Below are positions 1 to 44,021 of a DNA stretch of 44,021 bases, piece by piece. The notes under the pieces are model-generated. The model ran no database searches and was not told the DNA's origin. It worked only from the letters and a program-made list of their open reading frames with translations. A program made the position numbers and the translations under genes. Within the stretch, counting starts at the first letter, position 1. Each line of letters starts with the position of its first letter. Origin of the DNA: an uncultured Flavobacteriales bacterium (lineage in GTDB: Bacteria > Bacteroidota > Bacteroidia > Flavobacteriales_D > Crocinitomicaceae); contig CAJAVU010000100.1 of NCBI GenBank assembly GCA_903945495.1, positions 1-44,021 of the forward strand, read 5' to 3'.

Positions 1-101
1 CGTCGAAGTGTGCCTTATGCGGTTCAAAATTTGAGCGCAGCGAACCCCAAGCGCAGCGCCATCCCTTAACCTGTACCTAAAAAACGTCAACACTTTGTGC
101 A

Positions 102-130
102 GAACATGGAACATGGAACATGGAGCATAG
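102..130. repeat. Tandem heptamer array, unit GAACATG
   Basis: Three exact copies of GAACATG (102-108, 109-115, 116-122) are followed by a degenerate fourth copy. The array lies in the non-coding stretch downstream of the minus-strand DUF721 gene. It belongs to the class of short-word arrays that recurs in gaps across this window. No coding function is seen. Confidence 0.85.
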
Positions 131-149
131 ACCTAGAAAAAAAGCCAAA

Positions 150-234
150 GTCCTTCAGCGAAGCGGTCTTTTGTCCTAAAGTCTTATAGTCCTTCGTCTT
201 GAAGTCCTTTGTCTTTTAGCGAAGCGGTCCTCAA
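150..234. repeat. Degenerate 7/8-base word array, GTCYT-type
   Basis: The stretch divides into words of 7 or 8 bases that mostly begin GTCCT or GTCTT (150, 166, 173, 181, 189, 196, 204, 211, 227), with the octamer GCGAAGCG inserted twice (158-165 and 219-226). It ends a few bases before the 3' end of the DUF721 gene. Bases 1-101 hold no gene I can recognise. Confidence 0.7.
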
Positions 235-239
235 TCCAC

Positions 240-548
240 CTACCCAAACCAAACATCTCGAATCATATCGAAGCCAGCCTTTTCATTGATCCGTTGAATA
301 ATGACTTGCTTTCCGTAGGATAATTCATCCCGCATCACCGAAGAATCCATTGTGAGGTACAAAATTTTATTTTTGATAGAAATCTCTTTCGTGCGATGTG
401 CAACCGCAGTTCCCATCATTTCTGGCCAAGCATCAATAATGTCTAACTCCTTCATTTTACCGTCTAAACGATAAGCACGCAATAATTTATCAATCACTTC
501 GCTCAAAGGAGCTTCATTGGAAGTACGTTTTAATTCATCTTTGTTCAT
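240..548 (-). CDS. DUF721 (DciA-like) protein
   Basis: A 102-residue protein that is essentially one DUF721 domain, including a W-P-E-M-M-G segment near residue 41 followed by H-R-T-K-E-I. DUF721 includes DciA, the ancestral loader of the replicative DnaB helicase, so a role in DNA replication is likely; this comes from the family and is not shown for this copy. Its ATG overlaps the recF stop by 4 nt (ATGA), so the two are translationally coupled. DUF721 next to recF is a common bacterial arrangement. It is shorter than actinobacterial DciA and lacks extra domains. Confidence 0.85.
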   Translation of the reverse strand: MNKDELKRTSNEAPLSEVIDKLLRAYRLDGKMKELDIIDAWPEMMGTAVAHRTKEISIKNKILYLTMDSSVMRDELSYGKQVIIQRINEKAGFDMIRDVWFG

Positions 549-1672
549 ACTTCTTGTGTTATGTGTGAGGGTAATTCTACAACAATTCCCTGGTCAACAG
601 AGAACAATTTACTTTCAAATTCACCCGTTTGGAAAATTGCACGAATGCGATCTTCATCCGTATCAGTAACGAGTACTTGTCCAAAGTAATGATTCGAAAC
701 CAAAGCCAACAATTTCGCTACACGCGTTTGATCAAGTTTATCAAAAATATCGTCCAACAATAAAACGGGATGCACATTTAAATGCTTTTTCAACCATTCA
801 TATTGTGCCAAGCGCAAAGCAATGATAAACGATTTTTGTTGCCCTTGCGAACCAAATTTCTTAATCGGATGACGTTTTATGGTAAACAACAAATCATCTT
901 TGTGTGTTCCAGCATTTGAATAATGTGTTAGCGCGTCTTTCTTCTCGTATTGAATTAACAAATCTTCAAATGACATATCATTCAATTGTGAACGATAATC
1001 CAAGTGCACTTCTTCGCTTTCCAATCCAATGTAATGATAACGTTCTTGAAAAACAGGTATGAATTCTTCTAAAAATTGTTTACGTTTTTGATGAATAGCA
1101 GTTCCTGTTTTTACCAATTGTTCATTCCACACTTCAATTGACTCACGATCAAACAAACCATGGTCATACATATTGCGTAATAGAGCATTGCGTTGATCCA
1201 AAATCTTTGCATAGCGCTGAATATTGTCTAAATACTGACGATCGAACTGAGAAATAATGCCATCCATCCATTTTCTGCGCAATTCACTTCCTTCCGAAAT
1301 TAAATCACGATCATAGGGAGAAATCATTACTGCAGGAAATTGTCCTATGTGGTCAGCCAATTTTTCGTATTCTTTTTTATTGCGTTTAAACACTTTTTTC
1401 GCACCACTTTTCACAGCGCAATGAATTGCAATGTCTTGTTCATCTTTGTTCCACATTCCTTGAATCGCAAAAAATGCTTGGTCGAAACGAATATTTTGAC
1501 GATCCATCACATTCATATACGACTTGCAAAGACTTAAATAATGCACCGCATCAAGAATATTTGTCTTTCCGGAACCATTCTTTCCCACAAAGCAATTTAC
1601 ATTCGAAGACAAGGCTATTTCAGCTTCTTCGTAATTCTTAAAATTGATGAGATGAATGGATTTTAAATGCAT
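545..1672 (-). CDS. recF: DNA replication and repair protein RecF
   Basis: RecF is an SMC-like ATPase that binds single-strand gaps and helps load RecA through RecOR. The 375-residue protein has Walker A (GKNGSGKT, about residues 30-37), an ABC-type signature region (FGSQGQQKS) and Walker B/D-loop (LLLDDIFDKLD) in the family order and at normal length. I chose the ATG at 1670-1672. A GTG two codons upstream overlaps a perfect -7 box (TAAATTTG on the minus strand, 1678-1685) and so cannot be part of a transcript from that promoter. recF is divergent from the TPR gene and overlaps the DUF721 gene downstream. Confidence 0.96.
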   Translation of the reverse strand: MHLKSIHLINFKNYEEAEIALSSNVNCFVGKNGSGKTNILDAVHYLSLCKSYMNVMDRQNIRFDQAFFAIQGMWNKDEQDIAIHCAVKSGAKKVFKRNKKEYEKLADHIGQFPAVMISPYDRDLISEGSELRRKWMDGIISQFDRQYLDNIQRYAKILDQRNALLRNMYDHGLFDRESIEVWNEQLVKTGTAIHQKRKQFLEEFIPVFQERYHYIGLESEEVHLDYRSQLNDMSFEDLLIQYEKKDALTHYSNAGTHKDDLLFTIKRHPIKKFGSQGQQKSFIIALRLAQYEWLKKHLNVHPVLLLDDIFDKLDQTRVAKLLALVSNHYFGQVLVTDTDEDRIRAIFQTGEFESKLFSVDQGIVVELPSHITQEV

Positions 1673-1677
1673 TGACA

Positions 1678-1685
1678 CAAATTTA
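1678..1685 (-). promoter_or_regulatory. Bacteroidetes -7 box for recF
   Basis: Minus-strand TAAATTTG matches TAnnTTTG exactly and lies 5 nt upstream of the recF ATG. No TTG -33 element is seen at 17-23 nt. The position predicts a transcript starting at or very near the ATG. It also rules out the alternative GTG start. Confidence 0.6.
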
Positions 1686-1766
1686 AACCATTTTTTGCTC
1701 CCTTCGATTATTTAGTGATTTTGTTTTAAATCATCTTTAAGCACATTCTTGTTGAAAACTTCGCTT

Positions 1767-1794
1767 TTGTTAATCAAAAAAAAAACTATTTTTG
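1767..1794 (+). promoter_or_regulatory. Promoter of the TPR-ribH operon
   Basis: TTG at 1767-1769, a 17-nt spacer and TATTTTTG at 1787-1794 match the Flavobacterium TTG / TAnnTTTG consensus. The expected transcript starts near 1799. This excludes the upstream in-frame TTG at 1749 and supports the ATG at 1815. Confidence 0.75.
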
Positions 1795-1814
1795 CAGTGC
1801 TAAATTTGCAGATA

Positions 1815-2459
1815 ATGTTAGAAAATTTTTCAGTACAAGAAATTAAGAGACAATTAGAGTCAAACAAAAACATGCGTTTTATTACATACGCAGTAGGTGG
1901 TTTGCTAGTATTAGTTATTGGTTATTTCGCTTATATTCAATTCATGTGGAAACCAGATAATGAGAAATCGAAAGATGCTTATTGGATTGGTTTGAACTAC
2001 GCAAGTCAAGATTCAACAGATCTTGCAATTGAAACGTTGAAACCAGTTGTTAACAAATACGACGGTAAAATTGGTGGTGAAGATGCTCAATTCATTCTAG
2101 GTAGACAATATATGTCGAAAGGTGAATTCAAAAAAGCATTAGAACAACTTGAAGGAGTTGATGTTGAAGATACGTATGTTTCTGCAATGGCGATTGGACT
2201 TCAAGGAGATTGCTACAGTGAAATGAAAGACTTCAAACAAGCAACTGAAAAATATTTGGAAGCTGCAGGTTTGAATGAAAACGAAATGACAACACCAATG
2301 TATTTGTTCAAAGCAGGTTTGACATCAGAAAAATCAAACGATTTTGATACTGCAGTTGAATGTTACACTAAAATTCGTGATGATTATCCTCAATACGGTT
2401 CTCAAAAATCAATTGAAAAATACATCGCTCGATCTTCAAGCAAAACAACAAAAAAATAA
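1815..2459 (+). CDS. Membrane-anchored TPR protein
   Basis: A 214-residue protein with a short N-terminal tail, one transmembrane helix (about residues 22-42, rich in V, L, I and G) and a C-terminal tetratricopeptide-like region of helix pairs (about 55-205) containing A-Q-F-I-L-G-R-Q-Y and G-D-C-Y-S-E-M type repeats. The likely topology places the TPR domain outside the membrane as a protein-binding scaffold; partners are unknown. The ATG at 1815 is preferred because the longer frame from TTG 1749 begins upstream of the promoter. The stop is followed directly by the ribH ATG (TAA then ATG with no gap). No function can be assigned beyond binding. Confidence 0.85.
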   Translation: MLENFSVQEIKRQLESNKNMRFITYAVGGLLVLVIGYFAYIQFMWKPDNEKSKDAYWIGLNYASQDSTDLAIETLKPVVNKYDGKIGGEDAQFILGRQYMSKGEFKKALEQLEGVDVEDTYVSAMAIGLQGDCYSEMKDFKQATEKYLEAAGLNENEMTTPMYLFKAGLTSEKSNDFDTAVECYTKIRDDYPQYGSQKSIEKYIARSSSKTTKK

Positions 2460-2978
2460 ATGGCTACTGCATTACGCAATCTGTCAGAATACGATAAGGA
2501 CTTTGTTCCAAACGGTGCCGATTTTAAAGTCGGCATTGTTGTTTCTGAATGGAACGATTCAATTACCTTGAATCTTTTGAAAGGTGCTAAAGAAGCATTA
2601 TTAGACAATGGCGTGAAAGAAGAAAACATCTTGGTGCGATTTGTTCCAGGAGCATTCGAACTTCCGTTAGGCGCTCAATACATGTGTGAATTTACAGATG
2701 TGGATGGCGTTGTTGCAATTGGTGTTGTGATCCAAGGTGAAACAAAACACTTTGACTTCGTTTGTGACGGTGCAACGCAAGGCATCAAAGACATCAATTT
2801 AAAATACAATACGCCAGTGGCTTTTTGTTTGTTAACAGATAACAACATGCAACAATCAATCGATCGTTCGGGTGGAGTTCATGGTAACAAAGGAATTGAA
2901 TGCGCCATTGCTTGCATGAAAATGATAGACCTTAAACGCCAATTTAAAACGATTGGTAAAATTGGTTATTCAAAATAA
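2460..2978 (+). CDS. ribH: 6,7-dimethyl-8-ribityllumazine synthase
   Basis: Lumazine synthase condenses 5-amino-6-ribitylamino-uracil with 3,4-dihydroxy-2-butanone 4-phosphate in the penultimate step of riboflavin synthesis, in the cytoplasm. The 172-residue protein shows the substrate-binding segment VPGAFELPL (residues 62-70) and G-E-T-K-H-F-D with the catalytic histidine at residue 97. It also has a C-terminal GNKGIECA stretch typical of the family. It starts immediately after the TPR stop, so translation is probably coupled. No other riboflavin gene is in the window. Confidence 0.97.
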   Translation: MATALRNLSEYDKDFVPNGADFKVGIVVSEWNDSITLNLLKGAKEALLDNGVKEENILVRFVPGAFELPLGAQYMCEFTDVDGVVAIGVVIQGETKHFDFVCDGATQGIKDINLKYNTPVAFCLLTDNNMQQSIDRSGGVHGNKGIECAIACMKMIDLKRQFKTIGKIGYSK

Positions 2979-3012
2979 TACAATAGAAAAAAGATCTAAT
3001 TTTTAATCAATT

Positions 3013-3082
3013 GAATTACGAATCACGAATCATGAATCACAAATCACAAATCACGAATCATAAATCATAAATTATAAATTAT
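3013..3082. repeat. Tandem heptamer array RAATCAY, ten units
   Basis: Ten contiguous 7-base units fit RAATYAY: for example GAATTAC at 3013, GAATCAC at 3020, GAATCAT at 3027 and AAATTAT at 3076. There is no indel between units. It fills most of the gap between ribH and glmM. The same unit returns at 37552, 42727 and 43982. Confidence 0.9.
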
Positions 3083-3110
3083 AATTCCTAAAGTCCTAAT
3101 ATCTATAAAA

Positions 3111-4496
3111 ATGACACTTATCAAATCAATCTCGGGAATCCGCGGAACTATTGGCGGAAAAGTAGATCAAGGATTAACACCAATTGATGCAGTGAAATTT
3201 GCTGCAGCTTATGGAACTTGGTTGAAAAACAGAAACACTGGTAGTCAAATCAAAGTTGTTTTAGGACGCGATGCTCGTATTTCAGGTCAAATGATTTCTG
3301 ACTTAGTTGTTTCAACTTTAGTCGGTTTAGGAATTGACGTTGTAAACCTAGGTTTGTCTACTACTCCAACTGTTGAAGTTGCCGTTCCAATGGAAAATGC
3401 GCACGGTGGAATTATTTTGACTGCGAGTCACAATCCAAAACAATGGAATGCCCTGAAATTATTAAACGAAAAAGGAGAATTTATTTCTGGAGCTGATGGT
3501 GAAGCTGTATTAGCAATTGCTGAAGCAGAAAGTTTTGAATTCGCTGAAGTAGATGATTTAGGAAAAGTCACACTAGACGATTCTTATTTAAAAAAACACA
3601 TTGATGCGATTTTAGCATTGCCGTTGGTAGACAAAAAAGCCATCGAAGCAGCTAATTTCTCAGTTGTTGTTGATGCCGTTAACTCAACTGGTGGAATCTT
3701 CGTCCCAGCATTATTAGAAGCTTTAGGAGTAAAAAATACAACAAAATTATATTGTGATCCAACTGGAGACTTCCCACATAATCCAGAACCACTTCCTGAA
3801 CATTTAACGGATTTGGCCGCTAAAATCAAAGAAGTTGGTGCAGATGTTGGAATTACTGTCGATCCAGATGTTGACCGTTTAGCATTGGTTTGTGAAGATG
3901 GATCAATGTTCGGAGAAGAATACACCTTAGTTGCCGTAGCTGATTATGTGTTAACGCACACACCTGGTGCAACTGTTTCAAACTTATCGTCTACACGTGC
4001 GTTGCGCGATGTTACAGAAGAAAGAGGTTTGCTGTACAGCGCTGCTGCTGTTGGTGAAGTGAATGTTGTCACAAAAATGAAAGAAACAAATGCCGTGATT
4101 GGTGGAGAAGGAAATGGCGGTGTCATCTATCCTGAATTGCATTATGGTCGTGATTCATTGGTTGGAATTGCTTTGTTCTTAAGTCATTTGGCGCACAAAA
4201 AAATGAAAGTTTCTGAGTTGCGTGATAGCTATCCAAAATACACGATTTCGAAAAACAAAATTGAATTGACACCTGATATCGATGTTGATCAATTGTTGTT
4301 GCACATGACGATTAATTATGCGCACGAAGAAGTTGATACAACAGATGGTGTAAAAATTTATATCGGAAAAGAATGGGTGCATTTGCGTAAGAGTAATACG
4401 GAGCCAATCATTCGTATTTATTCTGAAAGTCAAAATGAGCAAATGGCAAACGATTTAGCTGAACGCATCATTTTAGAAATAAAAGCATTGATTTAA
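3111..4496 (+). CDS. glmM: Phosphoglucosamine mutase (phosphohexomutase family)
   Basis: An alpha-D-phosphohexomutase of 461 residues. It carries the phospho-serine loop TASHNPK (Ser106), the metal loop DPDVDR, the sugar loop GEGNGG and the C-terminal phosphate loop R-K-S-N-T-E-P, in family order. GlmM converts glucosamine-6-phosphate to glucosamine-1-phosphate for UDP-GlcNAc and so for peptidoglycan. Length and loops suit Bacteroidetes GlmM, but a phosphomannomutase/phosphoglucomutase activity cannot be excluded by eye. No TAnnTTTG box is seen directly upstream; the heptamer array precedes it. A hairpin terminator follows. Confidence 0.85.
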   Translation: MTLIKSISGIRGTIGGKVDQGLTPIDAVKFAAAYGTWLKNRNTGSQIKVVLGRDARISGQMISDLVVSTLVGLGIDVVNLGLSTTPTVEVAVPMENAHGGIILTASHNPKQWNALKLLNEKGEFISGADGEAVLAIAEAESFEFAEVDDLGKVTLDDSYLKKHIDAILALPLVDKKAIEAANFSVVVDAVNSTGGIFVPALLEALGVKNTTKLYCDPTGDFPHNPEPLPEHLTDLAAKIKEVGADVGITVDPDVDRLALVCEDGSMFGEEYTLVAVADYVLTHTPGATVSNLSSTRALRDVTEERGLLYSAAAVGEVNVVTKMKETNAVIGGEGNGGVIYPELHYGRDSLVGIALFLSHLAHKKMKVSELRDSYPKYTISKNKIELTPDIDVDQLLLHMTINYAHEEVDTTDGVKIYIGKEWVHLRKSNTEPIIRIYSESQNEQMANDLAERIILEIKALI

Positions 4497-4520
4497 TTCA
4501 ATCAATAAAACAAAAAAGAG

Positions 4521-4543
4521 GCGGTCCGAAAAGGTCCGCTTTT
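4521..4543 (+). terminator. Rho-independent terminator after glmM
   Basis: The arms GCGGTCC (4521-4527) and GGTCCGC (4533-4539) pair with one T-T mismatch around a GAAAA loop, followed by a short T run. An A-rich stretch precedes it. It lies 25 nt after the glmM stop. Confidence 0.7.
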
Positions 4544-4681
4544 CCAATAGTTGAAAAGGTTTTAAAAAGGGCTAAAATGCAAGGCGTTAAGAATGAAGCA
4601 TTGGGAGTTTACCTAAGTAAATGACCATTGGTGAAATTTGAAAACAACGAAGCAGTTTTGTACTTTTTAGACAGCTTTTTT

Positions 4682-5320
4682 TTATGGAATATTAATTTGT
4701 TCTCCAAGAAAAGTTGGCTCAACATTCAATTTCACTTCGAAATAGGCTTTAACGCAGGCAAAGAACTCTCTTAATTTTGTTTTAACACCATACATTTTCC
4801 GTACATCGGTTGCATCATATCCATATGCGTTCAATCCAAATCTTCGAGCAATATAAACCGCACGCTGGTTATGAAAATGCTGTGAAATCACAATGAAACT
4901 CTTTTGTCCAAAAATCTTCCAAGCACGAAGTACGGAATCATAGGTGTCAAAACCAGCATAATCTAAAAAGATATGAGCTTCTGGAATTCCACGCGCCATT
5001 AATTCTTGTTTCATGTCCTCCGGCTCGTTGTATTCTTTTCTTCCATTATCACCACTGATGAGTACATTTTTGATTTTTCCAGCTTCATACAGTTTGACGC
5101 ACGCATCAATTCGATGAAAGAAATACGCATTTTCAGAACCACCTCTTAAATTTCGACTTGTTCCGAGTAACAATCCCGTTTTAACAGGAGGAAGTTCAGA
5201 AATGTCCTCCGAAATAAAATCTTTACTTTCATAATAGACGGAAAAATTCGACCAACAGACGATAAACACTCCCAGTAAAAACGAATACAATACTACTTTT
5301 TTCCATCTGATTTTCTGCAT
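4682..5320 (-). CDS. SanA-like ElyC/SanA/YdcF family membrane protein
   Basis: A 212-residue protein with an N-terminal membrane helix (about residues 9-28) and a DUF218 domain. The segments LLLGTS, L-I-S-G-D-N, Y-N-E-P, L-D-Y-A-G-F and S-Q-H-F-H match the E. coli SanA pattern closely. SanA is an inner-membrane protein whose loss weakens the envelope barrier to vancomycin at high temperature; its biochemical role is unknown. It is monocistronic and divergent from the DUF4139 gene. A perfect -7 box sits 4 nt upstream of the ATG. Confidence 0.88.
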   Translation of the reverse strand: MQKIRWKKVVLYSFLLGVFIVCWSNFSVYYESKDFISEDISELPPVKTGLLLGTSRNLRGGSENAYFFHRIDACVKLYEAGKIKNVLISGDNGRKEYNEPEDMKQELMARGIPEAHIFLDYAGFDTYDSVLRAWKIFGQKSFIVISQHFHNQRAVYIARRFGLNAYGYDATDVRKMYGVKTKLREFFACVKAYFEVKLNVEPTFLGEQINIP

Positions 5321-5324
5321 ATTA

Positions 5325-5332
5325 CAAATTTA
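5325..5332 (-). promoter_or_regulatory. -7 box for the SanA-like gene
   Basis: Minus-strand TAAATTTG lies 4 nt before the ATG (5318-5320). No clear -33 TTG is present. The predicted transcript would have little or no 5' leader. Confidence 0.55.
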
Positions 5333-5440
5333 CCTATTAAAATGTTAAAATTTATTTGAACCGATTTCCTAACATTGTGTACCGCCCAAAAGTAATGACA
5401 CTCGCGAAGTTAACAATGAATAAAATTAAAACATAAAATT

Positions 5441-7123
5441 ATGAAAAAGGTCATCGGAATAGTAATCGTCATGTTGGTAGCATTTTCACTCAAAGCCAAC
5501 GACAAAGAAATCGTAAAACCAGTCTTAAGCGAAGTAACCGTTTATGCGCAAGGTGCACAGCTTTTCCAAAAAGCAAATTATACAATTAAACCAGGAATTA
5601 CAGAAGTAATCATTGAAGGAGTGAGTCCTTACATCGATGCGAATAGTCTTCAAGTAAAAGCAACAGGTGCGGCAGTAATAATTGATTCCAAATACTCCCT
5701 TTTCTACCCAAAACCTGAAGAAGTAAACTTAGAAGGATTACCATTGAAAATCCGTAAAGACATTCAATTGTTGGAAGATTCATTAAAAATGATGGGCTAC
5801 GACATTCAAGATATCCAAGATGAAATCGATGTCTTAACAGCAACAAAGAACATTTTGGCAAACAATGGAGCAATTCGTGGACAAGGAAAAGTAAATGATT
5901 CAATTAATTTATTGAAACAAGCTGTTGATTACTATACAGTAAAAATGACAGAAATCAATAAAAAATTGTTGACACTAAACAAACGTAAAGCTGAGAAATA
6001 CGAGAAAAAACGTGCAATGGACGACCGTTTATTGAAATTGAGACAATACCAAACAAGTGCCGGTGGAGAAGTAAAAGATCAAGGTCCAATTCACCGTGTT
6101 GTTGTTACCTTCTCAACAAAAGAAGCTGTAACGGGCAAAATAACTGTTTCCTACCTTGTTTCTGAAGCTGGATGGATTCCAATGTATGATTTACGCAGCG
6201 ATGGATTAACATCAAAAATCAACTTAACGTACAAAGCACAAGTTTATCAAAACTCAGGTTTGGATTGGGACAATGTGAAATTGAATATTTCGACAAACAA
6301 TCCATATCAAAACAAAACAAAACCAGAATTACATCCTTGGTATATTGATTATTACGCATACCGCAATGATTATTACAAAGATCAAAACGCACCATCAGCG
6401 ATGGAGAAAAAAATGGAAGCTGCAGGTTATGCTTATACCAATTCAATTTCTACAAAAGGATTAGCAGAAGTTGACGCTGAAACATCAGCAATGTTTGTTA
6501 GCACAGTGCGTCAATTAACATCTGCAGAATTCAAAATCGATTTGCCATATTCAATCAAATCGGACAATGAACAACACATGGTGCTAATCAAAGTAGTTGA
6601 CATGGATGCGAACTACAAATATTACACTGTTCCGAAATTGGATAACTCAGTTTATTTGGTCGCTCAATTGTCTAAACTTGATGAATTAGGTTTGGTACCA
6701 GCAGCTGCAAATATTTTCTTTGATGGAAGTTACGTTGGTGAAACATACATTGACCCAACAACAATGGATGATACCTTGAACTTAAGTTTAGGAAGAGACC
6801 CAAACATCGTTGTGAAACGTACACTTTTGAAAAAAGACTGTAAAGAGCGCATTGTTGGTGACAAAAAAGAGAAAACAATGTCGTATTCGATTGAAGTGAA
6901 AAACTTGAAAGCAACGCCAATCGATATCATTGTTCAAGATCAAATTCCAATCACAACAAACAGTGAAATTTTGATTGAACCAGGAGATTTAGGCAAAGGA
7001 GTGCGTGATGAAACTACTGGTATCGTCGAATGGACTTACACTTTGAAACCGAAAGAAAGCAAACTGATCAATTTCAGTTACAAGGTAACACACAAAAAGG
7101 AAATCAATTTACCTCAATATTAA
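5441..7123 (+). CDS. DUF4139/DUF4140 (mucoidy-inhibitor-like) exported protein
   Basis: A 560-residue protein with a signal peptide (first 19 residues, cut near K-A-N). An N-terminal DUF4140 domain starts with V-T-V-Y-x-x-G-A-Q, a central coiled coil spans about residues 95-205, and a C-terminal DUF4139 domain follows (from about 225, with W-x-P-x-Y-D-L-R). The end resembles W-x-Y-T-L-K-P-K-E. This is the MuiA-like 'mucoidy inhibitor A' family, envelope-associated in bacteria with unknown biochemistry. A strong terminator follows. An imperfect -7 box (TAACATTG, 5370-5377) lies upstream. Confidence 0.85.
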   Translation: MKKVIGIVIVMLVAFSLKANDKEIVKPVLSEVTVYAQGAQLFQKANYTIKPGITEVIIEGVSPYIDANSLQVKATGAAVIIDSKYSLFYPKPEEVNLEGLPLKIRKDIQLLEDSLKMMGYDIQDIQDEIDVLTATKNILANNGAIRGQGKVNDSINLLKQAVDYYTVKMTEINKKLLTLNKRKAEKYEKKRAMDDRLLKLRQYQTSAGGEVKDQGPIHRVVVTFSTKEAVTGKITVSYLVSEAGWIPMYDLRSDGLTSKINLTYKAQVYQNSGLDWDNVKLNISTNNPYQNKTKPELHPWYIDYYAYRNDYYKDQNAPSAMEKKMEAAGYAYTNSISTKGLAEVDAETSAMFVSTVRQLTSAEFKIDLPYSIKSDNEQHMVLIKVVDMDANYKYYTVPKLDNSVYLVAQLSKLDELGLVPAAANIFFDGSYVGETYIDPTTMDDTLNLSLGRDPNIVVKRTLLKKDCKERIVGDKKEKTMSYSIEVKNLKATPIDIIVQDQIPITTNSEILIEPGDLGKGVRDETTGIVEWTYTLKPKESKLINFSYKVTHKKEINLPQY

Positions 7124-7141
7124 TCTACTAATACCAAAAGG

Positions 7142-7169
7142 AAGGGAACTCGAAAGGGTTCCCTTTTTT
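7142..7169 (+). terminator. Terminator after the DUF4139 gene
   Basis: AAGGGAAC (7142-7149) pairs with GTTCCCTT (7158-7165) around an 8-nt loop and runs into T residues. It lies 18 nt after the stop codon. Confidence 0.85.
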
Positions 7170-7455
7170 GGTTTAAACCTGAGGTCGTTTATTATTTTGA
7201 GGTCAGACCGCATATAAATGGCTAGATTCTACTAAAACGAAAGAGCAATAATCATTTATTGTGAATGAGTTTTAGGAAAAAAATGGCTGTTTTTATGTGG
7301 ATTCAACTTAAAACTTTCCATTTTAAATTGATTGCTTGTCGTTGTTATTAGTTGTTTTATCCAGCTAAAACTTCATAATCACTTCTATATCATTCATTTA
7401 AAATGTAATCTGAACTTCAAAAGAATAATCGAACTAAGGTTTTAAATAATAAAAG
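7170..7455. other. Non-coding stretch, no feature recognised
   Basis: Together with the terminator and promoter this makes a 345-nt gap. The only pattern I see is TGAGGTC occurring twice near 7180 and 7200. No open frame with family resemblance, RNA fold or word array stands out. Confidence 0.5.
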
Positions 7456-7463
7456 TATATTTG
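7456..7463 (+). promoter_or_regulatory. -7 box for the DUF2079 gene
   Basis: TATATTTG matches TAnnTTTG exactly and ends 5 nt before the ATG at 7469. No -33 TTG is visible at the usual distance. It implies a leaderless or nearly leaderless transcript. Confidence 0.6.
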
Positions 7464-7468
7464 TTTTA

Positions 7469-8980
7469 ATGATTTCAGCTCTAAAAAAATGGTTCTCAGA
7501 AAATAAATTAGCAAGTAGTACCTTGCTGTTGTTCGGACTCATTTATTGTAGCATTTCCCTTGTGAACCATTATAATTTCAGGACTGCAGCTCTCGATTTA
7601 GGGATGTTCAATCATGCACTCTATTCTTTTTCGCACGGTAAAATGAATCATTTCACACTTGATTTAGAGGCGTTTGGTCCAGTTTATTTTGCCGATCACT
7701 TCTCTCCTATCACGTTATTGTATGTTCCATTTTATTACATTTTCGGTTCTTGGACCTTATTGATTATTCAAATTGCCGCCATTCTTTTTGGAGCTTGGGG
7801 AACGTATAAAGTAGCGCAGTTAAAGCTTCAGTTTACGCACAAACCTATTTTTATACTTGTCATTTTCTTGGCGCAATGGGCGATAATATCTGCTCTATCC
7901 TTCGATTTCCACAATAATGTAATCGCAGCAATGTTCGTTCCTTGGCTGTATTATCATTATTTAAAAAAAGAAAAAGCGAAAGTCATTTTGTACTTCGTGC
8001 TAATGCTGATATGCAAGGAAAACATTGCATTATGGCTTGTTTTCATATTTATTGGATTAATGTTCGAAAATGGATTCAAGCAGTTTTTCAAGCAATTCAA
8101 ATCCTTTCTAAAATTTGAAATTCCTTTACTCCTTTTTGCTGCAATTTACTTTTACATCATTGTCGGTAAAGTAATGCCTGCACTTGGTGAAGGTCATGCC
8201 GTAAATCAAATTGCACGTTTTGGCCATCTAGGTAATTCGATCGGTGAAATCATCAAATTCGTTTTTACACATCCACTTGACACCTTCAAAATGTTCTTTG
8301 AAAGCACGATGGATGATCCAATTTCGTTTGGAGTCAAAAAAGAATTGCACTTGGTTATTTTATTTTCAGGTGGAATAGCACTTTTTTTACGACCAGCTTA
8401 TTTGGTTATGCTCATTCCAATTTATGCCCAAAAATTATTGGCTTCAGATTTCGGTTTCTGGGGAATAAGTGGTCAATATTCCATTGAATATACGCCAATT
8501 ATTGCGCTTGCGTTTATTGATTTAATCAAAGTCTTACGCAATTGGAAATTCAAATCAGCCTTCATTTATTTGTCAGTAATTCTGGTGATTGGGACAAATT
8601 TGGTCACGCTTCGAACACGAAAAGCTCCTTGGTACGACAGAACAACTTCGGATTTCACGAGTAAAATACACTATTCTCCTGATGGTTTAAATATTTCTTA
8701 TTTACACAAAGAATTAGCAAAGATTCCAAGTGATATTCCGCTATCAGTGATGTCTTGTTTGGCACCGCATTTGGCTAATCGCGACAAGATTTATCATTTC
8801 CCAGTGATAAAAGATGCTGAAATGATTGTGGTTTTAAAGGACAAACGTTCGTTTTACCCACTCAATAAGGAAGATTTTGACAAAAAAATCAAAGAACTTA
8901 TTGACTCCAGAGAATTTAAACTTGTGAAAGATGAAAATCTTTTAGTGATTTTAAAAAAGATTAAACATTCAGTAAAATAA
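7469..8980 (+). CDS. DUF2079 polytopic membrane protein
   Basis: A 503-residue protein with about ten hydrophobic segments. The N-terminal motifs A-L-D-L-G-M-F-N-H-A-L and D-H-F-S-P-I-T-L-L-Y-V-P match the DUF2079 hallmark (F-D-L-G-I-x-x-Q and H-F-S-P). The fold resembles polytopic GT-C glycosyltransferases, which makes lipid-linked sugar transfer a possible role, but no substrate can be inferred. The C-terminal 100 residues are soluble and probably periplasmic. It is 25 nt upstream of ispH on the same strand and likely co-transcribed. Confidence 0.85.
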   Translation: MISALKKWFSENKLASSTLLLFGLIYCSISLVNHYNFRTAALDLGMFNHALYSFSHGKMNHFTLDLEAFGPVYFADHFSPITLLYVPFYYIFGSWTLLIIQIAAILFGAWGTYKVAQLKLQFTHKPIFILVIFLAQWAIISALSFDFHNNVIAAMFVPWLYYHYLKKEKAKVILYFVLMLICKENIALWLVFIFIGLMFENGFKQFFKQFKSFLKFEIPLLLFAAIYFYIIVGKVMPALGEGHAVNQIARFGHLGNSIGEIIKFVFTHPLDTFKMFFESTMDDPISFGVKKELHLVILFSGGIALFLRPAYLVMLIPIYAQKLLASDFGFWGISGQYSIEYTPIIALAFIDLIKVLRNWKFKSAFIYLSVILVIGTNLVTLRTRKAPWYDRTTSDFTSKIHYSPDGLNISYLHKELAKIPSDIPLSVMSCLAPHLANRDKIYHFPVIKDAEMIVVLKDKRSFYPLNKEDFDKKIKELIDSREFKLVKDENLLVILKKIKHSVK

Positions 8981-9005
8981 AACGTTTATAGACCAAACAA
9001 ACACA

Positions 9006-10244
9006 ATGAAAAAATTCGAAATTCCAGAATTCTATCGTTCGCCGATAATTAGTCAAGTGAAAGCGAAAAGAAAGCTTGAAGATCCGCGTAAAAAGGATTT
9101 CACGCCAAGTTTATTAGATTTTGGAACAATTCGTTTTTACATTGCACGCCATTTTGGCTTCTGTTACGGGGTTGAGAACGCTATTGAAATAGCCTATCAA
9201 GCAATTGCTGAAAATCCAGGAAAACGCATTTTTCTATTGAGTCAAATGATTCATAATCCTGCTGTCAATGAAGATTTGGTGGGGCATGGAATACAATTTA
9301 TTCAAGACACAAAAGGTCAACAATTAATTCCATGGGAATCGCTTACGCCAGAAGATATTGTTATCATTCCTGCATTTGGAACAACATTAGAAATAGAAAA
9401 AATTCTGACAGAAATTGGCGTAAATGTTTCAAAATACAATACCACATGTCCGTTTGTAGAAAAAGTATGGAATAGATCTGAAAAATTAGGATCTGATGAT
9501 CATACAATCATTATTCACGGCAAGCACAATCATGAAGAAACGCGTGCAACTTTTTCACATAGTCGTGAAAATGCGCCTGCGTTAATTCTTAAAAACATAG
9601 AAGAAGCACAATTTTTAGGTGATATTATTTTAGGAAAACGCACAATTGATTCATTTTACGAACATTTCAAAGGAAAATATTCTGAAGGATTTCATCCAGA
9701 ACAGCATTTGACTAAAATTGGAGTTGTGAATCAAACTACAATGTTGGCAACAGAAACACAAGAGATTACGGACTATTTGCGTGATGTCATGATTCAAAAA
9801 TTTGGTAATGAAAATATCAAAAATCATATTGCAGACACGCGCGACACTTTGTGTTATGCAACAAACGATAACCAATCAGCAACCAATGGATTATTGGAAA
9901 AGGAAGCCGATTTTGCAATCGTTGTCGGAGGTTATAATAGTTCAAATACGACCCATTTAGTTGAATTGTTAGAACAAAAATTCACAACTTATTTCATTAA
10001 GGACAAAGAAGAATTGTTGAGTAATCAAAAAATCAACTCATTCAATATTCATACGCATGAATTGGAATCAATGGATTTCAACTTAAATTCAATAGAACCA
10101 TTAACTATTATCGTAACATCCGGTGCTTCATGCCCTGATGCGATTGTGGATGGCGTTATTCAGAAAATATTAGACTATAAGAAAGTCTCAATCCCCGTTC
10201 AATCGGTAATTGACAAATTTCTTTCAGTAAAATCGGAAAATTAA
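9006..10244 (+). CDS. ispH: 4-hydroxy-3-methylbut-2-enyl diphosphate reductase, long form
   Basis: IspH (LytB) makes IPP and DMAPP from HMBPP in the last MEP-pathway step, using a 4Fe-4S cluster. All three cluster cysteines are visible: Cys53 (F-G-F-C-Y-G-V), Cys148 (T-T-C-P-F-V) and Cys283 (D-T-L-C-Y-A-T). The substrate-site segments H-G-K-H-N-H-E-E-T, N-Q-T-T-M-L and G-G-Y-N-S-S-N-T are present too. At 412 residues it is far longer than the usual bacterial form (about 280-320). Its inserts and motifs follow the plant/cyanobacterial type. It likely shares a transcript with the upstream DUF2079 gene. Confidence 0.95.
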   Translation: MKKFEIPEFYRSPIISQVKAKRKLEDPRKKDFTPSLLDFGTIRFYIARHFGFCYGVENAIEIAYQAIAENPGKRIFLLSQMIHNPAVNEDLVGHGIQFIQDTKGQQLIPWESLTPEDIVIIPAFGTTLEIEKILTEIGVNVSKYNTTCPFVEKVWNRSEKLGSDDHTIIIHGKHNHEETRATFSHSRENAPALILKNIEEAQFLGDIILGKRTIDSFYEHFKGKYSEGFHPEQHLTKIGVVNQTTMLATETQEITDYLRDVMIQKFGNENIKNHIADTRDTLCYATNDNQSATNGLLEKEADFAIVVGGYNSSNTTHLVELLEQKFTTYFIKDKEELLSNQKINSFNIHTHELESMDFNLNSIEPLTIIVTSGASCPDAIVDGVIQKILDYKKVSIPVQSVIDKFLSVKSEN

Positions 10245-10295
10245 TAGGAATTAAAACGCCTTTCGTTATTTTTAAAGTCAAATTAGCAGCATAAT

Positions 10296-11993
10296 ATGGA
10301 ACGATTTATCAATATTTTGATAATCGATGATAACGAAAAAAATCAAAAAGGCTTGAAGGAAATCCTCACAGGTGGGGGAAATAATGTCCTAATTGCTGAA
10401 TCTATTCATGATGCTTTACCTATTTTACAACAAAAAGACATTGGAATATTATTAATAAATATCGATGATCCATATTCTGGAGGACTAGAAATTTTACAAA
10501 CTTTAAAAGAAGGTTCTCAAGATCGTAACACCTATAAAATTGTTGTAACTGCCGATTCAGCTTCAGGCGCACGAATGGTTAAAGGTTTAAATGAAGGTGC
10601 TGTCGATTATATTACAACACCCTTTAATCCAAATTTGATTCGAGCAAAAATTGAAGTATTCAAATCACTATATCACAAAGATCAGCGCATTAATCAGTTG
10701 TTGAACAACATTTTCCCGACAACTGTTTTAAATGAATTAAAAGCAAATAATAAATTCTCTCCACGACGTTACAATGAAGGAGTTGTGCTTTTTACCGATT
10801 TTGTTGATTTCTCTATGAAATCTAGGGATATCAATCCAATTCACTTGCTTAAAAAATTGGAATATTATTTCACCACATTTGATGAAATAATGGACCGCTA
10901 TAAACTTGAAAAAATTAAAACCATCGGAGATGCCTATATGGCTCTTGCTGGTGTAACGGAGAATAATCCTGAAGCTTCGGTTCGCGCTTGTCTTGCAGCA
11001 ATTGAAATTCGTGATTTCATGCAAACCGAAAAAGACATTGCCGTCGCTATGAATCGTGATTTCTGGGAAGTGCGCATTGGCATTCACAAAGGACCATTGG
11101 TAGCTGGAATTATTGGAACGAGCAAAATCAGTTTTGATGTTTGGGGTGATTCTGTAAACATTGCCGCTCGCGCAGAATCAGGTTCAATTCCCGGTTACAT
11201 AACCATTACCAATAATATAGCCATTGAAGTTGAAACGTATATGAACTTGGAAGATCGTGGATCCGTTTCTATTCACAAACGAGGTGGCGATATTGAAATG
11301 TTCTATTTGAAAGATATCAAAGTTGAACATTGTTTATATGGAGAAGGCAAACTAGCGTCGACAGAATTGCGTAAAAAGTGTGGACTCTCGCCTATCGATT
11401 TTCTTCATATGCGCTTGGATATTGTGAATCGTCTGAAAGCCCTTTTGCCAGATGAAGTTGTTTACCACGATATTTCGCACACTTTAAATGTTGAAAAAGC
11501 AGCTATGCGCTTTGCTCGCTTAGAAGGATTGGACGAAGAATCAATTCAATTATTGCGCACGGCAGTTCTGTACCATGATGCCGGATTTGTTGTTGAATAT
11601 CTCCATAACGAACCTTTTGGAATCACAATGGCTGAAAATGCACTTCCAAAATTCGGTTATTCTGAAGAACACATCAGTGTCGTGCGATCAATTATTGCTT
11701 CAACCGCTTCGAATAAAAAACCCAATAATCTGCTGGAACAAATCATGTGTGATGCAGACCACGATTATTTAGGAAGGGCTGACTATTTTACGGTTGCCAA
11801 AAAATTGCGTGTCGAATTAGAAAACTATGGTCAAACAATGTCGGAAATTGAATGGATTGAATTTCAGTTAAATTATCTTGAAAAGGTACATCGATTCTAT
11901 ACTGTAACAGCAAAAAACATACGCCTTCAAGCAAAAAAAGCACATATAGAAGAGTTAAAACAACAACTCAAAGAACTTAAAAAACAACAATGA
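10296..11993 (+). CDS. Pseudo-receiver / class III adenylate cyclase / HD-domain fusion
   Basis: Three domains in 565 residues. Residues 4-125 are a response-regulator fold with the acidic pair D11-D12, but Asn55 replaces the phospho-acceptor Asp and Thr108 the conserved Lys. Residues about 155-340 are a class III cyclase with metal Asp168 and Asp212, Lys208 and Asp281 at the base-specificity positions (the adenylate pattern) and the transition-state pair Asn288/Arg292. Residues about 385-510 are an HD domain (His391 and His395 area, H427-D428, later C-D-A-D-H-D). A coiled coil ends the protein. It probably makes cAMP; the HD substrate is unknown. Its stop overlaps the next ATG by 4 nt. Confidence 0.85.
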   Translation: MERFINILIIDDNEKNQKGLKEILTGGGNNVLIAESIHDALPILQQKDIGILLINIDDPYSGGLEILQTLKEGSQDRNTYKIVVTADSASGARMVKGLNEGAVDYITTPFNPNLIRAKIEVFKSLYHKDQRINQLLNNIFPTTVLNELKANNKFSPRRYNEGVVLFTDFVDFSMKSRDINPIHLLKKLEYYFTTFDEIMDRYKLEKIKTIGDAYMALAGVTENNPEASVRACLAAIEIRDFMQTEKDIAVAMNRDFWEVRIGIHKGPLVAGIIGTSKISFDVWGDSVNIAARAESGSIPGYITITNNIAIEVETYMNLEDRGSVSIHKRGGDIEMFYLKDIKVEHCLYGEGKLASTELRKKCGLSPIDFLHMRLDIVNRLKALLPDEVVYHDISHTLNVEKAAMRFARLEGLDEESIQLLRTAVLYHDAGFVVEYLHNEPFGITMAENALPKFGYSEEHISVVRSIIASTASNKKPNNLLEQIMCDADHDYLGRADYFTVAKKLRVELENYGQTMSEIEWIEFQLNYLEKVHRFYTVTAKNIRLQAKKAHIEELKQQLKELKKQQ

Positions 11994-12538
11994 AAATTTA
12001 CACAAAAAAAGGTGATACTGGAACTACAGGGTTAATTGGTGGCACTAGAATATTAAAAAGTTCATTGCGCATTGAAGCATACGGAACAATCGATGAGCTT
12101 AATTCTTACATTGGATTGGTGCGCGATCAAGACATTCATGAGCACTACAAAAAACAATTGATAGAAATTCAAGATCGATTATTTACCATCGGTTCAAGTT
12201 TAGCAGCAGATCCTGAAAAATCAACCATGAAAATTCCAGATTTACATGCCTCAGATATTGAAGTACTTGAAAAATGGATGGATGAAATGGAAGAAGTCTT
12301 GCCTGAAATGAAGAATTTTGTGCTTCCTGGCGGACATCAGACAGTTTCTTTTTGTCATGTTGCACGTTGTGTTTGTAGAAGAGGAGAACGCATTATTGTC
12401 GATTTAAACCAACATGAATTTGTTGCAGATTTAGTTATTTCTTATATTAATCGTTTGAGTGATTATCTATTCGTTTTAAGTCGAAAAATCACCTTAGACC
12501 TTGGTGCGATTGAGCAACCTTGGCAACCAAGAATGTAA
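11990..12538 (+). CDS. PduO-type cob(I)alamin adenosyltransferase
   Basis: A 182-residue enzyme that adenosylates cob(I)alamin with ATP to make coenzyme B12. The N-terminal ATP loop T-K-K-G-D-T-G-T-T-G-L and the conserved Y-G-T-I-D-E-L-N-S, C-R-R-G-E-R and I-N-R-L-S-D-Y-L-F segments identify the PduO/MMAB type rather than CobA or EutT. It overlaps the cyclase-HD gene by ATGA, so expression is coupled. In Bacteroidetes it usually supplies methylmalonyl-CoA mutase, which is not in this window. Confidence 0.95.
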   Translation: MKIYTKKGDTGTTGLIGGTRILKSSLRIEAYGTIDELNSYIGLVRDQDIHEHYKKQLIEIQDRLFTIGSSLAADPEKSTMKIPDLHASDIEVLEKWMDEMEEVLPEMKNFVLPGGHQTVSFCHVARCVCRRGERIIVDLNQHEFVADLVISYINRLSDYLFVLSRKITLDLGAIEQPWQPRM

Positions 12539-12586
12539 AACTTTCAAATTGTTAATAAAAGAATTTCAATCTTTTAGCCTGCAAAT

Positions 12587-12616
12587 TTGGAAAGTTTGAA
12601 AATAAAATTACTTTTG
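12587..12616 (+). promoter_or_regulatory. Promoter of the DUF2795 gene
   Basis: TTG (12587-12589), a 19-nt spacer and TACTTTTG (12609-12616) match the consensus. An A-G-A-G-G-A-A-A-G purine run then precedes the ATG at 12646, one of the few Shine-Dalgarno-like sites in the window. Confidence 0.7.
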
Positions 12617-12645
12617 CGCAAAATTAACCATTAAAAAGAGGAAAG

Positions 12646-12867
12646 ATGTACTGGACTTTAGAATTGGCATCCTATCTGGAAGACGCTCCGTGGCCTGCGG
12701 CTAAGGATGAATTAATTGACTTCGCAATTAGAACTGGAGCTCCTCTTGAAGTAGTAGAAAATTTACAAGACTTGGAGGACGAAGGTGATATTTACGAAAG
12801 CATCGAAGAAATTTGGCCGGATTATCCATCTCGTGAAGATTTTCTTTTCAACGAGGACGAATATTAA
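12646..12867 (+). CDS. DUF2795 small acidic protein
   Basis: A 73-residue, strongly acidic protein ending in I-W-P-D-Y-P-S-R-E-D-F-L-F-N-E-D-E-Y, a hallmark of the small Bacteroidetes DUF2795 proteins. No catalytic motif is visible and the role is unknown. It has its own promoter, a purine-rich ribosome site and its own terminator. It is therefore an independent and probably well-expressed single gene. Confidence 0.9.
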   Translation: MYWTLELASYLEDAPWPAAKDELIDFAIRTGAPLEVVENLQDLEDEGDIYESIEEIWPDYPSREDFLFNEDEY

Positions 12868-12873
12868 AAATAG

Positions 12874-12906
12874 ATCCCATCTGCATTTGTTGATGGGATT
12901 TTTTTT
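12874..12906 (+). terminator. Terminator after the DUF2795 gene
   Basis: ATCCCATC (12874-12881) pairs perfectly with GATGGGAT (12892-12899) around a 10-nt loop, followed by a run of eight T. It begins 7 nt after the stop. Confidence 0.9.
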
Positions 12907-12931
12907 GTCCTAAATTTTGTACTTTTCAACA

Positions 12932-13522
12932 ATGAATTTTTTAGGACACATTTATTTCTCCAATAACAATTTCGAGTTGATGTATGCCAACCTCTTTGGC
13001 GATCATGTCAAAGGAAGCGATTACTCTCGCTTTCCAGAAATTGTTCAAACGGGAATTACCTTGCATCGTTCAATTGACAATTATATCGATCATCATCCAA
13101 TTGTACTAGAACTGATGCACAAATTGTATCCTGAATTACCCAAAGTAACTGGAATTGCGATTGATTTGTTTTTCGATCATTTATTAGCCATTCATTGGAA
13201 AGACTACCATTCCGAAGAATATTTCAGCTTTCTAGATCAATTCTACACCTATACTCCACAAAATTGGGAGTCCTTTTCTCCAAGCTTTCAATCTTTGATC
13301 ATAGCAATGAAGGAAAAAAAATGGATGAATTATTACCCAGAATTCGAAGGTCTTGTCAAAGCTTCCCAAGGAGTTGGTTCGCGCATCACTTTTCCAAATA
13401 AGTTATCCGAAGCATCAACGGTTTTTTTAAGTCGACGTGCGGAAATTGAAGCATGTTTTCATGCGTACATGGAAGATGCAAAGCCTTATTTCACGGGGAA
13501 ATATATTGAGCTCAAAGCGTGA
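12932..13522 (+). CDS. Acyl carrier protein phosphodiesterase (AcpH family, DUF479)
   Basis: A 196-residue protein beginning M-N-F-L-G-H-I, with L-F-G-D-H-V-K-G, L-H-R-S-I-D and F-F-D-H-L-L-A-I-H-W. These align with E. coli AcpH (M-N-F-L-A-H-L, L-A-D-F-V-R-G, M-H-R-R-I-D, M-W-D-H-F-L-S-R-H-W). AcpH removes the 4'-phosphopantetheine arm from ACP using a metal-dependent HD-like site. I chose the ATG at 12932; an in-frame TTG at 12917 adds five residues unlike the family. A near-consensus box TACTTTTC lies 4 nt before the ATG. Confidence 0.88.
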   Translation: MNFLGHIYFSNNNFELMYANLFGDHVKGSDYSRFPEIVQTGITLHRSIDNYIDHHPIVLELMHKLYPELPKVTGIAIDLFFDHLLAIHWKDYHSEEYFSFLDQFYTYTPQNWESFSPSFQSLIIAMKEKKWMNYYPEFEGLVKASQGVGSRITFPNKLSEASTVFLSRRAEIEACFHAYMEDAKPYFTGKYIELKA

Positions 13523-13563
13523 CAAACTAATTCTTTAACGACCAATTTTCGTTTTTTGATATG

Positions 13564-13571
13564 TATTTTTG
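13564..13571 (+). promoter_or_regulatory. Possible -7 box upstream of the alpha/beta hydrolase
   Basis: TATTTTTG matches the consensus but lies about 100 nt upstream of the ATG, leaving a long leader without recognised structure. It could be a chance match in AT-rich DNA. Confidence 0.3.
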
Positions 13572-13669
13572 AACTTATAGTTCCATCTTTTGTTCTTTCA
13601 ATTAATACGGTTTCACGTGCCTCTTGCATAGTTGATATTATTAATCGTATCTTGTGACCAATAGAACAT

Positions 13670-14461
13670 ATGTTAAATTATACAGTATACAAACAAGGCG
13701 ATGATGCTGAATGGGTTACATTCATTCATGGTGCTGGTGGCAGCAGTTCTATCTGGTATAAACAAATTCGAGAGTTCTCTAAACATTTCAATATACTACT
13801 GGTCGACTTGCGCGGACATGGAAAATCAAAAAATCACTTTCACGAGAAATTTAAAAAGTATTCTTTCGAGAAGATTGGAAACGATGTTGTTGAGGTACTT
13901 GAGCATTTAAAGATTTCTTCAACTCATTTTGTTGGTATTTCACTCGGCACAATTATCATTCGTGATATTACAGAGCGTTTTCAGCATCTAAGTAAAAGCA
14001 TGATTCTCGGCGGTGCAGTAATGAAACTTAATTTACGTGGACAAATATTGATGAGATTAGGAGCTACCTTCAAGTCTGTTATTCCTTATTTAGTCTTGTA
14101 TCGCTTTTTTGCATTTGTTATCATGCCTAAAAAATCACATCGTGAATCGCGCAACTTATTTATCAATGAAGCCAAAAAGTTGTATCAAAAAGAATTCAAA
14201 CGATGGTTCACATTGATTGCTCAAATCAACCCATTGCTTTCTTTTTTCAGAATAAATGACTGTGGCATACCAACACTTTACATTATGGGTTCAGAAGACA
14301 ACATGTTTCTACCGTCAATTAGTAAATTAGTAAAAAATCACCCCTCGTCTAAACTACACGTAATCCCCAATTGTGGGCATGTTGTGAATGTAGAACAGCC
14401 CGAATTATTCAATGAAAAGGTAATTCATTTTATTAAAGACTTGAAACAAATTTCCCATTAA
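13670..14461 (+). CDS. Alpha/beta hydrolase
   Basis: A 263-residue alpha/beta-hydrolase fold protein. The oxyanion loop is H-G-A-G-G (20-24), followed by V-D-L-R-G-H-G-K-S and the nucleophile elbow G-I-S-L-G with Ser91. The acid is probably the Asp in M-G-S-E-D-N and the base the His in C-G-H-V-V. There is no signal peptide, so it is cytoplasmic. The substrate cannot be told from sequence; related proteins include esterases, lactonases and C-C hydrolases. It stands alone between two plus-strand genes. Confidence 0.9.
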   Translation: MLNYTVYKQGDDAEWVTFIHGAGGSSSIWYKQIREFSKHFNILLVDLRGHGKSKNHFHEKFKKYSFEKIGNDVVEVLEHLKISSTHFVGISLGTIIIRDITERFQHLSKSMILGGAVMKLNLRGQILMRLGATFKSVIPYLVLYRFFAFVIMPKKSHRESRNLFINEAKKLYQKEFKRWFTLIAQINPLLSFFRINDCGIPTLYIMGSEDNMFLPSISKLVKNHPSSKLHVIPNCGHVVNVEQPELFNEKVIHFIKDLKQISH

Positions 14462-14570
14462 AGTTATTCCAATTCTTCACATTCAATTTGCCAAAGTATC
14501 TTAAATCGAAAAGGTTTTTTTTGATAGCAAACATTTTTTGTTGTAATTTGCGCTCCTATTGTTCAAGTGA

Positions 14571-16010
14571 ATGCTTAGAAAAATTAATCTTAACATCCCT
14601 ACACTGCTGTGTTTATTACTACTTGTAACACTTTCAAATTGTTCAAGTACAAAAGACGATGTTAAGGTAATTGAACACCCCAGTGTTGACATTGATTTAC
14701 CCGAAATCATTAAACGTGGAAAACTAACCGTTCTCGCAGAAAACAGTTCTACATCTTTCTTCATCTACCGTGGACGAAAAATGGGATTTGAATACGAAAT
14801 CTTAAAAGAATTTGCGAATGAAATTGGTGTAACGCTTGAAGTTAAAATCGTCAGTAACTTGGATAACCTAACTGAAATGTTAGAAAATGGAGAAGGCGAC
14901 ATTATTGCTTGTAATTATACTGTAACACGCGAGCGCAATAAGATGATCGATTATTCTATTCCGTTCATGAGAACTCCTCAAGTCTTGATTCAACGCAAAC
15001 CGGAAGGATGGGATAAACTAACACCAGCTCAACTGGAAAAATTGATGTTGCGCGATCCTTCAAAACTTGCCCATCGAGAGGTTCATGTTTGGAAAAACTC
15101 AAGTTACTTTCAACGATTGATTAATCTACAAGACGAAATTGGCGATACTATCTTTATAAAAGAAGAAGATGGTTTGTTGGGTACAGAAGAAATGATTGAA
15201 ATGGTTTCTGAAGGGCTCATCGATTATACCGTAACAGAAGAAAATATTGCACGCGTCAATCAACGTTTTTTTGATAATATCGATTGTAAAACAGCACTTT
15301 CGGTCAAACAGAAAATTGCCTTTGGACTCCGCAAATCGAGTCCTCTTTTGAATGCACGACTCGATAAATGGTTGGGTCAATTCATGGCAAAAAAGACCTT
15401 CAAACATATTAAAAGCAAGTATTTTGATTTTAAAAACATGCCAATTAATTCGTCTGAATTTAAAGCGGCTGTTAAAGATGGGCAACTTTCCGCTTACGAT
15501 GCAATCTTTAAACGCGCCGCTTCTAAATATGAATTTGATTGGAGATTATTAGCTTCCATCGCCTACCATGAATCTAAATTTAATCCAACCGTCAGAGGAT
15601 TTGGTGGAGCATACGGAATGATGCAATTCATGCCTCACGTTGGTCCAAAATTCGGTGTTTACCCGGGCTCATCTCCAGAAGTGCAAATTATGGGTGGAAT
15701 GAAAAAAATCAGTAAAGATTATAATTCTTGGAGTGAAATCCCAGATATTAGTCAACGTCAAAAATTCACCTTAGCAACTTACAATGCCGGAAGAGGGCAT
15801 ATTGAAGATGCACAGCGCTTGGCTAAAAAACACGGTTTAAATCCATTGGTTTGGGATGACAACGTGGAGAAAATGATGTTAAACCTTTCGAAAGGACAAT
15901 ATTATCGTGATCCTGTTGTTCGCAATGGAGCATTAAGAGGGACACGCACGTATAATTACGTTCGCGCAATATACATTCGTTACGAAGAATGGAAATCCAT
16001 TTATAAATAA
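14571..16010 (+). CDS. MltF-like membrane-bound lytic transglycosylase
   Basis: A 479-residue lipoprotein (signal peptide, then L-S-N-C-S-S). An N-terminal periplasmic solute-binding-like domain (about residues 40-285: L-T-V-L-A-E-N-S, G-F-E-Y-E-I and D-Y-T-V-T-E-E-N) is joined to a C-terminal SLT domain. In the SLT domain, H-E-S-K-F carries the catalytic Glu334, followed by G-G-A-Y-G-M-M-Q-F-M-P and A-T-Y-N-A-G-R-G-H. This is the MltF architecture, which cleaves peptidoglycan to 1,6-anhydroMurNAc ends at the outer membrane. Domain order and length match the family. Confidence 0.92.
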   Translation: MLRKINLNIPTLLCLLLLVTLSNCSSTKDDVKVIEHPSVDIDLPEIIKRGKLTVLAENSSTSFFIYRGRKMGFEYEILKEFANEIGVTLEVKIVSNLDNLTEMLENGEGDIIACNYTVTRERNKMIDYSIPFMRTPQVLIQRKPEGWDKLTPAQLEKLMLRDPSKLAHREVHVWKNSSYFQRLINLQDEIGDTIFIKEEDGLLGTEEMIEMVSEGLIDYTVTEENIARVNQRFFDNIDCKTALSVKQKIAFGLRKSSPLLNARLDKWLGQFMAKKTFKHIKSKYFDFKNMPINSSEFKAAVKDGQLSAYDAIFKRAASKYEFDWRLLASIAYHESKFNPTVRGFGGAYGMMQFMPHVGPKFGVYPGSSPEVQIMGGMKKISKDYNSWSEIPDISQRQKFTLATYNAGRGHIEDAQRLAKKHGLNPLVWDDNVEKMMLNLSKGQYYRDPVVRNGALRGTRTYNYVRAIYIRYEEWKSIYK

Positions 16011-16058
16011 TCGCATCATTCTCATCGACGTCAACATTCCTCATCTCATTGAAAAGCT

Positions 16059-16066
16059 TATTTTTG
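16059..16066 (+). promoter_or_regulatory. -7 box for miaA
   Basis: TATTTTTG matches the consensus exactly. It predicts a transcript starting around 16071, so the miaA start codon must lie after that. The only permissive in-frame codons before the P-loop are then ATC 16080, ATT 16092 and ATA 16098. Confidence 0.6.
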
Positions 16067-16079
16067 CAAGAAAAAAGCA

Positions 16080-16982
16080 ATCAAACGGTTAATTGTCATA
16101 GAAGGTCCAACTGCCAGTGGTAAAACAGCACTGAGCATCGCACTTGCCAAGCATTTTTCGACTGTTATTCTGTCAGCTGATTCACGTCAATTTTACCAAG
16201 AGCTATCGATTGGAACGGCAAAACCTAGCCCAGAAGAGCGTGATGGAATTGTACATTACTTCATTGATTCACACTCTATTCAAGAAGAATTTACTGCAGC
16301 TCAATTCGAAAAAGCAGCCAATGAAGTTTTAACGACAGAATTCCAACAACACGACAACATTATCTTGGTTGGAGGTTCAGGAATGTTTATTGACGCTTTG
16401 TGCAATGGATTGGATGAAATTCCCGCAAATAAAGAATTGCGTGAGGCACTTGCACTTGAGCTAGAAGTAAAAGGCTTAGAAATTTTGTTGGAAGAACTCA
16501 AGGAAAAAGACCCAGAGTTTTACGCTCAGGTTGATCAAAAAAATCCAGTACGGGTTTTACGTGCAATTGAAGTCATTCGTTTAACAGGAAAGACATTTAC
16601 CGAAATGCGCAAAGCATCAAAGAAAGAACATCCCTTTGAAATCGTGCGTTTTATTATTGAACATGATCGCGATAAATTGTACGAACGCATCAACTTACGT
16701 GTTGATTTGATGATGCAACAAGGATTGTTAGCAGAAGTTCAAAGCGTACATGAATTCAAAACCTTAAACGCACTTCGTACGGTTGGCTATTCAGAACTAT
16801 TTGATTTTATAGAAGGGAAAACATCCTTAGATGAGGCTATTGAATTGATTAAACAAAACTCACGACGCTACGCAAAAAGACAATTAACCTGGTTTAGGAA
16901 ACATATGGATGCCAATTTAATTCCATTTGACACACAAGAAAAAATGTTGTTAATGGTTGTAAATGAGCTTACAAAAATATAA
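16080..16982 (+). CDS. miaA: tRNA dimethylallyltransferase, non-canonical start
   Basis: MiaA transfers a dimethylallyl group from DMAPP to A37 of tRNAs that read UNN codons. In frame from 16080 one reads the P-loop G-P-T-A-S-G-K-T, then S-A-D-S-R-Q-F-Y and the H-Y-F-I-D segment, G-G-S-G-M-F and Q-L-T-W-F-R-K; the 300-residue length is normal. Between the in-frame TGA at 16050 and the P-loop (16104) there is no ATG, GTG or TTG. ATC 16080 is my best guess; ATT 16092 and ATA 16098 are alternatives. Starting at the first canonical codon (TTG 16365) would delete the P-loop. It lies downstream of mltF. Confidence 0.85.
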   Translation: MKRLIVIEGPTASGKTALSIALAKHFSTVILSADSRQFYQELSIGTAKPSPEERDGIVHYFIDSHSIQEEFTAAQFEKAANEVLTTEFQQHDNIILVGGSGMFIDALCNGLDEIPANKELREALALELEVKGLEILLEELKEKDPEFYAQVDQKNPVRVLRAIEVIRLTGKTFTEMRKASKKEHPFEIVRFIIEHDRDKLYERINLRVDLMMQQGLLAEVQSVHEFKTLNALRTVGYSELFDFIEGKTSLDEAIELIKQNSRRYAKRQLTWFRKHMDANLIPFDTQEKMLLMVVNELTKI

Positions 16983-17050
16983 TTACTACTTTTCACTTCT
17001 TTTGGAACGATTCTTGAAAATGACCGTTCGAATAAATTAATTTCACCTTT

Positions 17051-17692
17051 ATGAAAATTGTTCTCGACCACATTATGCCTGTTCCTTTGGCATCCATTCA
17101 GCACAGCGCTGAAAGTATTTGGGGAAATTTTGTCGAACTCAACGACCGAGAGAAAATTCTATTGAATGCTTCAAGTGGTAAAGGAAAATCAACTTTCACA
17201 TTAACAACTATTGGACTTCGAAATGATTACAAGGGAAAAATCACCTATAATGGAGAAGACATTCGCACATTTACACCTGATGATTGGGCAAAAATTAGAC
17301 AAGACAAGATTGCAGTCGTTTTTCAAGATCTTCAATTGTTTCCGAATCTTACGGTGGCTGAAAATTTATTATTGAAAAACAGTTTAAATCATGTGTATTC
17401 TGAAAAGGAATTGATTCACTTATTGGAACGCTTAGAAATTGACAACAAATGGACCCAATCATGTGGCTTATTATCGATGGGACAACAACAACGCGTCGCA
17501 ATCATTCGTGCACTTTGTCAACCATTCGAATTAATTCTTTTGGACGAACCATTTTCCCATTTAGATGAAGAAAATACGCAACGATGCATTGCAATGATCA
17601 ACGAACGTTGCAATGAATTAAACGCAGGTTTTGTGCTCACTTCTTTAGGTGATACGCATCAATTCAATTACGATAAAGAACTTAAACTGTAA
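17051..17692 (+). CDS. Divergent ABC transporter ATP-binding protein
   Basis: A 213-residue ATPase of the LolD/MacB/FtsE type: Q-loop Gln92 (V-F-Q-D-L), Walker B L-I-L-L-D-E (161-166) and D-loop S-H-L-D. Walker A reads A-S-S-G-K-G-K-S-T (40-48) with Ala for the first Gly. The signature is L-S-M-G-Q (141-145) rather than LSGGQ. The H-loop His after beta-strand F-V-L-T (194-197) is absent. It is 4 nt upstream of the FtsX-like permease and surely its partner. Catalysis may be weak or regulated differently; ATP binding looks intact. Confidence 0.88.
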   Translation: MKIVLDHIMPVPLASIQHSAESIWGNFVELNDREKILLNASSGKGKSTFTLTTIGLRNDYKGKITYNGEDIRTFTPDDWAKIRQDKIAVVFQDLQLFPNLTVAENLLLKNSLNHVYSEKELIHLLERLEIDNKWTQSCGLLSMGQQQRVAIIRALCQPFELILLDEPFSHLDEENTQRCIAMINERCNELNAGFVLTSLGDTHQFNYDKELKL

Positions 17693-17696
17693 GGCC

Positions 17697-18872
17697 ATGT
17701 TAAACAAATTGCTCTTTAAAAACCAAGATCTTAAGCAATTGGTAATTGCAGTGATTGGTGCATTTTTAGGAATCACTTTCTTAATTACGTCGATTCACTA
17801 TTTAATTAAAGTGAATGAATTTGGAAAAGGTTCTGAAATTCTTGGTCCGAATACTGTAATCGTTCAAAAAAAGGTATCCAATTCTACTTCCTTGAATATG
17901 ACAAAAACTGATTTCTCAGAAAATGAAATCAAGAAGTACAAGGAAATGCCGTTTATTTTGGATGTGAAACCAGTTACAAGTAACAACTTCGATGTTTCTT
18001 TCGAAACTGCCGATCCAATGGTTCCTCGTTTTAGAACAGATGTATTTATTCAAACGGTTGATCCAAAATTTTTAGATGTTAAATCCAAAAAATGGCATTG
18101 GAAGGAAGGCGACAAATTTGTTCCAATCATTATGCCTCGCGAGTTCTTGGTGATGCTCAATACGTTTATGAGTGCGCAAGACATTCCTCAAATTTCAGAT
18201 GAATTGGCAAAAGACATTAATTTCAAATTCACGTTGAAAAATGATACTGGCAAAGAATGGGTTGATGCGCGAATCATTGGATTTACAAATGAAGTATCCT
18301 CGATTCTTGTTCCTGAAAGCTTCATGGAATATGGAAACTTAAAATACACAACTGGAAAAGAGAAAAAGATTACCCAAATCATGATTGAAGGAAAAGAAAG
18401 TGAATTCGGTTTGGTGGAAGAAATGTTGAACGAATACGGACTTGAAACCAAAGCATCTCAAATGATTGTTGGTCGATTAAAAAGTGTCGTTGGAACATTA
18501 TTTTTAGTTGTATTGGGAATTTCTATCATTGCTGTTTTCGTTTCAGGATTGGTGTTGATTCAATACATGCAATTGTTAATGTCGCGTAATGCGTATGAAG
18601 TAAGAACCTTGTTACGCATTGGTTTTCCACCAAAAGACATCATCAAAAGTTTCTTTACGTATTTTGTTAAAATCTTTGGAATTGTTGCTGCTTTAGGATT
18701 AGGAACCTTCTTCATCTTTAAATTCTTCTTGGATGCGATGTTCGAATCTGGAGGTTTGTATATCGATACCCAAATATCCCTCACAGCCATTGTCACATTA
18801 GTGTTTAGCTATGTACTATTTGGATTTGCGAGTTATCGAACGGCAAAAAAAGGAATTTTTAGACAATACTAA
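17697..18872 (+). CDS. FtsX/LolE-like ABC transporter permease
   Basis: A 391-residue protein with one N-terminal transmembrane helix (about 14-33), a large extracytoplasmic domain (about 35-262) and three C-terminal helices (about 265-287, 318-338, 361-381). This is the MacB/FtsX topology. The L-L-R-I-G-F-P-P-K-D-I stretch between helices fits the FtsX family coupling loop. The ATG at 17697 follows the ATPase stop by 4 nt; a longer frame from 17649 overlaps the ATPase and is rejected. Substrate unknown; lipoprotein release or mechanotransmission to an envelope enzyme are the family options. Confidence 0.85.
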   Translation: MLNKLLFKNQDLKQLVIAVIGAFLGITFLITSIHYLIKVNEFGKGSEILGPNTVIVQKKVSNSTSLNMTKTDFSENEIKKYKEMPFILDVKPVTSNNFDVSFETADPMVPRFRTDVFIQTVDPKFLDVKSKKWHWKEGDKFVPIIMPREFLVMLNTFMSAQDIPQISDELAKDINFKFTLKNDTGKEWVDARIIGFTNEVSSILVPESFMEYGNLKYTTGKEKKITQIMIEGKESEFGLVEEMLNEYGLETKASQMIVGRLKSVVGTLFLVVLGISIIAVFVSGLVLIQYMQLLMSRNAYEVRTLLRIGFPPKDIIKSFFTYFVKIFGIVAALGLGTFFIFKFFLDAMFESGGLYIDTQISLTAIVTLVFSYVLFGFASYRTAKKGIFRQY

Positions 18873-18906
18873 TTGGTTAAAGAAATGTTAATTCTGAAGA
18901 CTTTTT

Positions 18907-18914
18907 TAAATTTG
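18907..18914 (+). promoter_or_regulatory. -7 box for the thioredoxin-fold gene
   Basis: TAAATTTG matches the consensus 45 nt upstream of the ATG at 18960. No -33 TTG is found at 17-23 nt. Confidence 0.5.
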
Positions 18915-18959
18915 ATGCGTCTTTGGAATAACTTCATACAACTTAAAGAAAGATAAACT

Positions 18960-20483
18960 ATGAAATCAATCTTAATTTTAACATTTGCACTGATAGCATC
19001 AGTTGGTTTTGGACAAAAACTAAAATTCAAAGTCGCGAACCAAAAAGATACAACAGTCTTTTTAGTAAAGTATTTTGGACAAAAATTATATTATGCTGAT
19101 ACGGCTGAATTAAAAGGTGGCATAGTAGAGTTTGATGGTAAGAAACAACAGCCAGGTATTTTGGGAGTTTTGTTTCCTGGACAAAAATTCTTCGAGTTTG
19201 TTTACAACAACGAGGAAGTTCAAATTGAAACTGCTGCACCAGATTTCGTTGGAAGCATGAAGATTAAAAAATCTGAGGAAAATAAAATCTTTATTGAATA
19301 TATTCAGTTTATCGGTCCAAAAAAATCGCAATCTCAAACATTGTTTGATCAACGCTCGAAATTGAAGACAGATGATCCACAATATAAAGTTTTAACAACT
19401 CAAATTGACGCTTTAAACAAGGAGGTTATTGATTTTCAAGTTAATCTAATGAAGGTTCACCAAGGAACGTTAGTTGCGAAAATCGTTAACATGTCAATGG
19501 ACATTGAGATTCCAACACCACCAGTTGATGCAAATGGAAAAGTGATTGATTCTAATTTCCGTTTCAATTATTACCGTGCTCATTATTGGGATAATATAGA
19601 TTTAACTGATGATCGTTTGGTTAATACTCCTGTTTTTCACAATAAATTAGAGTATTACTTCGGTAAAAATATGATGGTACAGCATTGGGATACTATTCTA
19701 TATCATGCGTTTAAATTTTGTGATGCATTGAATCCAAAATCAAAAACATTTGAATATTGTGTTTCTTGGATTACGTCTACCTACGGTAAAAGTAAAATCA
19801 TGGGAATGGACAAAGTCTATATCCTAATGGCCGATCGTTACTATTGCAAACGCAACGCAGATGGTAAATCTCCTGCTTTTTGGATGACAGAAGAAAAATT
19901 GAAAGAATTGTGTGAGAAAATTCCAGTTCAAAAGAATTTGGTAATGGGTGCAGAACCGCCAAATGTCATTTTGAGAGACACAACTGATAGTAAATGGATT
20001 GGCTTTAAAAGTTTAAAATCTGATTACACGATTTTATATTTCTGGGATCCAGAGTGTGGACATTGCAAAAAAACAACTCCGAAATTACAAACGTTGTATG
20101 ATCAAAAATTCAAAGAACGTAACATTGAAATATTTGCAGTTGGTAAAGCGACTGGAGAAGACTTTGAAAAATGGAAAAAATTCATTCGCGATAACAAATT
20201 GACGTTTATCAATGTTGGAGTTACAGACCCATTGTTCAAAGCAGCAATGGAAGATGCAAGACAGTTTGTACCAAAGTATACAACACTTGAATCGTTGAAT
20301 TATCAAACAACGTATGACATCTTCTCTACTCCGCGTGTTTTCGTGTTAGATAAGGACAAAAAAATTATTGCAAAAAGCATTTCAATATCTCAATTAGAAG
20401 ATTTGATGGACCGTTTACAAGGAAAAGAAAACCTTCCGAAACTATTTCCACCAGATCCTGAAGAGGACGAACAAATGCACTAA
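18960..20483 (+). CDS. Exported TlpA-like thioredoxin-fold protein
   Basis: A 507-residue secreted protein (signal peptide to about G-F-G-Q, residue 19). An N-terminal DUF4369-like beta domain leads into a helical DUF5106-like middle region and a C-terminal thioredoxin fold from about residue 335. The redox motif is W-D-P-E-C-G-H-C (Cys366, Cys369), with cis-Pro in S-T-P-R-V. Such Bacteroidetes proteins act as periplasmic disulfide reductases or oxidases with unknown partners. A perfect hairpin terminator follows. Confidence 0.88.
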   Translation: MKSILILTFALIASVGFGQKLKFKVANQKDTTVFLVKYFGQKLYYADTAELKGGIVEFDGKKQQPGILGVLFPGQKFFEFVYNNEEVQIETAAPDFVGSMKIKKSEENKIFIEYIQFIGPKKSQSQTLFDQRSKLKTDDPQYKVLTTQIDALNKEVIDFQVNLMKVHQGTLVAKIVNMSMDIEIPTPPVDANGKVIDSNFRFNYYRAHYWDNIDLTDDRLVNTPVFHNKLEYYFGKNMMVQHWDTILYHAFKFCDALNPKSKTFEYCVSWITSTYGKSKIMGMDKVYILMADRYYCKRNADGKSPAFWMTEEKLKELCEKIPVQKNLVMGAEPPNVILRDTTDSKWIGFKSLKSDYTILYFWDPECGHCKKTTPKLQTLYDQKFKERNIEIFAVGKATGEDFEKWKKFIRDNKLTFINVGVTDPLFKAAMEDARQFVPKYTTLESLNYQTTYDIFSTPRVFVLDKDKKIIAKSISISQLEDLMDRLQGKENLPKLFPPDPEEDEQMH

Positions 20484-20494
20484 AACGTTTTATT

Positions 20495-20522
20495 AAAAGG
20501 CTACAGAAATGTAGCCTTTTTT
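20495..20522 (+). terminator. Terminator after the thioredoxin-fold gene
   Basis: AAAAGGCTAC (20495-20504) pairs perfectly with GTAGCCTTTT (20511-20520) around a 6-nt loop, and the arm runs into T residues. Confidence 0.92.
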
Positions 20523-20545
20523 ATTCACAATTGGTTAATATTTAT

Positions 20546-20579
20546 TTGTGTTTTCTTGAACCATTCTTTCGTATTTTTG
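20546..20579 (+). promoter_or_regulatory. Promoter of the MopE-like T9SS gene
   Basis: TTG (20546-20548), a 23-nt spacer (upper limit) and TATTTTTG (20572-20579), 17 nt before the ATG at 20597. A second TTG at 20556 gives a spacer that is too short. Confidence 0.6.
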
Positions 20580-20596
20580 CCTTGTAAATAAAATAT

Positions 20597-23227
20597 ATGA
20601 AAAAAATATTAATCGCTTTAGCTTTTCCATTTTTCGGATTTTCTCAATTTTCAATAACAGCAACAGGCAGTTATTCGCAGGATTTTAATACTTTATTAAA
20701 CTCAGGCACAACAAACCCTTGGGTTGATAATTCGACAATTTTAAATTGTTATGCACAGCGTTCTGGAACAGGAACAAATTATGCGGGCGACAACGGAGCA
20801 GGTAATACCGGAAATCTATATTCTTACGGAACGACTGCAGCTTCAGAACGAGCATTGGGTTCTCTAGGTTCTTCAAATGCAGCTGCTGGAAATTTTGCAT
20901 ATGGAATTCAATTTCAAAATAACACAACTGGAATTGTAAATAATTTCACAGTTTCATACACAATGGAGCAATGGCGAAAAAGTGGTGTTGTTGCTGGTCA
21001 AACATTAACATTTTGGTATAAAGTAAGTGGCTCAGCAATTACGGCTTTAAATCCAAATTCAAATGCAACTTGGACACAAGTTACTGCACTTACTGCAACA
21101 ACGCCAATCAATACGGCAACTGCAGCTGCTTTGGACGGAAATTTAACAGCAAACCAAGTTGTTTTTACAAACATTGTAATTCCAGGGCTTTCACTTAATC
21201 AAGGTGAATATTTAATGTTAAAATGGGATGATCCTGATCACGCGGGTTCTGATAATGGAATATCAATCGATGATGTAACGATTTCTTGGGCTACTAGTTG
21301 TAATTCGACTAACACAATTTCTGAAATTGCTTGTGGTTCTTACACTGTTCCTTCTGGACATGAAACGTACAACGCTTCTGGAACGTATTTAGATACAATT
21401 CCAAATGCAGCGTTGTGTGATAGTATTATTACAATCAACTTAACGATTACGGCTGGTTCAATAACATATTACGCGGATACCGATAACGACGGTTTAGGTG
21501 ATCTATTAAATACTACAACTGGTTGTTCATTACCAGTTGGATTTGTTACGAACTCGAATGATTGTGATGACAACAACAATTTGATTGGTGTTGCTACTAC
21601 TGTTTTCTATTTAGATGCTGATAATGACACCTATGGTTCTGCAACAAATACAATTACGGCTTGTACACTTCCTGTTGGATATGTAACGAATAGCCTAGAT
21701 TGTAATGACAATAATAACTTAATTTATCCGGGAGCAACGGAGATTCTTGATAATGGAATCGATGAAGATTGCTCTGGTTCAGATGCTTCGGCTGCAGGAA
21801 CTCAAATTGGGTTGTACGAATTTAATGGTTCAAATGTTTGTCCCGTTCTAGCTGATACAGTTACTGCACAACCAGCAAACGCAACTTTTTCAAGCTATTC
21901 ATCAGTTGGTACATCTTGTTCTGCAACAAGTAATGTATTTAGTAATAGCGATTGGAACACAACAGCAATTATTGATTTAACAGAATACAATCAATTTGGT
22001 GTAACAACGGATGATTGTTATACATTGGATATCAATAAGATTATTTTCACACACAAAAACAGTGCAACAGGTGGAACTCCAAACTGGACGCTTCGTTCAA
22101 GTTTAGATGGATTTACAGCTGATTTGGGAACAGGAACCTCAAGTACAACCGACAAAACAGACACTATCGTTTTAGGTGCTTCTTTTGATGCTGTAACGGA
22201 TGTTCAATTTAGATTCTACATTACTAACATTGGTCAAACAGGTTCAACTTGGAGAAACGACAATGTGCGCGTAATTGCCAACTATGGATCATTAACACCT
22301 CAAACATATTATGCCGATTTAGATGCTGATACCTATGGTGATCCTGCTTCTTCAATTTCTGCATGTACACCTCCAGCATTCTATGTATTAGACAATACAG
22401 ATTGTGATGACACAGATGGCTTAGTGAATCCAGCGACAGTTTGGTTCCAAGATAATGATGGCGATTTAGTTGGAAACACAACTATTACATTAACACAATG
22501 TACAGAACCAGTTGGATATGTATTATATCCTGGAGATTGTGATGACAATAACAACTTAGTTATTTCTCCTTCTACCTATTATATGGATGCAGACAATGAT
22601 GGACATGGTTCAATGATAGGAGTTGGGTTGGTGACATGCACAAATCCAGGCGCAGGTTACGCAACTGTTGCTGATGATTGTGACGATACTCAAAACACAG
22701 TTTATCCTGGTGCACCTGAATTGTGTGATGGTTTGGACAACGATTGTATCAATGGAATTGATGATGGATTGACTTTTACAGCTTACTTCATTGATGCTGA
22801 CAACGATAATTTCGGAACAGGAAACTCTACATTGTTTTGCCAAAACCCAGGTGTTGGTTATGCTACGGTTGATGGAGACTGTGACGATGCAAACGCAAAT
22901 GCTTACCCCGGAGCAACAGAAATTCTTGACAATGGAGTTGATGAAAACTGTGATTTAACAGATAACTATGCTGGATTAAACGAATTGGTTCCTTTCCAAT
23001 TTATGGTTGTACCAAATCCTTCAAATGGTTTAGTTACAATTGAAACTTCACAATTAATCGATGGAACAATTGAATGCATTGACTTGAATGGTCGTGTTCT
23101 TTCAACTTCAACGTTAAACGCAATTTCAACAACTGTTGATTTCAGTAACTTATCGGAGGGTAACTACATTTTAAAAATCACTTCAGAAATTGGAATTCGT
23201 CAACAACGTATTTTGATTAAAAAGTAA
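20597..23227 (+). CDS. Secreted T9SS protein with six MopE-like metal-binding repeats
   Basis: An 876-residue secreted protein with a short signal peptide (to about F-G-F-S-Q). It has an N-terminal beta-rich module (about 20-235) and two repeats (about 290-396). A second beta-module follows (about 400-565), then four more repeats (about 570-795) and a type A sorting domain (V-P-N-P-S-N-G to the C-terminal K-K). Each repeat has an acidic D-x-D-x-D/N-G-type loop, a Cys and a closing D-C-D-D; several add Y-P-G-A-x-E. This matches the putative metal-binding motif of MopE-like proteins. Substrate unknown; calcium binding or adhesion is an inference. Confidence 0.88.
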   Translation: MKKILIALAFPFFGFSQFSITATGSYSQDFNTLLNSGTTNPWVDNSTILNCYAQRSGTGTNYAGDNGAGNTGNLYSYGTTAASERALGSLGSSNAAAGNFAYGIQFQNNTTGIVNNFTVSYTMEQWRKSGVVAGQTLTFWYKVSGSAITALNPNSNATWTQVTALTATTPINTATAAALDGNLTANQVVFTNIVIPGLSLNQGEYLMLKWDDPDHAGSDNGISIDDVTISWATSCNSTNTISEIACGSYTVPSGHETYNASGTYLDTIPNAALCDSIITINLTITAGSITYYADTDNDGLGDLLNTTTGCSLPVGFVTNSNDCDDNNNLIGVATTVFYLDADNDTYGSATNTITACTLPVGYVTNSLDCNDNNNLIYPGATEILDNGIDEDCSGSDASAAGTQIGLYEFNGSNVCPVLADTVTAQPANATFSSYSSVGTSCSATSNVFSNSDWNTTAIIDLTEYNQFGVTTDDCYTLDINKIIFTHKNSATGGTPNWTLRSSLDGFTADLGTGTSSTTDKTDTIVLGASFDAVTDVQFRFYITNIGQTGSTWRNDNVRVIANYGSLTPQTYYADLDADTYGDPASSISACTPPAFYVLDNTDCDDTDGLVNPATVWFQDNDGDLVGNTTITLTQCTEPVGYVLYPGDCDDNNNLVISPSTYYMDADNDGHGSMIGVGLVTCTNPGAGYATVADDCDDTQNTVYPGAPELCDGLDNDCINGIDDGLTFTAYFIDADNDNFGTGNSTLFCQNPGVGYATVDGDCDDANANAYPGATEILDNGVDENCDLTDNYAGLNELVPFQFMVVPNPSNGLVTIETSQLIDGTIECIDLNGRVLSTSTLNAISTTVDFSNLSEGNYILKITSEIGIRQQRILIKK

Positions 23228-23246
23228 TTACCTTGAAATAGATTTT

Positions 23247-23277
23247 GAAAGGCTATCCGTTTGGGTAGCCTTTCTTC
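23247..23277 (+). terminator. Terminator after the MopE-like gene
   Basis: The arms 23247-23258 and 23263-23274 form a 12-bp stem (core GAAAGGCTA with TAGCCTTTC, one G-U pair) around a GTTT loop, followed by TTC and T-rich sequence. Confidence 0.85.
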
Positions 23278-23304
23278 ATTTTATAGGACACATTTAAACA
23301 AATT

Positions 23305-23337
23305 TTGATACAATTCTGCTTTATAAACCTATTTTTG
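23305..23337 (+). promoter_or_regulatory. Promoter of the M1 peptidase gene
   Basis: TTG (23305-23307), a 22-nt spacer and TATTTTTG (23330-23337). It overlaps the longest open frame, which begins at that same TTG, so the true start is the ATG at 23353. Confidence 0.7.
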
Positions 23338-23352
23338 TATAAATACTTTTTT

Positions 23353-26346
23353 ATGAAGCATCTTACACTAAGCATTTTATCATTCCTTCTTGGAGGAGTT
23401 ACATTTGGTCAAACATATTGGCAACAAGAAGTAAACTATACAATTCAAGTAAAATTGGATGATAAAAACCATACTATTTCAGGTTTTGATGAGTTTGAAT
23501 ACGTTAACAATTCACCCGATAATTTAGACCGCATTTATATCCATCTTTGGCCAAATGCCTATCGAAATGGAAAAACGGCGCTTGGTAAACAACAATATGC
23601 TGGTGGTGAAACAACACTTCGTTTTGGTGCACAGCAAGATTTAGGAAACATCGATTCGTTGGATTTCAAATTAAACGGTAAAACGGTAAAATGGGAATAC
23701 GATTCAGAAAATATTGACATTGCTGTAATTTTATTGCCAACGCCATTATTACCTGGACAACGCGTTTCCGTTTCAACACCATTTAAAGTAAAAATTCCTT
23801 CTGGATCTATTTCTCGATTGGGACATATAGGACAATCGTATCAAATCACCCAGTGGTACCCAAAACCTGCTGTTTACGATAAAAACGGATGGAATCCAAT
23901 TCCCTACTTGAACCAAGGTGAATTTTATTCTGAGTATGGATCTTTTGATGTATCAATAACACTTCCAAAGAATTACGTCGTTGCAGCGACAGGTGATTTG
24001 CAAACACAGTCAGAAATTGACTTTTTAAATGCGAAAGCTTCTGAAACTCAAAAACGTTTTGCGGAATATCTTGAACAAAAACAAGGAAAGGCAGGCAACA
24101 CTCCATTTCCAGAATCTTCAGAAGAATTCAAAACAATTCGCTACACACAAAGTAAAGTTCACGATTTTGCATGGTTTGCAGATAAACGATATGGTGTTTT
24201 AAAAGGAGAAGTATTACTACCTCACAGTAAACGAAAAGTTACTTCTTGGGCGATGTTTGTTCCTCAAAACGCCATGGTTTGGACAGATGCCATCGAATAC
24301 ATCAATGATGGAACGTATTATTATTCTTTATGGAATGGTGATTATCCGTATAACAACGTTACTGCTGTCGATGGGACAATCAGCGCAGGTGGCGGAATGG
24401 AATATCCAAATGTTACGGTAATTGGGAACACAAGTAGTAAAGAAGAATTAGAAGTTGTAATTGTACACGAAGTTGGACACAATTGGTTCTATGGTATCTT
24501 AGGTTCGAACGAGCGCGTACATGGATGGATGGACGAAGGAATGAACACCTTAAATGAGGTTCGTTACGTTCAAACGAAATATCCAGATAACACTCGTCTT
24601 TCAGATATGGTATTGAATGGTTCTTTTCATTTTGAGGATTTAGACCATCATGATATGTCAGATTTAGCGTATCGTATGACGGCAATTTTAGGGGAAGATC
24701 AACCAATTGAAACACATTCAGCTGAATTTACGTCGATGAATTACGGTACGATTATGTACATGAAAACTGGTTTGGTATTTTATTACTTGAAGGATTATTT
24801 GGGTGAAAAATTATTTGATGATTGCATGCATGCATATTTCGAAGAATGGAAATTTAAACACCCACAACCCGAAGATATGAAAGCAACCTTGGAACGCGTT
24901 TCTAAGAAAGATTTGAGTTGGGTATTTTATGACTTAATTCAAACGACGAATCATGTTGACTACAAACTTTCATCTGTAAAATCAACAGATCGAGGAATGG
25001 TGGTTAAAGTAAAAAATAAAGGTCAAGTTGACGGACCAATTGAAATTAACGTTTTCAAAAACGATGAATTAGTTGAAACGCATTGGGTTGAACCAGGACA
25101 GAAAAAAACACGTATTGATTTCACAACAAAAGAAGCTGATCGTGTTCAAATAGATGCATCGAAAGATATCCCAGAAATGTATCGTCAGAACAACACATGG
25201 TCATCTGATAAAATGTTCAAAAAACTGGAACCAGTTAAACTGGAATTCTTAAGTGGTTACAATCAAGAAGAGAAATCTGAACTGTATTGGACGCCTATCA
25301 TCGCTGGAAATTTCTATGATAAATTTATGATTGGGGCAGCATTTCACAACATGGGTGTTTCTCCAAATCGATTCCAATATCTTGTTGCTCCAATGTATTC
25401 ATTTGGACGACAAATGGTTTCTGGAATTGCCGAATTTTCTTACACAAGTTTACCTAAGACTAGTATTAAAGTTTCACGTTTTGGTTTGTCGGTAAAATCC
25501 TTTAAAAATGATTCTTCTTTTGCACGAAAGCAAGAAGGAGCATATTTGGCGCTTGCACCTTATTGGTTTGCTAAAATTGGAAATCGCACGAATTCACCTA
25601 TTTCACATTCATTCTTGTTACAAGGAATTGTTAAAGCAGATATTCAATCAAATACAAGTACTGATTATCTAGGTGGTTTCGCGAAGTATACATTCGGTGT
25701 AAACAAACCAGATCATAAATTATCCGTGAACCTAAGAACAGATGCCGTTTTCTCCTCTGAAACAGACATGGCTCGTGTAACAGCAGATGCAACGTATCGC
25801 TTCCGCTATTTAAAAAACACGATGAAAAGATGGGTAGAAGTGCGCGGATTTATCGGAAATACATACCATTACAAAACTTCGCTTGGAATCAAAGAAGACC
25901 GTATGGGAATGTCGATGAGTGGAACAGATGGTCAACAAGATTTATTCTTTGAAGATTATTATTTTGGAAGAGGATTAGTTGTTGGAATGTGGTCACAACA
26001 ACGTGATGAAAACATGGGTGGATTTAAGAGCACTGCTAACTATGGTAGAACTTGGAATTGGATGGCAGCAGGGAATGTATATGTGCAATTGCCAATACCA
26101 AAGATTGGTATTTTTGGTCTTTTTGCTGATCTTGGAACATTCCATAACGGTATTGCACTCAATTCAATGATAAATACAGGAGTTGGAATGCGATTTGGAA
26201 AAGTCTTTGGCTTATACTTCCCTATTTGGATGAGTAAAGAATTGAATAATTCATATGAAAATTCGAAATACGCTGAAAAAATTCGCTTTACGTTAAAAAT
26301 GAATATTGTAAACAAAGGAATTAAGCTTAGTTCATTGCTCAATTAA
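23353..26346 (+). CDS. M1 family zinc metallopeptidase
   Basis: A 997-residue secreted aminopeptidase-like protein (signal peptide to about T-F-G-Q). It has the M1 substrate loop G-G-G-M-E-Y-P and the zinc motif H372-E373-V-G-H376 with the third ligand Glu395, 18 residues on. A long C-terminal region (about 640-997) follows the catalytic core and is rich in alternating aromatic and polar residues. That region looks more like a beta-structured or barrel domain than the usual helical M1 tail. Activity as a periplasmic or surface aminopeptidase is likely. Its own promoter and terminator make it a single unit. Confidence 0.93.
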   Translation: MKHLTLSILSFLLGGVTFGQTYWQQEVNYTIQVKLDDKNHTISGFDEFEYVNNSPDNLDRIYIHLWPNAYRNGKTALGKQQYAGGETTLRFGAQQDLGNIDSLDFKLNGKTVKWEYDSENIDIAVILLPTPLLPGQRVSVSTPFKVKIPSGSISRLGHIGQSYQITQWYPKPAVYDKNGWNPIPYLNQGEFYSEYGSFDVSITLPKNYVVAATGDLQTQSEIDFLNAKASETQKRFAEYLEQKQGKAGNTPFPESSEEFKTIRYTQSKVHDFAWFADKRYGVLKGEVLLPHSKRKVTSWAMFVPQNAMVWTDAIEYINDGTYYYSLWNGDYPYNNVTAVDGTISAGGGMEYPNVTVIGNTSSKEELEVVIVHEVGHNWFYGILGSNERVHGWMDEGMNTLNEVRYVQTKYPDNTRLSDMVLNGSFHFEDLDHHDMSDLAYRMTAILGEDQPIETHSAEFTSMNYGTIMYMKTGLVFYYLKDYLGEKLFDDCMHAYFEEWKFKHPQPEDMKATLERVSKKDLSWVFYDLIQTTNHVDYKLSSVKSTDRGMVVKVKNKGQVDGPIEINVFKNDELVETHWVEPGQKKTRIDFTTKEADRVQIDASKDIPEMYRQNNTWSSDKMFKKLEPVKLEFLSGYNQEEKSELYWTPIIAGNFYDKFMIGAAFHNMGVSPNRFQYLVAPMYSFGRQMVSGIAEFSYTSLPKTSIKVSRFGLSVKSFKNDSSFARKQEGAYLALAPYWFAKIGNRTNSPISHSFLLQGIVKADIQSNTSTDYLGGFAKYTFGVNKPDHKLSVNLRTDAVFSSETDMARVTADATYRFRYLKNTMKRWVEVRGFIGNTYHYKTSLGIKEDRMGMSMSGTDGQQDLFFEDYYFGRGLVVGMWSQQRDENMGGFKSTANYGRTWNWMAAGNVYVQLPIPKIGIFGLFADLGTFHNGIALNSMINTGVGMRFGKVFGLYFPIWMSKELNNSYENSKYAEKIRFTLKMNIVNKGIKLSSLLN

Positions 26347-26365
26347 CCAGCAAATTATACTTAAC

Positions 26366-26400
26366 AAAAAGCCATTCGTTCAATGACGGATGGCTTTTTT
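26366..26400 (+). terminator. Terminator after the M1 peptidase
   Basis: AAAAAGCCAT pairs with ATGGCTTTTT, extended by a T-G pair and CGT/ACG to about 14 bp, with the loop TCAATG and a T run. It begins 20 nt after the stop. Confidence 0.92.
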
Positions 26401-26456
26401 TACTATACATGTACCAAATTAAACTTAGCAGCGTTTAACAAGTTTAAACTACGAAA

Positions 26457-27149
26457 ATGAGAAAATTGATTCCGCTATTTTCTATTGTGGGAATATGGGT
26501 GCTTCCCAGCTGTTATTGCTCCAAAGCAATTCCTTTATCTGAAGGAAGTCACCCAAAATTTCTTCAATCTGCACATTCAACTTTTGTTCGTGAATTGTGT
26601 TTTGGTGGAAACGGCAGTGGAAATGAGATTTCAGCATATTACGGTTTTCCATCTTATCAATTGAAAGATTTGTCGGATCATTATTCATCAGCAGGCTTAA
26701 TAAATGTACAAGGATTAACAAAAGGATTATTCGGTTTTCGATACAATCATTATGTAACGCCGCTCTTTACACGTTTAGCCATTTTGCGCATTGGAATCGA
26801 TTATTCACACTCAAAACAATCTCTTTGTTTTGACGAAACCTCTTCAATCCAAAGTCACTTAAATTTTATTTCAAACCGCTTCATGCTCAACACCTCATTT
26901 TATACATTTGTAACACGCAAAGGGTTTGCAGGCTATATCCAATTACAAGGAGGTGCGAATTTCTTTCAAAAACGGTATGACGGAACGACAAGTGCATTCA
27001 CTTTTACAGATTCATACGCTCCCTCCTACTTCGATTATCAACTTGGCTACGGATTACAGTACTTTCCTATTCAACAGATTTCTTTCTTTGCTGAAGGAGG
27101 ATTTGGAACGGGAGTCTATGCTAAAACAGGAATTGCCTTTTCTTTTTAA
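26457..27149 (+). CDS. Probable outer-membrane beta-barrel protein, unrecognised family
   Basis: 230 residues with a signal sequence ending in L-P-S-C, which could be a lipobox or a plain signal peptide. The body alternates aromatic and polar residues in short strands (L-F-G-F-R-Y-N-H-Y, G-Y-I-Q-L-Q-G-G-A-N-F-F, Y-G-L-Q-Y-F-P) and ends A-F-S-F, the terminal Phe typical of outer-membrane barrels. I do not recognise the family. It sits alone between the M1 peptidase and a T9SS gene. A barrel with about eight strands is an inference. Confidence 0.7.
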   Translation: MRKLIPLFSIVGIWVLPSCYCSKAIPLSEGSHPKFLQSAHSTFVRELCFGGNGSGNEISAYYGFPSYQLKDLSDHYSSAGLINVQGLTKGLFGFRYNHYVTPLFTRLAILRIGIDYSHSKQSLCFDETSSIQSHLNFISNRFMLNTSFYTFVTRKGFAGYIQLQGGANFFQKRYDGTTSAFTFTDSYAPSYFDYQLGYGLQYFPIQQISFFAEGGFGTGVYAKTGIAFSF

Positions 27150-27201
27150 TAGCCTTCCAATATTTAACAATAATTAAACAGTTTAATCCTTGTTGAAACG
27201 G

Positions 27202-27209
27202 TATCTTTG
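27202..27209 (+). promoter_or_regulatory. -7 box for the T9SS gene at 27298
   Basis: TATCTTTG matches the consensus. No -33 TTG sits at the right distance. It implies a leader of about 83 nt that carries a stem-loop. Confidence 0.6.
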
Positions 27210-27213
27210 CAAT

Positions 27214-27255
27214 CGAATTAGTCACCACTCTATGAATTTATAGGCGACTGATTCG
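27214..27255 (+). promoter_or_regulatory. Stem-loop at the start of a leader
   Basis: CGAATTAGTC (27214-27223) pairs over 10 bp (one G-U) with GACTGATTCG (27246-27255). The 22-nt loop contains a three-codon reading frame (ATG at 27232, stop TAG). It would form at the very 5' end of the mRNA. Roles in stability or translation control are possible; I recognise no riboswitch class. Confidence 0.5.
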
Positions 27256-27297
27256 AGATCATGCTAAAACTGCAATTAATTTATTTAACCAAATAAA

Positions 27298-28308
27298 ATG
27301 GCAGTTTTAAAAACAAACGTATTTTTTCTTTTTGCATTCGTTGTGGGATTGAATGTTTCCGCACAGACAGTAACGAATGGTAATTTCAGCAGCGGAGCAA
27401 CAGGTTGGGGATGCAACCCTGAAGCGTATAATCCAGAATCAACTTATGGTGGGACAAGTAATACGAATATCGTAGCCGAAGTCGATCAAGAGGTAGGACT
27501 TTGTCAAACCATTTCTGGTTTTACCGTTGGGTCTTACTATTCGATTTCATTCAAGGCTTCTCGCAGAACAACTTGTGGACCTACTTTTCAATCAGTTAAG
27601 TTGAATATTAACAATGGAGCATTAACGGCCAATATTAGTCGCAATGGTGGTGGATTTAATTGGGGAGTAGAAACATTCTATTTTGTTGCAACAACAACAA
27701 TACACACAATTACTTTTACAAGTAACACAACAGGAACGTGTAATTTAGTGTTTGACAATATCAGTTTAAACTTAATCAGTGCTTTACCAATAGAATTGGT
27801 TGACTTCTCTGCCCTTTTAAAAGATAGTAGAACAGTTGATTTAGCTTGGCAAACTGCTTCAGAAAAAGACAATGATTTTTTCACAATTGAACGTTCAGTT
27901 GATGGTGAAAACTGGGCTGCAATTCAAGAAATTGATGGAGCAGGAAACTCAACGAACTTATTGAATTATGCTACAACAGATGTTGTTTCAGAAAAAGGAA
28001 TTTTCTATTACCGTTTGAAACAGACTGACTTTGATGGCGCTTATACTTATTCTGATATTCGAGCGGTTGTAGTTAATCAGTCATCAAGTAAAATGAGTGT
28101 TTTCCCAAATCCAACGAATGGAAGTTTTACACTTTTGCATTCAGAAGAAATGGAAGCTCCTGCACTTTACACAACTATGGGAAATGAAGCAATCGCATAC
28201 AATGTAATTCCAACGAATGGTGGATTCATTTATGATATATCAACTTTAGTGAATGGCATTTATTTCTTAAAAACTGCAACAAAGACAATCAAAGTTGTAA
28301 AGGACTAA
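27298..28308 (+). CDS. T9SS sorting-domain protein with N-terminal beta-sandwich
   Basis: A 336-residue secreted protein: signal peptide (to about V-S-A-Q), then a carbohydrate-binding-module-like sandwich (about 25-160: N-G-N-F-S-S-G-A-T-G-W and F-D-N-I-S-L). Next comes an adhesive linker domain (L-P-I-E-L-V-D-F-S-A, W-Q-T-A-S-E, F-x-I-E-R-S-x-D-G) and a type A sorting domain (V-F-P-N-P-T-N-G). This is a typical T9SS cargo without a catalytic domain. It could bind polysaccharide or act structurally on the surface. Confidence 0.9.
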   Translation: MAVLKTNVFFLFAFVVGLNVSAQTVTNGNFSSGATGWGCNPEAYNPESTYGGTSNTNIVAEVDQEVGLCQTISGFTVGSYYSISFKASRRTTCGPTFQSVKLNINNGALTANISRNGGGFNWGVETFYFVATTTIHTITFTSNTTGTCNLVFDNISLNLISALPIELVDFSALLKDSRTVDLAWQTASEKDNDFFTIERSVDGENWAAIQEIDGAGNSTNLLNYATTDVVSEKGIFYYRLKQTDFDGAYTYSDIRAVVVNQSSSKMSVFPNPTNGSFTLLHSEEMEAPALYTTMGNEAIAYNVIPTNGGFIYDISTLVNGIYFLKTATKTIKVVKD

Positions 28309-28329
28309 AGAAGTAATTCTAAGCGTATT

Positions 28330-28378
28330 ACCTCATTGTTAATTGTTGAAAAAACGACGTTAGCAATGAGGTTTTTTT
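28330..28378 (+). terminator. Terminator after the T9SS gene
   Basis: ACCTCATTGTTAA (28330-28342) pairs over 13 bp (one G-U) with TTAGCAATGAGGT (28360-28372), ending in seven T. The 17-nt loop can form a small inner stem. Confidence 0.9.
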
Positions 28379-28463
28379 ATGTAATTTAATCTTCAATTCT
28401 AACCAAAATGATGTTGAGTTGTACTCCTGTCTTTTTGGTTGAAGTTTCAATAAAACAGTTCTT

Positions 28464-31400
28464 ATGAAATCAGTTCATTTTTTTAAATTTCCAATCCTAT
28501 TATTATTCGGTCTTTTGTTGATGTCACACGCATGTGATAAGAAAAAAGGTGGCGATGAATACCTATGGGTAGATGAAGTTGTTACGAATGTCGACGATGA
28601 ATACATCAAAATAAATTTCACTGGGGATTACAAAGATCAATGGAAAAAAGTTGATTCATTGGAACAAAAAGGCTTGTATAAATCTGCCCTTGATGAAGTG
28701 ACTAGCATTTTTGAAAAGGCTAAAGCTGTTGAAAACTCTCCTGAGATTGTAAAATCAGTTCTGTATAAATTAAAATTGAGTGATTACTTACGAGAAGAAA
28801 ACATCGTAATGTCGATTACCGAAGTTGATAGTTTAGCAGCTATTTCCAACTTTCCAACCAAGCAAATCCTCTACTCTATTTCTGCTGAGGCTTATACACG
28901 TTTTTACAACCAAAACCGTTGGAAATTTATCAATCGCACCGAAGCAAAAGGAATTGTTTTGAACGATATTCGTACGTGGGATTTAACAACAATCAATCGC
29001 AAAATCAGAGAAAATCATGAATTGTCTTTGACAGAAGTTAATCGTTTGCAAAAAAGTGCATTGTCGGATTACAAAGCGATGTTGAACTATTACGGTGAAT
29101 CAAGCTTACAACGACCAACCTTGTATGATTTCATTGCGCATCGTGCCTTAAATTTCTACCAGAATACTGAACTTTCATTGCCTACGAGTGAAGAACCATT
29201 TGTAATTACAGACAATAAGTATTTTGCGACCAACAAAGAGTTCATGGAAGTTTCCAATCCAACGAACGATTCCATTTCATTGTCAAATGATTGGCAAGCA
29301 TTAAAATTATTGCGCGAATTGACTGCTTTCCATATGAATGACAAAAGTCCGGAAGCATCATTTGATTTGGAGTTAATTCGTTTGGATTTCGTTTTATCAA
29401 AATCATTGAATGACACAAAATCTGCCGCTTATGAAACAGCGTTGAAACGATTGATTGAAACATATTCCTCAAATGCTATTAGTACAGAAGCACAGCATAA
29501 ATTAGCGAGTTTGTTCACGACTCAAGGCAATGAATATTCCATTGAATCACCTGAAAACCGCTGGAAAAAGAAAGAAGCTCATGATATTTGCCAACAAGCT
29601 ATTACCGCTTTCCCGAAATCATATGGAGCTGGTTTGTGTAAAAATTTATTGGAAACAATTGAATTTAAGGATATAGATTTCACAACTGAAAAGGCTTATT
29701 CATCAACTGTTAATAAGCGCGTTTTAGTGTCTTACAAAAATGTGGATGAACTCTATTTCCGAATAGTAAAAACAGATCCTTCGTTCGACAGAACATACAA
29801 TTCCAATCGCGAAGAAGAAATGAAACGTCTATTGAAATTACCAGTTGAATACTCTTGGACATTACAATTACATGAAACAGCAGACTACCAACAACATAAA
29901 ACTGAATTCGTTTTACCTAATTTGGGACTAGGACATTACTCCTTGATTGCTTCAACAAAGGCAGACTTTGCTTTAGATACCAATTCTATTTCCTATAATA
30001 ACTTTTATGTGAGTGACTTGGCTTTCCTGTTTAATTCAAGTTCAACAGAAGCAACAAATACCATTTATGTGACAGATCGTGAAACTGGAACACCAATAAA
30101 AAATGCAACAGTTGAGGTTTTCGCACAGAAATACGATTACAACACGAGCAATTACAACTACACCAAAGAACAAACCTTAACTACGAATGACAAAGGATTG
30201 GCGGAAGTGAAAAACTCAGACAATTATTCGAATCATTTGTTTAAAATCAGTAAAGGAACAGATGTTTATTACGAAAATCAGAATTTGTATTTCTACCGTG
30301 ATGTAAGAGACGAAAAGCCCTATTCAACAACTAATTTCTTTACTGATCGACAAATATATCGCCCTGGTCAAACTGTTTATTTCAAAGGAATTCGCATTCA
30401 GCACAAAGGAAAAGAACATAAAATTGAAGTAGGAAAAACATCTGAAGTAGTTTTCCGCGATGCGAATTATCAAGAAGTCAAAAAGGTCAAATTAACCACG
30501 AATAAATACGGAACCTTCTCTGGTTCTTTCGTAATTCCAGAAACAGGAATGTCAGGACAAATGAGCATTGAAGACGCATATGGAGAAGTTTATTTTTCGG
30601 TTGAAGAATACAAACGTCCGAAATTCGAGGTCGAAATTTCACCATTAACAGGGGTTTATAAATTAAATTCTACGATTAAAGTTGAAGGGAAATCAAAAAC
30701 ATTTTCAGGTGTTGCTTTAGACGGTGCAAAAGTGAATTACAGCATCGCACGTACGACTTCAATTCCTTATTGGATGTATTATTACTATCGAATCAATGCA
30801 AATACCTCTTCCAAAGAAATTAAAAACGGAACCGTTACAACAGACGCCGATGGTAAGTTCGTGATTGACTTTGTGGCAGAAAAAGACCCAACGATTGACA
30901 CGAAGTATTTACCGTATTACAATTACACCATTTCAGTTGATGTTGTTGATATTACTGGAGAAACACATTCAGCAACGAATTACATTTCAGTGGGTGAAAC
31001 TGCTTTGCAATTGGGGATCAATAGCAGTGCAGAAATTGAAGCGCATGACGGAAACATGTTTGAAATCAGCGCAACCAATTTAAATGGTGAAGCTGTTAAT
31101 GCTGCTGGAACCATTAAAGTTCATCGTTTAGAAGACAAAAAACAGCTTTATCGCGCAAGTGCATGGGAGCGTCCGGATGTTGAAGGAATCAGTGAAACAG
31201 GATTCAGAGCGCTGTTCCCTTACGATGCCTTTAAAAAAGATGAATTAACGAAAAAAGGTGCAATTGAATCAACCGTTTTGGATCGTGCGTGGAATACAAA
31301 AACAGCTAAAACAGTTGATTTTGTTGGAATGAACTCATGGCTTCCGGGAGAATACATGATTGAAATTGCAGCAAAAGATTCCTTTGGAGTAGATGTAAAA

Positions 31401-34400
31401 GAAATTCGATATTTCTCACTTTTCGACAAAACAAGTAAGAAAGCATCCAAACGCGAAATCTTTAATGTTGCAATTATAAAACAACATTGTGAACCAGGTG
31501 AAACAGCAGAATTTCTTGTTTCTTCTGCAGATTCGAACATGACCGTGTTGTACGAATTAGAACAAGACGGAAAAATCTTGAAGCGCGAATTCATTCGGTT
31601 ATCAAACGCTCAACAACTTATTTCAATTCCAATTCTTGAAAGTCATCGAGGAAATTTAGATGTGTTCTTCACGAGTTTCAAACATGGTCGTTCGTACACT
31701 GATCGATCTACGATTTATATTCCTTTTTCAAACAAAGAATTATCTTTCGAATTTGAAACCTTCCGTGACAAGCTATTACCGGGTCAGAAAGAAGAATGGA
31801 AAATCAAAATCAAAGGTCCAAAAGGTGAAAAAGTAGCTGCCGAACTTTTAGCCGCGATGTATGATGCTTCACTGGATGAATTCGCTCAAAACTATTATAA
31901 CTTAAGTGTTTTCAATGCGAATTATTCCAATCGTTATTGGTCGAGTTACTCTAACGGTACAGCACAATCGATGGAGTTCGCAAATCACTTTAATTTAACT
32001 TCAAACCGCGCGGATTATCGCAATTACGATGAATTAAACTGGTGGAATTATTATCCTGGCAACTACTATTATTACGAAGGAGTAAATTATGGCGCAACGT
32101 ACTCATTTGAAACAATGGATAGGGAGGAGAATTTTGCTCCGATTGGCCAAAAGAATGAACTGACTTTTACCTCTAATAAAGTTACGCTGTCCTCAACCAA
32201 TTCCGTTTCACAAGGATTTTATGCCAACGCTGATACGATGCGAAAAGATGACCAAAAAGAAAGCGATAAAAATGAAGGTCGTTTAAAACCATTGGAAGAA
32301 AAATCACAAGGTATAGAATTTGCCAATCTCGGAGCTGTAAAAGCACGCACCAACTTGAATGAAACAGCGTTCTTCTTACCACAATTGTCGACCAATGACA
32401 AAGGAGAAGTATTTGTGAAATTCACACTTCCAGAATCATTGACAACATGGTCGTTCATTGGATTAGCGCACACGAAAGATTTAAAAACAGGTTCATTCCA
32501 AAAAGAAGTTGTTGCTCAAAAAGAATTGATGATTACGCCAAATCCACCACGTTTCTTGCGTGAAGGTGATAAAGTGAGATTCACAGCAAAAGTTTCAAGT
32601 TTAGCAGGTAAAGATTTAAAAGGAACAGCTACCTTGCTTCTTTTTGATGCGCAAACAAATCAGCCAATTGATACTGCTTTCAAATTGTCGAATGCTGAAC
32701 GAAGTTTCGACTTAAAAACTGGGCAAAGCAATGTGTTAACATGGGAATTAAACGTACCAGTTGGAATTAGTGCAATCAATTACCGTGTTGTTGCAAAAGC
32801 TGAAAGTCACACAGATGCGGAAGAAAATACCTTACCTATTCTATCAAACCGACTATTAGTAACAGAATCATTGCCATTACCATCAAAAGGAATTGGAACG
32901 AAAGAATTTACCTTTAAAAAATTGGTTGAAAGTGGTTCTTCAACAAGCTTAGATCACCATTCTCTGACATTAGAATACACATCGAATCCAGCGTGGTATG
33001 CAATTCAAGCAATGCCGTACATGATGGAATATCCATATGAATGCGCTGAACAAACATTTACACGCTTCTATTCAAATGCTTTGGCAACAAACATCATGAA
33101 CTCAAGTCCACTAATCAAACAAGTGATTGACAGCTGGAAAAATTCAACGCCTGATGCATTTCTTTCGAACCTTGAGAAAAATCAAGAATTGAAAGCCTTG
33201 TTGTTAAAAGAAACGCCTTGGTTATTGGAAGGTCAAGATGAAACGGCAAGAAAGAAAAAAATCGCCTTGTTGTTCGACTTAGCAAAAATGGACAAAGAAC
33301 TAGATCGCGCAGTGGCTAAATTGGAAAAAATGCAAGTTGCAAATGGCGCTTGGCCTTGGTTCCCTGGAATGCCAGAAAATCGTTACATCACACAACACAT
33401 TATCACTGGAATGGGACATTTAGATCATTTGAACGTGAAAGATGTGCGTGAAAACGAGGCCGTTTGGGACATGGTTTCTAAAGGCGTAAACTATTTGGAT
33501 CATGAAATTTTAGATGATTACAACTACATCGTTGAGCATGATACAAATTATTTGAAAAACAAACATATTAGTGAGGATCACATTCAATACTTGTATGCAC
33601 GTAGCTTCTTCACGGATCTAGCAATGGATGGAATAACAAAAAAAGCATTCGACTATTTCCAACAACAAGCAACAAAGTATTGGACAGATTTCTCGATTTA
33701 CTCTGAAGGAATGATTGCGTTACAAGCGAAACGATTCTCAGACGCTCCTGTTTCAATCGATATAATGAAGTCTATCAAGGAACGCGCAATCAACGACGAC
33801 GAAATGGGCATGTATTGGAAAGACAATGTTCCTGGTTACTACTGGTATCAAGCGCCAATTGAAACGCAAGCCTTATTAATCGAAGCGTTTGATGAAGTTA
33901 CGAAGGACCAAGTTTCCGTTGAAAACATGAAAGTTTGGTTGTTAAAACAAAAGCAAACGACAGATTGGAAAACAACCAAAGCAACGGCTGAAGCTTGTTA
34001 TGCTTTGTTATTGAAAGGAACAGAAATCTTAACGAATACTGAACAAGTTCAAATAAAAGTGAATGGTAAAACGATTGATCCAAAAGCACTTGGTTCAACA
34101 GTTGAAGCTGGTACTGGTTATTTCAAAACATCTTGGCCAGAGGATAAAATCACACCAGAAATGGGGAACATTGAAGTGATTCGTAAAACGGAAGGCGTAA
34201 GTTGGGGAGCAATGTATTGGCAGTATTTTGAAGATATGGACAAAATCACATCTGCTGAAACACCATTGAAATTGAAAAAACAATTGTTCAAAGTGGAGAA
34301 TTCTGCAACAGGTCAAACAATGAACTTGATTACTGATCAAACGAGTTTAAAAGCTGGTGATAAAGTGCGCGTTCGCATCGAATTGCGTAGCGATCGTAAC

Positions 34401-34685
34401 ATGGAATATGTTCACATGAAAGACATGCGCGCTGCTGGTTTGGAACCGTTAAATGTTTTCACGCAATACAAGTATCAAGATGGTTTGGGCTATTACGAAA
34501 GTACGGCTGATGCGGCAACAAATTTCTTCTTCGATTACTTACCGAAAGGAACCTACGTGTTTGAATACGACTTGATAGTGAACTTGGCTGGTGATTTCGC
34601 GAATGGAATTACCACGATTCAATGTATGTATGCACCGGAGTTTACGAGTCATTCTGAGGGAGTGAGGTTGAAGATTGCGGAGTGA
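28464..34685 (+). CDS. Bacterial alpha-2-macroglobulin family protein
   Basis: At 2073 residues this is the largest gene in the window. A hydrophobic leader ends S-H-A-C-D, a loose lipobox, so it is likely a lipoprotein. A helical N-terminal region (about 45-440) is followed by macroglobulin MG-type beta domains (MG2-like, with Y-R-P-G-Q-T-V-Y-F-K-G). The A2M domain (L-P-E-S-L-T-T-W) comes next, then the thioester motif C-A-E-Q (Cys1527-Gln1530) within Y-P-Y-E-C-A-E-Q and a helical thioester domain (W-P-W-F-P-G). Bacterial A2Ms trap invading proteases covalently in the periplasm. The usual partner pbpC is not adjacent. Confidence 0.93.
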   Translation: MKSVHFFKFPILLLFGLLLMSHACDKKKGGDEYLWVDEVVTNVDDEYIKINFTGDYKDQWKKVDSLEQKGLYKSALDEVTSIFEKAKAVENSPEIVKSVLYKLKLSDYLREENIVMSITEVDSLAAISNFPTKQILYSISAEAYTRFYNQNRWKFINRTEAKGIVLNDIRTWDLTTINRKIRENHELSLTEVNRLQKSALSDYKAMLNYYGESSLQRPTLYDFIAHRALNFYQNTELSLPTSEEPFVITDNKYFATNKEFMEVSNPTNDSISLSNDWQALKLLRELTAFHMNDKSPEASFDLELIRLDFVLSKSLNDTKSAAYETALKRLIETYSSNAISTEAQHKLASLFTTQGNEYSIESPENRWKKKEAHDICQQAITAFPKSYGAGLCKNLLETIEFKDIDFTTEKAYSSTVNKRVLVSYKNVDELYFRIVKTDPSFDRTYNSNREEEMKRLLKLPVEYSWTLQLHETADYQQHKTEFVLPNLGLGHYSLIASTKADFALDTNSISYNNFYVSDLAFLFNSSSTEATNTIYVTDRETGTPIKNATVEVFAQKYDYNTSNYNYTKEQTLTTNDKGLAEVKNSDNYSNHLFKISKGTDVYYENQNLYFYRDVRDEKPYSTTNFFTDRQIYRPGQTVYFKGIRIQHKGKEHKIEVGKTSEVVFRDANYQEVKKVKLTTNKYGTFSGSFVIPETGMSGQMSIEDAYGEVYFSVEEYKRPKFEVEISPLTGVYKLNSTIKVEGKSKTFSGVALDGAKVNYSIARTTSIPYWMYYYYRINANTSSKEIKNGTVTTDADGKFVIDFVAEKDPTIDTKYLPYYNYTISVDVVDITGETHSATNYISVGETALQLGINSSAEIEAHDGNMFEISATNLNGEAVNAAGTIKVHRLEDKKQLYRASAWERPDVEGISETGFRALFPYDAFKKDELTKKGAIESTVLDRAWNTKTAKTVDFVGMNSWLPGEYMIEIAAKDSFGVDVKEIRYFSLFDKTSKKASKREIFNVAIIKQHCEPGETAEFLVSSADSNMTVLYELEQDGKILKREFIRLSNAQQLISIPILESHRGNLDVFFTSFKHGRSYTDRSTIYIPFSNKELSFEFETFRDKLLPGQKEEWKIKIKGPKGEKVAAELLAAMYDASLDEFAQNYYNLSVFNANYSNRYWSSYSNGTAQSMEFANHFNLTSNRADYRNYDELNWWNYYPGNYYYYEGVNYGATYSFETMDREENFAPIGQKNELTFTSNKVTLSSTNSVSQGFYANADTMRKDDQKESDKNEGRLKPLEEKSQGIEFANLGAVKARTNLNETAFFLPQLSTNDKGEVFVKFTLPESLTTWSFIGLAHTKDLKTGSFQKEVVAQKELMITPNPPRFLREGDKVRFTAKVSSLAGKDLKGTATLLLFDAQTNQPIDTAFKLSNAERSFDLKTGQSNVLTWELNVPVGISAINYRVVAKAESHTDAEENTLPILSNRLLVTESLPLPSKGIGTKEFTFKKLVESGSSTSLDHHSLTLEYTSNPAWYAIQAMPYMMEYPYECAEQTFTRFYSNALATNIMNSSPLIKQVIDSWKNSTPDAFLSNLEKNQELKALLLKETPWLLEGQDETARKKKIALLFDLAKMDKELDRAVAKLEKMQVANGAWPWFPGMPENRYITQHIITGMGHLDHLNVKDVRENEAVWDMVSKGVNYLDHEILDDYNYIVEHDTNYLKNKHISEDHIQYLYARSFFTDLAMDGITKKAFDYFQQQATKYWTDFSIYSEGMIALQAKRFSDAPVSIDIMKSIKERAINDDEMGMYWKDNVPGYYWYQAPIETQALLIEAFDEVTKDQVSVENMKVWLLKQKQTTDWKTTKATAEACYALLLKGTEILTNTEQVQIKVNGKTIDPKALGSTVEAGTGYFKTSWPEDKITPEMGNIEVIRKTEGVSWGAMYWQYFEDMDKITSAETPLKLKKQLFKVENSATGQTMNLITDQTSLKAGDKVRVRIELRSDRNMEYVHMKDMRAAGLEPLNVFTQYKYQDGLGYYESTADAATNFFFDYLPKGTYVFEYDLIVNLAGDFANGITTIQCMYAPEFTSHSEGVRLKIAE

Positions 34686-34783
34686 TGAGCGAGGAGTGAT
34701 GAACGTTGATCGTAGCGGATTGAAATAGGTGATTGATTAAATGCGGTGCTATAGCCCATTGAAATAGGGAGTTATAAGTAACA
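34680..34783. repeat. Short direct repeats after the alpha-2-macroglobulin gene
   Basis: GAGTGATGA occurs at 34680 and 34694, the first copy overlapping the gene's stop codon. ATTGAAATAGG occurs at 34719-34729 and 34758-34768. These open a 334-nt gap (34686-35019) that also holds the two octamer arrays below. No gene or promoter is recognised in the gap. Confidence 0.7.
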
Positions 34784-34855
34784 TTGTTAACTTGCAAAGT
34801 TGTTAATTTGCAAAGTTGTAATGTTGTAAGGTTGTAAGGTTGCAAAATTGTAATC
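34784..34855. repeat. Tandem octamer array TTGYWANN, nine units
   Basis: Nine contiguous 8-base units all begin TTG: for example TTGTTAAC at 34784, TTGCAAAG at 34792, TTGTAAGG at 34824 and 34832, TTGTAATC at 34848. A partial tenth unit follows. Confidence 0.88.
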
Positions 34856-34933
34856 TTGCTAGAGTTAATATCATTCGTAATATTGAGAATTCGCGAATTT
34901 CCCAAAACAATAAAAGCGTTAAATGTACAAGAG

Positions 34934-34997
34934 TTCATTCTTTCATTCTTTCATTCGTTCATTTCTCTATTCCTTCATTCCACATTTCCTTCATTTA
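34934..34997. repeat. Tandem octamer array TTCATTCN, eight units
   Basis: Eight contiguous 8-base units: TTCATTCT at 34934 and 34942, TTCATTCG at 34950, then more degenerate copies to TTCATTTA at 34990. It ends 22 nt before the DUF1801 gene. Confidence 0.88.
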
Positions 34998-35019
34998 AAA
35001 ATTTCACTAATTTTAACTC

Positions 35020-35412
35020 ATGCTGCAAGACATCCAATCATACAATTCTAAGTTAACACCAGAAGACGAATCCATTTGTTCTAACTTGGCAACCATTATC
35101 GACAGAGGACTAAAACAGGCTGAGTCAAAGATATGGCACGGACATCCTGTTTGGTTTTTGGAAGGCAATCCGATTGTGGGTTACAGTAAACAGAAACCTG
35201 GAATCCGATTGATGTTTTGGAGTGGAGCAGATTTCGAGGAGGACGAATTGAACGTGCGCGCTGGAAAATTCAAAGATGCGTCGAAGTTTTATACAACCGA
35301 AACGGAAATCAAGGAAGAAGAAATCATGCGTTGGTTGCAGAAATCTGAAGCAATTCAATGGGATTACAAAAATATAGTGAAACGAAAAGGTGTTTTGGAA
35401 CGCTTGAAGTAA
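35020..35412 (+). CDS. DUF1801 (YdhG-like) protein
   Basis: 130 residues of one DUF1801 domain, with the typical W-H-G-H-P-V-W-F segment (about 39-46) and I-R-L-M-F-W-S-G. Members have an iron-chaperone-like (YdhG/frataxin-like) fold but no established function here. It is cytoplasmic, with no signal peptide. First of three closely spaced plus-strand genes (gaps of 9 and 8 nt), probably one transcript. No TAnnTTTG box is seen upstream; the octamer arrays occupy that space. Confidence 0.88.
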   Translation: MLQDIQSYNSKLTPEDESICSNLATIIDRGLKQAESKIWHGHPVWFLEGNPIVGYSKQKPGIRLMFWSGADFEEDELNVRAGKFKDASKFYTTETEIKEEEIMRWLQKSEAIQWDYKNIVKRKGVLERLK

Positions 35413-35421
35413 GTTGAACCG

Positions 35422-35784
35422 ATGAATACAACTGACAAACACAACGAACGCATGGCCACGATGACCTTCGCTTCTGTCTACCCACTTTACGTGACGAAAA
35501 TCGAACGAAAAGGCAGAACTGTGGACGAACTTGATCAAGTAATTGAGTGGTTGTGTGGTTTCGACAAACACGCAATTCAGCGACTCATTGACGAAAAAGT
35601 GACCTTCAAGCATTTTTTTGAGCAAGCAACTTTGCATCCCAATGCTCACCTCATCAAAGGAATGATTTGTGGCTACCGCATTGAAGACATTGAAAACAAA
35701 CTAACGCAGCAAGTGCGCTATTTGGATAAACTTGTAGATGAACTCGCGAAAGGCCGAAAGATGGAGAAAGTTATTAGAAACTAA
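35422..35784 (+). CDS. DUF2200 protein
   Basis: A 120-residue cytoplasmic protein covering the whole DUF2200 family: F-A-S-V-Y-P-L-Y-V-x-K-I-E-R-K-G-R near the start, then V-I-E-W-L and F-x-x-A, with a G-x-R-I-E-D-I-E-N segment at about residue 85. The function of the family is unknown. It is 9 nt after the DUF1801 gene. Both are small single-domain proteins often found as scattered accessory genes. Confidence 0.88.
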   Translation: MNTTDKHNERMATMTFASVYPLYVTKIERKGRTVDELDQVIEWLCGFDKHAIQRLIDEKVTFKHFFEQATLHPNAHLIKGMICGYRIEDIENKLTQQVRYLDKLVDELAKGRKMEKVIRN

Positions 35785-35792
35785 ATCAGTAA

Positions 35793-36212
35793 ATGAAACA
35801 CCTCCTCATCCTCTCCCTCCTATTCTGCACCTTTCAAGCGAAGGCTGATACAATTGATTTTTGTCAAGTGTATTACAACAACATAAAGATCTTGGACATC
35901 AACTTTTTCAGGTCAAATGAACTTGTATTAAAATTGGACAGTATCCAAAGTAGCGATTCAATTTCAATACGCTATTTTCGGGACACTCCATGTTTCGATT
36001 GCCCAACAAAACTGATCATTGAAAATGAAAAACATCTTCCATTTTTCAGTATTGAAAATGTTGGCACCTCTTCCCCTTTCACCTTTTCAGTGCAACAACT
36101 AGTCGAACTACGTGAAAAAGGCTATGAACACCACTTTGAAGTGTTTTACACTGAAGGAATTCCCGTTAGTCGAACTGGTCGACAGTTTGTTTTACGCATA
36201 AAACTGGAATAG
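35793..36212 (+). CDS. Small exported protein, unrecognised
   Basis: 139 residues with a clear signal peptide (L-I-L-S-L-L-F-C then A-K-A-D). The mature part is about 120 residues, has one C-F-D-C pair near the middle, and looks all-beta. I do not recognise a family. It follows the DUF2200 gene by 8 nt and is the last gene before a convergent helicase gene. Confidence 0.65.
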   Translation: MKHLLILSLLFCTFQAKADTIDFCQVYYNNIKILDINFFRSNELVLKLDSIQSSDSISIRYFRDTPCFDCPTKLIIENEKHLPFFSIENVGTSSPFTFSVQQLVELREKGYEHHFEVFYTEGIPVSRTGRQFVLRIKLE

Positions 36213-36250
36213 TATGATTTGGTTTTAACTAATTGAATCATATTCATTTC

Positions 36251-36300
36251 AGATAAGGGAAACGCTATGGTTCAAAACAATCATTTGCTTTCCCTAATCT
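36251..36300 (-). terminator. Imperfect hairpin spanning the helicase stop codon
   Basis: AGATAAGGGAAACGC (36251-36265) and GCTTTCCCTAATCT (36287-36300) pair over about 13 bp with one mismatch and one bulge. The right arm is coding sequence for the last helicase residues, and the stop (36281-36283) lies in the loop side. No T-tract follows on the minus strand, so a classical terminator is uncertain; it could protect the mRNA 3' end. Confidence 0.5.
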
Positions 36301-37402
36301 GCGTAAACCCAATCGAAAGCGTTCGTTCATAATTGCGCAACACCTTCACCTCTTTCGCATCAATCAAACACAACGAAACACCTTGTTTCCCTGCGCGTGC
36401 TGTGCGTCCACTGCGGTGAGTGTAATATTCATCCGATTCTGGTAATTGGTAATGCACAACGTATGTTAAACCTTCCACATCAATTCCACGTGCAGCTAAA
36501 TCTGTTGCGACCAAGATTTGTAAACTTTCGTTTTTGAAGGCACGCATTACTTTGTCACGTTCTTTTTGCAATAAATCTCCGTGAATTGCATCAGCAGCAA
36601 TATTCTTCGCAATCAATTGTTTCGCTAACTTTTGCGCTGTAGCCTTGGTTCTACAGAAGATCACACCACGATTTTTCTGCTCAGATTTCAAGAATTGTTG
36701 AAGAATATAAAACTTATCTTTCTCGTCGCAAATAATGTACTTGTGCGTAATTTTATTGTTCACCACATTCTTCGGATTCACAACAATTCTGTGTGCCTCT
36801 TTCGAAAGGTGTTTATTGATAATGTCTTTGATGCCATCTGGAATCGTTGCTGAAAACAACCATTTGTTTTTCACAGTATGCAGAAACGAAAGGATTTCAT
36901 CCAATTCCTTTTTGAATCCCATGCTCAACATTTCATCGGCTTCGTCCAAAACGATTGTTTTCACTTTGCGTAAATCAACTGCTTTGCGTTTCACCAAATC
37001 AATTAAACGACCAGGAGTTGCAACTACAATGTGTGTTGGACGCTGAAGATTCGAAATTTGAACGTCGATGTTTTCACCACCGTAAACAGATTCAACAAAA
37101 ACGCGATGCGAGAATTTCGTGAACTTGAACAATTGTTTTGCAACTTGTTGTCCCAATTCGCGTGTTGGACATAAAATCAAAGCTTGAACACTTGCGTCGT
37201 TCGTATCTACTTGCTCTAGAATCGGTAAACCGTAAGCAGCCGTTTTTCCTGTTCCCGTTTGCGCTTGCGCCACAATATCGGTTTCATTGTCCATCAATAA
37301 AGGAATGACCTTCAACTGAATATCACTTGGTTCAATGATATTCAAGGCATTTAATCCTTTAATTAATTCTTGGCTGACTCCTAATTCTTCGAAACTTTTC
37401 AA
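36281..37402 (-). CDS. DEAD-box ATP-dependent RNA helicase
   Basis: A 373-residue two-RecA-domain helicase with a Q-motif (E-P-S-D-I-Q), motif I A-Q-T-G-T-G-K-T, motif II D-E-A-D, motif III S-A-T and motif VI H-R-S-G-R-T-A-R-A-G. It lacks the basic C-terminal tail of DeaD/CsdA and ends soon after the core, so it is a minimal helicase of the RhlE/CshA type; RNA unwinding in ribosome assembly or decay is the family role. The start is TTG at 37402: an in-frame TAA sits five codons upstream and there is no ATG between. A -7 box lies 22 nt upstream. Confidence 0.93.
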   Translation of the reverse strand: MKSFEELGVSQELIKGLNALNIIEPSDIQLKVIPLLMDNETDIVAQAQTGTGKTAAYGLPILEQVDTNDASVQALILCPTRELGQQVAKQLFKFTKFSHRVFVESVYGGENIDVQISNLQRPTHIVVATPGRLIDLVKRKAVDLRKVKTIVLDEADEMLSMGFKKELDEILSFLHTVKNKWLFSATIPDGIKDIINKHLSKEAHRIVVNPKNVVNNKITHKYIICDEKDKFYILQQFLKSEQKNRGVIFCRTKATAQKLAKQLIAKNIAADAIHGDLLQKERDKVMRAFKNESLQILVATDLAARGIDVEGLTYVVHYQLPESDEYYTHRSGRTARAGKQGVSLCLIDAKEVKVLRNYERTLSIGFTQIRESK

Positions 37403-37424
37403 AACTGATTGATTTTATGAGGTA

Positions 37425-37432
37425 CAAAGATA
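37425..37432 (-). promoter_or_regulatory. -7 box for the DEAD-box helicase
   Basis: Minus-strand TATCTTTG matches the consensus 22 nt before the TTG start. It supports the TTG as the true start. No -33 TTG is seen. Confidence 0.6.
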
Positions 37433-37440
37433 ACTTTTCT

Positions 37441-37475
37441 AGTGACTAGAAACTAGTGATTAGTGACCAGAAGGA
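37441..37475. repeat. Short heptamer array AGTGAYY, five units
   Basis: AGTGACT (37441), AGAAACT, AGTGATT, AGTGACC and AGAAGGA follow each other in a 7-base period. It sits just upstream of the helicase promoter. Units 2 and 5 are degenerate. Confidence 0.6.
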
Positions 37476-37551
37476 TATCGAAAAAAGACATTTGTGTGCA
37501 ATTCGATAACTCGACATCTCGACAAGCTCGAGGACTGAGATTACAGAAACG

Positions 37552-37600
37552 GAATCATGAATAACGAATTATGAATCATAAATCCTAAATCATGAATCAT
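37552..37600. repeat. Tandem heptamer array RAATCAY, seven units
   Basis: Seven contiguous units from GAATCAT (37552) through GAATAAC, GAATTAT, AAATCCT and AAATCAT to GAATCAT (37594-37600). The array abuts the stop codon of the uup gene (37601-37603, minus strand). Same unit as at 3013. Confidence 0.88.
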
Positions 37601-39487
37601 CTAGGCAAATTCCGAAAGCTCCAACCAACGATCCGTCAAAGTATCTAATTTCGTTACTACTTCCGATAAACGATTTCCGGCCGACATAATTTCATCGTTT
37701 GATATCGATGGATCTGAAAGTTTGGCTGTTAAGACTTCTTTTTCCGCTTCCAAGGATTCCATGTCTTTTTCCAGTTGCTTGAATTCCTCTTTTTCCTTGA
37801 ATGAAAGTTTTTTCTTTTCAGCTGGTTTTTCAGACGAATCAGAAAGTTGTGTCACTTTTACTTTTTCAGCTGGAATACCATCTTTCGCTTCTTGCTTTTC
37901 CTTTTTGTAATCAGCAGCGGTTTGTTTACGGTATTCAGTATAATTTCCTATGATGTCTTTAATTGCGCCGTTTCCTTCAAACACAAACAAGTGATCAACC
38001 ATTTTATCCATGAAATAACGGTCATGCGAAACAACGATTAAACATCCTTCAAACGTGCGTAAGTAATCTTCCAAGACCGACATTACGAAGATGTCTAAGT
38101 CATTTGTTGGCTCATCGAGAATCAAGAAATTTGGATTTGACATCAAAACAGTCATCAATTTCAAACGACGTTTTTCACCTCCACTCAATTTGTGAACGAA
38201 GTTGTAATGCATGTTGCGGTCGAACAAGAATTTTTCCAAGAATTGAGCAGCAGACAATTGGCGACCTTTTTCCAAAGGAATAAATTCAGCAATATCACGA
38301 ATCACATCAATTACTTTTTTGTCTTCGTCAACTTTGATTAAATCTTGTGAGTAATAACCAAAAACAACTGTTTCACCTGTTACCACTTTTCCGCGGTCAG
38401 CCTCTTCTCTACCCTGAATTAAATTCAAGAAAGTAGATTTACCAGTTCCATTGTTCCCAACAATTCCCAAACGTTCTTTGCGTTGGAAATTATAGGTAAA
38501 TCCGTCCAAAATCACTTTCTCGCCAAACGATTTTCCAACCTTGTGCAATTCCAAAATCTTAGAACCCAATCGTTCCATTTTCACAGGAATATCGATTTCA
38601 TCCTCATCAATGCGCTGACTTGCAACCTTCTTGATGTCTTGGAAGGAATCAACACGCGCTTTTTGTTTTGTTCCGCGCGCCTTTGGTTGACGACGGATCC
38701 AATCCAATTCCTTTTTAAAGGTATTTCGCGCCTTGTCGATTGTTGAAGCCAATTGTTCTTGACGTTCAGCTTTTTTCTCCAAGTAATACGAGAAATTTCC
38801 TTTGTATTTGTAAATCGTTTTGTCTTCTAATTCGTAAATCGTGTCACACACAACTTCCAAGAAATAACGGTCGTGCGTTACCATTAAAATCGTTGATTTC
38901 GACTTCGAAAGGTATTCTTCCAACCATTCAATCATGTCCAAATCCAAGTGATTCGTTGGCTCATCCAAGATCAAGAAATCCGCTTCAGCCACCAATACTT
39001 GTGCAAGAGCAACACGCTTTTTTTGTCCACCAGAAAGACTTCCAATCAACAAATCTGTGTTGTCCAATTTAAGAACTGAAAGTATTTGATTCACTTTCAC
39101 TTCCATGTCCCACGCGTTCAACTCCGTCAATTCATCGTAACATTCGTGTATTGCTTCTTCGTTTCCTTCGCGTAAGGCTTGGTTGTATTTCTTAACGATT
39201 TGAAGTTCCGGTAAATCATGTGAGAAAACCGCTTCAAGAATCGTATGTGTTTCATCGAGGTTTTCACTTTGCTGCATGAACGCAACGCGAATATCGTTTC
39301 TGTACACCACGCGTCCGCTGTCGTATTGTTCCAATTCCATTAAACAACGAAGCAAAGTTGTTTTACCATTTCCGTTTTTTGCAACGATGGCTACTTTTTG
39401 ACCTAAGTCAATCCCAAAGGTTAAATCAGAAAAAATAACACGGTCACCAAACGATTTGGTAAGATTTTCAACAGAAAGATAATTCAT
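37601..39487 (-). CDS. uup: ABC-F family ATPase, Uup-like
   Basis: A soluble 628-residue protein with two ABC domains and no membrane part. Domain 1 has A-K-N-G-N-G-K-T-T, L-S-G-G-Q-K-K-R and L-D-E-P-T-N-H-L-D. Domain 2 has G-N-N-G-T-G-K-S-T, L-S-G-G-E-K-R-R and L-D-E-P-T-N-D-L-D. A linker lies between them, and a C-terminal coiled coil (about residues 545-628) is typical of Uup. Uup acts on ribosomes or branched DNA intermediates; antibiotic-resistance ABC-Fs lack this tail arrangement. It is 3 nt downstream of the DUF4293 gene and co-transcribed with it. Confidence 0.92.
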   Translation of the reverse strand: MNYLSVENLTKSFGDRVIFSDLTFGIDLGQKVAIVAKNGNGKTTLLRCLMELEQYDSGRVVYRNDIRVAFMQQSENLDETHTILEAVFSHDLPELQIVKKYNQALREGNEEAIHECYDELTELNAWDMEVKVNQILSVLKLDNTDLLIGSLSGGQKKRVALAQVLVAEADFLILDEPTNHLDLDMIEWLEEYLSKSKSTILMVTHDRYFLEVVCDTIYELEDKTIYKYKGNFSYYLEKKAERQEQLASTIDKARNTFKKELDWIRRQPKARGTKQKARVDSFQDIKKVASQRIDEDEIDIPVKMERLGSKILELHKVGKSFGEKVILDGFTYNFQRKERLGIVGNNGTGKSTFLNLIQGREEADRGKVVTGETVVFGYYSQDLIKVDEDKKVIDVIRDIAEFIPLEKGRQLSAAQFLEKFLFDRNMHYNFVHKLSGGEKRRLKLMTVLMSNPNFLILDEPTNDLDIFVMSVLEDYLRTFEGCLIVVSHDRYFMDKMVDHLFVFEGNGAIKDIIGNYTEYRKQTAADYKKEKQEAKDGIPAEKVKVTQLSDSSEKPAEKKKLSFKEKEEFKQLEKDMESLEAEKEVLTAKLSDPSISNDEIMSAGNRLSEVVTKLDTLTDRWLELSEFA

Positions 39488-39490
39488 GTA

Positions 39491-39958
39491 TTAACGTAAG
39501 CGATTAAGTGAGTCGATTAATTTTTTATCCTTACGAACGCCTTGAATCCCTAAGAAAATAAATAAAAATACTGAAGCATGTACAAAAAATCCCATTTCTA
39601 AAACAAAGTCAGAACCTGTATTTCCGGCTTGTGAAGTAAAAAAAGAATTAGCTGCAAAATAGATCCAAGCAGTCGTTCCAAGGTTCAAAAAGAAACTTAA
39701 CCAACCCATTGTTACTTGCATTTTACGATTTTTAAACAGAAGAATCGTCGCAATTAAAGCAAGGATTTGTAAGGTTATCGGCAACCAAAACATCAGTTTT
39801 TTTTCGGTAGTAACATTGTTTAATAATTTGTTAACACCTTGATAAGTAACATCGTATGAAATATCATCAATTTTAAAACTGAAATATGAAGAAGCAAAAC
39901 TTAATGCAAGTAATGCCACTGCAATTAAAAAATAAAGGGATTGAATACGTTGAATCAT
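39491..39958 (-). CDS. DUF4293 membrane protein
   Basis: A 155-residue protein with four predicted transmembrane helices. It begins M-I-Q-R-I-Q-S-L-Y, the DUF4293 signature specific to Bacteroidetes, and ends in a basic tail. Function unknown. The ATG at 39956-39958 is preferred over a TTG two codons upstream because of this family start. It is the first gene of a two-gene unit with uup. Confidence 0.9.
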   Translation of the reverse strand: MIQRIQSLYFLIAVALLALSFASSYFSFKIDDISYDVTYQGVNKLLNNVTTEKKLMFWLPITLQILALIATILLFKNRKMQVTMGWLSFFLNLGTTAWIYFAANSFFTSQAGNTGSDFVLEMGFFVHASVFLFIFLGIQGVRKDKKLIDSLNRLR

Positions 39959-39974
39959 AAACAAAAATTTTCGA

Positions 39975-39982
39975 CAAAATTA
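39975..39982 (-). promoter_or_regulatory. -7 box for the DUF4293-uup operon
   Basis: Minus-strand TAATTTTG matches the consensus 16 nt before the DUF4293 ATG. No -33 TTG is evident. Confidence 0.55.
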
Positions 39983-40129
39983 CGCATTTTAAACTGTTTA
40001 TTGACGCAGAACCACCGAATAAATGTTACTACCGACTGTTCAGTCAATATCACTTCCTTTCTTTTTTATTTATGGAATTTGAACCTAACTTGCATCCGAG
40101 TTGTAACACTTTACTAAATACCGAAGGCT

Positions 40130-41041
40130 ATGAAAAATGTGAAAATTGAAAACGCTTGTTCTGAGAATTGGAATGAGATGGCACCAACAGTAAAAGGTGC
40201 ATTTTGTCAAGTTTGTGCAACAAACGTTCTTGACTTCACAAATAAATCAAGTTTAGAAATCAAGCAATTGTTATTAGCAAATAGTGGTAATTCGGTATGT
40301 GGGCGCATTAAAAACCAACAATTAGAACAGTTGAACACGGAATTTGAACTATGGAAAATGAATTCTAGTCAATCCATTCAGCGCGCAATGGTATTTTCTT
40401 TATTGGTTGTTTTCGGTTTGACCTTATTCAGTTGCACGAACGAAAAAGACAAGCAAGCAATTCAGGCACTTCAAGCTTCGGTTTCACATGTTATTGAGAC
40501 AAATGATGCTGCCATCGCTCCAATTGCGAACGTTTCACAAACATCTGTCACAAGTGAACTACCGCAGTTAATTCATTTTGAAGAAAGAAGCATTGGTTGT
40601 AAATGTGATTACGAAGTAAATGAGCCCGTGCAAATGGAAGAATTCGTTTTAGAGGAATATATCATTACAGAAGATAGAGAAGCTGTATGGTTAGGTGGAA
40701 TGACTTATAACGTTTCTTATGTGGATTTTTTAAACCAAACCGTTCAACCGATTGAGTATGATGAAAATGGTGCAGCTATTCCAACAGAATTAACAGCGAA
40801 AGCGTATCCAAATCCAACTGCAGATTTCACAACTTTAGAATTAGGTTTACCAGAAAAAGAACGCGCTGAAATAGCAGTGTATGATATGTCTGGAAAACTA
40901 CTTCAAACAATCCACGACGGTAAAATTGAACGCGGATCCAGCAGCTATTCAATCGATTTAAGTGAATATGTAACTGGAATGTACTTGATTACCATTCGTT
41001 CGAAGAAATTCAATGAGACGGTTCGGGTTTCTAAACTCTAA
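40130..41041 (+). CDS. T9SS sorting-domain protein with N-terminal Cys module and internal membrane anchor
   Basis: 303 residues without an N-terminal signal peptide. Residues 1-60 hold Cys10, C26-x-x-C29 and Cys57 in the pattern C-x(3)-W-x(2)-M ... F-C-x-x-C ... V-x-D-F ... C-G-R. I know this as a recurring N-terminal module of Bacteroidetes membrane and surface proteins. A single hydrophobic helix (86-100) runs into L-F-S-C-T, which looks like an internal lipobox (Cys102). The last 80 residues are a type A sorting domain (Y-P-N-P-T-A-D, then G-M-Y-L-I-T-I). Function unknown; a metal-binding cytoplasmic sensor head is an inference. Confidence 0.8.
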   Translation: MKNVKIENACSENWNEMAPTVKGAFCQVCATNVLDFTNKSSLEIKQLLLANSGNSVCGRIKNQQLEQLNTEFELWKMNSSQSIQRAMVFSLLVVFGLTLFSCTNEKDKQAIQALQASVSHVIETNDAAIAPIANVSQTSVTSELPQLIHFEERSIGCKCDYEVNEPVQMEEFVLEEYIITEDREAVWLGGMTYNVSYVDFLNQTVQPIEYDENGAAIPTELTAKAYPNPTADFTTLELGLPEKERAEIAVYDMSGKLLQTIHDGKIERGSSSYSIDLSEYVTGMYLITIRSKKFNETVRVSKL

Positions 41042-41068
41042 TTGTTGAGGTCGTTGAGGCTCTCGAAA

Positions 41069-41095
41069 CGCCGAAACAGCTCTTCCGCAGCGGCG
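41069..41095. terminator. Possible weak GC-rich hairpin between convergent genes
   Basis: CGCCG (41069-41073) and CGGCG (41091-41095) could pair in the 56-nt gap between the T9SS gene and the aroC 3' end; TTGAGG occurs twice just before. It is short and has no T-tract. Confidence 0.3.
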
Positions 41096-41097
41096 GA

Positions 41098-42159
41098 CTA
41101 TCTTCTAGCTCTAAACTCTAAATAAAAATCGAGTAAAGTCAACGCCGCCATTGCTTCAACAATTGGCACAGCGCGCGGTACAACGCAAGCATCGTGGCGA
41201 CCTTTTCCTTCTACTGCCACTTTTTCACCGGCTTGGTTGATCGAAGCTTGCGCTTGCATTAATGTAGCAACAGGTTTGAACGCTACTCTAAATTCGATTG
41301 GCATTCCATTGGAAATTCCTCCTTGGATGCCACCGCTGTGATTCGATTGCGTGCTTCCGTCTTCGTTAAACAAATCATTGTGTTCGGAACCACGCATTTC
41401 TACAGAAGCAAAACCACTTCCGAATTCAACACCTTTCACCGCATTAATTGACAACATTGCTTTTCCAAGATCAGCATGTAATTTATCGAAAACTGGTTCA
41501 CCAAGTCCAATTGGGACATTCACAACCATGCAACGAATGCATCCGCCAATTGTGTCACCCTCTTTGCGCACAGATCGAATCAATTCTTCCATTTGTTCAG
41601 CTGTTTTCGAATCCGGACAACGAACAGGATTTGATTCAATGGCATCGTGCATGAAAAATGAAACATCATTTAAGCGAATCGAACCAACTTGATCAACATA
41701 GGTTGAAAATTCGATTCCTAAGGATTCTAAATAGTGTTTTGCTAACACTCCAGCAACAACACGCGAAGCAGTCTCACGCGCACTAGATCTTCCTCCTCCA
41801 CGGTAATCGCGGGTTCCATATTTTTTGTCGTAGGTAAAATCCGCATGCGACGGACGATACACTTCTTTCAAATGTTCGTAATCAGCACTTTTTTGTGCTT
41901 CGTTCGGAATGCTAAATGCTATTGGAGCTCCAGTTGTTTTTCCTTCAAAAATTCCAGATAAAAACTGAACGGTATCACTTTCTTTACGTTGCGTAACGAT
42001 GGCAGATTGTCCTGGTTTACGACGATCGAGTTCCATTTGCACCTTTTCCAAATCAACAGGGAAATTGGCAGGAAAGCCATCAATAATTCCACCAATGGCA
42101 GCGCCGTGTGACTCACCAAAAGTTGTTAAACGAACTAATTTTCCGAAAGTAGAACTCAT
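41098..42159 (-). CDS. aroC: Chorismate synthase
   Basis: AroC converts 5-enolpyruvylshikimate-3-phosphate to chorismate with reduced FMN, the last step of the shikimate pathway. The 353-residue protein shows all signatures: G-E-S-H-G near the start, [25 protein letters not shown] and R-H-D-A-C. I chose the ATG at 42157-42159; a TTG two codons upstream overlaps the -7 box. It is a single gene, convergent with the T9SS gene. Confidence 0.97.
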
Positions 42160-42162
42160 ACA

Positions 42163-42170
42163 CAAATATA
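42163..42170 (-). promoter_or_regulatory. -7 box for aroC
   Basis: Minus-strand TATATTTG is an exact match 3 nt before the aroC ATG. It predicts a leaderless transcript. No -33 TTG is seen. Confidence 0.6.
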
Positions 42171-42231
42171 AGCGAGAAAATTGATTTTAGTTGTAAAGGC
42201 TTGAATTAAAACTCAGGAATAGTTGACAGAT

Positions 42232-42564
42232 TTATCCACGAGAAACCAATCCATTGATAAGTTGAATTCCACCAAATAAAATTGCTCCCCAGAAAATAAA
42301 TCCGACATCTGCCAAGGTTAAAACGGTTCCTCCAACACACCAAAGCGAACCAAAAACAACATCTTTGTTTGCTTTTTTATTTTTTGCTTCACGCACCAAA
42401 TCTTGAGCAGAATTAGCAATTTCAGCAGCAACACCTTCGTCTGCGCCCAATTGAATCAATCCTCTTTTTACTTGGCTTGGTAATTTTTCTTCTTTAACAA
42501 TCATACGAATTGCTTCGTTATGATAATAGTCGATTTCATTTTGAATAAGCGGTTTCTTCTCCAT
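42232..42564 (-). CDS. Small membrane protein, conserved type without known role
   Basis: A 110-residue protein with a soluble helical N-terminal half (residues 1-65) and two C-terminal transmembrane helices (about 68-88 and 90-106: G-S-L-W-C-V-G-G-T then F-W-G-A-I-L-F-G-G-I-Q). I have seen similar small Bacteroidetes proteins but know no function. The ATG at 42564 is used; the longer frame from TTG 42648 overlaps a -7 box (42646-42653), so it starts before the transcript does. Confidence 0.75.
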   Translation of the reverse strand: MEKKPLIQNEIDYYHNEAIRMIVKEEKLPSQVKRGLIQLGADEGVAAEIANSAQDLVREAKNKKANKDVVFGSLWCVGGTVLTLADVGFIFWGAILFGGIQLINGLVSRG

Positions 42565-42645
42565 AGTGTAAATTACATAGTAATCACATCGTCGAAGAAA
42601 TAAGGAGAGAAACACGACGAGTTGAAATTTGGTTTGCACCTGAAA

Positions 42646-42653
42646 CAAAGGTA
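42646..42653 (-). promoter_or_regulatory. -7 box for the gene at 42232-42564
   Basis: Minus-strand TACCTTTG matches the consensus, 81 nt before the ATG. The leader in between shows no recognised structure. Confidence 0.5.
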
Positions 42654-42726
42654 ATTCTTTGAAGAAATCTCAGCTTTTTTTTAACATTTTTAAATTCGGG
42701 TTATTCTTGGAATTCTAAAGCAGAAA

Positions 42727-42775
42727 ATTCGTGATTCATGATTTGTGATTCGTGATTCATGATTCGTGATTCGTG
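42727..42775. repeat. Tandem heptamer array (complement of RAATCAY), seven units
   Basis: Seven contiguous units on the plus strand: ATTCGTG (42727, 42748, 42762, 42769), ATTCATG (42734, 42755) and ATTTGTG (42741). This is the RAATCAY unit in the opposite orientation to 3013. Confidence 0.9.
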
Positions 42776-42885
42776 ATTTCCTGCCTGTCGTAGCCTCCAG
42801 CGCAGACAGAGTAATCCCCTGCCTGTTGGTGGTTGTAATGAATATTAAAACAATTGATAAATTGGTACATTGCACAATTGTTCCA

Positions 42886-43275
42886 TTACCCAACTTTTTT
42901 AAGATGAACTTCTTTACCTTTTCGTTCACTTAAGATCAATTTCTTTTCAGTGATTTTAAGAATTTCCATTTCCTCTTCTCCACCATTTCGCTCATAGATG
43001 ATAAGGGCCATTGATTCTTCATCAGCTTCCCATTTACCTAGGAATTTAGCTTCCAGCTTTTTATCGCTCGTATTTTTTAGTAGGTAAATCGTTCCATCAG
43101 ATTTAAAATCTAAGCGTTCACCTTTGTCCTTATTAGACATTTGTGAACCTTTCATCTTCACCAATTCCCATTGACCGATGAGTTTTTGTTCCAACGAAGA
43201 TGTTGTTAAGCTCAAAAAGATTCCTGATAAAAAGAATATAAGACTTAGTTGTGCGATTCGAAGCGATGATTTCAT
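42886..43275 (-). CDS. Exported lipocalin-like protein
   Basis: 129 residues with an N-terminal signal sequence or anchor (about residues 7-25). A small beta domain starts L-I-G-Q-W-E-L-V-K and continues with D-F-K-S-D-G-T-I-Y and G-K-W-E. That pattern (G-x-W, then alternating strands) is typical of lipocalin-like domains in Bacteroidetes. There is no Cys for a lipoprotein anchor. Ligand unknown. A -7 box lies 18 nt upstream (43294-43301). Confidence 0.75.
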   Translation of the reverse strand: MKSSLRIAQLSLIFFLSGIFLSLTTSSLEQKLIGQWELVKMKGSQMSNKDKGERLDFKSDGTIYLLKNTSDKKLEAKFLGKWEADEESMALIIYERNGGEEEMEILKITEKKLILSERKGKEVHLKKVG

Positions 43276-43293
43276 GTAAGTGATTTAACTTTT

Positions 43294-43301
43294 CAAAGAT
43301 A
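43294..43301 (-). promoter_or_regulatory. -7 box for the lipocalin-like gene
   Basis: Minus-strand TATCTTTG matches the consensus 18 nt before the ATG. No -33 TTG is evident. Confidence 0.55.
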
Positions 43302-43381
43302 ATCGTTTCTGCTCATCTAATTATTTTTTGAATCATGTCTTTACGTATTGTTCTTTGCGCCTTGTTCCGTATATTTAAAGA

Positions 43382-43981
43382 ATGGATGAGCAAAAAGCAG
43401 AAGAATTTTGGCAATGGTTTGTAAAGAATGAATCAATTATCAAACAATGTATCACGGAACCAGACAATGATTCACGTGAGTTTGTTATTGAGAATTTGAA
43501 CAACCATATCTTGTCGTTTGGTCCTCTGAAATGGGATTTAGGTTTAAACGATACCAACGAATGGTTCTTCGTTATTTCACCCAATTGCGACGAACAACTG
43601 TTATCTATTACAAGCGAACTAATTGAAATGGCTCCGACGTTTCTGGATTGGGAATTTCATGATAGTGTACCTTCGAAAGATTGGAATCGTCAGTTTTCGT
43701 TGTATGACCATGAAATGGAAATTCTGCACGTTGACGCGTCCAATTGGCAGTATGTTGCTTTTGCTTCTGGTGATTTAGTAGAACTTATCATTGAGGCACC
43801 GAACTTAAACTATCAGCAAGAAGAAACAGTTGCCGTTGCTGGAAATTTATTTTTAATGAATGAAATTGGGGAACGTTTATTGATTGAGCGCATCGCGAAG
43901 TATAGTTTAGTTGCTGAATTAGACGATGAAGATCAGGAATATAAATATCCGATTGAGGATTTGAAAGAGCACATACGGTGA
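43382..43981 (+). CDS. Unrecognised acidic cytoplasmic protein
   Basis: 199 residues, acidic, with no signal peptide or membrane helix. It begins with a helical E-E-F-W-Q-W-F segment; the middle contains W-E-F-H-D-S-V-P-S-K-D-W-N and the C-terminal part is E/D-rich (L-D-D-E-D-Q-E). I do not recognise a family and no catalytic motif is visible. Length and codon use look like a real gene. A near-consensus box TATATTTA (43371-43378) sits 3 nt before the ATG. A heptamer array begins right after the stop. Confidence 0.7.
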   Translation: MDEQKAEEFWQWFVKNESIIKQCITEPDNDSREFVIENLNNHILSFGPLKWDLGLNDTNEWFFVISPNCDEQLLSITSELIEMAPTFLDWEFHDSVPSKDWNRQFSLYDHEMEILHVDASNWQYVAFASGDLVELIIEAPNLNYQQEETVAVAGNLFLMNEIGERLLIERIAKYSLVAELDDEDQEYKYPIEDLKEHIR

Positions 43982-44021
43982 ATTCATGATTGAGGATTTG
44001 TGATTTGTGATTTGTGATTAG
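43982..44021. repeat. Tandem heptamer array (complement of RAATCAY), reaching the window end
   Basis: ATTCATG (43982), ATTGAGG, then ATTTGTG three times (43996, 44003, 44010) and a partial unit cut by the window edge. It begins on the first base after the TGA of the gene at 43382-43981. Confidence 0.85.

Follow-up and report, generated by a model that had tools for sequence, protein, structure and literature searches.

The window, a 44,021-nucleotide stretch of DNA from an uncultured Flavobacteriales bacterium, encodes a protein in which an aspartate-less pseudo-receiver stands in front of two intact enzyme sites, a class III cyclase and an HD domain, and comparison with its relatives confirmed that this arrangement is conserved as such. 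The evidence is about evenly balanced on the proposal that the HD domain is a cAMP phosphodiesterase, in which case one homodimeric protein would both make and break cAMP, with the pseudo-receiver as its input.

Gene, domain layout, and genomic context

The open reading frame (ORF) starts with ATG, and both its start and its stop were verified. In Pfam searches the 565-aa product matched Response_reg (PF00072) at aa 7-119 (E 2.1e-15; 57.3 bits against a curated cut-off of 30.2), Guanylate_cyc (PF00211) at aa 157-339 (E 1.4e-38, above the curated cut-off), and HD (PF01966) at aa 393-489 (E 2.7e-6; 28.1 bits against a curated cut-off of 22). An AlphaFold model of the full protein (mean pLDDT 88.3, pTM 0.83) contained a long helix (aa 112-137) running from the last helix of the receiver to the cyclase, followed by a helical HD domain. 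Positions of all features are listed in Table 1.

Table 1. Features of the receiver-cyclase-HD gene and its neighbors (positions in the window)
Feature	Position	Strand	Basis
Upstream ispH (LytB)	9006..10244	+	Homologue ends within 300 bp in 37/66 relatives with enough flank
Complete gene (565 aa: receiver, class III cyclase, HD)	10296..11993	+	ORF list, Pfam
Pseudo-receiver domain, aa 7-119	10314..10652	+	PF00072; receiver-like alternating strands/helices in AlphaFold model
Asn55 codon, phospho-acceptor Asp position, end of beta3	10458..10460	+	Alignment, model
Thr108 codon, conserved Lys position	10617..10619	+	Alignment
Linker helices, aa 112-156, receiver alpha5 to cyclase	10629..10763	+	Model, alignment
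Class III adenylate cyclase, aa 157-339	10764..11312	+	PF00211, conservation
HD/phosphodiesterase-like domain, aa 369-564	11400..11987	+	Pfam, models, structure searches
YHxxxH motif (Tyr390, His391, His395)	11463..11480	+	Invariant, 71/71
Pfam HD core	11472-11762	+	PF01966
His427-Asp428, HD pair	11574..11579	+	Invariant, 71/71
Glu439	11610..11612	+	Unchanged in 71/71 relatives and in each of 72 wider-family HD ORFs
DADHD motif (Asp486, Asp488, Asp490), last metal ligand region	11751..11765	+	Alignment
Gln524, three residues ahead of aromatic Tyr527; may correspond to the class I phosphodiesterase glutamine	11865..11867	+	Motif only
Downstream cobalamin adenosyltransferase	11990..12538	+	Start overlaps stop (ATGA)

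The main alignment comprised 71 rows, the window protein and 70 of 79 loci (L065, a fragment, and the HD-only L072-L079 were left out), and a deeper set of 50 rows, partly overlapping it, reached down to 42% identity. The nearest relative of the 565-aa protein, from Crocinitomicaceae, was 85% identical. Mean pairwise identity in the family alignment was 49% for the receiver, 60% for the HD domain, and 64% for the cyclase; the best conserved stretch of the protein was aa 123-156 (67%), and from aa 129 on the linker aligned with the segment preceding the second cyclase domain of AC9. Purifying selection acts on all three domains, as judged from median dN/dS values of 0.027 (receiver), 0.047 (cyclase), and 0.056 (HD) over 6 non-overlapping pairs among the 16 in the usable dS range. 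In three pairs (L017/L019, L003/L028, and L002/L009), synonymous divergence of the receiver was lower than that of the cyclase and HD parts of the same gene (for L017/L019, 0.31 versus 0.82 and 1.97), which hints at mosaic genes formed by recombination.

Within the bacterial family, 97 of 120 genomes gave a match at E 1e-100; 84 of these hold the receiver form (including incomplete copies in G408, G388, and G326) and 13 only a cyclase-HD paralogue. Stand-alone HD relatives of ∼195 to 200 aa (L072-L079) were found in other Flavobacteriales, and one of them (L073), read by eye, presumably lies between PorP/SprF-like and MltG-like genes. A 54% identical copy within the Fluviicola-like clade (L051), with ispH nearby, is deposited as CP034120.1 under the title Glaciecola amylolytica; this species is a gammaproteobacterium, and mislabelling or mixing of the record is possible.

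Among the 67 relatives whose flank was long enough, 41 have a cobalamin adenosyltransferase gene within 100 bp, with the ATGA overlap in 20 of them. The gene is non-adjacent in Brumimicrobium, Fluviicola-like, and some other loci, and we therefore read the arrangement as inherited gene order; a functional tie to ispH or the adenosyltransferase was rejected, since the order is common but not universal. The window cyclase also matched the PADLOC PycC model (38.7 bits). A Pycsar defense locus was nevertheless dismissed, because the neighbors are ispH and the cobalamin adenosyltransferase and no PycTM or PycTIR effector, nor any other Pycsar effector, was found among the ten window ORFs scanned. 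Elsewhere in the window, an 876-aa protein (20597-23227) carries three stretches of MopE Cu-binding motifs and a Por secretion tail, and an ORF of 2073 aa spans 28464-34685.

A receiver without its phospho-acceptor

In the model, strand beta3 spans aa 49-55, and Asn55 is its last residue, the place at which receivers hold the acceptor Asp; the family alignment agreed. A sequence-only reading of this DNA had proposed the same, taking its bearing from the conserved Pro. Asn55 does lie four residues ahead of Pro59 here, but this Pro is kept in just 26 of 69 rows and is a poor landmark, so that the placement of Asn55 rests on the alignment and on beta3 instead. The second proposed substitution was likewise seen: where receivers read KPF, the window protein reads TPF at Thr108. 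The remaining pocket residues D11, D12, and T85 are present. Asp57, which the earlier reading had named as the residue whose presence in the acceptor pocket would overturn it, is not placed there by the model; it lies already in the loop past beta3, at a variable position (Asp in 43 of 69 rows), and was rejected as an acceptor.

Across the main alignment, position 55 carried N in 53, D in 12, and S in 4 of the 69 rows that could be scored (2 had gaps). Position 108 was K in 23, T in 13, Y in 11, and I in 10 of 71 rows, with other residues in the rest. The first acidic position (11) was D in 55, E in 12, and H in 1 of 68 rows, while the second (12) varied freely. In the deeper set, N occupied position 55 in 40 rows, S in 6, D in 3, and P in 1. 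All five phosphorylation residues occurred together in 4 of 68 scorable rows (L045, L047, L049, and L050, a single Fluviicola-like clade at 54-55% identity) and in none of the 50 deeper rows. When Asp55 and Lys108 alone were required, the count was 7 of 68. Close orthologues with this pair were to have counted against the earlier reading; in same-genus genomes (10 read of the 11 listed beside the window's own), the pair was absent throughout, position 55 being N in 10/10 and position 108 K in 0/10.

Over the loci, codon 55 was AAT in 29 and AAC in 23 cases, versus GAT in 11 and GAC in 1, Asn and Asp being one base apart. On a quick tree built from the alignment columns of the cyclase and the HD domain, 22 of whose 68 inner branches are open, the acceptor column changed at least 10 times and the K108/not-K state at least 5 times. 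These patterns suggest that Asn is the usual state at position 55 and that Asp appears and vanishes repeatedly, which argues against dependence on phosphorylation, although the four relatives with the full set could still have it. Neither an orphan sequence nor a decaying receiver was accepted as an explanation, because most relatives, including those as distant as 42% identity, have N or S at position 55, and the dN/dS of the receiver is low. The 12 Asp55 rows, the four complete sets, and the single-base step between the two codons would all suit a receiver that keeps its Asp chemistry, with Asp57 or a back-mutated Asp55 being phosphorylated inefficiently and driving an ordinary two-component output. 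Yet 8 of the 12 Asp55 rows miss another catalytic residue, the deeper rows hold no full set, and position 57 lies beyond the end of beta3, and we consider such a receiver highly improbable.

By the definition given in a review (PMC12632262), a receiver missing any of DD, D, T, and K is a pseudo-receiver, and one missing the D is aspartate-less (ALR). With its PF00072 match, N55, and T108, the window receiver falls into the aspartate-less subset, which supports the earlier claim that its canonical phosphorylation is unlikely; it would be controlled by something besides a histidine kinase, although the analysis turned up neither a signal nor a partner.

The receiver has conserved residues of its own, kept in at least 95% of rows (R3, N6, G26, G28, N29, G50, Y80, G97, G101, D104, P109, K118, and K123, among others). 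Some of these fall in the alpha1-beta2 region, in which the CikA pseudo-receiver binds quinones (PMC12632262). Such conservation speaks against the domain being a signal-free element for dimerization or stability, although it remains compatible with a structural role. The drifting phosphorylation residues would fit that role, and no ligand pocket was identified; on balance we think a purely structural receiver decidedly unlikely.

An adenylate-type cyclase with a complete site

Both halves of the earlier claim about the enzymes, a complete adenylate-type cyclase site and a retained HD metal motif, were borne out. In the cyclase, we take Asp168 and Asp212 to bind metal and Lys208 and Asp281 to contact adenine, with Asn288 and Arg292 presumably also belonging to the catalytic set; the first five are invariant in 71/71 rows and R292 is present in 70/71. 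These six residues, together with ten HD residues, were unchanged in all 50 deeper rows. With the PF00211 match, the metal Asp pair, the adenine-type Lys/Asp, and the Asn and Arg, the domain classifies as a class III adenylate cyclase, and cAMP synthesis is predicted. The closest solved sequences were AC9, AC8, AC5, and one bacterial cyclase, and Foldseek matched the model of the entire protein best to a bacterial adenylyl cyclase domain (5o5l, E 2.8e-19). Since metal and base residues are all held in one chain, a homodimer would contain two complete sites.

The genome that holds the window (3.64 Mb, completeness 99.99%) encodes four class III cyclases and eight proteins that match cNMP_binding and are possible cAMP readers. 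One cyclase (L082, 343 aa) is a receiver-cyclase with DD, D, T, and K intact and no HD domain; a canonical receiver-cyclase thus coexists with the pseudo-receiver one in the same genome. Another (L083) carries TPRs. A further one (L081, G000:C21:250038-251342) is a second cyclase-HD protein with Reg_prop and Y_Y_Y (propeller-cyclase-HD), whose cyclase-HD end is 41% identical to that of the window protein; its HD domain was detected by comparison within the HD family, while the Pfam HD model gave no match. Paralogues of this type recur in the family, with open frames of 1298-1367 aa.

The HD domain and its nearest kin

The metal-site residues H391, H395, H427, D428, E439, D486, and D488 were present in 71/71 relatives, and the wider family of 72 HD ORFs kept them without exception. 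The H, HD, D metal pattern and PF01966 place the domain in the HD superfamily. PF01966 was the sole HD model matched; the HD-GYP and RSH-type HD models and PDEase_I (PF00233) gave no match to the window protein at E 1, and membership in these three families was rejected on that ground. Three relatives with a PycTM domain after the HD reached PDEase_I at E 0.0018-0.0071, below the cut-off.

The methods disagreed on the nearest kin of the domain. In Foldseek searches with an HD-only model (mean pLDDT 93.7), YpgQ ranked first (E 3.5e-4), 2pq7 third, and the HD-GYP protein DvhD 14th (E 0.025), and cyclic-mononucleotide phosphodiesterases appeared from rank 20 on. A profile of the HD family run against PDB sequences likewise favored YedJ (2.9e-9), 2pq7 (4.1e-9), and YpgQ (4.5e-4), the best phosphodiesterases being PDE8A (0.0049) and then SmPDE4A (0.0079); the HD-GYP protein 4mcw matched positions 8-69 of the 203-position profile (E 3.2e-4). 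VIA-align, run on 1000 Foldseek-ranked chains, pointed to phosphodiesterases instead: the best match was PDE10A (4dff; Z 18.4, rmsd 2.6, 193 residues aligned), RhoPDE (5vyd) followed closely in score (Z 17.9, rmsd 2.6, 197 residues aligned), and 48 of the 50 listed entries are titled cyclic-nucleotide phosphodiesterase, with 5vp0 and 4ys7 sharing the residue ranges of PDE2A and PDE10A; as many chains are repeat entries of few phosphodiesterases, the 50 rows should not be counted as independent results. On the basis of the model, the HD domain shares the fold of class I cyclic-nucleotide phosphodiesterases, though a shared fold proves no function.

Pocket residues gave a mixed picture. Eight strictly conserved pocket residues are listed for class I phosphodiesterases (PMC5617230). 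The HD domain has the two His at a spacing of 4, the next H, the D, and the later D, and Glu439 is a plausible sixth; two class I His are absent, one at HD-Asp+3 (here F/Y431) and one three residues after the Glu. In SmPDE4A, the invariant glutamine Q626 is followed at +3 by the aromatic clamp F629 (PMC10095301). Q524 and Y/F527 are present in 70/70 scorable rows, a likeness to SmPDE4A by motif and not by superposition; the phosphodiesterase matches listed for two HD profiles against PDB sequences end at profile position 90 or earlier, short of Gln524.

YpgQ/YedJ-like HD proteins are nucleotide pyrophosphohydrolases. As their members are the closest PDB sequences (YedJ, 2pq7) and include the best Foldseek E-value (YpgQ), the window HD domain could be a pyrophosphohydrolase or pyrophosphatase whose substrate is ATP or the PPi released by the cyclase, leaving cAMP untouched. 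The full-domain VIA-align comparison, in contrast, prefers cyclic-nucleotide phosphodiesterases, and repeated association with cyclases and PycTM would be unexpected for a housekeeping NTP hydrolase; we regard this activity as unlikely.

HD relatives are linked to cyclases and to PycTM

The HD family was present in 103 of 296 Bacteroidota genomes (E 1e-10); PDEase_I, the only phosphodiesterase class covered by this survey, was found above the Pfam cut-off in 0/296 and below it in 5/296. The wider family comprised 72 ORFs, 71 of them distinct, drawn from 70 loci plus L081 and the window protein. All ten scanned HD ORFs of 391-457 aa were HD-PycTM proteins. Among ten further ones, two were cyclase-HD (L107, L118), two HD-YitT (L113, L117), two TPR-HD (L114, L116), and four HD alone. 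Fusion to a class III cyclase thus occurs in four distinct proteins: those of the window, L081, L107, and L118 (GAF-cyclase-HD).

The residue at the Gln524 position was Q in all cyclase-fused HD domains (5 rows, 4 distinct), N in 25, T in 3, S in 2, G in 1, and Q in 1 of 32 PycTM-fused ones, and Q in 15 of 35 other HD ORFs. Within ∼1.5 kb flanks, a cyclase ORF was found at 5 of 14 Gln-type loci whose HD is not fused to a cyclase versus 0 of 13 loci with other residues, and at 0 of 10 HD-PycTM loci (L125-L128 and L130-L135). The cyclase lies on the strand of the HD gene in L108, L111, and L117 and on the opposite strand in L109 and L114. Read along a single strand, the genes run cyclase, HD, YitT in L108; receiver-cyclase, YitT, HD in L111 (longer in L234); and receiver-cyclase, HD-YitT in L117. 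In L230, a TPR-cyclase lies upstream of an HD gene. Both the acceptor Asp and the Lys are retained in the receivers at L117, L234, and L114, but the cyclases of these three carry Thr at position 281. The L111 and L117 cyclases, with Thr in place of Asp281, therefore represent another subtype and not simply a split form of the window protein; the association of HD with cyclases does not hinge on such a form. L117, L234, and L114 share a domain set with the window protein, not necessarily descent.

Of the 19 genomes with a Gln-type HD, 18 had a class III cyclase (for 3 of the 19 this is trivial, the HD being cyclase-fused), whereas among 50 genomes with only non-Gln HD a cyclase was found in 34 and none was matched in 16; overall, 74 of 103 genomes with HD had a class III cyclase versus 87 of 193 without, all these counts ignoring kinship. 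The YitT-family membrane protein was fused to (L113, L117) or adjoined (L108, L109, L111, L119, L120, L122, L123) Gln-type HD genes. At equal flanks, one or the other applied to 9 of 14 Gln-type loci versus 0 of 13 others, and the protein might act as a membrane partner in nucleotide turnover.

Proposed function

We favor, if on an even balance, a soluble homodimer in which the cyclase would make cAMP and the HD domain remove it. The aspartate-less pseudo-receiver would serve as the input, responding to a ligand, a partner protein, or dimerization and not to Asp phosphorylation. As receiver alpha5 runs into the pre-cyclase helix, such an input would tip the protein toward synthesis or toward breakdown of cAMP. 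Homodimerization, hydrolysis of 3',5'-cAMP by the HD domain, the two activities being live together, and switching by the receiver are what we infer from the domains. A phosphodiesterase-like HD is suggested by the full-domain VIA-align result, and a tie to cyclic nucleotides by the recurrent fusion to, or location beside, cyclases and the fusion to PycTM; the proposal is weakened by the YpgQ/YedJ-type neighbors in sequence and Foldseek searches, the unmatched PDEase_I model, and the two absent pocket His. Of the HD substrates put forward in the sequence-only reading (cAMP, cyclic dinucleotides, and (p)ppGpp), the evidence leans toward a cyclic mononucleotide. HD-type cAMP phosphodiesterases exist in Myxococcus.

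The HD domain could also be a sensor whose metal site binds a nucleotide, cAMP or a different one, and which feeds back on the cyclase. A binding role would suit the relatives that are fused to the PycTM receptor/effector, but the metal-pocket residues are as strictly kept, in 71/71 relatives and 72 HD ORFs, as catalysis would demand, and we see little likelihood of a sensor without enzymatic activity.

If, as we favor, the domain is a phosphodiesterase, it would provide a cAMP off-switch in Bacteroidota, where class I enzymes are missing above the Pfam cut-off from the surveyed genomes, and one linked to Pycsar-type effectors. A bolder extension, offered tentatively and with more doubt than confidence, is that the HD domain founds an unrecognized minimal family of bacterial 3',5'-cyclic-nucleotide phosphodiesterases that is widespread in Bacteroidota. 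Within it, the residue at the glutamine position would reveal the partner and possibly the base as well. Gln would mark cyclase-linked, purine (cAMP) enzymes, and Asn/Ser/Thr PycTM-linked ones, possibly for pyrimidine cNMPs. The window protein would then be a self-limiting cAMP unit composed of an HD enzyme, a cyclase, and a phosphorylation-free receiver.

Comparison with known systems

A literature search covering titles and abstract starts, with few subscription journals, listed no paper on a protein of this receiver-cyclase-HD type and none on the HD portion of the PycTM fusions. The receiver resembles the pseudo-receivers of PMC12632262 in its PF00072 fold and in lacking the acceptor Asp and the Lys. 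The available part of that review describes DD2 as more variable than DD1 and the Pro at D+4 as often lost, and the window family is alike in both respects. It differs from the examples in that part in its output, a class III cyclase with an HD domain, the cyclases there being diguanylate cyclases. How bacterial pseudo-receivers switch is still described as a mystery (PMC12632262). The present family offers dozens of natural variants in which receiver chemistry is lost and two enzymatic read-outs are intact, so that the effect of a ligand or partner on a pseudo-receiver could be read directly as cAMP made or lost.

L082-type receiver-adenylate cyclases share the receiver directly ahead of a class III cyclase but differ in their intact DD, D, T, and K and in having no HD domain. 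HD-PycTM proteins (L125-L128, L130-L135), which are common in Bacteroidota, carry a homologue of the HD domain in which the metal residues are identical; they differ in carrying a Pycsar effector domain after the HD, versus a cyclase before it in the window protein, and in the N/T/S/G at the Gln524 position in 31 of 32 PycTM-fused ORFs. In known Pycsar systems, PycTM is activated by cyclic pyrimidine nucleotides (PMC11224242). YpgQ, YedJ, and 2pq7, the nearest solved structures by sequence and Foldseek, show the H..H, HD, D pattern but rank below phosphodiesterases in VIA-align, and YedJ, 2pq7, 3djb, and 3b57 have Ala or Gly before the first His, where the window protein has Tyr.

A parallel in proposed function is CAPE of Marchantia, which combines adenylyl cyclase and phosphodiesterase in one chain (PMC5159850; PMC8115329). 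Both proteins join a class III cyclase to a phosphodiesterase or putative phosphodiesterase domain, and the spacing of His199 and His203, whose replacement (H199Q and H203Q) abolishes the PDE activity of CAPE (PMC5159850), equals that of His391 and His395. CAPE differs in its reverse domain order, its predicted transmembrane segments, and its class I phosphodiesterase domain, whereas the window protein has a short bacterial HD domain and a receiver, a domain that the available parts of these papers do not mention for CAPE. The window protein would most likely work like the plant CAPE, outside the class I phosphodiesterases.
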